64,000 bases of DNA, from contig JAPWDM010000065.1 in NCBI GenBank assembly GCA_035578155.1, positions 72,001 to 136,000 of the forward strand, in the 5' to 3' direction. A program made the translations under genes and the position numbers. Positions 1 through 64,000 of this stretch are shown in pieces. This DNA is from Brachynemurus nebulosus (lineage: Eukaryota > Arthropoda > Insecta > Neuroptera > Myrmeleontidae). The notes under the pieces were generated by a model. That model did no database searches. It was not told the origin of the DNA and saw only the letters and a list, made by a program, of their open reading frames with translations. Numbering within the stretch: the stretch's first letter is position 1; every line of letters starts with the position of its first letter.

Positions 1-572
1 ACATTCTAAGGCAAGAAGGATAGGCATAGATAGTGGGCATTGGGGAGTGGACACCGGTCTGGTCTTCTCTCCCTTCAGTTATAACAGCCTGCAGCGAATT
101 GGTTAAGTGTAGTTAGTTTTTCGTGGATATTTCAGATTCAGCTCTGGTTAGGAACCATTACTAGATACATAGCAAGCTCCTATGACGCACGCTCTCATTT
201 AATAATTACGTCATCACATAAGATGTGTATAATGGCACCCCTCCGTGTTTCAAAGCAAACATGTTTGGAGTTATGTTTAAATCGTGATCGAGTAATCATC
301 AACAATTAATTAAAATTAATTATTTATTTCATAATTACATTTAATATTGTTATATTTGTGTTACCTAACTTATTTTTAAATTTATATCTAAATCACTAAT
401 AATATCATTGTGCATTGAAGTGAATACAATATAGACGAACGTACTCGCTTATAGGGCGAGTACCCAAATATGTTAAAACAAAAATTATTGTCAATAAGTT
501 CATATTTATACAGATCAGTAAAAGCTAACCAAAACGAAAACTACTCAAATGAATTCAAACTAAAACCAAACC
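1..572. other. Left edge, no gene seen; possible 5' UTR of the following LINE
   Basis: AT-rich DNA without a convincing coding region. The part just before 573 may be the 5' UTR of the I-type LINE that begins there, but I could not identify a promoter or target-site duplication. Confidence 0.3.
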
Positions 573-1884
573 ATGACTCAAATTCAAACACAAACACAAA
601 ATAATAACCCATCCTACGCAAACATTACTAAAAAATCACAAAAACTGACAAAAGAATGTGCAATCGTAATTCCTATGATAGAAAATACAGAATGGAGAAA
701 TATGGAAAGTGAATACTTAGCAGTAATCACACAAAAAATAAATCCGCTTCACATAGTATCAATATTCCTCTCTTCACAAAGACGAATAATAGTCTATTTT
801 AAAACCAAGGACTTAGGAAAATCATTTGTACAATCAAACCCACAAATTAAAGTTCAAAACAAATGAGCTCCTACACGAACTCTCATTTCCAATGCGAAAA
901 GGTTGATTATACACGGTGTACATCCTGTAACTGAAAACGAGGATATAGATAATTTTTTTAAATCAATAAATTTTAAACTAGTCTCACCTGTAACTGATAT
1001 TACCATATCATCGAAACTACCTGGAGCCCATCATATACTTACGAATCGTAGACAGGTATACATAGATATTAATGACGATGAAATTGTTCCGGAGTTTATA
1101 GAAATAGTAGCTGATGGTGAATCCTATACTTTATATTTATAAGTTGAGGAAAATAAACGCAAAATGTCCACTCTACCCAAAGATGCAGACAACCTTTAGG
1201 AACACTTGAAACGGAAAATAGCAATAAGACAATACCCCAGCATAATGATGAAGCATTATATGTTCATACTGAATATACCCTTGAACAAACTCAATCACAT
1301 ACAATTACAGTAATTATACCTATGGATCATTCCAACGCCCATACACAACCAACCTCGACAAAAGAAACCACAAAAGAAAACACGACCACCACAAATTTAT
1401 CTTCAAATCTTACCCACAAACACACCGAAATAAAAAATTCTACGAAAAAACTTTTAGCTCAGGTTCCGAAAATTCAGATCTTGATAAAGCTAAAAAACAT
1501 CAAACAAATCACAGCCAGTTAAAACAAGTAGCATCAGAAAAAACAAATATTGATCAAACTATAGAATCTACTCCTTTACAATCAGTTGAGAGAAAGCACA
1601 TCCTTCTGGACGCAATTGAAAACCTAAAAGAACACATAAATCACGAATTTGATAATTACCCTATAACTTTTGATCAAGTGAAGTGTCTCATAATTGAGTC
1701 ACAAGGGAAGTCCAGCGTGGAAAAAATACTTCGAAAATACAAAATAACTAAGGAATTAATAATTAATATGTTAGAACAAATTTATTACATTCTAAAGGGC
1801 CCTTCAACCAAAGAAAGCTTAACAAAGTTAATAAAAAAAATAAAAAACAACCCCGTAGGAGCTAGTAGCTCGGAAGAAGATTAA
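573..1884 (+). pseudogene. ORF1 (gag-like) of an I-type non-LTR retrotransposon, broken
   Basis: Three open blocks (573-866, 903-1142, 1322-1884) lie in order but need frame changes to join, so ORF1 is inactive. The middle block has a TNRRQVYI stretch near 1045-1075, followed by an acidic segment, like the conserved ORF1 domain of I/Jockey-type LINEs. No CCHC knuckle survives. The last block is Lys-rich and ends in a Ser/Glu tail whose TAA touches the start of the endonuclease ORF2, the usual ORF1-ORF2 spacing. In an intact element the protein would bind its own RNA in a cytoplasmic particle. That role is inferred from position and weak similarity. Confidence 0.6.
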
Positions 1885-2668
1885 ATTGAATAACACAATC
1901 CTCCAATGGAATGGATTCTATAGACGACAACCTTGAACTAAAACAATTTGTTCAACACCAACCAAAAATAATCTGCCTACAGGAAACCCATTTATTAAAC
2001 AAACATAATGCAGGCCTAAGTAATTACATAACATATAGGCACGGTTACACTGAAGGTAATATTGCAAGCGGGGGTGTAACTACCTTCGTGTACAATAGTA
2101 TCCATTCGAAAAACATAAACATAAACACTAATTTTCAATTAACAACAACTGAAGTACAATTAAATAACTCACTTAAATTAACTATTTGTAATGCATACAT
2201 ACCACCTAATGCCGATTTCACAATACACAACTTGGAAAATATAATTCAGCAGCTTCCGAAACCTTTCATAATAGTAGGTGATCTGAACACGTACACGCTA
2301 TTAATAGGTAGCGAAAGAACAGACACTCGTGGTAAAATAATCGAACGATTAATTGCCCAAAACGATGATCTAATAATTTTAAATAACGGAAATCCAACCC
2401 ACTACAACTTAACGAACGGTACACAATCAGCGATATATATTTCAATTGCTAGTTCCAGTATAGCACTCCAACTCAACTGGAACACTTACGAGGAACTATG
2501 GTCGAGGCAGTATAGCACTCCAACTCAATTAGACCACTACCCTGTTATAATTACAATTCCATTCTTAAATACTCCATTAACCCCAATACTAAAACTCCAG
2601 TTCGACTGTGTCGATTGGAATACTTATCGAAATCTCATAAGATTTAATCTGGATATGATATAGGTACT
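1885..2668 (+). pseudogene. ORF2 apurinic-type endonuclease domain of an I-type LINE, broken
   Basis: The frame opening near 1885 (LNNTILQWN) shifts into the frame used from 1911. IICLQETHLL gives the Glu motif of the EEP/APE endonuclease family that nicks target DNA. Family GDFNAH reads GDLNTY here, family SAIDLS reads SAIYIS, and the SDHYPI motif reads LDHYPV, so the site has decayed. A 21-bp direct repeat (2456-2476 and 2508-2528, starting CAGTATAGCACTCC) inserts an extra copy just before the DHYP motif. The ORF is cut by a hAT element at 2677 and resumes at 3680. Confidence 0.8.
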
Positions 2669-3679
2669 AATATAGACAGCGTTGGGCGCAATCGATTACA
2701 TGTAATCGATTACTTGTAATCAGATTAGATGTAATCGCGATTACATTTCTTTAATGTAATCACGATTACATGTAATCCAATTATTTGTAATTGGGATTAC
2801 ATGTAATCGTGATTACTTGTAATCAAATTACAAATTACTTTTACTAGTAACCAATAAGCACATAAATATGGATAAGTATTTCTGTTCTCCTAATACTCGT
2901 AAGGTATTGAAAAACTGTTTTGGATATAATTCGTAAAAAACCTTGTAGAAGGGTAGGTAGGTAGATTTTGCCTTGTGGATAATTAGAGTGCGGACATTGG
3001 TCCGAACAAACGGGTTCCTAAAGGAGTTTTTTATAGCTTATGTATAATATACGTGTGCATAATTGTGTACATGTATATTATAAGATAGCGTCCAAGTTTT
3101 GAAAGACTTTACCCGCGGCTTCACTCGTGTGGCAGTAGCAGGGTTGAGCCGGTTAGCGGGTTCTAGACACACTACGTCGTCAAAAGTATGGGGACACCTT
3201 AACCCAGGGGAGAGGGTGCCCACACTTTTGACACGGCTGTGCATCGCAACGTTAAGTACAGTACCGCGTCAAAAGTGTGGGTACCCCCTCCCGCTGGGTT
3301 AAGGTGTCTCCATACTTTTGACGACGTAATGTGTGCTAGAAGTCCTACCTTTATTTTCTCTTAAACCTGATTTTTTCACTATCAAATTTTTTTAATTCGT
3401 ATTAACTCCAGCAATTTTATTCGTATATCTTAAGCAAAAGTAATCGTAATTTTGTAATCAAATTACTGAAACGATTACTTTTTTTGTAATCCAGAAACGA
3501 TTACAAATTACGATTACAAAATGTAATTGTAATCAAAAATCTTCGATTACATTTTGTAAATGTAATTTGTAATCTGATTACAAATTACAAAATTTGTAAT
3601 CAAAAATCACAGTTTACATTCTGTAATCGTAATTTGTAATCTGCAATTTGATTACATTTTGCCCAACACTGAATATAGA
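2669..3679. mobile_element. Non-autonomous hAT-type element with perfect 8-bp TSD
   Basis: The ends are CAGCGTTGGGC (2677) and its inverted partner GCCCAACACTG (3671), with AATATAGA duplicated exactly at 2669-2676 and 3672-3679. An 8-bp TSD and CAG...CTG ends fit hAT. No transposase is encoded. Both subterminal regions are packed with GTAATC/GATTAC motifs in both orientations, as expected for hAT transposase-binding repeats. Removing the element rejoins the endonuclease ORF with its downstream part. Confidence 0.9.
3163..3340. mobile_element. 168-bp inverted-repeat MITE nested inside the hAT element
   Basis: 3168-3335 has inverted arms of about 65 bp (CACACTACGTCGTCAAAAG at left, matched at right with few mismatches) around a short centre. 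CTAGA flanks both sides (3163-3167 and 3336-3340) as a possible 5-bp TSD. The superfamily is unclear; Transib-like elements use 5-bp TSDs and CAC-starting ends, but the match is not specific. A weak Helitron-like motif (CCGCGGCTTCACTCG) lies just upstream at 3112. Confidence 0.65.
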
Positions 3680-3845
3680 ACAAAATTTAGATCTACTATA
3701 TCAAAAAATAAAAACAGCAGTCAACGAATGTATACCTCAAAAAGATATCTTTTTAAGAAATAGATCTGTTCCATGGTGGACCACAAAAATTTCCTCTCTC
3801 ATCAAAGATAGGAAAGCAGAATTAAGAAAATTTAAGGAGTTTCGT
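3680..3845 (+). pseudogene. ORF2 endonuclease-to-RT linker of the same I-type LINE
   Basis: Reading resumes right after the hAT TSD and contains VPWWTTKISSLIKDRK, the PWW...R.K linker that follows the endonuclease in I- and Jockey-type LINEs. Coding sequence ends abruptly near 3845, where the opposite strand starts to encode the tail of a similar LINE. Confidence 0.75.
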
Positions 3846-5790
3846 ACTCTTTAGAAATGTAAATAGGTCCTTGATCGTCCCATCACTGTCTGATAAAATT
3901 GAAGTAATATTTCCGCTTATTTTTGCCGCAGCATTTTCGGAATTAAATGCTGGACAGTCGGCTAGAATATGTTGAACGGTTAATGGGGTTTGGCAAATTT
4001 GACATCTGGGTTGTTGTTGTTTTTTCACTATGTAGTCGTGGCTTAATTTTGTATGACCACATCGAAGGCGGGTGAGAGCTATTTCGAATGTTATGTTTGT
4101 TTGTGTAGATATATTCCATATTGTTGTATTTGGTTTGATTATTTTTAATTAAGTGGGATTTGAATTCCCCCATACCAAGTCCTTTTGTGATATTAATTCC
4201 TTATGGAAAAGCTTTACCGAATAAGTTGTAAGAGGTATTATATTTTCAAGTTGATGGGAAGATTTTGCAGCAGCGTCAGTGTCTTCGTTTCCGGAGATTC
4301 CTATGTGACTGGGAACCCACAGAAATTCTACATTTTGGTGATTTACATTTTGGTGATTTACATTTTGGACATTTCTGGTGATTACTGCAAAATGAGTTAA
4401 GTTGAACGGATAGCTTTTGTCATTGATAATATAGGCACATCCAGTTGAAATGTCTGTTTTAGATCCATCAGTAAAGATTTTAGTGTGGTTTTTGTATTTA
4501 TTATTTATAGTTTCTAAATATAATTGTTTTAGTTCTTGTTTGTTCACTAAATTTTTATTTTCTTGGTTTAAGTACAGATCAGTTTTAATTAGGGAATTGC
4601 ACCAAGGGGGTTGAATACATGAAAGATGCTTTTTTTATTATGTTTTGTAATATGTTATCAGGGATATTTAATTTTCGAAGTAAATTTTGGAGTGTAAATA
4701 TAAGGGGTTTGGGGTAATTTTTAAGTTTGTCAAAGTAATTGGTAGATAATGTAGTAGGTTTTGCAGAGTTGGGTCTGACCTTTCTGTGATTTTGACGGTA
4801 TATTTTAGTGTTAAGAAGTTTCTTCTTTCTTGTAATGTGCTGACTCCTGCTTCACATACGATACTTCTAACCGGTCTTGTTCGATGAGCTCCTGTTATTA
4901 ATCTAAGTGCTGAGTTATGAATAACTTCTAGGCTTTTTTTAATTTTTTGTTATTGGTAGAATTGTAAATGATCGAGCCATAATCCATTTTATTTAAAATA
5001 AGCGATTGATATACCTTTTTTAGACGCTCCAAATTACACCCAACATTTTTATTGGAGAGTATTTTTAGTAATTTAATATTTTTAAACGCGATGCCTTTAG
5101 CTCATTGATATGTGGGGCCCAATTCAGATTCTCCTGGAATATCATACCTAGGATCTACTGCTCTGATACGTTTTCAATAGCTGTATTATTGATTGCTAAT
5201 CGCAAGTTGTGTTTTTTTACTGTGTTTTTATGGAAAGACATGCATTTTGTTTTGTTAGTGGATATACGTAATCCATTCTTATTACACCATTCGTGTATTT
5301 TTGTCACTGTTTGTTAGAGCCAATTTTGTGCATGGTTTTCGTTGGACGTACGTGCATAATCTATTATGTCGTCTGCGAACAGGATGATCTTAACGGGATG
5401 GGGGATCTCCTGTTTTATATCATTTATTCCGACGTTGAATAATATAGTTGAAAGTACGGAGCCTTGGCGTATTCCAATTGAAAACTTGTAGGTAGATGAG
5501 AGGTGGTTCCCGATTTTTACTTTGAATGTACGATTTGAAAGGAACTGGTCAATATATTTTAGCAAATTTCCTCTGAAGTTCCAAGTGATTAATTGGTTTA
5601 TAATTTTATGTTTCTGTATCGTATCAAAAGCTTTCTCTAACATAAGTCAATGCATATGGCATTTAGATTTTGGTTTGTATTAATAGTATATTGTACAATA
5701 AGTGGGACAAGAGGCTTATTTCTCACGAATACACGATGTAGGTTTATTATATGTTTTATTGGGAGCGAATCTGCACATAATATTGTAAAA
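3822..5790 (-). pseudogene. RT-RNase H half of an I-type LINE, minus strand, broken
   Basis: From high to low coordinates: reverse transcriptase with EKAFD (5620-5640), RQGSVLS and FADDI (near 5370-5390), then LNWAPHI thumb-like sequence in shifted frames (about 5100), then RNase H with TDGSK (near 4470) and WVPSHIGISGNE (near 4300), and finally a C-terminal C-x2-C...H...C block (3960-4020). The RNase H lacks its Glu helix and has instead three tandem 15-bp units (4328-4372). Several frameshifts and stops exist, including an extra 5 bp just before EKAFD. RNase H places it in the I group rather than classical Jockey. RT sequence can be followed up to about 5790 in shifted frames. Confidence 0.8.
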
Positions 5791-6460
5791 TAATTCAAAG
5801 TATCTTACATTAGTAGAAATAACTATGAATGAATTAATCTACTCAAGCCTTTTTTTGTAGCGGACATTTGGTTTAAAGCAATAGTCATCACCCACAACAC
5901 TCTTACTCTCAGTTATCTATGTACAATGTACTTTATCTGTCTGCAATAAATAACTCGTTTGATCTTTAGAAGTGACAAAATTAGTCATTCATGATTTTTT
6001 TTCATATAGCCTGGAAATTTTGTTTTTTAAGGTAGATATCTAAAAGGGGGTAAAAAACTATGAGCTTTTCAAAAAAAATAATCTCAAAATGTTTCTCCAA
6101 CTGTAAGGCCCTGTATTTTCAATTCTAAAATTTCAAGGTCATATTTCTTAAGCTTAGAATGAAGGAAAAATCTCAAAAGAAGCATATATTTACAAGTGTA
6201 TGATATATTTCCATATACTCCAGCCGGACCACAATCCCCCCATTCCTGTGTGAAAAAACAAGGAAAGTCGAAAAAACTTTTCCTCCCGGTATTTTACCAC
6301 CAGTGCGGGCAATCGACCTGATTTTTGGTATATTACCGCTTCTAGTCTAAAGTAGTCATTTTTTATCAAAATGGGTCACATATGAAGATTAGGCACTTTT
6401 CATATACTCTTATGCGGTAATGTTCTTTGTGGTGTGTAGTGTGTGGTCCATATTTTATTG
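5791..6460. other. Noncoding AT-rich gap
   Basis: I see no gene or clear repeat. It separates two minus-strand RT remnants and may be a decayed insertion between them. Confidence 0.4.
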
Positions 6461-6562
6461 TAAAAGTGGAGGATAAACTCTATGTATGTTTTCAATCATT
6501 TGTAAATAAACGCCGTCTGACCCAGGACTTGATTTTTTTAGTTTTTTAAGGGCATCGTCTAA
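6461..6562 (-). pseudogene. LINE reverse-transcriptase N-terminal scrap
   Basis: The minus strand encodes LDDALKKLKKSSPGSDGVYL, the conserved 'aPGpDGi' block at the start of LINE reverse transcriptases, then runs into stops. It has the same orientation as the I-type half at 3822-5790 and may be its displaced N-terminal part, although the gap is about 500 bp too long for that without an insertion. Confidence 0.55.
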
Positions 6563-7110
6563 TTATTGTTATTAAAATATAATTATAATTTATTTTAATT
6601 TCAAAATATGGACGCTGATAAAGAAAAAATTAACAGCTCTTTTTGAATTTAATCTTATAATTTACACAATTTAAACCATTCAATTTAAACAATTTAAACC
6701 ATCTAATTTAAACAATTTTATCCATTTAAATAATGGATAATTTTGGTCATCCTTTTTAACTGTTACTGTTAAATTCAGATATATATTTTAATTTAGACGA
6801 ACGTTAGGTCAGAACATTATTCACTGAAAACTTAGAAATTTTTCCGGTAAAAACAAAAATTAAATCAGCATATTCTGTACAAAAAAGTAAACTAAAATGT
6901 GATACTAAAATATCTGAGTTTGATCGAAATATTTGTATAATAAAAACAGACAAACGTGTGAAAAACTTCAATCGGTAAAATATTGTTATACAAGAAAATG
7001 TAAGAAACTATATAAATAAATTAAAATCCAAAAACAAAATCCAAAATTGCAGCAGCATATCCCTAATAGTTACATATTCCTAATAATTATAATATAGGGT
7101 GAGTTTTGGT
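6563..7110. other. Noncoding AT-rich stretch
   Basis: It is made of TTTAAACAATT-like short repeats (6660-6740) and A/T runs. No gene was seen. Confidence 0.4.
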
Positions 7111-7373
7111 GATTTTGGATTATTAAAAAAGGGAAATTTGGGAATAAATGATCACCGTATTATATTAAAAAATTTTTTGTTTTATTTGGCTACGTACGTT
7201 TTGAGTGAAAAACTTTTCTTCAGGGCATATTCTTAAAAATATTAAAGAATAAGACTGAAAGGATTGATTGTCCTATATATGGTAGAGATACGTTTTTCTT
7301 TATCGGTCTGTTATGTGTATCATTATTAGAAGAAAACCGAATCACAACTGGTGCAAGGGACGGAATAAACCAG

Positions 7374-7787
7374 ATGGGTTCTTTCCACAATTGGGGTTAC
7401 TCCTTTCAGGTTCGAGTAGAGGGAATATTTTATCGAAGAGGGGTACTTAAACACTGGACAAAACCCTTGGGATCTAAGGAGAGAGGAGACTGGAAGGATG
7501 AATGTTTGGACAGATTGGATTTTACTGTACAGATTTTTTTCAAATATGTGGATGATATATTTCTAGCAGTGCCTTTTGACGGTACGCAACACATTTTAGA
7601 TATATTTAACTCTTTTTCTGATCGTTTAAAGTTCACTATAGAAGTAGAAGAAAACAAAAAACTCTTTTTTCTGGATGTACAAATTTTAAAAGACAATGAA
7701 AAATTTTTAATATTTTTAAGAATATGGCCTGAAGAAGAGTTTTTCACTCGAAACGTACCTAGCCAAATAAAACAAAAAATGTTTTAA
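7374..7787 (+). pseudogene. Penelope-like reverse transcriptase fragment
   Basis: The central part reads FFKYVDDIFLAVP, the catalytic YVDD block of Penelope-like RT, followed by FNSFSDRLKFTIEVEENKK and FFLDVQI, the usual order FN...RL.FT.E.E......FLD. MGS at the start resembles the MGSPLSP motif, but the Leu/Pro part is lost and a run of unrelated residues follows. Only about one third of the RT remains and the GIY-YIG endonuclease is missing. The last residues run into the right terminal repeat, so the frame is not a natural C-terminus. Confidence 0.8.
7728..7762 (+). ncRNA. Possible hammerhead-ribozyme relic in the Penelope terminal repeat
   Basis: CTGAAGA is followed by GAG, a seven-base loop, CTC and GAAAC. 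This is the hammerhead order box I - stem II - GAAA, with CTGATGA changed to CTGAAGA. Hammerheads are known in Penelope-like terminal repeats. Stems I and III were not resolved, and the left repeat has lost the GAAA, so this is at best a degenerate copy. Confidence 0.3.
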
Positions 7788-7959
7788 TATAATACGGTGA
7801 TCAATTATTCCAAAATTTCCTATTTTAATAATTATAATAGAAGAAAAGAAGAGTAACGTAATATTTTCAGTTAAATGTGTTTAATTAATTACTTTTACTA
7901 CTTAATGTCTAACAAATTATTATAAATTGATTATAATGGCTTAATTTATGCTCTATTGG

Positions 7960-8445
7960 TCCCATTGGTTTGATCGGCAATAGAATATTTTCAAAAAAAT
8001 TAGTTTTTCATACTTTTCGAAAACGTAAAATTTTGATCGTAAATATCTCGTAAACGGTGCATCGTAGTTCAAAAATAACGAAATTTTTGAAGGCTTAATC
8101 GAAGTAAGTTGTGGGTATTCCGAACATATTGGGACTATCGAAACTTACTTTTCGTTATCGAAAATTACTGATACCGAGTTATTCATCATAAACTGATTAT
8201 AATTGATTGATTCAGACTCATTAGTCAAATTGATTTTGTCACCAATAAAATATTTTCAAAAAAATTAGTTTTCAATACTTTTCGAAAACGTAAACTTTTG
8301 ATCGAAAATATCTCGTAAACGGTGCATCGTAGCTCAAAAATAACGAAATTTTCGAAGGCTTAAGCGAAGCAAGTTGTTGGTATTCCTAACATATTGGGAC
8401 TGTTAAAACCTATTATTCGTTATCGAAAATTATCGATATTTTTAA
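7960..8445. repeat. Tandem dimer, unit about 265 bp
   Basis: The block containing CTCGTAAACGGTGCATCGTAG occurs at 8047 and again at 8312, with matching flanks (TATTTTCAAAAAAATTAG before, ATATTGGGACT after). The two copies are diverged but collinear. No coding capacity. Confidence 0.8.
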
Positions 8446-8910
8446 AATTTTAACCAGTAAATTTCTACATTTTCGTTATCATTTGTATTATAAAATTCTC
8501 TACAATTTTTGGTAGCATTTATTTCCAGTATTTTTTTTATTACGGATTTAATTTACGCAATTTTTTATTCGCATAGATTGAATCCCCGTGAAACGGATAT
8601 TCACGTAAATTGAGGGATCGGTGTCGCGGTCTTTAATTAAAAACGCATTTATAAAATAGTACAGCTAATAGCAATTAATCGTTTTCTCTCAGGTTTCGAG
8701 AACTTTCCCGGGAAAATACCCAATAATTACCCCAATGGGAATTTCCCGTTACCCATCTCTATCTGTAATACAGTTATGGAATGTGTTACCTTAAACAATT
8801 ACAATTAAAAAATTATATAAAGCGAAATTTTTAAAATTTCTGAAAAGTATTAGTTGGAGATACAACTTTGCGTCACCAACAAAAAGTAATATTTTGTTAA
8901 ATAATTAAGA
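8446..8910. other. Noncoding AT-rich stretch
   Basis: No gene or recognised element was found. Confidence 0.4.
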
Positions 8911-10414
8911 AAAAAACGCCGTGAGCAGCGGAGCCCCATCACGGAAGTCGAATTTTTCCTTTCATCTTCGGTATTGAGTGTCTACAAGCGAAATATAATT
9001 GAAAGTCCAAAAGCGATTTGTAATTTTGGTGGTTTCAAAACTGATGATGAGTGTCCGGTTGATCGGGGCTTTAAAAAAAGGTTTTAAGTTTTTAAGCGCT
9101 GAATCTCAGTAAATTTCAATTTTGTGCCGATAGCAGTTAACAGGGGAAAAGCCAACACAATTCGTACGAGGGCATTTCTATCCATGCTTATCCGCCAATT
9201 GCCTTTGTGTTTTATTTTTAAATATTAAAAAAGGAACTTAAATAGTAAACTGGAAGGCTTTCATGAAGATATTATTTTTTCTTTCCAAAAAAAAACCAAA
9301 ATTTCTATTTTATAAATAATAAAAATCCAAAATTCCTAATTTATAAATAAACAGTGACTTTAATAACATTTTCAAATTACTTTATGTATTTCATTTGTTA
9401 AAAAATTGTATTCACTTTTTTTTAAATTTTTTAAAATTACTATTCGCCTACTTGTATTTAGAATAAAAGTAATGCATTTAAAACACATTTAACAATAGCA
9501 TTCAATTACGATGTAAAAATGGAAGAAGTGGGGGAAAAAGTAATGTGGACTCCCTAAAAGATACTAGCTGGATACTAACTGAATACACGTACAAAATTTC
9601 AGCCCTCTAGGTTTCCTTAGAGAGTCTCTAGACGTGTTAAAAAACAAGCAAAAAAATTAAGGAAATATTGGCGTAAAAATCGTGGGGGTAAGGGTTAAAA
9701 GTTGAAACCCCCCAAAAAACAGTGTCTGGCTATTAGCTTAACCCGCACACAAAATTTCAGCCCTCTAGGTTTATTTGGGGACATTTTGACCCGAACGAAA
9801 CTGTTAAAAAACAAGAAAAATCATGTTCTTTTGGGTATAAAAATGGTGGCGGCAGGGTTTAAAAGTCGAGACTCCCAAAAGGCACCCCCTTGATACTAAC
9901 TCAATCCGAATACAAAATTTCAGCCCTCTAGGTTTATTTGGGTGACCTGTGCGAGTGGTACAAACTTCGAAAACGTCGAAAATGCATGAAATTGTAGCTC
10001 AAAAATGAGGGGGGTGGGGGGGTAAAATATTAAAACCTCCAAAAAGCAAAACCTAGGTACGAACTTTATCAACACACCAAATTTCAACCCTCTACGTTAA
10101 TTCTGGGGGGCTGGGGGCCTGTTAGATCCAGCGAAAATTGTTTTTCCCCCCTCTACTCCCACCAAATCATCCTAGGAAGCTGAATTTTGGATATGTTGTA
10201 GATAATTGACCGAAACATTATTTAAAACCGGTTTGGAAAAGCTTTATTGCTTTTCCGCCTCCCACCACCCGCTTAAAAGTCGGGTCAGAAAAAAAATTTG
10301 CCCAAAATTTGACCCCACTTTGATAGTATGAGGTGCCTCGAAAATGAGCCCCATTTACCAAATTTCATCTCTTAACTTCCATAGGGGGGCCCTACACAAA
10401 TTAAAAGGTGGCGG

Positions 10415-10503
<89 letters not shown>
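8911..10503 (+). repeat. Unclassified 1.7-kb repeat family, copy A (3' truncated)
   Basis: It starts AAAACGCCGTGAGCAGCGG, whose CCGTGA...TCACGG arms can pair. Diverged internal units each contain AAATTTCAGCCCTCTAGG-like sequence (about 9594, 9750, 9915, 10078, 10356; spacing near 160 bp for the first four). It ends in a (TA)n tract and lacks the last 125 bp present in copies B and C. A short reading frame ending DRGFKKRF at the left end is conserved between copies but broken here. It is the most diverged of the three copies. Confidence 0.85.
10416..10503. repeat. (TA)n microsatellite, about 88 bp
   Basis: Pure AT dinucleotide tract at the right end of copy A of the 1.7-kb repeat. Confidence 0.97.
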
Positions 10504-10504
<1 letters not shown>

Positions 10505-11130
10505 CTGCAATGAAAGTTGAAACCATGAATTTTTTCAACAAATATTTTATCACAACATTTAAAACTAAGAGTTAGAACGAACCTAACAAAGTTTCAAAGT
10601 TCTAAGATAATTTGGAAAAAAAGTTATTAATTTTTAAATTTCTTCAAAATCTCATTTCTTTAATACCTTAAAATTAGTGATTTTGTAGTTGCAACAGTTT
10701 TATTCTCAAGGTGCAAATTATTAGCATTAATCCGCGGCTTTGCTTGTGTGGTATTTAAAATTATGATATCAAATTAATACGTATAGGGTATACTTGTATC
10801 GTATCATTATTAAGGGTTTTATTATTATTTTCTTTTGGGAATTTTCCTACTGGAATAAAATCTTTGGTCAAGGTACAGAGTAGCCTATATCATTCTCTGT
10901 TTACCAAGCTATCTTTGTGCAAGGTTTTAAGTCGATTGGTTAAACTGTTGAACTGATTTAGAAATAAATTTTTCCAAATTTCATATGCCCATTCACAAAA
11001 TATATAGGTAGACAACGAGCTGTTGTACAGTAAAGATCGTATCATAATCGATTGTTGCATTAATATTATCATTGCATAATTATTTTTATCAGTATCTAAT
11101 TATCTATTCAAATCAACAACTAATTAAATA
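10504..11130. other. Noncoding AT-rich stretch
   Basis: No convincing gene. A short minus-strand frame (10890-11072) faintly resembles the C-terminal part of a LINE ORF2 (LLYNSSLSTYIF...EIW), too weak to call. A Helitron-like motif, CCGCGGCTTTGCTTGTGTGG, lies at 10731. Confidence 0.35.
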
Positions 11131-11460
11131 CCCCTGTCGCAGCATCTGCATAACATAGCGAATTTTCAAATATTGGGCACTGGCGGATCTCATCTAAGAC
11201 CTGTACCTATTTAAAATAGTTTAGCTTTCTAAGAGTAAAAGAATTTTTAAAATTGGCTGGGTAATTAGTTTTGGTATTTTTGGGGACCCAAGAACCCGAA
11301 CGGATTTTGTGCAGCATAGTTGTATCCATCTAAAATAATTTAATTCTCTAGCAGTGAGTTCGGTTCGGTAGCTTATTACTGGCGTTTTCGGATCTGCAAG
11401 ATCCCGGTGGACCTCATTAAAAAATCAGCTTAATCGTATATTCTAGGCGGACTTTATGTA

Positions 11461-11534
<74 letters not shown>

Positions 11535-11561
11535 AATCCGTTGTGTAGCATTTTACGCCGC
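11131..11561 (+). repeat. 'CCCCTGTCGCAGCA' repeat head followed by 120-bp family units
   Basis: The head CCCCTGTCGCAGCATCTGCA (11132) with TAACATAGCGAATTTTC recurs at 25999, 32627 and, inverted, near 45020. It is followed by degenerate units of the family arrayed at 16116 (TAGTTTAGCTTTCTAA, GGCGGATCTCAT). A (TA)n tract (11467-11530) interrupts it, and the composite U2/Utopia insertion starts at its right end. Confidence 0.7.
11467..11530. repeat. (TA)n microsatellite
   Basis: AT dinucleotide tract of about 64 bp. Confidence 0.97.
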
Positions 11562-11593
11562 ATTTGCATCTGCCGGACAGTTGTGGATCTCAG
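11562..11593. repeat. Left 32-bp target-site duplication
   Basis: Identical to 16084-16115; adjoins the 3' end of the full-length LINE. Confidence 0.88.
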
Positions 11594-11866
11594 ATTAAAT
11601 TCATTTATTATTATAAAATGATAAAATACAAAAATTATACAGTGGCTGAACTTAAATACTCAAACAAAATGTAGTATATAAAAAAAAAAAAGTTAAAATC
11701 GATAAAAAACAATATTAAAACTTACATACTAAAGAAAAAGATTAAAATTTACATTAAAAGAATAAAAGAGCAAACACAAACAGTCTATGAAGCTAACACT
11801 TTTTGGGGGGGTTGACGGCTCAGGTGTTCGTGCCGTCGATTACCATTGTGCTTGGCTGTCAGAGGG
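11594..11866 (-). other. 3' UTR of the Utopia-like LINE
   Basis: AT-rich. Its last 97 bases (11594-11690) match the truncated tail at 15953-16049 with about two substitutions. The 3' end reads ...AATTTAA followed by TCTG in both copies, which is U2 sequence at the old site and TSD at the new one. There is no poly(A) tail. Confidence 0.8.
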
Positions 11867-14800
11867 TCATTCCCAGTATTGCCTCTGTCCGGTCAGATGT
11901 TCTATATATATGTCGCGTGACCATCGGATCGTGTCCGAAACCATCAAACGTGCCATGGTCTGCGTGTATTTGTAGGCTATGCCCAGTGACTTTGTGACCC
12001 GGTAGTTCTGTGTAAGCCAAGCGCCGAGCGAGCCCACGACAAATGCATCCAATGAGACCCTGTAACCCTTTGCGGTAAGCTCGGCAGCAAGTGGGTTATA
12101 TTTTTCGAGCTTCTGCTGCCTAGCTGCCTCCAGGGCGTCCGGGGCACCCTCAAATGGAATGCATATGTCGATAATCTGTACCGACTTGTTAGTCTCGTCC
12201 AAGACCACCAAATCAGGGCGAAGGTTACTCTGTACGCCGGGCACTTGTCTATTGATGTTTAAGACTGCGCCCGGGGGTATGCGTGCTGCGCGAGCAAGGC
12301 GATCTTGTACGGCATTGTGCCGTTTTTGCCACGCTGCTGAATGGACAGTACAATGGTTAATGACGTGCGGCAGCGTCTCACTGACGTAGCCACAGCGTCG
12401 ACACCGCTTGTCACCGGCCCCGAATCGACGCGTACCATTTAATGGGACAACGCCGAGTCTGGCCCGGTGGACAAATCGATAGTCGCAAAACCTAGTGTAC
12501 CTCCCATTCAACAGGAAGTGGTTGCTCGCTTCCCTTTGGTGGGTACTAGTGTATACCTTTCCCTGATCTGGTTTCCTTAGCAGACTAGCAAGGTAGTGTG
12601 CTCGGACGCTTGCGCGTAGCACTCTCACTACCCGGGTCCTCGCCGTCTCCGGGACAATCACACGCTCCTGTGTTTGCCCAGGCATGCTGATTATTAAGGA
12701 CAGGTCACGCTTTTCCTGGCACCAGTGGAACTCTAGCCCTGTTCTGGTGTTCAGGCGGCGACAAGCATTCCTCGCCTGGGTCCAGAGGCTTGATATATCG
12801 CCGCCATCTCGGGCAAGGGGACCTTCCAGTGAGCCACTTAGGTATCTGGACATGATTTCCTCTGATGGATCGGCACCAATACGCCTCCTCACAACACGTT
12901 TCAAGCAGCACCAAGCCGTGTCCCTTACTATGTGATCTTTGCAGGACAGCAGTCTAAATGCGTGAACCACAGTGCTCACGTCCGCAGAATCGGCCAACGG
13001 CATAAGATTTGCTCCACCCTGGTGAGATGGTATATATAGAAGCTCAGGAGAGCCGCGTTGAGGCAGGTTCATCCATTTCTTGGCTAGTCTTTTGATCGTT
13101 TTGTCCGCGTCAGTCAATGGACCCTTGGCGACATTGCCGCCACGCAGAATAAAATCCAGCCGAGAAAGGATGAACATGTTCACCGCTTCGAGCTTTTGCC
13201 AGGGGGCGAGAAGAGAGTCATGTATCTTTTGTGCGTCCTCCTTAATGGCGCTAATGGCCTCAAGGGGAGTTTGAGATACACGGAATCCCGTAGGGACTCC
13301 TAGATGTTCATACTCCTCTCCGTCTCTTAATACCGTGAGCTTACCTCCTTGGATAGTGAACTCCGTGGGATAGACCGTTCGGCGGCGTCTGCAATCCACA
13401 TGGAGTGAGGCGCATTTTGGTGGTTGGAACTTTAGACCCATCCACTCAGCGGTTGATCCTACTGAGTCCAAAAGTTTCCTTAGGGACTCAGCATTTTTGG
13501 CGAGTAACACAACATCGTCGGCATACGCCAGTACCGAGAAATGATGGTCATGAAGTTTGTAGCCGTGGTCATCCGCCAAACCTAAGGCCACCCTGACAAG
13601 GGGCTCTATTGCCAAGTTAAAAATAATAGGACTCAGTGGACAACCTTGCTTTACCCCCGCACGAAGTGGAATCGGCTGAGTTTCCCCTGCCGATGTGCGA
13701 ATAGTGGTGGTAGAGTTGGGGTAAAGCTCAGCTATCACACTTCTCAACTTGCTGGGCATCTGCATCTCTCCCAATACCCGCCGGATGTGATGGTGGGGGA
13801 CAGAGCCGAAGGCATTGGCTAGGTCAAGCCACGCCAATGCTATCTCTCTGCCTTCACGGCGCGCGTCATCCAGTGCACTTTGGACCACGAAGTTATGCTC
13901 AAAGCAACCTTCGTACTCCAGAAATCCCTTCTGCACTGGTGAGATATTGTTTGAGAGTTTCGCCCAGCAGTTGACACGGTCGGCTATAACGCCGGCATAA
14001 AGTTTGGCAATAGTTCCTCCTAATGTCAGCGGTCTCCAGTTTGACAGATCATCCCTGCTACCCTTCTTATGCAATAGAACAGTGCGGGTGTCAGCCCAAG
14101 CCAGTGGTGTTTTTTCCTCACGGAAGCAGCGGTTGAAGATCTCAGTTAGGACTATACAGCCTGGGTCCAGCCGTTTCAGATACGAGTATCTTACTCCGTC
14201 TTTCCCCGGGGCAGTATTAGAGGTTTTAGCCAATCGCGCGCATACTGATTCTTTACTGATCGAGCCCAGTAGGAACGCATAGCGTTCATCTCTATCAGCT
14301 GCTCCGTTCTCACCAGGATTGAGTATCCGCCGAACCTCCTCAGGCATAGGTGTTTGAGCCTGGTTTTTGTCAGCGAATATCTCACGGAAGTGATTAAAGA
14401 TCGTTTCCGTGTCAATCTGGCAGAACTGTGAGCCACCTGGTGACAGTATTTGGTTGATGGCTTTCTTTTTATTGGTCCTATAGAACTTCTGGATCTTTCC
14501 CGCGTCCGCAGGGTCAAAGCGTGCACGTCGTTGACGATTCCTAGGACGGGGCCTATTGTTCGGGAATCGTTGCACGCCCTGATTTGGTCTTTCGGCCACA
14601 TGACTTGTACTGATAGACGCAAAGTCCGCAGTTATTGTAGCCACGGCAACCTCAAAGTCTTCCCAGTTGGTAGCGGTTCTTAGGAGTTCTAGCCACCGAC
14701 ACTGGTGTTCAGTCAATTGACTTTCCACCGGCGCGGGGGGAACCGGTTGATGATCTCGATGCTCGCCAGCTACATTCTCGATTACCACCGGGGCAGTATC

Positions 14801-15727
14801 GAGACTGTCGGAGGCGGGCTCTGGTCCGACTTGTGGGGACGCCGTAACTACTCTCTCGGTCATTTGGTCATGGGTAATGCCGTCGATCTCGTGAAGCCCA
14901 GCTCCTGATCTTAGTGGAGCGGGTGGATGGGGTGGTGATCCGTGGACTAGGTCCTCATGGTCAGAACCCTGTGGCAGGTCAACATCCGAGTTCACCGGCG
15001 CAATGCGACACGACCTTTCAGCTGCAGCACTGGGAACAGCCTCTGTGCCATTATCGGTTTTAGGGGGCGGGGCTGTGTCCGTAGGTGCGACGCTGGTGGT
15101 GGTGGTAGCGCTGGTGGTGGTGATGGCGCTGGCAGTGGTGGCGCTGGTGGTGGCGGCGCGGGTGGTAGTGGCGTTAGTTGCGGCCAGGGTTTCGGGAATA
15201 CGCCGCATTTTTCTTGGAGTCGCTGGTTGTGTGCTGGGCAGTGTCCTGGACTGGGACACCGATCTCGTCCGCGGACGCCTTATTGGTGGTGACTCAGGTT
15301 CAGTGGTCTCCGGGGCAGCCTCTTCATTGGCGGCAGCCAACCTAGATGCTGTTGGTTGGCTGCTAACTGGTGGTCGTTGCGTGGGTGCGGCTCTCTTTTT
15401 GGTGGTTGTGGCTGCTGCCGCACCCTCTTTATGCGTACGATAATGAATTTTTAATTTTTTCAGATTTTCATCCCGGTGACCACAGTCACCACACTCGAAC
15501 ACAACTATCGGTGTCCCGTGCTGTTTCTTGATATGTTTCTTGAGGTCGGAGTGGCTCTTATATTTAAAGATGTTGCGAAGAGCGCCACCCCGACCCTGGA
15601 AGTCCAAATAGTTATCGGGGACATCTGCCCAGCACTTTGGGCACTGGAATTCGGCGGGGAACGGGAATGGGATAGTAACATTAACCGTTCCCGCAGCCTC
15701 GCCATCCACTTCCTCCTCCTCTTCCAT
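11867..15727 (-). CDS. Utopia-like (U2-targeting, RLE-type) LINE polyprotein, intact
   Basis: Single 1286-residue ORF without internal stops. Order: two C2H2-type fingers (C29/C32...H65/H70 and C79/C82...H95/H99); a long Thr/Ala/Pro-rich linker; reverse transcriptase from about residue 490 (APGKDG near 505, LAYADDVVLL near 735); a CCHC knuckle (CRRC near 1109, then H...C); and a restriction-like endonuclease (RPDLVV, IIDICIPFE, KLEKY, residues about 1170-1215). This is the R2/NeSL-type architecture that nicks a specific site and primes reverse transcription there. U2 fragments at its 5' side identify it with the Utopia group of U2 snRNA-gene LINEs. Start: ATG at 15725-15727 gives MEEEEEVDGE and precedes the first finger. 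The ORF is much more GC-rich than its flanks. An intact ORF plus identical TSDs suggest recent activity. Confidence 0.9.
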   Translation of the reverse strand: MEEEEEVDGEAAGTVNVTIPFPFPAEFQCPKCWADVPDNYLDFQGRGGALRNIFKYKSHSDLKKHIKKQHGTPIVVFECGDCGHRDENLKKLKIHYRTHKEGAAAATTTKKRAAPTQRPPVSSQPTASRLAAANEEAAPETTEPESPPIRRPRTRSVSQSRTLPSTQPATPRKMRRIPETLAATNATTTRAATTSATTASAITTTSATTTTSVAPTDTAPPPKTDNGTEAVPSAAAERSCRIAPVNSDVDLPQGSDHEDLVHGSPPHPPAPLRSGAGLHEIDGITHDQMTERVVTASPQVGPEPASDSLDTAPVVIENVAGEHRDHQPVPPAPVESQLTEHQCRWLELLRTATNWEDFEVAVATITADFASISTSHVAERPNQGVQRFPNNRPRPRNRQRRARFDPADAGKIQKFYRTNKKKAINQILSPGGSQFCQIDTETIFNHFREIFADKNQAQTPMPEEVRRILNPGENGAADRDERYAFLLGSISKESVCARLAKTSNTAPGKDGVRYSYLKRLDPGCIVLTEIFNRCFREEKTPLAWADTRTVLLHKKGSRDDLSNWRPLTLGGTIAKLYAGVIADRVNCWAKLSNNISPVQKGFLEYEGCFEHNFVVQSALDDARREGREIALAWLDLANAFGSVPHHHIRRVLGEMQMPSKLRSVIAELYPNSTTTIRTSAGETQPIPLRAGVKQGCPLSPIIFNLAIEPLVRVALGLADDHGYKLHDHHFSVLAYADDVVLLAKNAESLRKLLDSVGSTAEWMGLKFQPPKCASLHVDCRRRRTVYPTEFTIQGGKLTVLRDGEEYEHLGVPTGFRVSQTPLEAISAIKEDAQKIHDSLLAPWQKLEAVNMFILSRLDFILRGGNVAKGPLTDADKTIKRLAKKWMNLPQRGSPELLYIPSHQGGANLMPLADSADVSTVVHAFRLLSCKDHIVRDTAWCCLKRVVRRRIGADPSEEIMSRYLSGSLEGPLARDGGDISSLWTQARNACRRLNTRTGLEFHWCQEKRDLSLIISMPGQTQERVIVPETARTRVVRVLRASVRAHYLASLLRKPDQGKVYTSTHQREASNHFLLNGRYTRFCDYRFVHRARLGVVPLNGTRRFGAGDKRCRRCGYVSETLPHVINHCTVHSAAWQKRHNAVQDRLARAARIPPGAVLNINRQVPGVQSNLRPDLVVLDETNKSVQIIDICIPFEGAPDALEAARQQKLEKYNPLAAELTAKGYRVSLDAFVVGSLGAWLTQNYRVTKSLGIAYKYTQTMARLMVSDTIRWSRDIYIEHLTGQRQYWE

Positions 15728-15932
15728 TTAATGTGTCACAATTGGTGGGTGTCACGATAAGTAGTGTTGTCACAATCGGTGGTAGATGGCGGGTCCCTAG
15801 GGACCCCTTATCGTCATGACTGTTTGTAGTTCATCTCGACCCTGGCTTTGCTGGCTTTTTACAATATTTGAACACTTTTTCAGCACTTTTTTCCACTTTT
15901 CACTTTTTTCTTGAGCACTTTAACTTCAAAAG
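15728..15932 (-). other. 5' UTR of the Utopia-like LINE
   Basis: About 200 bp between U2 nt 59 and the ATG. It contains GGGTCCCTAGGGACCC (15795-15810), a perfect 16-bp palindrome that could fold in the RNA, and repeated CACTTTTTTC-like tracts. Confidence 0.65.
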
Positions 15933-15952
15933 ATTAAGCTAATAAGAACAGA
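15933..15952 (-). pseudogene. U2 snRNA fragment, nt 40-59
   Basis: The reverse complement TCTGTTCTTATTAGCTTAAT matches U2 snRNA nt 40-59 with about one difference. It is best explained as a 20-bp target duplication made when the full-length LINE entered a U2 gene. Confidence 0.8.
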
Positions 15953-16049
15953 TTAAATTCATTTATTATTATAAAATGATAAGATACAAAAATTATACAA
16001 TGGCTGAACTTAAATACTCAAACAAAATGTAGTATATAAAAAAAAGCTA
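15953..16049 (-). mobile_element. Severely 5'-truncated Utopia-like copy (3' tail only)
   Basis: 97 bp nearly identical to 11594-11690, the 3' end of the full-length element. It sits between U2 nt 36 and nt 40, so it marks the exact LINE insertion site at the branch-point-pairing region of U2. Confidence 0.85.
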
Positions 16050-16085
16050 TACACTTTGATCTTAGCCATAGGGCCGAGAAGCGAT
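16050..16085 (-). pseudogene. U2 snRNA fragment, nt 1-36
   Basis: The reverse complement begins ATCGCTTCTCGGCC and runs through GGCTAAGATCAAAGTGTA, the invariant 5' end of U2 snRNA. It stops inside the GTAGTA branch-point recognition sequence. No upstream snRNA promoter is seen: the flank is the repeat-derived TSD, so this is not a functional gene. Confidence 0.9.
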
Positions 16086-16115
16086 TTGCATCTGCCGGAC
16101 AGTTGTGGATCTCAG
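16084..16115. repeat. Right 32-bp target-site duplication
   Basis: Identical to 11562-11593; two bases may be shared with the U2 5' end. Confidence 0.85.
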
Positions 16116-16860
16116 TAATAGTTTATCTCGGTAATAGTAAAAAAAATTTCAAAATCGGTCAGTTATTTTATTTTTGACACTTTTAGGTCCCACTGACGCT
16201 GTCGGACCTTACATAACGTAATCTATATCTATTTAAAACAGTTTAGCTCTCTAATAGTGAAAAAATTTTCAAAATCGGTCGGTTAGTTTATTTTTACCAC
16301 TTTGAGTCCCATGGACCCTGGCGAACCCTGCATAACGTAATCTATATCTATCTAAAATAGTTTAGCTCCCTAACAGTGAAAAAATTTTCAAAATCGGTTG
16401 GTTAGTTTATTTTTGACACTTTTGGATCCTATGGACCCTGGCAGACCTTACATAGCGTAATCTATGTATATTTATCTAAAATAGTTTAGCTCTGTAACAG
16501 TGAAAAAATTTTCAAAATCGGTCGGTTATTTTATTTTTAACACTTTAGGGTCCCATGGACCCTGGCGGACCTTATATAATGTAATCTATATCTATCGAAA
16601 AAGTAGTTTAGTAGTAATTTATGGCAGTCCGTAAGGTTCTTGCGGACATCATTTAATTAATTAATTCAAATACTTTAATTTACTAACTGTGAAAAAATTT
16701 TTAAAATCGATTGGGTAATTAATTTTTGGCCTTTTTAGGTCCCGAAAACCTTGACGGATCTCACATAAAATACCTTAAATTCATTAAAATTGTTTAACTT
16801 TCTAACATTAATAATTATTAGTGAAAAAATTTTCAAAATCGATTCATTTAAAATTTTTTT
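16116..16860 (+). repeat. 120-bp tandem repeat array
   Basis: Units carrying TAGTTTAGCTCTCTAACAG, AAAATTTTCAAAATCGGT and CCATGGACCCTGGCGGACC recur about every 120 bp (AATCTATATCTAT near 16221, 16340, 16460, 16580). Two more diverged units follow to 16860. Single relatives lie at 11165-11440 and, inverted, at 44880-45000. Confidence 0.85.
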
Positions 16861-17330
16861 CTGTGCATACATACATATTATGTTGTTTTATTTCATATTT
16901 AATAATATTATATCATAACGTAAGTTTCAATTTCTTGTTTATTTAAAATTCAATAAAAAAAAATCTTCATTACATAAGTTTAGAAAATCTGGTGAATTGT
17001 CATTTTTCAACTTGAGACAAAACTATGCTAATTATAATGCAATAAATGAGAAACAAAACTTTCTTTATTATAATACATATATTATGTGGATAGATTTCAC
17101 TTGTTCTCACAAAATTCTTTAAAAAAATGAAATATTTTTATATTTTATAAGGAACTGAGACATAAATATAAATTACTTATTAGGCTAACAAAGAGAGAAA
17201 ATTAATACAAATGTGAAAAATTACGTTTTTCTCGAAAAATACTTAAGATAGAAAGAAAATTATAAGAATATTTTCTTTATAATTTTTTATTTTGCTTTTC
17301 AACGATGTAAAAATCGAAATGTCTAATGAT
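16861..17330. other. Noncoding AT-rich stretch
   Basis: No gene or defined repeat was seen. Confidence 0.4.
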
Positions 17331-17334
17331 AGGA

Positions 17335-17470
17335 TCGAATGACAAAAAATGGCCAGGAAACCTACTTCTGGGCATCCGACGTGTCTGGCTGACGAACTTA
17401 GCCGAGCCAATCCGGATTTTAGTTCCTACACAAAATTTATATTTATATTTATATTTATATTTATATTTAT

Positions 17471-17556
<86 letters not shown>

Positions 17557-17690
17557 TTTAGTGAATATTATTTTCGTATTCTAGGGACCTCAAAACATAT
17601 TTCTGCCATAGTCCCGGGCTCAAATTGCGTCATGAGACCTACTGTAATAGCTGAATTTGGAGTTTTCGAAATTCGCTAAAATTGAAAAAT
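17335..17690 (+). repeat. Dispersed repeat with microsatellite core ('TTTTAGTGAATAT' family)
   Basis: The left part (CTTCTGGGCATCCGACGTGT) and right part (ATTTTAGTGAATATTATTTT... CCCGGGCT... TAATAGCTGAATTT) flank a (TTTATA)n(CA)n(TA)n core. The same arrangement occurs inverted at 40975-41310, and the right part recurs at 37676-37806. Confidence 0.75.
17436..17552. repeat. Compound microsatellite (ATTTAT)n(AC)n(AT)n
   Basis: Three successive simple repeats in one tract. Confidence 0.97.
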
Positions 17691-17783
17691 AACAACAACA
17701 AAAAAATTCTTAATAATAAGAGTGTTTTTAGTAATATACCGAGCGTTCACTAGATACTCTCTTTACTAAGACAGTACCTAGAC

Positions 17784-18667
17784 ATGTTCGCCCCTAAGGA
17801 AGCCGAAGCAATTTGGGCAGACTCCATGGATACATCTGCAGAGCCAACCAGTGTAACAGCAGCAACTGAAAATAATAAATCCAACGTTAGTAATACGACG
17901 TCTCTAATATCTATCGTAGGCGACAAACGTAAACATGAAAATGTATCTTCCGGTGTCAGCCCGCCAACTCAACGCACTAAATATGCCATCCCAACTAAGA
18001 ATCGGTACGAAATACTTTCGGACGAAGAGAACAATAACCACGATGATCAGGAACTATCAGTACCATCAAAAAGTAATAGTTCTCAAAAAATTCCGCCCAT
18101 ATTCGTACAAGGAGCTCACAATTACCAAGAAATTATCAGCGACCTCAAGGGACAACTCAGCAGCGAATACAGCACCCAAATGAAAGGTAACAACACAATT
18201 AAAATTAATTTAAATACTAACTCTGATTTTAAAAAGTTAACTGCATTTTACGAAAAAATCAAGTTAAATTTCATTCATTCTGCCCTCCGGACGAGAAAAA
18301 TTTTCCTGTCGTCATACGTAATGTCCCGTATTCTCTCGAAGAAAAAGAAGTATTCGAAGAACTAGTTCTGGAGTATCAGGTTAAAAAAGTTACTAGACTT
18401 CTAAATAAAATGCCTTTGTGTGTAGTCGGATTAGACGCGAAAAACCCAAAAGCTAAAGAAATTTATAGCTTGAAGTATCTGTTCAGACCTGTCATTAGCA
18501 TAGAACCTCGCAGAAAAAGTAACAGTATCCCACAGTGCACTAAATGTCAGCGATACAGGCATACTAAAAACTTTTGTCATTTAGGCCCTAGATGCGTAAA
18601 GTGCACTGGTAGTCATCACTTTACCAAATGCACAAAGGAAACAACTACTTCACCTAGATATACGTAG
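17784..18667 (+). pseudogene. Jockey-type LINE ORF1 (gag with CCHC knuckles), frameshifted
   Basis: ATG at 17784 opens a Ser/Thr/Asn-rich N-terminus and a folded middle (PPIFVQGAHNYQEI). The frame shifts near 18290 and continues through 18667 with two zinc knuckles: CTKCQRYRHTKNFC (18538-18580) and CVKCTGSHHFTKC (18595-18633). This order is typical of Jockey-clade gag, which coats the element RNA. A single frameshift inactivates it. ORF2 should follow, but endonuclease and N-terminal RT are missing. Confidence 0.85.
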
Positions 18668-18682
18668 GTCACTACATAAGTT

Positions 18683-19730
18683 TTGTCGTACTCTTTCAGT
18701 TATTATTATTATTATTTTATTTTATTTTATTTTATTTTTTTTTTTGAAGCAATGTCCACTAGAATTAATGCATTTCCTCATACGCTCGAACCATTTATTA
18801 AATACGTCGCTCCAGAATCCTGTTGGGACGAAGGACTTTTCACAAAATTGCGACTTATACATTCCCCCGCTTACTTAAATTCTATATTAACCTCCTTTCT
18901 TACTAACAGAAATTTTTATGTTAATATAAACGGTACCAAATCCGATGTAAAACAAATTAAAGCTGGCGTCGCTCAAGGATCAATATTAGGGCCTACCCTT
19001 TTTAATATCTACGTACACGATATTTCTATTTCCCCTAATACCTTCCTTGGTATGTACGACTATGATACCGTAATCATAGCGCAAAACTGCGATTTAACAG
19101 TATTCATCCAGAGAGCACAAAACGCCCTCGATATTACTGTTAACTACTTCAAAGAATGGAAAATTAAAATCAATCCGTCTAAATGTGCGGCAAAAATTTT
19201 TACTTTAAGACGCATTAAGAATGAACAGCAATTAGAAATCGATGGCTCTCCTATTGAGTGGAATACGACCACAATCAAGTACTCGGGAGTCGAGCTGAAA
19301 CAGAGACTTAACTGGGCTACATACATTGAAAATAAGATTCGGCAAGCCAATCTGAGAATTTTACAGCTCTATCCACTAATCAACAGAAAATCCCAACTAA
19401 GGGTGGAATGTGGAAAGCTAATTTACACATCTTTAATTAGACCTCTTCTAACATACGCCTGTTCTATTTGGAGGAACGCACCAAAATCATAGATAAAACG
19501 ACTTCAAGTCGTACAGAATCGAGTACTGCGGACAGTCTTAAAAGCTCCTTGATTTGTAAGAAACAGTCAGATCAGAAGGGAGCTAAACATAGAGTCAGTA
19601 GCTGAATATATAACTCTGATTTCGAATTTATTTTTCACAAAATTAAAAGAATGTCGGGCGATTGGTGCAAGACAAACAACTGAAATTCAAACCACTAAAA
19701 GGCTCAAGAGACCGTCAGTGTTAATGTGAT
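18683..19730 (+). pseudogene. Jockey-type LINE ORF2, C-terminal RT half
   Basis: A (TTA)n(TTTTA)n stretch at 18698-18738 replaces the deleted endonuclease and RT start. Coding resumes with AGVAQGSILGPTLFNIY (RT motif B), a damaged catalytic motif MYDYDTVI (family YADDT), and WKIKINPSKC. The thumb reads SLIRPLLTYACSIW before a TAG at 19490. Homology continues in the same frame to about 19730 (RLQVVQNRVLR). The element is dead through deletion, lost catalytic Asp and stops. Confidence 0.85.
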
Positions 19731-20014
19731 ATACTTACGTGATGTTCAGTGATCACTATGTATATACAATCATTCATAAACAGTAATGTAATTAAAATTA
19801 CTAATTTTACATTAAGATTGCATAATATGTCATTACATTAATTATGTAAGGATATCTGTATTTTTTTTTTTCTTTTTTCATAACTGGAATTTATTTCTGT
19901 TTAATCACGCAGGAATTGTTCCTTTTCTGTTATTTACTTATATTATTATTTTATTCTTGTGTATTATCAGTACTATGCATAACATATTACTATGTTGATC
20001 TAGTATATGTATTA

Positions 20015-20115
<101 letters not shown>

Positions 20116-20530
20116 TATACTATTGCGCCATTTTTCAAGGAATAAGGCAATGATAATAACAATAATTTACCAATACGTTTATTCAGAATAGTGCTCTTTT
20201 ATAATGCGGAAAAATTCTTTTGAAATTCGAAAAAAAGAAAATGTTTTCTTTTTATTTCAGAAATGTTTTTATTTTATCTTTAATAAAGTTGTACAATATC
20301 CATTTTAAGTTTAATAATGAAAACAGAAAGAAAATCGTGCAAATAAAAATAACTAGTGTCAGCAGTTTATATTAATATTTAACCAAACTATGTAATGTAA
20401 TGTTAATTTCAATAACCTGTTTGGCCAAACTTTTTGAATAAGTTATACATATTGACAGCATCGTACTCTTTATATTAGGTAATTATAACTTTTCAAAAAA
20501 AAAGTTTGTCTATTGTAGTTTACCTTTGAA

Positions 20531-21067
20531 TACGAGGAGTGATCAATAAGTAATGACAAACTGGTATTTGTAATAATAATTAAAACTAAAAAGAATTTTC
20601 TCAACTCCTTAGGTCTTCATAATTTCCCAGTACAAAAATTGTATAAATAGGACGCCATTTCGCGGAGATACATTCATTTGAATACGAGCAGTCGGAGTGA
20701 AAATACAAAAATGAAGAAACACGTAGTGAGAAGCGTCATGGATGCTATTTAAGAAGCAGACTTCGAATTGATTGAACACCCACTCTATTTTCCAGATCTA
20801 GCCCCCAGCGACTTTTATTTATTTCTTCAGCTTAAGGAATATCTTAGGGGCAAGTTTGAGGATGATAACGAAGTGATGGCCGCTGTAGAGCCATTTTGGG
20901 ACGGTCAAAATAAAGGTTTTATTTGGAGGGTAATTTAGGTCTAGAAAATAGATGGACTAAATGTATCAACTTGTTAGGAGACTATGTGAAAATAAATTTA
21001 ATTCTTAACCATATCCGTTGTATAATAATATGTATTCATTATCATTATTTCTTGATTAGCCCTCGTA
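20531..21067 (+). mobile_element. Internally deleted mariner element
   Basis: The terminal inverted repeats are TACGAGGAGTGATCAATAAG (20531) and, at the right end, the complement of TACGAGGGCTAATCAAGAAA (21067), both at TA sites as expected for mariner. Inside, a start-like MKKHVVRSVMDAI is followed by a stop and then ELIEHPLYFPDLAPSDFYLF, the conserved mariner PDLAPSDF catalytic-region block. The middle of the transposase is gone. Confidence 0.85.
20755..20935 (+). pseudogene. mariner transposase C-terminal fragment
   Basis: It carries PDLAPSDFYLF and LKEYLRGKFEDD, the DD34D transposase C-terminal signature. The first Asp of the triad and the DNA-binding domain are missing. Confidence 0.85.
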
Positions 21068-21232
21068 TATTATGTAAAATGAACCAGTAAAGAAGCAAAA
21101 TTAAATAATTAATGATAAAAACAATCAAACAATTTTTTACAATCATTTTTTAAAGGAAATACGTCAAATTTAATATATTCGAGCGTTACCTTACGGTAAT
21201 TCATATTTGTTAATAATTAATAAAACGTTTAA

Positions 21233-21234
<2 letters not shown>

Positions 21235-21324
<90 letters not shown>
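21235..21324. repeat. (TA)n microsatellite
   Basis: About 90 bp of TA. Confidence 0.97.
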
Positions 21325-21328
<4 letters not shown>

Positions 21329-21942
21329 TATCAACCTTTCCAAGCTGTGATAGTTTCTACACTGGTCCAGCTGCCAGAAATTTTGAAATTTTAAACATAT
21401 TCAATGTTACAGAAACAAGAAAATCGACTCTGCTTTTGCCAGACATCTAATCTAATTGTTGCAAGACATCTTCTAGAAAGAAATATGTTAGTATAGTAGT
21501 ATAGTAAGCATGTAACAGTATTTTTCAACCTTTTTCATGGTGCGACCCCCCTAGTATGGAAAAATATTTCGCGACCCCCTGCCCTCCGCTATTACTAACT
21601 TTTATTTTTTTATGTGATAAATATCGAATCCGTTCATCATTATTGATTATTTTCATAGTTCGGTATCGATTAAATACGTAATTAAGGATTTGAAACAGGC
21701 ATATTTTTGTTATTGACGACTTATTTTAACTTCTGAACGCGCGCGTGGCGTAAAAATTGACACGCGCACGCGCGACCTTCGTCGTCGTTTAACACTTCTG
21801 AACGTAATCCATTTGAATTCTTTGAATTGTGAACTCACGTTAGTGTTTAAATTTATTGAATTGCCTTGTTGTTTGTTTAGTAGTTACTCACTGTCTTTTA
21901 TTGCTTAATATATCAATTCTGTGTTCATTGTCATTATTGAAA

Positions 21943-22248
21943 ATGGATAAGTTTCTGGAAACATATGCACAACCGTCAACTTCAAGTTCCAATGAGAGTA
22001 ATAAAACAAAACCAAAGAAAAAGTGTCTATATGACGACAATTATTTAAAATTCAGATTTACTGTTATTAAAAAAAAACGCCGTGAGCAGCGGGGCCCCAT
22101 CACGGTAGTCGAATTTTCCCCTTCATCTTCGGTATTGAATGTCTACAAGCGAAATGTGATTGAAAGTCTACAACCGAATTGTCATTTTGTTGGTTTCAAA
22201 ACTAGTGATGAGTGTTCGGCTGATCGAGGCTTTAAAAAAAGGTTTTAA
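21943..22248 (+). pseudogene. hAT (ZBED-like) transposase N-terminus, truncated
   Basis: ATG at 21943 gives MDKFLETYAQPSTSSSNES and then CLYDDNYLKFRFTVI, the N-terminal 'YDENYLKFGFT' block that precedes the BED finger in ZBED5/SCAND3-like hAT transposases. Coding is then replaced by 1.7-kb repeat sequence (from about 22067), ending DRGFKKRF and a stop at 22248. Upstream in-frame codons to 21856 are hydrophobic and probably 5' UTR. Confidence 0.75.
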
Positions 22249-23574
22249 GTATTTAAGGGCTGTATCTCAGTAAATTTCAATTTTGTGCCGAAAACAGGTA
22301 GCAGAAAAAAAACCAACACAATTCGTACGAGGACATTCCTGCCCATATTTATCCGCTAATTGCCTTTATGTTTTAGTTTTAAATATTAAAAAAGGACCTT
22401 AAATAGTAAACTGGAAGGCCTTTATAAAGATATTTTTTCTTTCCAAAAAAATCCAAAATTTCTATTTTATAAATACTAAAAATCCAAAATTCCTAATTTA
22501 TAAATAAACAGTGACTTTAATAACATTTTTAAATTACTTAATATGTATGTATTTCATTTGTCATAAAAGTAAGTTCACTTTTTTTAAAATTTTTTAAAAT
22601 TACTATTCGCCTACTTGTATTTAGAATAAACATAATGCTTTTAAAACACATTTAACAATAGCATTCAATTCCGATTTAAAAATGGGAGAAGTGGGGGGAA
22701 AAGTGATGTGGACTCCCTACAAGGTATTAGCTGGATACTAACTGAATACACGTACAAAATTTCAGCCCTCTAGGTTTCCTTATGGAGTCTCTAGACGTGT
22801 TAGAAAACAAGCAAAAAAATTAAGGAAATATTGGCGTAAAAATCGTGGGGGTAAGGGTTAAAAGTTGAAACCTCCAAAAAACAGTGTCTGGCTATTAGCT
22901 TAACCTGTACACCAAATTTCAGCCCTCTAGGTTTATTTGGGGAGATTTTGACCCGAACGAAACTGTTAAAAAACAAGAAAAATCATGTTCTTTTGGGTAT
23001 AAAAATGGTGGGGGTGGGGGTTAAAAGTCGAGACCCCCAAAAGGCACCCCCTTGATACTAACTCAATCCGAATACAAAATTTCAGCCCTCTAGGTTTATT
23101 CGGGTGACCTGTGCGAGTGGTACAAACTTCGAAAACGTCGCAAATGCATGAAATTGTAGCTTAAAAATGAGGGGGGTGGGGTAAAATATTAAAACCTCCA
23201 AAAAGCACAACCTAGGTACGAACTTTATCAATACACCAAATTTCAACCCTCTACGTTAATTCTGAGGGGCTGGGGGCCTGTTAGATCCAGCGAAAATCGT
23301 TTTTCCCCCCTCTACTCCCACCATATCATCCTAGGAAGCTGAATTTTGGATATGTTGTAGATAATTGACCGAAACATTATTTAAAACCGGTTTGGAAAAG
23401 TTTTATTGCTTTTCCGCCCCCCACCACCCCCTTAAAGGTCGGGTCAGAAAAAAAATTTGCCCAAGATTTGACCCCACTTTGATAGTATGAGGTGCCTCGA
23501 AAATGAGCCCCATTTACCAAATTTCATCTCTTAACTTCCATAGGGGGGCCCTACACAAATTAAAAGGTGGCGGG

Positions 23575-23631
<57 letters not shown>

Positions 23632-23755
23632 CATTTTTTTTCTACATATTCGTGTTCTACGGGTCCGAAAACGGATAGCGCCCCTACTATCGCCTCTCGC
23701 AGCTCTTATCGTATAGACTGTATAAGTCTAATTTTTCGGAGAAAATTCGACTAAT
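22067..23755 (+). repeat. Unclassified 1.7-kb repeat family, copy B
   Basis: Full-length match to copy C. It starts AAAAACGCCGTGAGCAGCGG, has the diverged 160-bp internal units and (TA)n, then a conserved right end (CGTGTTCTACGGGTCCGAAA... AAAATTCGACTAA). It lies inside the hAT element, so its ends are defined by different flanks in B and C. Confidence 0.85.
23579..23627. repeat. (TA)n microsatellite inside copy B
   Basis: 49 bp of TA at the same position as in copies A and C. Confidence 0.97.
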
Positions 23756-23924
23756 AAACCGCAATTTTGAAACTTTATCGCGCGAAAGTATGAAACTATT
23801 TTACATTAATGTAACCATTAATTAACCTTCTTTTTACTGCGACTAGTAACTGCGACCCCCTTAAAAAGGCTTCGCGACCTCCCGGGGGGTCGCGACTCAC
23901 AAGTTGAAAAACACTAACATATAG

Positions 23925-24899
23925 TATAATAAGTTTTGAGACATTTTGAGATCTGGAGAACATTTCTGAACTCACATTAATTTGTTTCGGAATCTCAATA
24001 ATATTTGAGCAAAATTTGGTTTAGATTCGTCCGACTGTTTATTTGGGTTTTTTTTTGGGGTCCGCAAAACCCTCGCGGTCGATTTTAACTTCGTAAAACT
24101 AATTGTAAGTAAATTTTAATTCAAAAGTTAAAACTTTTAGTTATTTTTTTCCTAAATTTTTCTAACCTTTTTTTCTTAAAGTTAAAGTTAAGTTAAAGCC
24201 TTTTTTTCCTAAAGTTATTTTTCAAAAAGTTGACTGCCTTAGATTTTGGCTATTTTGTGTTAATTGGGTGCCATTTATGTGCTTCATTTAATTTAAAATA
24301 TCTTTTATTTTTTGTAGATTTTTTCCCTTAAAATACATTTTTGGAGGGATTTTTACTAGGGGGAAGGGATTTTGACAAGTTAATTTGGAAACACTGCCCA
24401 TTATCGTAGAATACATATAGTTATGTTTTGATGTTTCGGGGAGAGATTTATCCCCCCTCTGGGACCGCCACTGACGAGTAGCGGAACTGATCTATAATAG
24501 ATAATTTTCATACAATTGAGCGTTCTAATAACAATTTTATAAAGTTTTTACGCAAATTATGCGTACAATTACGTGATTTAAAATGTTGACATTTTACGTT
24601 ACTGAAATTTCATTCTTTGGTACCAACATACACCAACGTTCTACTTTTAAAATATTGTTCATCTTGGCGAAGAGATCTTGTGGTATTTTTTACTGTCTCA
24701 TAAATGTCCAAAAATGCAGTCGCCGCAAAACTTTTAATAAATCAGTAAAATAACAATAAACCCGGTATATTCCTCACACAGTTATCGGAAAATATTTGTC
24801 ATACGTTAGTTCAGAAAATGCCCAACAGGGAACAATTTTTAAATGATTATACTAACATTTATAATTCTATTTTATTTTCTGTATTACCATTTGATTCAG
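23925..24899. other. Noncoding stretch with one hAT-like end
   Basis: AT-rich without a gene. CCCTCTGGGACCGCCACTGAC at 24455-24475 is the complement of a CAGTGGCGGTCCC-type hAT end, but no partner end was found. Confidence 0.4.
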
Positions 24900-24954
24900 T
24901 TCGAATTTTTTGAATATTTATTCTTTATAAGCACAGACCAATGAACATGGAACG

Positions 24955-25389
24955 GCAACTGGACGTGGGATTCGTAGATGTTTCTCGGACGTGTGCACCA
25001 TCTGGAAAGAGGTGCTCCTGGTGCTCGGTAATAATTGCCAGATGAATGCACCAACTGGAAAGACCGGTGCTATGTGGGGTACGTGATTACATCTATTTAT
25101 AGACGATGAACCAACTGGAGCGGGTATAATACATATGTTGAGAACCTTCTCCAACGTGTATAACACTTTAGAAACGGTTACTAGACGTGGTGCATTGGTA
25201 ATATGTACCCAGATACGGAAACTCTCCGAAGATGATCTTCACGTAGTTCGTCCTATACGGAAGGTGGTAGTCCGTGATACATCGGTGTTAAAATTCAGTG
25301 GTAGGAAATGCTATGATCGGGATCTTATATTGCGTGGGATTGAGAATTTACTGATATCAAAGGGAAATGTTTACTTTTCGACGAAATAA
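24955..25389 (+). other. Unrecognised coding-like segment
   Basis: The best open frame is 25135-25389 (84 codons, MLRTFSNVYNTLETV start, ending NVYFSTK). It is balanced in composition and codon-like in an AT-rich setting. Upstream, three related phrases (CACCATCTGGAAAGAG, CACCAACTGGAAAGAC, AACCAACTGGAGCGGG) recur at about 24988, 25048 and 25108, a spacing of 60 bp, interrupted by stops. It could be the end of a decayed gene with a 20-residue repeat. I do not recognise a family. Confidence 0.3.
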
Positions 25390-25998
25390 ACTTTCGGGAT
25401 AGGAAAATATATTAGCATACGACGTTTCTTCTTTTCATTAATAATAATTACCAAATAATTTCTTTCTTTAGAATATAACTTTCAATTGTAACATTACTCA
25501 CAAAACATACATTCAAAATGGCGTCCTTGTAATACTTGTAAAATATATCGCTTCAATTATCTTATAAAATCTTAGGCATCATCTTTAACAACTTTTAACA
25601 ATAGCTTTTCTTCATAATTCCATAACAGGATAAATAATAATACACAAATATATTTTTTCTTTTAATGCATCTTCAATTTATTTTCAACTTTTATACTTTC
25701 ACAAAGAACAATGTGGAATAATATAGGTACACAAAATAGCTTTTCACAGAAATACATATATAAATTCACTCTTTCCTTTGTATAAAATATTTTTTATATC
25801 ATTTTAAATACCTTTTAACATTTGCTTTTTATTTTAATATATTTTTTAATAACATTTTTGTATTTGTTTGTTTTATATTTTTAAGTTTCTTTATAACAAA
25901 ATTTTAGCGTCTACATTTTAATATGTTGAAAACTGGTTTGAATTCTAGTTGCGTGTTTATTCTGCGTCTTTAGTTAGATTTCTTCAAAAGGATAAATA
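25390..25998. other. Noncoding AT-rich stretch
   Basis: Long T- and A-rich runs; no gene or repeat recognised. Confidence 0.4.
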
Positions 25999-26390
25999 TA
26001 ATACCCCTGTCGCAGCATTCTGCATAACATAGCGAATTTCCGTTTAAAAAAATTAGTTTTTCTCGGAAACTAGTAATCAATAAAATTATCCCGTACCTAT
26101 AGGTTTTTCTTCCAGAAACTACTTTTTTAAAAAGCGTTCGTAATTTGACAATTACATAATTATACGTTTTACATATTGCGAATGATTTCAAGAAACGGAC
26201 CCCAGATCATAATAAATTTATGTAAAATAATAATTATATGTTTTTTTAAAACATATAATTTTCAGTGTAGGCATCTGGAACCAAGCACTATAAATAATTA
26301 ATTTTTCACAGAATTTCGGAATATCAAATTTAAAGGTAATTTTACCTATAATTCAGATATTACGCGGGTGAAACCCCGGGTCGTAGCTAG
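25999..26390 (+). mobile_element. Helitron-like non-autonomous element (tentative)
   Basis: The left end carries the dispersed head CCCCTGTCGCAGCATTCTGC. The right end is ACGCGGGTGAAACCCCGGGT followed by CGTAGCTAG and T, resembling the GC hairpin plus CTAG/T end of insect Helitrons. No coding sequence. Pairing of these two ends as one element is an inference. Confidence 0.4.
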
Positions 26391-26394
26391 TACA

Positions 26395-27088
26395 ATTATA
26401 AAAGTTAAATTTTTTAAACACGAAAAACTCGACCTCTCGTTATTATACAACGTTTGAGATCTTTTTTGGTATCCTGATATTTTAATATCAAAAGTCAATA
26501 TAGCTAAGCTATAAATGTCGTTAATCGATAAAGAGAATAATTTTTGGACCATATAATAACAAAGTAATTTTGTAGTAGTAATGTACTAATGGGAACAAAA
26601 AATCGACTCTTTATTATCGATTTTCAATGGTAAAAAGTCAATATGAAAATTTAAAAAGAAATTTAAAATTCTGATGGCTACTGACGTCACGAAACTTTAC
26701 TAACCTACATACCACATCGTAGAATATCAATATCGTCAACGTTTTATAGGCAATTATCTATAATTATCCGAAACTTTTATCTCGAAATAGGTTTCGGTTT
26801 CAATATTTTATTATTTCAGATATTCGGCAATTTTGGTTACAGTTACGAATATCCATAACATCTATACCTTGTATATAAGTTTAATATAATAATTAAATAA
26901 AAAAATTAAATTGCATAATAGCCGACACTGACTATTACAAAGTAATTAAATTCGGGTAGACCACTCCTTATAATGACAGAAATTATAAACGCATAAGAAT
27001 TTCGTTCACAGAACTATTAAATCCTTGTTATGTTAAGCTGAATCGATTGAATTTCACATCTTTAAAGTTCACTTCCTAGTTAACTACC
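26395..27088. other. Noncoding AT-rich stretch
   Basis: No gene or defined element seen. Confidence 0.4.
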
Positions 27089-27484
27089 CTTAGACTCAGG
27101 GCCGGATCTAGGAGGCAGCGGAGGCATGTGCCCCCCCTGGAAGCTTTTAGGGGACCAAAAACGTAATCTGAGAAGCGCCAAATCGGTGAAAACGCTTAAA
27201 TTTCTTTTAGACGCAGTGATATTTTAAAAATTTTTGTGGAAATGGAAGTGATGAACAGTGGCCATTTCTGATAGGGTCCAGGTGAATAATTTCTTCCTGT
27301 AAAAGGAAGTGATGAGCAAAAAAAAAAAAAGAAAAGGTCCACAGTGCCGATTTCTGATAGGATCCAGGTTCCTTTTTTTTGGTCATCACTTCCTTTTCCA
27401 GGGAAAATTTTTTTTTGTTGCGAAGGGCGCCAACAGGAAAATTTGCCCCCTCCTAATAACTCTAGGTCTGGCTCTACTTAGACT
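27089..27484. mobile_element. hAT-type MITE with perfect 8-bp TSD
   Basis: CTTAGACT flanks both sides (27089-27096 and 27477-27484). The ends are CAGGGCCGGATCTAGG at left and CCTAGGTCTGGCTCTA region at right, imperfect inverted repeats. Inside, GATTTCTGATAGGATCCAGG-like sequence is duplicated and GGAAGTGATGA occurs in both orientations. There is no coding capacity. Confidence 0.85.
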
Positions 27485-29582
27485 TAATACTAAAAAATTT
27501 AGAAAATTAGAATTTTTTACGGAGATCTTATTTCTTACGATTGAGTTACAAAATTCAAAAGGAGATTTTAAAAATATGCATTCGCTGTGAGCTTTTGCCT
27601 GGAGGGGATACAATAATCGACTACAGCACCGAAAGTGGACAAATATATCAGTTTATCAGGACGGCATTTGTACATAATTTTAATATTTTCTTTAAGAAAA
27701 AGTATTTTTTTTTAAATACTTGTTTGATTTTTTCAGGGCGAGTACTTATTACGATTTCTATTTACCAGATTCTACAAAACAATAAAAAAAATCATTTGTA
27801 ATACTACTATCAAACGTCATTTTATTTTGAAATTTTCAAAAAAATATCATAAAAGTTACCTCTTATATGCTTTTTCTGGGTTAATTATTGAAATATATTC
27901 TATTTTCAGACATTTTTGAGGTAAAATGAGCAGATATATGCTTTTATTAAATAAATTTCAGTTTTTCAATATATTTTCCATTCATTTTAAAATAGTAAGA
28001 TGTTTTGATAAATTGTAAATATTAAATAATCATTTGACATACGCGGCTATACTTTTGGCTCGAAGCGAATTAAACGACGAAGATTTTTTTCCGTAAAGAA
28101 TAAAATTCTAAAAGAAAATAATAAATTAGTGAAAGAAATAAAAAAAATTTACCCTTGAATTACCTTTCTAATACAATAGGGAATATGCATGTTTTTTAGA
28201 AAATTGTGAAACATTTTTTAAAATATCCTATACATGTTACAAATTCTTATGATAGTTCTTTTTGTTTGATTTAGTTTTAGTTTTTCGAACGAAATTAATG
28301 TAAATTATCTATCTTAAATAAAAATGTCGCCAAAACGGTACATTTGAGCAATGAGCGATCCTTAGTTGTGACGTATAATGTATAAGTTTGCACCAAATAT
28401 GCCAGATACACATACATCAAATATGCTGTGGGAAACTATAGATAAGATAGATATTGTATAAAGTAGGGTATTTTGTCTATTAACAGACACTGAGCCAAAC
28501 ATCATAAGCATTTAACATTTTTAGAACATATCAAGAAAATCGGTAAATTTTTGCGCAAGTACTTTGGAAGAAAAAACAAAAAAAAATAAAAATAAATCGA
28601 TGTCATATCATATACCTTACCGACTTTCTATATCCCCATTAGATTTCAGATCTGACGTCATTTTTATATGCTCTTTCGAAAATACTTCGAAACATAGGAT
28701 AAAATCGAAAAATTTATTCAGAAATATGTTTAGTTACCTTATATAATCGGCCGTAAATTATTAATTCCCCTCGTAAATTAGTATTTAATAAAATAAATTG
28801 ATTTAAATATTAGGCCACTCCCCTTTTATATTTTAAAAGTCAAATTCTCTGTTGTCAAATATAAAATCTGAAAAAAGCGGAGATCGCACCTAGGTGAATT
28901 CCACACACCTTAAGTTTAGTTTAACTTCTAGATACGTACGATTTGTAATAATAATTTCGCCTTGTATTTGTTAGCGATTCAAAATATGAGTTTTACCAAC
29001 AGCCAGCATCCTGTTATTATTGTGGAAATTGTTATACGATTAACTATGCCTCGGGTCTAAGACGAGTTTGTAGAAAATAATTCGTTTCGGGGCTTTAACG
29101 TGAATTTTTTTTATTTTATTAGAATGACAATTTAATTTAAAGTACGTTTGAATTCGAAACTTTGTATTTGTACAAATTTTAAGGGATAATTCAACAAAAT
29201 TGTTAATTGCGCAAGTTCATAAGGTAGAATTAACCTGGTCAGTAATGAAAGATCTCGTTAATATTCGTGAATATTCGTTTTCCATTAATAGTTGTGTATC
29301 TTATATTGGGAAAAATTTAGCATTTACAACGTACACAGTGTGGCGCGATGAGAAAGAGCTGTCTTACAATTAATAAAACGTATGTGCCGGAGGTCGAATG
29401 ATCGAATCCGACCTCGGTGAATCTTTTTTTGGTTTTTCTTTTATTTTTGTTTATTTATTTTAAATAAATACATAATTACATTTTTATTTAATAAATAAAA
29501 GATTTTTGGTATTCGGGTAAGCAAGAAACGCTATTTTTTGTTTTCATTAATTAACACTATTTATTACAAAGGTTATTTAAAC
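27485..29582. other. Long noncoding AT-rich region
   Basis: About 2.1 kb with no gene, RNA or defined element. A short stretch near 29350-29430 has a weak tRNA-like B-box followed by a T run. Confidence 0.4.
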
Positions 29583-29965
29583 TACAGTCCGTCTCATAAT
29601 ACAGCCTCACCAAGAATTTTTATATTTCACTTACAATATTTTAGAGACACAGGTTAGCCAGTAATACGGTAGTCGTATATTTCGAAAATGTTTTATTGTG
29701 TAAATGAAAATATGCAGTATTTGTTTTAATAAAATAAACGCACAAACAAATCACAAAAGTTATATCAAAAAGTTATATAATTTTTTGTCCCATAATATAG
29801 CCTCACCTTTTAAAAATTACGCATAATTTTAATAATTAATAACTGGTTGAGCCTTCTTTATTTTCCACTTTTTGTGAAATTTTTGTTGGAATATTTTCAT
29901 ATAAATTCCTCACATATTCCAGTGAGATTTGGCGCCAGTTACGTCTAATATTTTCTAATTTTTTT
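29583..29965 (-). pseudogene. Tc1-like transposon 3' end with transposase C-terminus
   Basis: The minus strand (about 29960-29836) encodes ISLEYVRNLYENIPTKI and a Gly-Ser-Thr end before TAA, matching the C-terminus of Tc1-type transposases, which end '...NKGGHTKY'. Beyond it lies an inverted-repeat-like end, TACAGTCCGTCTCATAATAC (29583). A second related motif (TCCCATAATATAGCCTCACC at 29788) suggests a double repeat. The rest of the transposase, including the catalytic part, is missing. Confidence 0.7.
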
Positions 29966-31463
29966 TTTCACAAATAGTGAAACGATTTCGGGAAATAAAT
30001 TTACGAAAATTCCCGCCTTTTTCCCGATTATAATTTTAATTAAAATTATGAATTAAAAACTCTAAATTATTGTTCTATACCAGAAATGACCAAGGAAAAA
30101 TATGAAAATTTGAGTTTTTGTGAGATAATATTTTTATTGGAATTATTTACATAGTAAGTAAGCAAAAATGTTGACAAAAAATAATTTTATTGAAAAATTT
30201 ACATTTTGTGATTTTATAATGTTATATAATTAATATAAAAGTAAAATATGGTGTTTACGATATGCTAATTTAGTAAAATTATTGCCGGCGTTCGCCAAAA
30301 AGTTTTGTTACTCGAACGTTGCGTAACGGAGCATATTTTTTCAAAGTATGATAGCTCATTATCTTTTTCTGAGAAAACGTAGTTGCATGTTGCATTCCAT
30401 GAAAAATCCAAACGTACTTATCACTTTTGACATTTCAAAATTACCGATAAAAAAGATTTCAGAATTTAGAGAAGATTTATTGTATTTAATAACTTTGCTA
30501 AGGTAACAATAGATGTCTCTTATATTTTAAAGTGGGTAGAGTCCCTATAATAAATAGAGTCGTGACATGTATGGCCGATAAACGATATGGCTAATGATAT
30601 CTAGTGGTCGATTTTGGGTACTACGGAATGTATGTCCAAAACCGTAAGTCGCCGCCTGGTGAGATTTTAATGAACTATAAATGGTGGGCGGTGCTTACGG
30701 TATGACGATATTTGGTCAACCAATAAAAAGAAAGAAGCCATTTTGCTTTTTAAAAAGAAATTGATGAAGAAGAAAAGTACAACAGGGGGTTTTGAATGAG
30801 GATTATTAGCAATCTACACATTAGAAAGAAAAGATGTAATTTTTTGTAACAAATCCCGCTTGGGAAATTTATTAATTGTTGTAAAATATAAAAAATATAT
30901 AACATTTAAACAAAAAATAAATTATAATAAATTTTAATAAAATAAATATCGAAATGTAAAATTAAAACGAATTTATATAAATAAATAAATAAAAGTGCGA
31001 AATTTAAACTGTAACGGTCCGTTTTTATCAGCAACGTATTTCAATAAACAAATTTATCAAACTGAACTGGCTCAAATTGATTAACCCACGACTTTGGAAC
31101 CAATAAAAGGGACATCGAAACAAATAAATCAATATTAAACATTAAATCATAATCGCCGTGCCAAGCAATTGGGAAGCGTTCAAACCACGACCATCTTCCG
31201 GACGGTATATTGTGATTGCGCGCAGCGGTCAAATACCTCCTGGGTACTGAAATTTGCCCTTAAAACGGATGTTGTGATTGCGCGCAACGGAAGGATTAAG
31301 GCAATTAAGGCAGGTACAAAATTTTTTAGAAAACTTATCTAACATTAGGGTATACATATAAATAAATTCTTAGAATGATACGATTCCAATATCTGTTTTT
31401 TTAATGACATTTTGTAAATTCTTATTGGTTGAAGACAGTATAAATATAGGAATCAAATATTAA
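29966..31463. other. Noncoding AT-rich region
   Basis: No gene found. TTGTGATTGCGCGCA occurs twice about 60 bp apart (31210 and 31271). Confidence 0.4.
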
Positions 31464-31714
31464 TTTTAAAATTAAAAAAAAAAAATAGTTGAAATCGATA
31501 CTTATGCCAAGTACAAATATAATTATAATAACTATGATAAACACAAATTTTAAAATTAAAAATAAATCCTTTCAAAAAAAAAATTTATTTTGATTTTTTT
31601 TTTGAAAGGATTTATTTTTAATTTTAAAATTTGTGTTTATCATAGTTATTATAATTATATTTGTACTTGGCATAAGTATCGATTTCAACTATTTTTTTTT
31701 TTAAATTTTAAAAT
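31464..31714. repeat. Near-perfect 250-bp palindrome
   Basis: Arms of about 120 bp (31464-31582 and 31594-31714) are almost exact reverse complements around a spacer of about 12 bases, for example TGCCAAGTACAAATATAATT at left and its complement at right. There are no clear flanking duplications and no coding content. Either a very young foldback or a sequencing/assembly fold-back. Confidence 0.9.
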
Positions 31715-32099
31715 AGTAATACTAAATGCAGTTGTGTAATTATTTATATAATGTTAGTCTTTTTATTTTTAATTTTTTCCTTTGCTTATTTATTTAGTTG
31801 ACGTAAGCTATGTTCCAAACCAATACCCAGCTGACAAAGTACTTGCCTCCATTTTTGCAGATATCTTCAGATATCTGTTTTTGTCGGATATAAAATAAGA
31901 GCCGACCGTCAGTAAAAATAAAGAATGGTAACAACTAATATAACTCAATGCACTTGGGTTGTTTAACCCAAACCTGACACTATGGTCAAAAATTTAATAG
32001 TATTATTATCATGCTTTAATAATTGTTTTACTAAAAAAAATGTCAAAATGTAATAAATTACTATAGTAATTATTTTATTTAATTAAAATTTATAAAAAA
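31715..32099. other. Noncoding AT-rich stretch
   Basis: No gene or element recognised. Confidence 0.4.
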
Positions 32100-32344
32100 A
32101 ACTACCGGGCGGATTTTAATGAAATTTGGTGCAATGATAACTTATTACCTGGATCAACCTTTAAGATACTTTTTACTCCGGGAAAATGACTCATTCCTGC
32201 GGGAAAATAGAGAAACCATTTTGAGTCTGTGCATGCATTACGCAAAAAATTATTGTTCTAGCAAGTTCTGTATAATTATTATTTATATACTTCTCATTGA
32301 GTTTATACAATGCGTCGCGCGTACAACGTCGCCGGTACAGCTAG
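32100..32344 (+). mobile_element. Helitron-like 3' end (tentative)
   Basis: ACCGGGCGGATTTTAATGAA is a phrase common in Helitron-derived repeats. The segment ends CGTCGCCGGTACAGCTAG followed by T, matching the Helitron CTAG/T end after a GC-rich hairpin region. The 5' end was not found. Confidence 0.4.
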
Positions 32345-33074
32345 TTTATTTATATACCTATATTAACAGATAATCATTTTTAATATAAATTTTGTTGTTG
32401 ATAATACTAATACAAATTCCAACATGGTTAACACCAACATTAGTTGCTTTTTTTTTTTAATTTTCAAGTTATTCTTCAGTAAGTTTTTATAACTACGTCT
32501 ATCGGATTAAATAATTTAAATAAATGGATTTTTGTAAATTTTTAAAATCGAAACAATATTTAGTATATATAAAATTTAAAAGGCAAAATTATAAAATAAT
32601 AATAATATATACGTAACGACCTAAAAAATGTCTCTGTCGCAGCATCCTGCATTATAGCGAATTTTCGTATAAATTTTTCGTTCGAAATTATCGTTTAAAA
32701 TAACTAAAACCCATTATTTTAAAACTTTACAAAAATTGTAACTTTTTTCTACTTAAAATTGTGGAAAATTTGACTGGCTGACTGTATTTTAAAAGTAATT
32801 AATAAAAAAATATTTTTTAAAAAAAAACAATGTGTTGTCTCTCTCACATTTTACTGGTTCAAGCAAAAAGACAATTGATTCACATTATTACACATATTTA
32901 CTTTTATTTATGTGAACTGCAAATGACAGGTAATTTAAATCAACTATAATAAAAATCAACTTTTTGTAGTTGTCGATAATATTATTTTTAATTAACTTAT
33001 TATTTTATTATTTCTTACTAAAATAGATAACTTATTATTATTTCTTACTACTTAAGAGGTTAATACAATATTAT
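32345..33074. other. Noncoding stretch with one repeat head
   Basis: AT-rich. CTCTGTCGCAGCATCCTGCA at about 32632 is another copy of the dispersed head seen at 11131 and 25999. No gene. Confidence 0.5.
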
Positions 33075-34816
33075 TCGTCATATTTAACAACTAAAATGGA
33101 CACATTCCTGTTTTCTTCCCCTTTTTTATTTATAGAGCCTCTTTTTTATTTAAAAAATGCATTTGAATTTGGACTTGGGCCATGTATTTGGCTGTTATTT
33201 TATTTCCGTTAGTCATATATTTCGTTTTAGCTTTTTTGGAAGTTGGAATTTTATTTCTACAACATACTCAGCACTTTCACCGTTAGGTGAAGCTCCAATA
33301 ATTGGATAGTCTCTATTAAGCATTATTCCAGCGTTCCGTATTTTAATATTTTTTTTCTTTTCTACAATTTGTAGAACTTGCTTTTCTAATTTCCTTCCTC
33401 TTTCCATTGCAGCTGTATCCTTCAGTTTAGCTCCCATTATCATTTCCACTAACACCCCACCATACGTCTTGCAGTGAGCTGCGTCATATGCTTTTGAGGC
33501 AGTCACTCGAGCACAACGTAATTCATGCCACAAAAGACAGTTTGCCTGCTCAACTGTCGCTCTAAAAGCATCCTCACATGATTCATTTGTTAAATTTTCA
33601 TAACAAAATTTGAAAAATTCATCTATACTTATGTTATTTTTGTCTAATATTTTTACACTTAAATAATTTATCGATAATTTTTCAACAGGACTAAACTTTT
33701 TGTAATATTTTGTAAGCTGACCATCAATGTGACCAATTTCCAAGCCGTAGGTCAGTACTTTCGCCAAAAAATTGATATTTGTCATCGTTGACGTCGACTG
33801 CCATGTCTTTAGCTCTGATAAACTTTAAGCTACTGCCTACTGAAGAAATTTTAAACTTCTTCCAGTAACATTTTATACTTGTTAATGGGGGTCCTCGCTT
33901 CTTCTCTGCAGTCAAGCCAGAAATGCAATTGCAAGTTTACATCCTCCTGTAAAAAAAACCAATTTAAATATAAATTTGTTTTGAATACTCTTTGGTGAAA
34001 CAGTTAGCTAATTATCCTTCTACTATGGTATTAGCCAAAACTGTTACTGATATGTATACAACTGTATGTCTTAAGATGAGTATCATTTAATTATATGAGA
34101 ATACTGCGCTTCACTACCTATTCATTTTCGGGTAATAGTAGAAATTTATGAATATTAAATAATACAAATCCTCCTGACTTTTTTTTTATAGTACGTTACT
34201 TTGTTTATAACATCGCCTCTTAAGCTATTTTTATTCACGACCTCATTTTTCATCACAACCTCAAGTATTAGATATAGGAATGGATACAGGCAACTCCAAA
34301 CATATAAATAAATTTATAAATTATTTATATTTCGTTGAACAATTTATTTGAGTTAAATTTTCACGACCTCAGCATTTTGTTTCGCGTTCCATTTGCTGTT
34401 GTAATCCACAGTTTATTTGGGATCGTGATCCATAGTTGAAGAAGCGCTAATTATATAGTATTGGAGAGTTATTTACCTAAATGTGCAGTACAGCCTTCAC
34501 ATTGAATTGAAACAACTATTTCTTTTTTTTCATCGCATACTGCTGTGACATTATAAGCTTTTTGCTTTACGTTGTGCTCTGGAGTGATTTTGGCTTTCAC
34601 CCTACATAAAAATGCATCACTTCTTAGCTGAACATAACCAATTGCGTTGTCTCCGTAAGATTCTCGTTCGGATCTAAAAGTAATGGGTATTAAATGAAAT
34701 AGAAATTTGAAATTTTCATTTTTAAATTAAAAAAAAAACATGTAGGTAGTTTCAAAAGTAATATGTAAGCTTAAAATTGTAACTAAAAAAAAAAACATTT
34801 AAGTTATACAAATAAA

Positions 34817-36341
34817 AACGCCGTGAGCAGCGGGGCCCCATCACGGTAGTCGAATTTTCCCCTTCATCTTCGGTATTGAATGTCTACAAGCGAAATGTGA
34901 TTGAAAGTCTACAAGCGAAATGTGATTGAAAGTCTACAACCGAATTGTCATTTTGTTGGTTTCAAAACTGGTGATGAGTGTTCGGCTGATCGAGGCTTTA
35001 AAAAAAGGTTTTAAGTATTTAAGGGCTGTATCTCAGTAAATTTCAATTTTGTGCCGAAAACAGGTAGCAGAAAAAAAGCCAACACAATTCGTACGAGGAC
35101 ATTCCTGCCCATGTTTATCCGCTAATTGCCTTTATGTTTTAGTTTTAAAAATTAAAAAAGGACCTTAAATAGTAAACTGGAAGGCCTTTATAAAGATATT
35201 TTTTCTTTCCAAAAAAATCCAAAATTTCTATTTTATAAATACTAAAAATCCAAAATTCCTAATTTATAAATAAACAGTGACTTTAATAACATTTTTAAAT
35301 TACTTAATATGTATGTATTTCATTTGTCATAAAAGTAAGTTCACTTTTTTTTAAATTTTTTAAAATTACTATTCGCCTACTTGTATTTAGAATAAACATA
35401 ATGCTTTTAAAACACATTTAACAATAGCATTCAATTCCGATGTAAAAATGGGAGAAGTGGGGGGAAAAGTGATGCGGACTCCCTACAAGGTACTAGCTGG
35501 ATACTAACTGAATACACGTACAAAATTTCAGCCCTCTAGGTTTCCTTATGGAGTCTCTAGACGTGTTAGAAAACAAGCAAAAAAATTAAGGAAATATTGG
35601 CGTAAAAATCGTGGGGGTAAGGGTTAAAAGTTGAAACCTCCAAAAAACAGTGTCTGGCTATTAGCTTAACCTGTACACCAAATTTCAGCCCTCTAGGTTT
35701 GTTTGGGGAGATTTTGACCCGAACGAAACTGTTAAAAAACAAGAAAAATCATGTTCTTTTGGGTATAAAAATGGTGGGGGTAGGGGTTAAAAGTCGAGAC
35801 CCCCAAAAGGCACCCCCTTGATACTAACTCAATCCGAATACAAAATTTCAGCCCTCTAGGTTTATTCGGGTGACCTGTGCGAGTGGTACAAACTTCGAAA
35901 ACGTCGAAAATGCATGAAATTGTAGCTTAAAAATGAGGGGGGTGGGGGTAAAATATTAAAACCTCCAAAAAGCACAACCTAGGTACGAACTTTATCAACA
36001 CACCAAATTTCAACTCTCTACGTTAATTCTGGGGGGCTGGGGGCCTGTTAGATCCAGCTAAAATCGTTTTTCCCCCCTCTACTCCCACCATATCATCCTA
36101 GGAAGCTGAATTTTGGATATGTTGTAGATAATTGACCGAAACATTATTTAAAACCGGTTTGGAAAAGTTTTATTGCTTTTCCGCCCCCCACCACCCCCTT
36201 AAAGGTCGGGTCAGAAAAAAAATTTGCCCAAAATTTGACCCCACTTTGATAGTATGAGGTGCCTCGAAAATGAGCCCCATTTACCAAATTTCATCTCTTA
36301 ACTTCCATAGGGGGGCCCTACACAAATTAAAAGGTGGCGGG

Positions 36342-36408
<67 letters not shown>

Positions 36409-36535
36409 CATTTTTTTTTTCTACATATTCGTGTTCTACGGGTCCGAAAACGGATAGCGCCCCTACTCTCGCCTCTCGCAGCTCTTATCGTATAGACTGT
36501 ATAAGTCTAATTTTTCGGAGAAAATTCGACTAAAA
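34817..36535 (+). repeat. Unclassified 1.7-kb repeat family, copy C
   Basis: Nearly identical to copy B over its whole length. It differs by an extra tandem unit of about 25 bp (GTCTACAAGCGAAATGTGATT repeated near 34880-34930). It lies in intron 1 of the YqaJ pseudogene; its right end stops about 11 bp from the splice-donor site. Confidence 0.85.
36344..36404. repeat. (TA)n microsatellite inside copy C
   Basis: 61 bp of TA. Confidence 0.97.
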
Positions 36536-36761
36536 ACAGTTAAGATACGTACCTTGCTACTTTTACTCCTTTAATTTCTGTAGATGTAAAATTGGGATTT
36601 TTTGCTAAATATTCATTCACCATAAATATATTTACTTTTGGCAAATTATCTGACTGTGCTTTAAAAAAACCTTCCTCAGTCATGTTTAAAAACTGTTCGT
36701 TAATATTATACAGCAACGAACAGTTTTTAAACAGTGAAGTATAAGAAATGTTGGTTTGCAT

Positions 36762-37609
36762 TAATAACGTTAATTACTATGGTTTTGAATTGTAATATGT
36801 TGCCATATCCTGTTTGTTTTGCGCGGATTTCTATTCAATAAACTCTAGCAATGCCATCTACTGAACGAATTATATAACATTGCTGCTGGCCTGTGTGGAA
36901 ATAATCTGCTTAATTGAATTGCCAGACGTGACGTCAGCGCGCCAAATGGTCATGTTTAAATTATGATAATGTGAAATTAAAATTCAACTTTTTATTTTTC
37001 TTAAATAAAGGCGCAAATTATACTTATAATATATTTTTGTGATTTTTGCGTTAGGCTAAGACTACTTTTGAAATAAAAAAAAAAAAAAAACATGCATATT
37101 CCCTATTGTTGTAAGTACTTATGTAAAATATAAAAATTTTGTTACATTTTTTCGAAAAACTGTAAAATTTTCAGTACACATATATAAATGTTTGCCTTTA
37201 ATTTAACTCTTTTTAAATGATTCGCGTTAAAATTTTGTGATATTTCCAAAACAAAATGACAGAATATGTCAAAATATATTTTTTTTTTTTTTAAACAAAA
37301 AAAAAAATGAATATGCAAAATTATTTAAGATTAGAATGCTATGTTTATACGTTCCAATCATAACTGTATTATCAATCATGCAGAAATTTACGTAAAAATA
37401 TTATTGTTTCAATATGGTTTAACGTAATTTTTATGCAATTGTAGCAAACTCTTATTAATTTTAGTAAGGTGTAAACATAATCTAAATTCTGACCATATCA
37501 TATAATAGTATATTACGTGATTGAGATTGTAAATTGCATATTACACACAAGCGAAGAAGTTTCGCAAGAGCCGCGCAGCGGCGAGTGCGTAATTGATATG
37601 CTTAATTAA
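36762..37609. other. Noncoding AT-rich region upstream of the YqaJ pseudogene
   Basis: It could contain the gene's promoter (for example GACGTGACGTCAGCGCGCC near 36926), but no element is certain. Confidence 0.35.
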
Positions 37610-37623
37610 TGATATTCACTAAA

Positions 37624-37681
<58 letters not shown>

Positions 37682-37806
37682 TTTAGTGAATATCATTTTC
37701 GGATTCTGGGGACCTCAAAACATATTTCTGTTATGATCTCTGGCTTAGATCGCGTCATGAGAGCTACAGTAATAGCTGAATTTCTAATTCTGCAAATTCG
37801 CGAAAA
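37610..37806 (+). repeat. Dispersed 'TTTTAGTGAATAT' repeat with (TA)n core
   Basis: GATATTCACTAAAATTTATA is mirrored by TATAAATTTTAGTGAATATC across the (TA)n tract (37626-37677). Then comes the 130-bp unit shared with 17550-17690 and, inverted, 40975-41098. Confidence 0.75.
37626..37677. repeat. (TA)n microsatellite
   Basis: TA tract between inverted 18-bp arms. Confidence 0.97.
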
Positions 37807-38049
37807 AACTATTTGTAATTGGTTAAGATTGCATGTCGTCATTTAGACGTATAACTGTTGGTTAATATTTGCGCGTCCCCTGATACACACATGCGCATTA
37901 TGTGGCGTCAGTAGTAGAGTCATTCTTAGTCATTTTATAAGCATTTTTGCAATTGGCCAAAATAAACAATATTTCTTTAGAAAAATACAATTCTGAACAT
38001 AATAATTTTATACATGCAAATTTTATCATTAAGTTAGTGTATGCAAGTG

Positions 38050-38160
38050 ATCTTATAATAAAGAGATCCTATATCTAGTTATAATAAAGGAGATCGCATA
38101 TTCATATACTATAACAAAGGAAATCGCACACTTATATAATATAATAAAGGAGATCGCGTT
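38050..38160 (+). repeat. Short tandem repeat, about 28-bp unit
   Basis: TATAATAAAGGAGATCGCA-like units occur about four times (38055, 38080, 38110, 38139). Confidence 0.75.
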
Positions 38161-38227
38161 TTCGTTTGAGAGAACAACTTCTATACCAAACAATTATTAC
38201 ATATACGTCAAATGTCGTCATTATCCA

Positions 38228-39350
38228 GGGTGTTTCAAGCAACTAAGAACATACAAATTTTAACACAGGGGAAATTTGTTACGATCTAGGGGTGCTTTCT
38301 TTTATTATTATTAAATATTTAGTAAAATTTTAAATAATATTGTGTCAAAATAATGGGTAATAGTATATTATTCAACGAGCTAGTAATGATAGCTATTACT
38401 CACGAAGATGAAATTGCGACACGAGCCGAGCTTGCGAGGCGAGTGTCGTAATGCATCTGAGTGAGTAATAGCCATTGCAAGCGAGTAGAATACGATATTT
38501 TTTCTACGACTTTTTTCCTCTTTGATTTAAATAAAATTGAATATAAATTTTAAATCAAATTTTTAATCTATTTCTAATTTCACTAAATGTTTATATAATA
38601 TGTATAAAGCGATCAAAATAAAATATATACTACTTTGTTTACTTGAACGTTACCTACGCAACATATATTAAATTAAAACTTGATATGGTTCATTTCACTT
38701 AAATTTAACCATGCTTCATCACTTTGAATTTAAATAATTTCCGTTTTCTTGGCTTTATCTCTTTCATTATTGCATTTACGTAAATTTTAAATTTGGAGTT
38801 TCTTTTTAGAAAAGAATAAAAGATTTATTTGCTTCGAATATAAGAATTATTTAATTTTTTAACGATAACTCATGATCAATTGTATTTGAAATGTGGTATA
38901 CATAGATTATACATAAAACAATCGTAAACCCATTGAATAATGGTTAATACTGTGATCTCATTGGTCAAAAAGGTATTGAGTAATGGTCATTCCTCCACAC
39001 CTTTGAATAATGCTTAACTTTCTCAACAATTAACAGATATATAATGAGTGTGTTCTTCAACAGGAGTAGAAAAAAGTAATTAAAAGCCAATAGCACTAAA
39101 TTTTTTGAGATAACTATAAATAAATCTTACTCTAATATTGAAATATTTATTAACAGATAGTACTGCTTAGCAGAAAATTGGACACCTGTTGTTTTGTTTT
39201 CAGATTTAGTTTTTTGCAATTAAAGAACAAATAATAGTAATAACTATGGATACTATATAAAAATCATACCCATAAAAAACAGGCGTGCTCTGATCTCAAC
39301 AATTTTTTCCCATGTTAAATTTTGTATGTTCTTATTTCTCTGAAACAGAC
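38228..39350. mobile_element. 1.1-kb inverted-repeat element with internal hairpin
   Basis: The left end (GGTGTTTCAAGCAACTAAGA ACATACAAATTTTAACA, 38231-38268) is matched in inverse by 39295-39345. Inside, 38385-38475 forms an imperfect hairpin (GCTATTACTCACGAAGATG against CATCTGAGTGAGTAATAGC). No ORF of note; class unknown; no clear TSD. Confidence 0.6.
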
Positions 39351-40974
39351 TTGGCTATTTCAGAGAAATAAGAAGGCATTTTGCAAAGTAAAGTAGTTAT
39401 TATTATATTGTGAAATTATACATATATTTATTTGTGTTCCTTATAAATTTTAATAGGATGTTTTATGACGGAAGTAATGTCTTCTTTTCATATATTTGTA
39501 CAAAATACAAATAGACAAAGAGTCGTGGGGTCTTGAACTGTATTATTTTGTAGCTAGGAAAAAACTGTTTACTTTTTTTGTAACTATGAAAAAAATTATT
39601 GATAATTAATTTTTTGAAATTATTTGACAATTTAAAACATCAAAAAATGTATTTTCGATTATTCGCTTAATTACGGCAATTTGTCCAGGATTAATTACGG
39701 GCGACCGACTTTTTTTATTTTTTTGGGTATATTTACTTTCTAATTTCACTTAAATTATGAGGGTGTTCGATGACGGGGATTTTCATACCATACGGGCTCT
39801 TGGTCTATATAACACTTGATACACATGAGTTAAATTGTCAATATTATATTTTGACAATAATTATTTGAAAACGTTACTACGGATACCATCGGTTGCTGCA
39901 TTGATTATTGTATTACAGAATACTATCCGGTCGTATCCTGGTCGTATCTGGTTGCCTCAATTATACATTTATATAATTAGTGTATATAATATATAATATG
40001 TTCATTGGTCTGTGTTTATAACATATCGTCGCTTAAGTTCTAACACCACGTAAGTCATTTTTTGGCGGTTTTGACATTTTTCTGTCATATTACTAGAGAA
40101 TTGGAAGACGCGTTGTTTCAGCCAATCAGAAATAATCAGGTTCTATATTTGAAAAATTTATTATGAAGTATACAAAAATTATAAAATCGTACTGTAATGG
40201 TGTCTATTAGGGTGATCAAAAAAATTTTTTTTCCCAATTTTTATCCAAACAGGTTTTTTGGCAGATGTATTCTTGTAGTCAAAAAATTATATTAAACGTA
40301 TAAGGTGGACATTGGTACTGTATGTGAATTGTAGCTTGAAACTTGAGATGCGCACAAAATTTCAGAGTCTTTAGAAACACCTGTACTACAGTTCAGATAT
40401 TTTTTAAAGAAAGAACACAAAATATCAACGAAAGTGGTTTTTTCCAACAACAGTTTTTAATTTATAAATTGGATCTCTTTAAAATGTCTTAATACCTATT
40501 TTTAATGTCGGGAAATAGTGCTATGGTGAAAAAAGATTTTAATTACTGCTGTATTTATTAATTCTTGAAAATTACCTGTTTTTAATTCAGTTAATAAGAA
40601 TACTGATTTGTACTGCGTAATACAGTGGTATTCTCACAGCTGATTCATTTTAAATTTTCTGGCTGACAATAAAATTAAAATGGTTAATTTTAGAGCACAT
40701 ATATAATAAAATTATTTAAGCAAATTTCAATTCATGTAACAAAAATATTCAATTTAAAATGAAACAACGATATTTTTTGAGGTGATTAATGTTATTTTTG
40801 TTTACTTGTACTTGAGGACAATTTCATTAAAATGATTAATTTTCGGACCTACAAAACATTATTATTTAACAAAATTTCAATTGAGGTACATAAATACTGT
40901 TGTACATACACTCAAACTGAAAAACATTCTGTTTGAGTGCATATACAACAGTATTTTTTTCCGATGATTCATTT
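39351..40974. other. Noncoding AT-rich region with diverged 150-bp repeats
   Basis: Pieces around 40640-40760 and 40780-40900 (ATTTTTGTTTACTTGTACTTGA, GACAATTTCATTAAAATGAT) resemble 45040-45260 and 45700-45790. A hairpin (ATACTGTTGTACATACACTC and its complement) lies at 40886-40952. No gene. Confidence 0.5.
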
Positions 40975-41095
40975 TAGCGAATTTTCAGAATGAAAATTCA
41001 GCTATTACAGCAGCTCTTATGGTAAGACCTAAGCCCGGGACTATGGCAGAAATTTGTTTTGGAGCCTCTAGAACCGGAAAATCTACTTCACTAAA

Positions 41096-41147
<52 letters not shown>

Positions 41148-41310
41148 TTATGTGTGTACGCGATAACTCTCGAACGAAACGTTTAATGCTTATGAAATTT
41201 GGTATGCAAACTGGATTCTCGATTTGCTAGGCTAAGTTCGTTAGCCAGACACATCGGATGCCCAGAAGTTGGTTTTTGGGCACTTTTGACAAAAAGTGTC
41301 CTAAGTGCTA
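40975..41310 (-). repeat. Dispersed 'TTTTAGTGAATAT' repeat, inverted copy
   Basis: The reverse complement matches both sides of 17335-17690: the CCCGGGCTT...AATAGCTGAATTT part, then (TA)n (41099-41143), then the CTTCTGGGCATCCGATGTGT part. Confidence 0.75.
41099..41143. repeat. (TA)n microsatellite
   Basis: 45 bp of TA. Confidence 0.97.
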
Positions 41311-41770
41311 AAAACATTAGAATTCAAAGGTTTTTTTTTATACCATTGCGAAAAGCACACGAAATTTTATTAAAAAGGTCCTCTGAGCTATACCTGTTTG
41401 TCAGCTGGTTCTCCAGAAAAATTAAAAATAATTTACAAAATTTTGGGTTAAAGATTTTTTGTCCTTGTCTAACATCAGTTTAACATACCCCATGTTATTA
41501 GTTTAATTACACGCATACCGTAAACTCTGTTTAGACTGCCCTTAATATATTTCAAAAATTTGATCAGATTGATGATAAAATACTAAAAAATAATGTCTAA
41601 TAATTATAAGCAAATCATTATATTTATGATATTTTATCAATTAAACTGTAATTTTTCTTTAATCGAATAAATCTTTTATATTATCCACCAGCATAAACGT
41701 GTCTTTATATATCTATAAACAAAGTAGAGGATTGTCAAATATCATTGTCATTTTGTTTTAATTAAAAAAT
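41311..41770. other. Noncoding AT-rich stretch
   Basis: No gene or element recognised. Confidence 0.4.
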
Positions 41771-41771
41771 A

Positions 41772-42011
41772 TGAGGCGTTCTAAAACGAAACTGGCCTAA
41801 TTCATACAAAACGAGTTATTTAACGAAAAAAATAAAAAAGACGAGTTTTATCACAACTTACTGCTAAGGCCAGTTTTGCTATAACTATAATTTGAAACAA
41901 CACCCCTTTTTGATTAAATTGTAATAAGCAATACAAGCTGAAAAATCCATTTTCATCACTAACTCATTTTCGACCAGAACTGAAATAGATGACTTATTTG
42001 AAACGCCTCAT
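41772..42011. mobile_element. 240-bp MITE-like inverted-repeat sequence
   Basis: ATGAGGCGTTCTAAAACGAA at the left is mirrored by TTATTTGAAACGCCTCAT at the right. Internal AAACTGGCC...GGCCAGTTTTGCT is a second inverted pair. No TSD was fixed. Confidence 0.6.
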
Positions 42012-43085
42012 GTTATTTTTTTTTTTTTTTTAGTTTGACATTTCAAATAATTTTTTTTTTTTACCAATAATAAATTCAAAATGAATATTAATTTCTAACA
42101 TAAAATTCTTGAATTATACGTATTTTATTTATGTATTTGACAATTCAGGTGGATGTATTCATGCATACGAAATGTATAAAAATTTTAACATATTCTTTTT
42201 CATATTTTTTTTGAAAATAATTCTCCATTTTATACTCAAGTTCATAGCAATTACCGAAAATACACCAAAATTCTATAATTTCCACATATTTTGTCAGTCA
42301 TTTCAATTCGTGAACAGTATAATTTAAAAATGGAAAGCAGATTTAGCTTAAAATAGTGCTAGCATACTGACACATTCTATTATCAAATTATTTAGTAAAA
42401 TTACACAAGAAAACATGTTTTTATTATTTATTTATTTTTTTAAATACATTAATTAATTATTTTATGATTTCTGGTTATTTCTCTTCATAAGGCAAATATC
42501 TCCTTGATTTTTTTGCTTCGTAACTTTTCTTTCAGTTTGTAAATAAAACTTCCAGTTTAAAATCTGTACAATACAAAACAATTTTTACTTCTATTGAAGC
42601 AAAATCAAAATTACATTAAGTAAAAACTCATTTAATTTTAGTCTTCAATCGTAAATCAATTTAACTTTGTCTAAAAATTCCTTAATCGTTGTTCAATCTA
42701 GAAAAAAAAACATCAAATTTAACGAAAAAAGTTCATAAAATGTATATATGATTACGAATATATAAGTATCTACTTACTTGTTATTATATTATATTTAGCC
42801 GGCGTTTAGCTTAAATTATAAAATAAATTAATAATAACAATAAAAATTAATAAAAATTGACAGCTTGCAAAATCAAATCAACAAGCATTATATATCTATT
42901 GTAGTACCTATGTAATAAACAATGAAATTTGAATTTAAAACTAACTGCTATAATCAGAGAATAAATTCGAATTGTAATAATTATATTGGTGATGCAAAGT
43001 TTACGCGAGCGCTCCTGGTTTTTTAAATTAGAAGCTATATCTGTATATCGTTCTGTGTGTATATGGTATTATGGTGTATCAAGTA
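42012..43085. other. Noncoding AT-rich region
   Basis: No gene found. Confidence 0.4.
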
Positions 43086-44325
43086 AGGCTGTCTACACAA
43101 TCAATGAAATAAAAGGTTTGTTCCAGCATGCTATATTTGACAGTCCGTGGATTGTTTGCACATGCGTAATCAAGTTATTGCGTTCCAGCAAAGCAAAAGT
43201 AAACAATTTGTACAATTTGTACATATTGTACAATGTTCCAACAATACATCCAACAAGTTACAAACTTGTTATTGACTGTCTAAATTGTCCAAGGGTTTTT
43301 GAATGGATTTTTTATACATTGTATTGTTTATTTCTTTTATTTATTGCTATCTCTTTCTTTTGACGGTTTAAAAACAACGGATTATAGGTTAATTGTTTAA
43401 CGTACAGAATTTGAAAATTTTAAACTAGATAAACAAATTTTATAATTATTTATAGGCATTTAAAAAAAAGAAGGGAGAAAAATTAAATAATTTAATTTTT
43501 GTTTTCTAGATATGTGTATTAAAATTTTAGGTTAACAAAATTTCAAGTTACATCTATAAATTTCATTTTAACATTTCTTATTACTGAAATGGAGTGAAAT
43601 GAATAAAACTGAAATATAATTTTATTTAATATTAGTAAATTTCAGCGTGACTTTAGATATTCCATATTGGTTTTATTTGTTTAATTTTAGTGGTAATATG
43701 ATATGAGTGATACTTAATTCTGATTTTCACTTATCTACCTCTGTTGAGACGGGGAACGAAATAATTCGATTATCATTTCAAGAGAACAAAAAAATTCAAA
43801 CCGAAAGTTATATATACGACACTGTGGAAGAAGACAGTGTCTATTAAATGTCAACAATTCTTTTTAAAATATGTTCCAGCACACTGCACATTACAAACAT
43901 GTTTGTGACTTGTTCATAGTCGAGCATGCGCATAAATAAATCATGAACATGTTTTGTACTTGTCGAAAAATAGGTGCTGGAACACACCTAAAGAATAAGA
44001 AATAAGATTTAAGAAATAAGGAATAAGAAATAAGGAGTATGCCATCTAGTGACGTTGAATGGAACTTTAACGTAACTGCTCATAGGTATATGTATTTAGG
44101 TATTTTTGTACTTCAAAATTCATGAAAAAATAACGTTCGTGTTGACTTTTATGTCACTCAAGTGAAAAAAATCACGAATTATGACGTACAAAAGTACCTA
44201 CATATTTATATCTATGAGCAGTTACGTTAAAGTTCCAATCAACGTCACTAGATGGCATACTCCTTATTTCTTATTTCTTAAATCTTATTTCTTATTCCTT
44301 ATTTAATTGATTGTGTAGACAGCTT
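43086..44325. mobile_element. 1.24-kb element with GCTGTCTACACAATCAA inverted ends
   Basis: GCTGTCTACACAATCAATGA (43090) is mirrored by TTGATTGTGTAGACAGC (44306-44322). TGTTCCAGCA-type words occur at 43121, 43872 and, inverted, 43977 (TGCTGGAACA). It holds a nested 325-bp foldback at its right side. The one longer frame (42986-43363) crosses the left end and looks like chance. Confidence 0.6.
43985..44312. mobile_element. Foldback MITE, arms about 140 bp
   Basis: The arms share AAGAAATAAGATTTAAGAAA, GGAGTATGCCATCTAGTGAC and TTAACGTAACTGCTCATAG with their inverted copies (43990-44130 against 44165-44310). Arm identity is high; no ORF. Confidence 0.85.
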
Positions 44326-44609
44326 AAATATTTTGGATACGTTTAAAATGCATTTATAGTCCAGTAGCACTAATTTTAAGCTCTATCTCACTCACTAAAC
44401 ATTAATTTTAGAATAGATGTAAAAATTTTTTAAAAAGAGATTCTTGTAGGGATTGCCGAAGAGAACATTTGTGCAAAATATTAACTCCCGGAAATGTTTT
44501 TTTTGTATTGTTTAAACAATATTGAAAATTCATGAAGAGCGTTTTTTTACCTTTCACCGCTTACGTAGCCAAAAGGTGATAGATACAATAAAAAGTGTTA
44601 AGACCTTTT
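44326..44609. other. Noncoding AT-rich stretch
   Basis: No gene or element recognised. Confidence 0.4.
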
Positions 44610-45030
44610 TTGTAGAGAATCGAATTCTCTACAAAAAAGTCCGGGAAAACATCTGTCTATCTTGAACAGGTGAAAAAATTCAGCGCTCCAAACGCGCACT
44701 CAAAAATTCACTTTTTCCAACGTTCCGGCAAGATGTGTCGTCAGAAGGGCCTTTGTTTCCCAATAGTCCCAAAAGTCCAAAAAGCGTGGATGAGTCCATC
44801 AGCCAGATACGTTCGATCTTTAGAAGCGAAATTTTTGGCCATTTTTAGTGGCTTTTTGCAAAATTTTAATTTTTAAAAAATTAACCACTCAACCGATTTT
44901 AAAAATATTTTCACGGTTAGATAGCTAAACTATTGTAGATAGATACAGGTTGTTATATGAAATCCGTCAGTGTCCAATCTCTGAAAATTCGCTATGTTAT
45001 GCAGGTGCTGCGACAGGGGTATTATTCTTA
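44610..45030 (-). repeat. Inverted copy of the repeat head and 120-bp family units
   Basis: On the minus strand: CCCCTGTCGCAGCACCTGCA, TAACATAGCGAATTTTC, GACGGATTTCATATAACA and TAGTTTAGCTATCTAACC, the same order as at 11131. It begins next to a perfect hairpin, TTTTTTGTAGAGAA...TTCTCTACAAAAAA (44608-44639). Confidence 0.75.
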
Positions 45031-45789
45031 TTTTAATAAAAGTAAATGATATAGGTATGTATTTATTAAAATGACTAACCTTAGGGTAGACAAAATAAAA
45101 TTATATGTTTAAATAAAGGAACTCTCTGTTTTGTTATTCTTTGAGGTGTTTCATTTTATTTTTGTTTACGTATTTGACGACAATTTCATTAAAATGATTC
45201 ATTTCAGGGTACATATACAAAAATAAAATTATTTAATCTAAGTATTTTAATTTAGGTAACAACTTAACTCATGCGTATTAAGTCTGTACGAAATAATTCG
45301 ATTTTTTGAATTATTCGACAAATCGAATTATTCGTTTTTTCGAATAGCTCAAATTTTTGTTTTTTCTTTTGATTCTTAAAGACCTTATACATACTAATAA
45401 TTGCAATAATTATTAACATGATTTATAGAAAGGGGGACAAATTTAATTTATTATACATAATGATCAAATTCATCGTTAAAGTTTTTGTGTATAACAATAA
45501 ATTTTCTGGTTATTAAATTACTAGGCAATAAATATAGCTGTAAGCACTTTATCCAAAAGAATACAAACCTCTTGTAATAATAATAAGTGATAAAAACGAT
45601 AAAAACATTCAGCTTGAATGCATAACTATTAACTACATATGTAACTTAAAATTGTTTTATTTTTATCCATTTATTTATTTAACCTTATACAACAGTATTG
45701 TTTGAGGTGTTTCATTTTATTTTTTCATAGAAATAAATGACATTTGTTAAAATGGCTAGTTTTAGGGTAGGCAAAATAAAATTGTTTGA
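45031..45789. repeat. Diverged 150-bp repeat units in AT-rich DNA
   Basis: TTTGAGGTGTTTCATTTTAT occurs at about 45141 and 45702, with ATGATTCATTTCAGGGTA and ATGGCTAGTTTTAGGGTA following. Related units occur at 40640-40900. No gene. Confidence 0.5.
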
Positions 45790-47057
45790 ATAAAGAAAGC
45801 TGAAATAAAAAAAGCTTCCAAAACTTACAAAAGAGAAGGATACTGTGAGGAACTACATGTAAACTACATTAAATTAAAAAAAAGAGTACAACTCAATATT
45901 AAAAATAGAAAAAAAAGAATTATTTTAATGAGTTAAAAACAAAAATTTCCAACATACGTAATACGAGTGAATTTACAAGCACAAATCCTGTAATTAAAGA
46001 TACTTTTTTAGATGGCGAAATAACTTTAGGAGAACTAAATATAGTACTAAACAAAAGTCAATAGGCAAGGCAGCATGCCCCGATCAGGTAACCAACGATT
46101 TTTAAAAAAATCTAATAAATAATTAGATACAAAAATTTTTGAAATTATTTAATAAAATATTAATAGATGAATCTGTTCCGGATGCTTAGTCGGAGTCAAG
46201 ACTGTCTTTATTATTCAAAAAGGGGAACAGGAGCGATCCCAACAATTACAGAGGAATTTCCCTTATGAACAATATTACTAAACTAATTACGAACTTAATA
46301 TCTAATAGAATACAAAACTGGGTGGAAGCTAAATGTATTTTTCAAGAGTCACAATTTGGCTTTAGGAGGGGAAGAGGATGCCAAGATGCCATTTACGTAC
46401 TGTATAGTGCAGTAAGTGTGAATCTAAGACACGAAAAAAGCAAAGTATATCTCGACCTTCGTAGACTTCAGTGAGGCGTTTGATTCGGTGCCACACTCTC
46501 TTCTCTGGCAGAAATTATTTTCAATTGGAATAAGCAGCAAAATAATAAACATCCTAAAAAACTTCTATACACACGCTAGTTTCACGTTTATTGTTAACGG
46601 CAACTCAAGCAATAAAATTCATATTACCAAAGGACTACTGCAAGGTGACTCCATGTTATCCTTGCTTTTCAACTTATTTATTAATGACCTAGAGCAGTTC
46701 ATGACGAGCAATAATGTCAGAGGAATAGGACTAGGAACAATTGACATTGCACAAATACTTTACGCGGACGACCTAGTATTACTTGCCGATAATCCAGAAA
46801 TGGCACAAAAGGCGATAAATGCACTTTCAACGTATTTCACACAAAATCAACTTACTGTCAACACAAACAAAACAAAAATGAAAATATTTGGAAAAGGCGG
46901 GAAACTAAAAAACTAATTAGTATTTAAAATTAACGACAGAAACATCGATATCGTACCAGACTATTGTTACTTGGCGTCCAATTCTCATCCTCAGGCCTCT
47001 GTGTTAAAGCAGCAGAGCATGCTGTCAAAAAAGCTACCGCCGCAGTACTTACAAGGA
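45790..47057 (+). pseudogene. Non-LTR reverse transcriptase, first part (split by insertion)
   Basis: Frames at 46265-46474 and 46488-46916, plus shifted upstream pieces, give an ordered LINE RT: MNNITKLITNLISNRIQ, SQFGFRRGRGCQDAI, EAFDSVPHSLLWQKL, KGLLQGDSMLSLLFNLF, ILYADDLVLLAD and TVNTNKTKMKIF. The catalytic YADD is intact, but frameshifts and stops break it. Coding continues (ASVLKQQS region in another frame) until about 47057, where a long inverted-repeat element interrupts. The C-terminal part resumes at 54870. Clade not assigned. Confidence 0.85.
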
Positions 47058-47709
47058 AATTGCACCCAGAGTGAAATTCGGGATTTTAATGAAACTTCGC
47101 TGGTGTGTAGAATAGGCAAAAATAAGGGACCCGTATTTTTTTGTCGGCCATCTTACACGTTTAGGGGGTGAAACCAGCCCTTAAAGTTGGGGGCTCAAAT
47201 CGTATTTCTTAAGATATCTTGAAAACTATAAGAGAAAGAGGAAACCTTTAAATTGACGAAATATTACTCTTTGAAAGACCTATTCACCTGTATAAGTTAA
47301 ACCAGAGTCGGGTTAATAAGAGGGGCTGGAGGGGTGAAAATGTGGGTAAATTTTCTTGTACAGCCCGAATGGTTCAATGTATCAAATTTTTGTCATCATA
47401 AATAGAAAGAACACCAAAAAATAGGGGAGACGTGTTTTTGTGTTTTTTCGAAACATATGTGGTATCCAAACCATATAAGGAAGAAAAAAATAGGGTAGAT
47501 TGTATTGCATTATTATTGATTGCAAATATTTTCTATATTTTTTATTTTTATGTTCACTTTCATCATGAAAATGTAACTTTTTACAGTGGCCATCCAATGG
47601 TACGTACTCCGATTTTACGTAGTGACGTCAGCGATTTAGTAGGGTTCCCCTCTCACAGATATGTTGTTGTTTGTCTGTGTTGGTGAAAATTTATGTACCA
47701 AGCCCGAGT

Positions 47710-48738
47710 CAGGGCCGTAGGTAACATTGTCTGAGGGTCTCGTAGCCTTTAAAAATTTTAAAATTTCACTGAAGATATATATGCACATATTCTGTATACG
47801 TAATATGCAAAATGCAAATGTAAAATAAGTAACGTAAAATTCTAGAATATTCTAATCATCAACTAGCAGAGATATCAAAAAACAAACTTCGCCGTTGAAC
47901 TGGTCATTAAAAATGAGATTAAACAGTGTAGTTTGACAAAAATTCTAGAATGTTCTATTTGTCAACTAGCAAAGATATTAAAAAATCAATTGTACCATTT
48001 AATTGTCCATTGAAAAAGAGATCACATTACACATTTTGACAAATGTTCTGGAATATTCTATTCGTCAACTAGCAAAGATATTCAAAAACAAACGTCGCCA
48101 TTGAATTGAGTACCAAAAAAGAGACCAAATAACATATTTTGAGAAATGTTCTAGAATATTCTATTTGTCAACTAACAAAGATATTGGAAAATCTACTGCA
48201 CCACTTAATTGTCCAACCGAAATTAAACTAATGTAAACCAAATGTCCGATTCTGACAAACAATTTTTGCTATCTGACGAATAGAATATTCTAGAACATTT
48301 ATGAAAATGTGCTATTCCGTCTTTTATTCGATGACCAGTTAAATGGTGCAATCGATTTTTCGATATCTTTGTTAGTTGACGAATAGAACATTCTAGAATT
48401 TTTGTAAAAATGCGCTGCTTATTCTAATTTTTAGTGCGCAATTCAATAGTGAAGTTTGTTTTTTGGTATCTTTGCCAATTCACGAGTAGAATATTCTAGA
48501 ATTTTTGTCAGCTTGCGCTATTTGGCGTCTTTTACGCTGATGAATGCGATAGTGAAGTTGATTTTTGGACAGTTTTCTAAAAGTTATCACTCATATTCAT
48601 TAGTATAACATTCGATTTCCTTTGTCTACACAACCGAATTTTAAGTGTAAATTGTCTCTTAAGATAATATTGTTTTAAATAAATTCAGATAAATAATATT
48701 TACCAACCCCCCAAAACAAAAGTTTACCGACGCCCCTG
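47710..48738. mobile_element. CAG...CTG (hAT-like) element carrying heat-shock-element arrays
   Basis: The ends CAGGGCCGTAGGTAAC (47710) and the inverse of CAGGGGCGTCGGTAAAC (48738) are imperfect inverted repeats typical of hAT. No matching TSD was found (GCCCGAGT against ATCTTCCG). The body is two opposed arrays of a 103-bp unit. Confidence 0.6.
47840..48501. repeat. 103-bp unit arrays, four forward and three inverted, each with a heat-shock element
   Basis: TTCTAGAATATTCTA (or one-base variants) starts at 47840, 47943, 48046 and 48149, exactly 103 bp apart. The inverse TAGAATATTCTAGAA starts at 48281, 48384 and 48487, again 103 bp apart. Each is followed by ATTCGTCAACTAGCAAAGAT-like sequence. 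The symmetry centre is near 48222. The core is three contiguous nTTCn/nGAAn pentamers, the canonical heat-shock-factor site. Confidence 0.9.
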
Positions 48739-49259
48739 ATCTTCCGATTTTACGTACTTCCCCTTAAATTTGCACCGACCACTACGTAAAATTGGATTTG
48801 TGGTGTACTTTACGATATTAATTCATATATTTTTCAGTACTAACTTAATTGGCAATTTAGCCATGTGTACATTTGGTTACTCATATTCGATATTTTTTAT
48901 ACCTATGTATTTCTGCGAAAGTTAAAGTCCTCTAGTGTGCTTGTGTTAATGAACGCTCGATAAGAAGCAATAATCTCTTTCGCTCACTGTTCAGGTGCTT
49001 TGTAATAAATTTTGCGATTTGGGAAATGGGGTTGACACCTATAAAACATACAAATAGCATAAGAAAAATAGTTTGATTGTTGAGAAAGAAGAAAAACCGC
49101 GTTTATGTGTTTAAAATCGAATTTGTAAGAAGATAAAGGCCGCTGTTGAACGGAAGATTATTGTTTCTAGTTGAACATTCAATAACATTTGCAGACCAGA
49201 GAACTTTGGTAGAAATAGCTATAAAAAATATCGAATATTAGTAACCAAATATACAAATG
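48739..49259. other. Inner part of the inverted-repeat element
   Basis: Noncoding. ATTGGCAATTTAGCCATGTG (48850) and its inverse (49250-49275) make a second inverted pair, with TATTCGATATTTTTTATA (48887) against its complement (49217). Confidence 0.55.
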
Positions 49260-49584
49260 GCTAAATTACCAATTAAGTAAGTACTAAAAAATACATGAAT
49301 CATCGGAAAGTAAAAATTTACATTTTCATGATGAAAATAAACATAAAAATAAAAAAATATAGAAGATATTTGCAATCAATAATAATTTTTCCTTATGTGG
49401 TTTGGAAAAACACGTATTCCCTATTTTTCGGTGCTCTTTCTATTTATGATGGCAAAAATTTGATACACTGAACCATTCAGGCTGTACAAGAAAATTTACC
49501 CCCATTTTCACCCCTCTAGCCCCTATTATTAACCCGACCGTGGTTTAACCTATACAGGGGAATAGGTCTTTCACAGGAGTAATA

Positions 49585-50068
49585 AACTGGGGTAGATCAT
49601 CTGAGAGAAGACGTGCTTTTATTATTCAGAAACGTAAATTACGAATAATGTATGATTTAAAGAGATTAGATTCCTGCAAGCCAATTTTTTTGGAAAATAA
49701 AATTTTTACATTTTACGCAATATATGCCTTTGAATTGCTTAAAATAATGAACGAATATAATCACTTTGACGTCACGGATGAGAAACATTACAATACAAGA
49801 TATTCACAGACAACAATAGTACATAATACTAGTTTTTATGAAAAATCACCAGTATATACCGGACATTTAATTTTTAGGAAATTACCACCTCATATTAGAA
49901 ATGAGAAAAATAAAAATAAATTTAAAAAATTGTTAAAACTCCATTTAATTGAAAGTGTACCATATAGTATAAATGACTTACTATAATTATTGTTAATTGT
50001 ATTATTATCTAATTGTTATATGACGTATTGTATCCTATTTCTTGGGTCTACACAATAAATAAATATTA

Positions 50069-50115
<47 letters not shown>
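49585..50115 (+). pseudogene. LINE ORF2 C-terminus with 3' end and (TTA)n tail
   Basis: The open frame 49648-49986 encodes MYDLKRLDSCKPIF, YNTRYSQTTIVHN, SPVYTGHLIFRKLP and NKFKKLLKLHL, the end of a LINE ORF2 (the 'NTR...Y.G...LP..I...FK..L' pattern). About 80 bp of 3' UTR leads into ATAAATAAATATTATTATTT and (TTA)n. The same kind of C-terminus is at 56681-57142 on the minus strand. It inserted into the right arm of the inverted-repeat element, and its TTA tail was then hit by the Dong-like LINE. Confidence 0.75.
50070..50115. repeat. (TTA)n tract, left flank of the Dong-like LINE
   Basis: Continuous with the tract at 54607-54662 if the Dong-like LINE is removed. Confidence 0.95.
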
Positions 50116-50116
<1 letters not shown>

Positions 50117-53100
50117 GACTTTTACGCCAACCTGGCGCTCACTACTCAGTAGGACAGTACTGGGTAACATTCACCTATACCGGCATTATGCAAGGTATTA
50201 GGCTCTGTGGAAGGGTAATGTGCCAAACCAATCCGTAAAAGTACCGTAGTACATTCACGGACGGGTTCGTCACATCACTCCCTATATTGTTGTTATTGCT
50301 ACTTGAAACGAGGTGTTATTCGTCTATTTTGGTGTACACTGGGTCGTACGGCGAGACTTTTGTGGGAGCGTAGATGTTGGCTCAATGACAGAGGGCTGTG
50401 AAAGCCTAGTTCGTTTTCGTGTCCTCAGATGGTAGGTAGGAGTAGGGACAGAGGGAAGGGAAAGGACTGTTTGTGTTTGTGTGTGTGTTTGTGTATGTGT
50501 GTGGATGTGTCTTTCTATTTTACGTTTCTTGGTGTAGATGTTTTCTGGTTCATCAAATTGCTCATTAAGATCGGGTGTTCCTGGAACTGCGCGTTTAGAT
50601 GGTACAGAGGTTGACGGACCTTGTGTGTTATTGAGTTGGGGAGGATTGTGCACCAGAGCGGTAACAGTGACAGTGCGGCAGTTGTTCGATCCCCCCTCTC
50701 CATCAGACGAATCTGGATCTGTATGTGTGTTAAGTGTTTGTCTTTCAGTGTTAGTGTATTGTGTGTTTATGTATGTGTGTTGTGTGTCAGTAGGATGAGT
50801 GTCAGTGTATTGTTCGCTCACTGTAGATGGCTCAGATGGAGTAGAAGCAGGTCTTGTGCTTTCACATATCGCAGTCGGATTCGTATTACTGAGGAACTTC
50901 CGTACTATACGACACGTATTTATGATCACTGCCTTTTGCATAGTGACATATGTGTATTTTGGGAGACCCAAGAGGCTCAAACTATTATGTAGTGTGTGTG
51001 GAATGACCCCGGTGGCACTGAGCACTATTGGAACGATGTGGACATGTTCCATTCGCCATTGTTGTTTTATTTCGGCTGCGAGGTCAGTGTATTTATCCAA
51101 TTTAACTGCGTGTGTTTTTTGTAAGTTGTGTGTATTTGGAACCGCAATATCGATCAGATAGGTTGTCTTAGTGTTTTTCATTACGAAGGTGATATCTGGT
51201 CGATTATGATTTATGGTCTTATCTGTAATAATCGACCGATCCCAGTAAAGTCTACAGGAGTCATTCTCCGCTACTACTTTTGGTGTGAGCTTGTAGTAAG
51301 GTGTTTTATCGGTTATAAGGTGGTGCTTAACCGCTAGTTTCTGGTATATGATTTTGCCAACCTGGTCGTGACGGTGTTTGTATTCGGACTGAGCGAGCTT
51401 AGTACAGGCAGCTGTGATGTGTTGGATCGTTTCAGGTTTGGAATGGCATCTCCGGCATGAGTCAGATGTTATTGACGAGTCACGAAGTATGTATTTTGAG
51501 TAATTCTTTGTATGAATTACTTGATCTTGTATAGCTAGCATGAATCCTTCAGTCTCCGGGAAAAGACTTCCTTGACTCAACCAGGCGTGCGACGCTGCTT
51601 TGTCGACGTTACTCTGATTAAGATCATGTGGATGTCTCCCATGTAAAGGCTTCCGAATCCATTACTGAATTTTGTCCTCCTTCGTGACCAAACGGCAAAA
51701 ACTATCTGGCATTTCTGTGTGTGAGAGGTTTAATGGTGTGTATGCCTTGTCGGCTTGGATTATTACATTGTGTAAGTGTGATGTGTGTGTTTTGGTGTAA
51801 AAGTATTCTCGCAAGTTATGAACCTGTTTATTATGCGTGTTCCTTATGTCTATAAGACCTCGACCCCCTTCGGCTCTTGGCAGCGTCAATCGTTCTATCG
51901 CTGCTTTGGGATGATGAATTCTGTATTTGGTCATAAGGACGCGGGTCTTGATCTCGATGTTTGTCAAGTCCGTAGGCGTCCATTTGATTACCCCAAATGA
52001 GTATGTTAGCACCGGAATTGCGTAGGTGTTAATTGCTTTGATGGTTTTTTTTCCATCAAGGTGGGTGCTCAGTAATCTCCGTACACGCGTTAGGTATTGC
52101 TGCATCAGGTGTTGTTTTACAGCGCTGTGATCTATACGTTCGTCCTGATTGAATCCGAGATACCGGTACGACTCTCCCTCGTCCATGGGCTGCATAACAG
52201 ACTCTGGTTTGAGCTCGAATGCGACCGCATCTCGTTTTCCTCCAGAACGACATTGTGTTCGACATTTATCGATTCCGAACTCCATACAGAGGTCTCGCGA
52301 AACCTCGTTGGAAAGTCCCAGCAGCTGCTGTAATTGATGTTTAGTAGCTGCATAGATCTTAATATCATCCATGTACATGAGATGTGAAATGGTATGGCGT
52401 GAATTCGTTTGCGTACCTACATTGTAACCGTATTTGGTTTCATTTAACAGGCGAGAAAGTGGATTGATTGCGAGACAAAACCATAATGGACTCAATGAGT
52501 CGCCTTGGAATATGCCGCGTCTTACTTGAATAAGGTCGCTTGTTGTTTTTTCATTACCAATACTCAAATGTAAGGTCGTTCGCCAGTCGGACATGATCGT
52601 TCCAAGGAAATTCACGATACTTGGGTGTATTTTGTACAGCTCCAATACTCTCCGTAACCAGGAGTGCGGGACCGAATCAAATGCCTTTTTATAATCAATA
52701 AACGCTGTGTACAGGTTACGTTTTCTCCCTTTCGCTTGTTCCAGTACTACGGAGTCAATCAGAAGCTGCTCTTTGCAGCCTTGTGACCTCTTTCGACATC
52801 CCTTTTGTTCTTCTGTCAGTATGGTGTTAATCTGACAATGCTCATTGATCTTTTCTGCCAGACAGGACGTCAAAATCTTATACACTGTAGGCAAGCAGGT
52901 GATAGGCCTATAATTCGCAGGATTTTTTGTATCACTGTTTTTAGATTTCATGTATGTGATACCCTGCGTTAGGAACTTCGGTGTCAGGTTTGGTGTTCTT
53001 ATAAATAGTGTAAAGTGTTCAGCGAGATACTTGTGTGTTGATGTAAAGTGTTTGAGCCAGTAGTTTTGTATGTTGTCGATGCCAGGTGCCTTCCAGTTAT

Positions 53101-54604
53101 GCGATCTCTGTAAAGCTCTGGAGACGTCCTCTGTAGTAATGTCCGTATAGGGCATCTCCGGAAGATGTTCGTTATTCCTGTACTCTGTATCGATCCAGCT
53201 GGCTTTGTCATTATGGTCAATGGTGTTGGACCATATATTCGCCCAGAAACTATGGAGTGCGTTCTTCTCCGGTAGACCATTACTGTCAGTTACCGTGTTC
53301 GTTAGAGACTGATAAAACCGTCTCTCGTTTCTGCTGAACGCTTGGTTGTGTCGTCTGCGTTCAGTACTGGTCTTATATCTTCGTAAGCGCTTCGCTAGTG
53401 CTGTTAATTTTTGGTGAAGCGTATCTCTGATCTCTGTGAGTGTTTTATTGGGTTCCTCGTATTGTGTGTGTACTGTGTGTTTGCGTAATATGTCGTGTAT
53501 GTATTTGTTGAGCCGTTTGGACCTCGTACCCTGTTGGTATTGGGTGATCCTGCCGAGGTTGCATCGGATGTTGCTGATGCGTTTATTCAATCGTGTTTCC
53601 CAGGCAGGAGTTTTGTGTTCCTTCGAGTTGTGCGCTACAGGTGGTGTTACATCGGACCCGTTACAACGTATAGCTGCAACGGCTCCACAATAGATAGCTG
53701 TGTGTAACTCGATAAAATTGTCACATGTTTCCAAGTGTTTAGGCAGTATTGTATTGTTCAATATCTCAACGATCTCAGCCAATCTACGTGAGGTGTGTTG
53801 TTTAGGCAACAAGTACCTATGTGTGGGGTCCGTCCCTTCAAATTCAGTAAGCGCTGTGTTAAATTCCAGTTCGATCTTTTGCAGTAGGGTGTCATTTACT
53901 GCTGTCTCATGGTGGTCAGGCTCATTCTCGACAAGTTGTTGAGTGTCGTTTTGTGTGGGGCTCTCCATTTCTGGTCGGCCGTCGTCCTGACTTTCTTCAT
54001 TTTGAGCAAATTGATGTGCGACTTGTGTTTTAATGGTGTTTATGAGGGAGGAAGGGATGAGGTTATTGGTAAAAATGACACGTTTTTGGTCTGCCAGTCT
54101 CTGTTCAGTAACGCGACTTAGGTGAGGGTAGGTGTGCGCGAACTCTTGATGTAATTTTGTACGGTAACCAGTTTTGTCCGTTTCAAGTCTAGTAACTTTG
54201 AAGTATGTGCGTACGATGAATTCATTCAGTTCATCTGTCCATTGCATACGCACACGCTTCTTACCAGCTTTAGTGGTCCCCAAAGGATGCTCCGAGGAAA
54301 CACTTAAATTCGGCTGAGCCAAAGGTGTTGGGGGCTCCGTAAGTAGGGCAGTAGCATTTTGGCTGAAGGTGTTGTTACAGCTGACAGGTGGCTGCCTAAA
54401 ACCCAGCCTGTCGTCACCGCGACCTAAGCTGTCACATTCAGTGGTGACCCTGATGCGCCCGGTCGCTCCACCGGCAGCGGCACTTTTCCGAGGCTTTTTC
54501 TTCAATCTCTCCATCCTAATGGGTTGTCCTTTTAGTCGCCTTTTACGACAAGCAGGACTTACTGTGGGGAAATTCTGCAAAGTGAAGCCCCCACCCACAG
54601 GGCG

Positions 54605-54606
<2 letters not shown>
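50116..54606 (-). mobile_element. R4/Dong-like LINE inserted in (TAA)n
   Basis: Full-length-looking 4.49-kb element on the minus strand: 5' end near CGCCCTGTGGGTGGGG (54604), ORF from 54598, 3' UTR 50323-50116 ending GGCGTAAAAGTC. It is bounded on both sides by (TTA)n. Dong elements of the R4 clade are known to insert into TAA repeats, which fits. Confidence 0.88.
50324..54598 (-). pseudogene. R4/Dong-like LINE polyprotein with one in-frame stop
   Basis: A 978-codon frame (54598-51662) ends at TAA (51664-51662) and continues without frame change into a 418-codon open part, so only one nonsense codon separates a frame of about 1420 residues. Order: basic N-terminus; Myb-like domain (RMQWTDELNEFI, VTEQRLADQKRVI, residues about 115-175); RT with WKAPGIDNIQ, FIDYKKAFDSVP, RGIFQGDSLSPL and the R4-type catalytic HLMYMDDIKIY (near 742); then past the stop WIRKPLHGRHPHDL, a CCHC knuckle (CRRCHSKPETIQHITAAC) and a restriction-like endonuclease (RPDITFV, LIDIAVP, KLDKYTDL). 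About 180 further residues are a Thr/Gln/Ser-rich tail with basic clusters (KKRKIE). It is GC-richer than the surroundings. Nearly intact, so young. Confidence 0.88.

Positions 54607-54662
<56 letters not shown>
54607..54662. repeat. (TTA)n tract, right flank of the Dong-like LINE
   Basis: About 18 TTA units directly upstream of the LINE 5' end. Confidence 0.95.
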
Positions 54663-54664
<2 letters not shown>

Positions 54665-54869
54665 ATTTCGTCAATTTATAGTTTTTCTCTAACTCTTATA
54701 GTTTTCGAGATATTTTAAGAAATACGATTTGAACCCCCAACTTTAGGGGCTTGTTTCACGCTCTAAACGTGGAAGATGGCCAATAAAAAAAAATACGGGT
54801 CCCTTATTTTTGTCCATTCTACACATAAGCGAAGTTTCATCAAAATCCCGAATTTTACTCTGGGTGCAT

Positions 54870-55793
54870 CTCCTTGTTAGTGTAAAAAATATTATGACAG
54901 AGTCTAAAATGCAATCTTGGGATGTGCGTATACAACTTTTTGATGCTAGTATTTCATCAACACTGTTATATGGGGCTGAAGGCTGGAGCTTAAAATACTT
55001 CCAAAATATAGAACAAGTTCAAAATATATTTTTTAAAACTATATTTTGCTAGCCTCAAAACACCCCAAATTATATAATACGTCACGAAACAAGAAGAGGA
55101 AATTTAGCAGTCTTGGCACTAAGAAAAATCTTAAATTAGTGGAAAAGTTACTAAGAATGAATAACAATAAATTACCAAAAATCTGTTATGAAAGACTGAA
55201 AGAATTAGACTTGAACGGAATGACATTGACTAAATATAACTGGGCCAGTCAACTTCGTGAATTCTTTAAAACTGAACCTAGATTATATATGGCAGGAGCA
55301 AAACCCACAGTCCGTAAGAAACAATCTCCAGCATATTTTAACGACATATCAGAACCAACTAGCTAACGAGGGCAAAAGCAGAATCTTGAGCTCCGGCTAC
55401 AGCCGCATATATCAACACATTATACAAGAAAACGATACTTACTTTCAGTTAAATTTAAATTTCAATAAAATAAAAGTAATGTCAACTAAGAGTTTCAGGT
55501 TTAAAAATAATTAAATTACAGGCTAATAATAGCACCTCTAAATGGAAACAAGAAGATTTGTGCGAAATATGTAACCTTAGAAGCCCTGAAACACCATTTC
55601 ATTTTATCCTAGAATGCCCAATTTATAAAGCTATTAGAACGTATTACTTAGATAAATATCTAAATAAAGAATTGGACAATGAAACTAATCTAATTAATTT
55701 ACTATCTAATTTAACGCCGGAAAAAATCAACAGTATCTTTTATTTTGTGAGTGGAGCTTTAAAATTAAGAAGTTTTGTTTTAAATGAGTAATA
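54870..55793 (+). pseudogene. Non-LTR reverse transcriptase, C-terminal part (continues 45790-47057)
   Basis: Coding resumes right after the inverted-repeat element: SKMQSWDVRIQLFDASISST and LLYGAEGW, the RT thumb; then EQVQNIFFKTIF and, in shifted frames, DLCEICNLRSPETPFHFILE with CP, a C-x2-C...H...C block near the ORF2 end. The final TAA is at 55789-55791. A (TAA)n/A-rich 3' end follows (55830-55860). Together with the first part this is one LINE cut in two 7.8 kb apart. Frameshifts are present. Confidence 0.85.
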
Positions 55794-55859
55794 TTTATGT
55801 GTCTTGTCAGTTGTAACTTTTATAAAAATAAAAAAAATAATAATAATAAAATTTAAAAA

Positions 55860-56632
<773 letters not shown>

Positions 56633-56639
56633 ATAATAT

Positions 56640-57476
56640 TTATTAAAAATGACCAAATAAAGGTATACAAACGTCAAAAATTACAAACATTCACTTATTT
56701 CATAAGGTGCCAAATTAATTAAATAATTTTTTAATTTGTTTTTAAATTGAACAAATTTCTCTTCCCTACGTATTTCCGTTGGTAATTTATCAAATACTTT
56801 ATAACCTACATACAACGGTGTTTTCTCATAAAAGGCTGTTCTGTGTGAAAAATCATATGATGACTTAAATCTTGTATTATAGTGGCTACTTGTATTTGCT
56901 ATTATAAAATATTGTTTCTTATGCATGTAAGTTAATAACTCATATATATAAACTCCAGGTATAGTCAAAATACCCCATTTCCTGCAAAAATCTTTACACG
57001 AAACTGTTGCACCTATTTTAAATATTTTTCTTAAGATCTTTTTTTGAATGATCAGTATGCGCTTAGCCTCAGTGCAACCTCCCCACATAGCAATACCGTA
57101 CTTTAATGCGGAAAATACATGAGCATAATAAAACATTAGCAATTGATCTTGATTTTGTCAAGATGGTTATCTGGTAAGAGCATTTGTTCAACTTTTTACA
57201 TACCGCATCAACTTGTTCAGAGAATTTTAAATTATTGTCTATAATGGTGCCTAAAAACCTAACACTAGTAACAGATGTCAGTGTTATTTCTTCATTGGTG
57301 ATTTCCATATGTATGTTTTGTATATTTTTAAGTTTAAAGTCTATAAGAGCAGTTTTATTTATGTTCACTATTAGATGATTTTTGTAGCACCACAATTTAA
57401 ATTTGGTAAGCACTTCGTTGGCTAAATTTTTAACTTCTTCTGTATCTTTAGCTTTAACCAAAACAGTAACATCATC

Positions 57477-57480
<4 letters not shown>
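56640..57480 (-). pseudogene. 5'-truncated LINE ORF2 (RT end)
   Basis: Two overlapping frames (57575-57069 and 57142-56681) need one frameshift. The first begins inside the catalytic motif (YDDVTVLVKAKDTEEV, family YADDT) and has LIVNINKTALIDF and VRFLGTIIDNNLKF. The second has YGIAMWGG, ILRKIFKIG, YNTRFKSSYDF and a terminal ISECL. The 5' truncation lies exactly at a (TA)n tract and the 3' end runs into another, so (TA)n flanks both sides. Confidence 0.85.

Positions 57481-57567
<87 letters not shown>
57480..57567. repeat. (TA)n microsatellite
   Basis: 88 bp of TA at the truncated 5' end of the LINE. Confidence 0.97.
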
Positions 57568-57570
<3 letters not shown>

Positions 57571-57651
57571 AACATTATGTTTAATCTTTTAGAAAAATGT
57601 TAATGATTTTATTCAATAAAAATAAAATTTATTAGAAAAATTGTTATACGA

Positions 57652-58729
57652 ATAACCTCCTCATTCCAAATAAAAATTTTTTTTTCAAATTTTTGATTTT
57701 TTGTAAAATTTATGTTCATTACTATTAAAAGAAATAAAAAAAATCAATTTAAAAATTTTTCTTTTTTTTTTACTAAAAAAACTTGATGTCGACTATAGTA
57801 GACATTTGGAATTACGCTTACTCAATTTACATCTAAAACAATGTTAATTTCTTAAGAATTTATGGAAATAGTTGGCTAAGAAAATACAATAGATGAATGG
57901 AAAACATGTTTAATAACTGCAAAATAATAATTATTGTAATGATAATGAACATATGAGGGTTTATACATTTATAAGAGGGCTCACTTTCCAACATTTGGAA
58001 GCAGCCTTTTCCTCTGGAGTCACTTCGTTGTCATAAACAACTTTTAAATTTCTCATGATAGCAAGAAATTGGTCTTTGGGCAAGATTGCAATTGAAAAAA
58101 CCTTTGTTTTGGAATGATAGTACATTCTTGTTCTTGGAAGTCCCATTACGGACATATTGATGGAGGCACCAAAAAACCTTTTTGGTTGCTCATTATTTGG
58201 AATTAGCGGGCGCCCTTTTTTCAATATAGCTACGATTGGCTTTTTCTGTAACCAGATTGAAAATATCTTCAGAAATGTACTTACTTACATAAACATATTT
58301 TTTTAATTATTACGTAGGTGGTTTCCAAATGTCGACTATAGTAGACATAAAAGTTTCTGGCGTTACTATGACAACCAAACTCATGAGACATTCTAAACAA
58401 ATATTTAATTTCCTTCTTTGGACACTCATAATAACATATTAACCCCCACATATTTGAAAATAATTTATTTAATGTACTAAAAAGATATTTACATGCACGA
58501 AGACGCTAAGGACTACCCTTTGTAGCGATGCGCTATTTTCAAACTGCTGTGGAATATCAGCAATGAACGTGGATCCAACTGAAAAAAATTCTGTAATGTG
58601 CTGCTATCCATGAGGAAAACAGTGGCACTCCTGTCAGTGCTGTCAACCCACTCTAAAGGCGTAATAAAAATTTCCTACGAAATGTTGTTTTATGTCGACT
58701 ACGGTCGACGGTTGGAACGAGGAGGTTAA
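57652..58729. mobile_element. piggyBac-type element, decayed
   Basis: The ends CCTCCTCATTCCAA (57656) and GGAACGAGGAGG (58714-58725) are inverted repeats. TTAA follows at right (58726-58729) and ATAA precedes at left (57652-57655), a TTAA target site with one change. The palindrome TGTCGACTATAGTAGACA occurs at 57787 and 58328, and a variant at 58692, all subterminal. The transposase remnant is at 57961-58230. Confidence 0.8.
57961..58230 (-). pseudogene. piggyBac transposase fragment
   Basis: The minus strand encodes INMSVMGLPRTRMYYHSKT, ILPKDQFLAIMRNL and a final KCWKVSPLINV. This matches the N-terminal part of the piggyBac DDE domain (LP..R.YWS...., MPRDRF..I...L, R.WKI.PLI). The catalytic Asp residues lie beyond the surviving part. 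Short and dead. Confidence 0.75.
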
Positions 58730-58859
58730 ATTTGATACGAATACATATGTAGTAGAACTTAACGAATCCTGACAGTAGGGGTGAATTCTGATAGAACCGC
58801 TTATGCATATTTCTTCGTTAATGTTACGATCGCGCAAGATTATAGATCAATCTAAGTGC

Positions 58860-59127
58860 TACTTTTCAATTTCAAATATTATCGAGTGCTTGTGAAACAC
58901 TACTATGTATGATAGACTTTTGTCTGTATTTTAAACTGTAAGCACTCGATTTCCTTTGACATGACATGTCATGTTAACCAAAGGAAGTCGAGTGCTTAAA
59001 GTTTCAGTTTAGCTGAACGATAAGTGAACATATGAATACTACGTGTGTTTTAAATGCAGACAAAAGTCTGTCATACGTAGTAGTGTTTCACAAGCACTCG
59101 ATAATATTTGAAATTGAAAAGTTGTAA
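58860..59127. mobile_element. Foldback MITE, arms about 80 bp
   Basis: TTCAAATATTATCGAGTGCT and GTGAAACACTACTATGTATG (58870-58915) are mirrored at 59085-59120. An inner inverted pair, AAGCACTCGATTTCCTTTG and CAAAGGAAGTCGAGTGCTT, sits at the centre. No ORF. Confidence 0.85.
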
Positions 59128-59202
59128 CTGCTTCTCGCATTATAGAGAGTACATACACATAGGTGATTGAATGTTGTCTGTATCGGACGCCTGTCGAGCA
59201 AT

Positions 59203-59275
59203 CGATCGATGGTGTAATGGATAGCACACCTGGCTAGTTACCAGGAGATCCTGGGTTCGATTCCGGGCCGATCCG
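59203..59275 (+). tRNA. tRNA-like sequence (anticodon loop CTAGTTA, AGT)
   Basis: D-arm TGGTGTAATGGATAGCAC, perfect 5-bp anticodon stem CCTGG/CCAGG around CTAGTTA (anticodon AGT, Thr), and T-arm GGGTTCGATTCCGGG followed by GGATAATTTTTT, a Pol III-type T run. The acceptor stem pairs at 5 of 7 positions and the T stem has one mismatch, so it may be a pseudo-tRNA or the head of a SINE. A and B boxes look usable. Confidence 0.55.
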
Positions 59276-61429
59276 GATAATTTTTTCAATCACTTTGTGA
59301 TTTTTAATTTACAATCTAAGTGCTGAATTTTGTCAGTTATGAGTAAGTGGTCGGAGAAAGCGGTACACGTGACGTCTTAATATTTTGGTATCTTACAGGG
59401 ACATCATTAAATAACATCATACACTAATTTACAATTAATTTCACTTAACTATTTCCACTTATCTAATGCTTATACCTAGTAATTGTTCCCTTTTTTCTGT
59501 TTAATTATCTAGCAAAGGGGGCGTCACGATTTTAGAAATTTCATCGGTTCCTGATTATTTACTCAAGTTAGAGCTTTCAGAAAACAATGGCTTGGACGGA
59601 ATTAGAAAAATTCATAAACGGACAACATGTGGGTAGCTATTGTAATTTGGTGGGAAATAATTGGTTCAACGTGTCTACTGCCGGTAAAATCAATCATTGT
59701 TAAAAGGGTGAAAATGATTCCGGAAGATAATTATTGGCGGCCAAATACGAAAACGTATTGAGTCACAAAATGGCGCGATTCGATCACGTGGCCCTCCAGT
59801 TGCAATTGAAATCCAAGGGTATAGCTTTAATGTTAATACGTGTTTTGAAATAATCAGAATATTTAGAATGTTTTAGCAATATTTAGCAACGAACTGAGTT
59901 GGAAGGTTGAAAATGAATTTAGGTAGTTACTTGCAAATGAAACTATATTACAGTATTAACAAATAATCTGTAAACCTTTATCTAAAATGCAAAATACTGG
60001 TCAGTAATAAAAGTTGTACCTTATTTATGAATAACGGTCGGCACTTCCATAACTCGCGTGAACTCCTAAGTGTAGTATTACGATTTTGGCGCGCGATTAC
60101 ATAATTGCACTGCCCTTTTTTCAACGTATTTCAGATTTGAATAATTGCTTGAATCGAATTTTAATTAACTGAACTTTAATTAAGTCGTACAATTATTGAA
60201 ATAGTTAATCTTAAGTTACTTTGAAAATGGTAAAACCGTAGAATATTGAAAAATAGTAAAAATTAGATCGCAAATTACATAAAAAATCGTAACAAAATTA
60301 AAAATCAATCGTAACAAATCAAGTCGTAAAATCTTAAAAATTAAATCAAAATCGTAACAAATTAAATCGTAAAAATCTAAAAAAAATCAAATCAAAATCG
60401 TAACTCGGTTTTATCGTGATGGTTACTTAATTTTAATTAAAATGTAATCTCTAATTTTTTCTTCAGCGCGAGCTATGGAATTTTCGAGATATATCTCTAT
60501 CTCCTTCTAAGTATTTTTGTGCTCATTTCAATTGCTAACTGGGGGAGCTATAGTTCCTTTTGTGACAAGTAGTTCAATTTTTGGTAGCTTCGTATGTCAT
60601 CAACGATGAGACACACAGCTTGGAATTTATAAAAAACGTGAATTGTGTGTTTTCATACTTGGCGCCTTGCGAGCTGTCAGTTTGACAGTTGTGTACTAAA
60701 CAATGAACCATGAATATTTTGGTGTGTGTGTTTTTAAGTGATGAAATTGCTATTAATTGTGCTTTAAGATTATTATTTTTATTTTTACTTTTATTTATTT
60801 TCCAAATAAAGGTTGTGGTTAATATTATCTTTTTTTTCTGACTATTGTTTAGGTGATTATAAAGTGACTAGACGTTTATCTGTCTAAGGGTATAATTTTA
60901 GTATACATTTTAGTACAATGTGACAGACGTGAGAGAGAATTTTTCCGCGAGAAGCTTTTATAACACTGTATACACTCAAACATTATAATAGATCTGTACA
61001 GCTCAATTGGTCTTACAAGATTAATTCAGATTTGTGTTAATGATTACTTATATACTTCACCACTGGACGCCACTCATTCCTACATGCCCCAAAATATAGA
61101 CAATTAATTTGCGTGGCCAAGTGGCCCAATACCTACTTAATTTCCGGTTAGCCTGAACAAAATTTCAACCAAAAAATTCAAACAATTTGAAATTGGATTT
61201 GTCTGAAGTTGAATTTTTTGTATACACGCTGTATTTCATATAGCACTGCAGACGCTCGGTATATAATATTTTTTTATATATAGACAACATATTTCAGTAT
61301 TACAATAACAGTGAGATAAAAATAATTAGTACATATTTTTTTATAGTAAAAACGGCCTTGCAGTTAAGGATAATTCATTTTTATTTATACGATAAAAATA
61401 TTAATATAGTAATTAAAATTTTTTCTCCA
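59276..61429. other. Noncoding AT-rich region
   Basis: No convincing gene. A 38-codon frame at 59587 (MAWTELEKFINGQ) is unrecognised. 60240-60410 is rich in loose AAATCGTAACAAATTAAA repeats. Confidence 0.4.
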
Positions 61430-62085
61430 CTATTTGGTCTGAATAAATATATCGAAACATTTTCGATAACGGCCTTGATCTAAACTGCAATCTTTTTCAA
61501 TAACCAATAAACCGTATTGTTCTCGCCAACAAAGGGTGCAAATCGATTTAAAGATATCGAAAGGTATATCGCCGCAAACATGGTCGTTAAATATGTGCAA
61601 TAAATTTTTTAGATCTTGTTTAAATAAAAATATTAAATTTGCATTGTCTCTAAAATTAGTTGTTTTGGTATGAAACTGTAAGTTTCCGCTAGATAAAAAA
61701 CTGAAATATCTTTATGTCGACCCATACAAAAATATGCCCGTATGTTATTTTGCTTATTCGTTGCAACATCATCGAATATAAAAACCGAGTTATTTTTAGC
61801 ATTTTCGGGTGCTATAACGTCTTCGTTATTGGAAAAAGTAAAATATCTCAAACCTCTAATTGGTTTAAGAACACGCTTCAAATATTCATATTTCGGTTTG
61901 GGTGTTCCATTTGGGTGTTCTAATAAATTTAACAAAACGCTAGTCTTACCACACCTCGATGGACCAACTATTAGGCACCTTATATTATTCGGTAACAAGG
62001 GGCCATGCTTTTTGTCACCGGATGTGGGTGATATAAAATCCATGTTTTCGATTGGTAGTTCTACACCTTGCTTTATAAAACGCAA
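61430..62085 (-). pseudogene. Polinton/adintovirus-like packaging ATPase, one frameshift
   Basis: ATG at 62083-62085. The P-loop GPSRCGKTS is near residues 42-50, Walker B VFIFDDV near 101-107, then the family signatures YFCMGRHK and a Thr-Tyr..IPKQL block. After residue 150 the frame breaks (apparent 2-base insertion near 61650); the remaining C-terminal part stays open in another frame to TAG at 61430-61432. This A32/FtsK-type ATPase would pump DNA into capsids in Polinton-like viruses of insects. It is an old, inactive genomic copy. Confidence 0.8.
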
Positions 62086-62419
62086 CTTTAACGCTATTGG
62101 GACTCACTCGTTGGGACTTGAATGCGTATTCGCCAACAATGAATTTAATTGTTGCAATGATCCTCAAGTCAACAATGACAACAATGAAATTCAATGGTTT
62201 AATGATTCTAACGAGCCATTGTTGTGAATCGCAATTGATAACATTGAAAAAGATGATATTTATGCACCTGTGCGTTATAATTTTTGGTGGTTGCGAAAAG
62301 AGAATTTATTTTATTGAAAGCGATCAAATTCGTAAATTATTTGTTCGCGAAATTGCTTCATTTCAATTTCTCATGACTCTATAAATAGCACTACTCAAAA
62401 TGATTGACATTTAGTTCTA
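62086..62419. other. Spacer between divergent viral-like genes
   Basis: A possible coding remnant on the plus strand (62255-62384, two frames) is unrecognised. Confidence 0.35.
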
Positions 62420-62666
62420 ATGTTACGTTGTAAGCAACAACAGCGAGACGATCGTGAACTGATTAATTCAATAATTAACAAGTTGTCATTTGAAGCACAT
62501 ATACCTGGTTATTCTTATTGCTGATCTGGCTCGAAATTACAAGAACGGTTAGCACGAAGGCTTGTAAAGCACACGATATTGCTTACGCGCAAAGTAAAAA
62601 TCTCAGGTCGACATAAGGTTGATTTAAATACATATAAAACTATATTAAAAGACTCAATACCTAGTT
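62420..62666 (+). pseudogene. PLA2-like domain protein of Polinton/parvovirus type, decayed
   Basis: From ATG 62420 the frame reaches a PGYSYC motif (the calcium-loop region; the next Gly is a TGA stop). In another frame it reaches HDIAY, the catalytic His-Asp motif of virus-type phospholipase A2. The segment between the two motifs is shortened. Such PLA2-like proteins are encoded by insect Polinton-like elements and densoviruses. Stop, deletion and frameshift make this copy inactive. It diverges from the ATPase gene and lies just upstream of the zinc-finger frame. Confidence 0.7.
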
Positions 62667-62798
62667 AAAAGTTTATCCAACTCTAGCTGCTCTTTTGTTG
62701 TTTAAGAAAGAATAGAAGCAGGGGTATATAAGTATTGGCGCACAATGAGTTTCTAGTCAGTTGTCAAGTTACTCGCAAACAACTTACACTGTTAATCT

Positions 62799-63230
62799 AT
62801 GTATATTTGCGAATTTTGTGGTAGAACATTTACAAGAAAGTTCAATCTTTCTCGAAATTTACGTACTCAACATAATTCGTTAAATTACGTTAATGGTGCT
62901 AAGACTGATGCGAATAAGTTTAAAGATGATGCCTTATCAAATACAACTTTATCAGTACAGAATGATGGTTCTACACCTAATTATGGTAGCGACGCTTTTG
63001 GTGATGATTATACTGACAATTCAAAAAATGTTGGTGATAAAAATACATCATGCTTAATTCAAAATAACTCAGTAAATGATATTGATTACGCTTTGAGCCT
63101 CGTTGATATGATATTTGCAACTAAATCGATTAAAGCTAAATTTGATTCCATAAAGAAATCACAAAACATTTTGCAATCGATGTACAAAAATATAGTTGGG
63201 TTAATGGAAACAGACGAGAAAATAAGTTAA
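62799..63230 (+). CDS. Zinc-finger-like protein of the viral-like cluster, 143 codons
   Basis: ATG 62799. The N-terminus is a C2H2-type finger (C4, C7, ... H25) in which the first expected His is Asn20, so zinc binding is doubtful. The remainder is Asn/Asp/Ser-rich, then a helical Lys-rich part (SLVDMIFATKSIKAKFDS). It ends in a stop at 63228-63230, and related-looking coding continues in other frames to 63779. Same strand as the PLA2-like remnant and close to the packaging ATPase, so probably part of the same element. Function unknown. Confidence 0.5.
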   Translation: MYICEFCGRTFTRKFNLSRNLRTQHNSLNYVNGAKTDANKFKDDALSNTTLSVQNDGSTPNYGSDAFGDDYTDNSKNVGDKNTSCLIQNNSVNDIDYALSLVDMIFATKSIKAKFDSIKKSQNILQSMYKNIVGLMETDEKIS

Positions 63231-63779
63231 CATCTGTTACTAATGAAACACCATTACTTCAAAAATTAGCTAACCTTTTAGAACTGGCTCTAGATATTTT
63301 AATGATCAAAGAGTTTGCAGAAAAGATTAAGAACAAGCTCCCATTTCCATCAAACCAGCAAGTTTAAAGCATCATAGAATACGCAATTCAAATGAACTTG
63401 TTGAAATAGAAATATCAACTAAACATTTTAAATGCATCAACTCTACGAACGCTTGGAGTATGTTAGTAATTGGCACATTTAAAAAACAATATAAAAATTA
63501 TTAGAACTAGTTACCATCACAGCAACTGGACACGAAATTTTGAATACTTTATATAGTTTAAATATGCTAGAAGACGAAGGTGATTCTTTTCAAGCCACCA
63601 CATTTAGTTATTACCTAAAAAATCATAACAATTTAATTGAGAGCATCAATAAGCTAAAAAATACTAATGTGGGAGGAGAAATATCTTCAATAATCGATGA
63701 GTTAGCTGACATTATAAAACCGCCACCTGTGTTAAAGAAATATCTGCTAAGTGATGAAGATAGCAGTTATGAAGTTTAA
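63231..63779 (+). pseudogene. Continuation of the zinc-finger gene or a separate decayed gene
   Basis: Open pieces occur in alternating frames; the longest is 63540-63779 (79 codons, starting MNTLYSLNMLEDEGDSF, ending DEDSSYEV). The acidic C-terminus looks like a natural protein end. At least two stops separate it from the upstream frame. I do not recognise a family. Confidence 0.4.
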
Positions 63780-64000
63780 GTTTTCAAATTTATTTGTGAT
63801 TTAGATACTTACTATTATTGTGAATAAAGCAAAAAAACAATGTATATATTTATAATTATTTATATGGATGTATTTAGATAACAAAAATAATGTATGTGTA
63901 ATACACAGAGTGTTAATACACAGAGTGTTTAAAATAAAAATATGTCAATACTTATATGCCTTTATGTTTAATAACCCCTGAACCCAGTTTTCATATTTTC
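63780..64000. other. Right edge, no gene seen
   Basis: AT-rich; ATACACAGAGTGTT is repeated in tandem near 63900-63930. Confidence 0.4.

Follow-up and report, generated by a model that had tools for sequence, protein, structure and literature searches.

The window analyzed here is a 64,000-nucleotide stretch of DNA (C113:72001-136000) from a 960-Mb assembly in 138 contigs, and within it, at 11562-16115, lies an insertion whose parts follow one another on the minus strand in a curious order: a 32-bp repeat, U2 snRNA nt 1-36, the four bases TAGC, the tail of a LINE, U2 nt 40-59, a full-length LINE, and then, the 32-bp repeat once more. A sequence-only reading of this stretch had described nearly the same order and had taken the whole for a U2-LINE chimera that was retrotransposed as one RNA starting at U2 nt 1. 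That order stands, with corrections: a filler, some ambiguity at the joints, and one mismatch in U2 40-59. The two direct repeats (5' copy, 16084-16115; 3' copy, 11562-11593) are indeed identical over all 32 bp. U2 nt 1-36 (16085-16050), as claimed, matches the genome's own U2 gene at 100%, being identical to both of the U2 genes on contig C122. The filler TAGC (16046-16049) separates U2 nt 36 from the LINE 3' tail fragment (15953-16045), which, when TCTG is counted in, matches the tail at 11591-11687 over the expected 97 bp at 97.9% identity, TCTG itself being U2's. There follows U2 nt 40-59 (15933-15952), immediately 5' of the full-length LINE (11594-15932); compared with the genome's U2 gene, nt 39-59 match here with one mismatch (15953-15933). 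U2 nt 37-38 are absent from the chimera, A39 can be assigned to U2 or to the LINE, and the 5' joint can be placed only to within 2 nt, since the first two bases of U2 (AT) are also the last two of the 32-mer. In a 5-kb scan, the Rfam U2 model (RF00004) matches 15999-16085 on the minus strand (E 6.8e-05, 36.8 bits; the curated cut-off is 46), and the whole-window scan at the curated cut-off does not list this piece.

The LINE carries an intact ORF, as had been read from the sequence (15727-11867, minus strand; 1286 aa, zero internal stops), and an AATAAA stands at its 3' end (11604-11609, minus strand). Pfam finds RVT_1 in the protein (residues 553-786, E 3.9e-28) and has zero matches to a Myb domain at E up to 1; an N-terminal zinc finger (residue 79), a C-terminal CCHC (1109), and an RPD..D endonuclease motif (1170) were located by pattern only. 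The best PDB matches are R2 proteins (7.8e-68). A database search gave 403 homologues, with 37-60% identity among the 120 listed; among the matches listed, the best homologue is unnamed, and the named ones come from insects, turtles, nematodes, and arachnids. Utopia, as described by Kojima and Jurka (2015, PMC4640811), belongs to the NeSL clade and comprises RLE LINEs that target U2 snRNA genes, and lack of Myb has been used to separate Utopia from R2 (PMC13188248). Given the zinc finger, the lack of Myb, the RLE motif, and the U2 site, we assign the window LINE by these described features to the Utopia type, as the sequence-only reading did. Utopia elements, in the text that describes them, share with it a single ORF with N-terminal zinc finger, RT, C-terminal zinc finger, and PD..D endonuclease; the site at which downstream U2 begins (nt 39 in human, nt 40 here); and a 20-bp duplication, as in reptile families. 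As here, target specificity is weakened in some Utopia families, and tandem copies occur in Nasonia (PMC4640811).

A genome search with the LINE 3' end gave 30 matches, including both tails in the window (all 30 candidates were scored), and a search with the 5' region gave three (3 of 3 scored), which are the window, L018, and L012. Judged from alignment coordinates, the other copies are incomplete; in tblastn, the ORF is unbroken in none of 14 loci, and it is intact in the window copy. L018 and L019 seem to be parts of a single copy, ~8 kb apart.

Are the 32-bp repeats a target-site duplication at all? Joining the window's two flanks and comparing them with the set of fetched loci yielded the empty sites that the sequence-only reading had proposed to look for. 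The 32-mer, with 2 or 3 mismatches, occurs once in each of three paralogous repeats—L041, L025, and L017 (= L007)—and each of these runs continuously through the junction at 85-87% identity. Because the 32-mer is single there, we take the two copies in the window as a true target-site duplication, and what it encloses is the 5' part of an snRNA, in sense, 5' of a LINE. One could still imagine that no retrotransposition took place, either because the repeats are neighboring units of a satellite, a worry already voiced in the sequence-only reading, or because a U2 gene and its LINE were moved as DNA, and it is true that the 32-mer belongs to an interspersed repeat adjoining 120-bp satellite units. 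Yet three paralogous copies with a single 32-mer and both flanks continuous rule out neighboring satellite units and refute this idea for the window; the five chimeras checked also lack the flank with the U2 promoter. We give the idea hardly any chance of being right. At the point where the LINE entered, the three paralogues read TTATCTGAGATCC, so that the window target shares TATCTG with the GTATCTG of U2. The window's own 5' flank is ATTACTG, against TTATCTG in the paralogues.

U2 genes were located by pattern and DNA searches; a U2 gene as the query gave 14 matches from 13 candidates (13 of 13 scored): two identical genes on C122, seven genes on C1 at 79-83% identity, and five LINE-attached fragments. 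This query misses short or diverged pieces, such as those of L049, L055, and L056. The two gene classes (L035-L043) differ in stem-loop I, and the two C122 genes lie amid repeats. An exact 15-mer from the start of U2, ATCGCTTCTCGGCYC, has 13 matches in the 960-Mb assembly (a control pattern has 0); these are the nine U2 genes and four copies of the LINE, a confinement that argues against chance as the reason for U2 at the start of the LINE. Eight of the nine genes have a TTAACTCTCA-like promoter element at -65 (exact in six, with two mismatches in two), and the copy that does not, L043, may be a pseudogene. The element is absent in the five chimeras checked (L049 left out). It had been allowed that genuine U2 genes might turn out to have the same flank as the window insertion; all nine have other upstream flanks, and a flank held in common with real U2 genes is ruled out by this comparison together with the missing -65 element. 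The claim that the insertion starts at U2 nt 1 without a U2 promoter flank thus holds. The same query found no U2 gene interrupted by a LINE, all nine copies being uninterrupted, and no U2 fragment beyond nt 59, when a gene cut at nt 39 should leave ~150 nt.

The window's insertion is not alone. A U2 search of the fetched loci (U2 gene loci left out), with inspection, brought to light further insertions of the kind that had been anticipated, six in all, the window copy and five others; six cases instead of one strengthen the idea from which the analysis set out. The first U2 nucleotide is nt 1 in the window, L009, L010, and L056, nt 2 in L011, and probably nt 1 in the diverged L049; the last is nt 38, 37, 36, 33, 31, or 20, and the Utopia target is 39|40. 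That is, U2 1-36 of the window has as its counterparts U2 1-38 in L009, 1-37 followed by 23 additional bases in L010, 2-31 in L011 (2-34 with one mismatch), probably 1-33 in the older copy L049 (7-33 at 93%, preceded by ATCGC and a 7-base disruption), and 1-20 in L056 (with GG common to U2 and LINE), and the LINE is joined at six different points. Five of the six break points fall in nt 31-39, for which P is 1.8e-6 if break points are uniform over nt 15-193 and 0.0016 if they are uniform over nt 15-59, both being ranges set after seeing the data. All six U2 pieces share CCCTATGG with the two C122 genes, and none is of the type of the seven C1 genes; the probability of this is 1e-4 on the assumption that the nine genes count equally. 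We take matches of 12-13 nt to later parts of U2 in L053, L027, L021, and L016/L006 (E 0.58-2.3) as chance. RNA splicing at U2 36|GTATCT was considered as well and is ruled out, L009 keeping nt 37-38 and L010 keeping nt 37.

Rfam, applied to 33 loci, finds U2 as the sole RNA at LINE starts (L009, L010, and L012), a weak test, since it missed the U2 of L011, L049, and L056. Elsewhere in these loci, it finds 28S fragments upstream of L011 and, 1.2 kb away from L009, a tRNA. Matches that fall short of the curated cut-offs are to microRNA models (with MIR8007 in L026, 1e-9, and mir-5014 in L050, 2e-7, scoring best), SNORD75 in L014, and CrcZ in L024. L011 (C89:23500-29700; 518-1096, 1962-2014) lies ~40 bp behind a 28S rRNA fragment, and another LINE RT (26% identity) comes after it; it is a nested insertion in rDNA-like sequence.

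U2 is found beside the LINE in other arrangements too. It precedes all three of the LINE 5' ends found, as nt 40-59 in the window and L018 and as nt 29-59 in L012, and the order of tail, U2 40-59, and LINE in L018 is the same as in the window. In L012, U2 29-50 stands before U2 29-59, and U2 31-44 stands before that, as if the enzyme had re-copied the U2 leader several times. The 20-mer of U2 40-59, searched with up to 2 mismatches, has 17 matches (control, 4), which are the nine U2 genes, L018, the window, L012, L055, L066/L067, and three others. At the opposite end of the LINE, two old copies, L055 and L067, have U2 40-58 after the LINE 3' end and then A's; the two have 74% identity over 175 bp and, by eye, different 3' flanks. 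The A-run of L055 begins 27 nt past AATAAA, within U2 sequence; L067 has its AATAAA changed, and the A-runs of both are short. Altogether, the LINE tail is joined to U2 nt 40 (= human 39) in the window, L018, L055, and L067; in no U2 gene of the assembly was a copy found. In the list of 17 further 3' ends, 14 terminate at TTTAA (or a variant of it) with 0-4 U2 bases (T, TC, TCT, TCTG), though the target may have supplied some of these bases. L013, L028, and L051 end earlier, and L012, L017, L025, L027, L052, and L057 have 3' ends of other kinds.

The sites that were entered vary a good deal. L020 has a duplication of ~133-137 bp (one mismatch), which far exceeds the 20 bp seen in U2, and its target is GTATCT; the flanks of L021 share a 37-bp run, and its target is TAGTATCT; the duplication of L015 is a 7-mer, with TATC. 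The duplications of L017 (a 7-mer) and L052 (tens of bp) lie at sites that are not U2-like, and L024, at another such site, has no recognizable duplication at its flanks. With some sites U2-like and those of L017, L024, and L052 not, the preference for U2-like targets, as judged from the flanks, is partial. A target-site duplication was looked for at the flanks of L009 and L010 and not found; the flanks of L056 share a 10-mer that lies off the joints, and L011 is without its 3' end. L013 and L051 have a common 3' flank (GCAACATTTCTTAAAAG), which means either that the same repeat was entered at the same base or that DNA was duplicated.

What kind of history leaves copies like these? The one that we think probable, reading it from sequence, is that transcription from the U2 start ran through Utopia copies residing in U2 genes and that the resulting RNA was then copied into other places. 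A Utopia-type LINE would once have lived in the U2 snRNA genes of this lineage, in residents that have presumably since vanished, its full-length insertions duplicating U2 nt 40-59 and its 5'-truncated insertions joining U2 at, or slightly upstream of, the cut 39|40. Pol II, starting at U2 +1 from what would be the U2 promoter, would have read through such resident copies—single, truncated, or tandem—to give an RNA of the form U2(1-x)-LINE-U2(40-58), perhaps with its poly(A) site at U2 nt 58. The LINE protein would have used such RNAs as templates for insertion at sites away from U2 genes, of which some resemble U2 (core TATCT), and an RNA copied to its end would give a new insertion that begins with U2 nt 1. 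Conversely, we infer from a start at U2 nt 1 without a promoter that it was an RNA end that was copied.

We favor resident copies as the sources because the break points lie mostly at or just upstream of 39|40, because U2 1-36 and 40-59 in the window are collinear and split by the LINE tail at the target, and because of the U2 flanks of L012, L018, L055, and L067. Also counted in their favor are the six U2 starts at nt 1 or 2 (in L049, a probable one), with the -65 element missing in the five checked; the U2-like targets (TTATCTG in the window's paralogues, GTATCT in L020, and the L021 site); and the C122 type of all six U2 pieces. The sequence-only reading had spelled out a history for the window in which a full-length copy entered a U2 gene, a truncated copy then entered the same site, and a transcript ending at the LINE 3' end was copied into its present place. 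Part of this survives: the collinear 1-36/40-59 is consistent with a U2 gene in which a truncated insertion lay 5' of a full-length one, and the truncated one presumably came second. However, the truncated-copy step could instead be a jump in one long co-transcript, and the transcript may run past the LINE into U2, as L055 and L067 suggest.

A rather different proposal is that the reverse transcriptase switches templates, leaving the LINE RNA internally and moving on to U2 snRNA, or to the U2 stretch of another co-transcript, which it copies to the 5' end; in the window, this would be a double jump, from LINE to LINE tail to U2. Any such jump would end at U2 nt 1, as observed, and it makes a U2-resident source unnecessary, none having been found in the U2-gene search. 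Precedent exists in published accounts of LINE-1 chimeras with U6, U5, U2, and other small RNAs, including U5 and U3 chimeras with internal switch points and also triple chimeras (PMC4476161, PMC13174262), and in L012, U2 29-50 was copied again. What template switching does not account for is the position of the break points at the DNA target 39|40, the collinear 1-36/40-59 of the window, the junction of LINE tail and U2 nt 40 that the window and L018 share, U2 40-58 behind the 3' ends of L055 and L067, or the restriction to the rarer U2 gene type. We consider it unlikely, if worth taking seriously. In between lies a co-transcript from a U2-resident full-length LINE, with the truncated chimeras made by a jump within that RNA from the LINE back to the U2 leader. 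Such a jump explains U2 beside both ends of dispersed copies and gives six different joints without six truncated sources, but its break points should spread over U2 1-59, and the clustering of five of the six in 31-39 (P 0.0016, as above) speaks against it; we find it improbable.

Resident copies as the sources have difficulties of their own. Transcripts from snRNA promoters are, in general, poor users of poly(A) signals. The hexamer of L067 is altered, and the runs of A are short. No LINE-interrupted U2 gene turned up beside the nine uninterrupted copies; the six joints are all different, no supposed source having two offspring; the break of L056, at U2 nt 20, is away from the target; and the U2 29-50 repeat of L012 is a place where the enzyme seems to jump within U2. 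Also to be counted against them are the targets of L017, L024, and L052, which are not U2-like; the window 5' flank ATTACTG; the lack of a duplication for L009 or L010; and the fact that snRNA template switching, internal switches included, is known from published chimeras (PMC4476161). If we let ourselves go a step further, the element might have neither a promoter of its own nor a full terminator, and its genomic RNA might be U2(1-59)-LINE-U2(40-58)-poly(A), started by the U2 promoter and ended by the LINE AATAAA ~27 nt on, inside U2. The flanks would then serve re-insertion into U2 genes and would occasionally carry U2 to U2-like sites. We put this forward tentatively and with more doubt than conviction.

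How does all of this compare with what is known? Unlike Utopia as described (PMC4640811), the dispersed copies here carry 5' U2 from nt 1, or 3' U2 40-58, at non-U2 sites, and a U2-resident copy was not found in this assembly. The text of the Utopia paper describes no dispersed copies starting at U2 nt 1 and does not deal with how the element is transcribed (PMC4640811). Chimeras of LINE-1 with U6, U5, U3, and U2, as they have been described (PMC4476161, PMC13174262), resemble ours in having the 5' part of an snRNA in sense on a mostly 5'-truncated LINE and in lying within a target-site duplication, which here has been established for the window only. They differ in that the snRNA here is that of the LINE's own target gene, with break points at the target site (PMC4476161, PMC13174262), and no other RNAs were seen fused here in the weak Rfam test.

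R2, too, is thought to be promoterless and to be co-transcribed with a host RNA gene, 28S (PMC4370867, PMC2718515). The joints of 5'-truncated R2 insertions in 28S DNA have microhomology, filler, and short upstream deletions (PMC2718515), and the joints here resemble them in these features and in lying mostly at the target or slightly upstream of it. R2 RNA, however, is freed by an HDV-like ribozyme (PMC4370867, PMC2718515). Rfam, run over 11400-16400 with E allowed up to 1, has no match to such a ribozyme, and the copies here retain the host leader. In the LINE-1 5' transduction that co-opted the RAP1GDS1 promoter, as is proposed here, an external promoter drives the LINE, and a leader is carried to new loci; that leader is spliced, whereas here, it would be the unspliced snRNA leader of the element's habitual target (PMC13174262). 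Chimeras of U2 and other snRNAs with LINE-1 have already been published (PMC13174262); for U2 fused to an RLE LINE, the titles and opening lines of abstracts of the papers listed from the open-licence literature gave no report.

If resident copies were indeed the sources, then copies beginning at U2 +1 would be a fossil record of RNAs from LINEs in snRNA genes, whose expression could be tested via capped ends, and they would suggest a route by which snRNA sequence is spread. They would also offer, besides template switching, a second reading of snRNA-LINE chimeras, in which a resident source is indicated when the break lies at the DNA site that the element itself targets.

The window holds a few other things that deserve mention. 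A second R2-like LINE lies at 50324-54598 on the minus strand, with RVT_1 in a 978-aa ORF followed by a 418-aa ORF that has no Pfam match. Virus-like fragments, of a Pox_A32-like ATPase (61633-62085) and a YqaJ-like exonuclease (33213-33785), are found on the same strand, and a tRNA-like sequence (score 38.7) is found at 59203-59275 on the plus strand.
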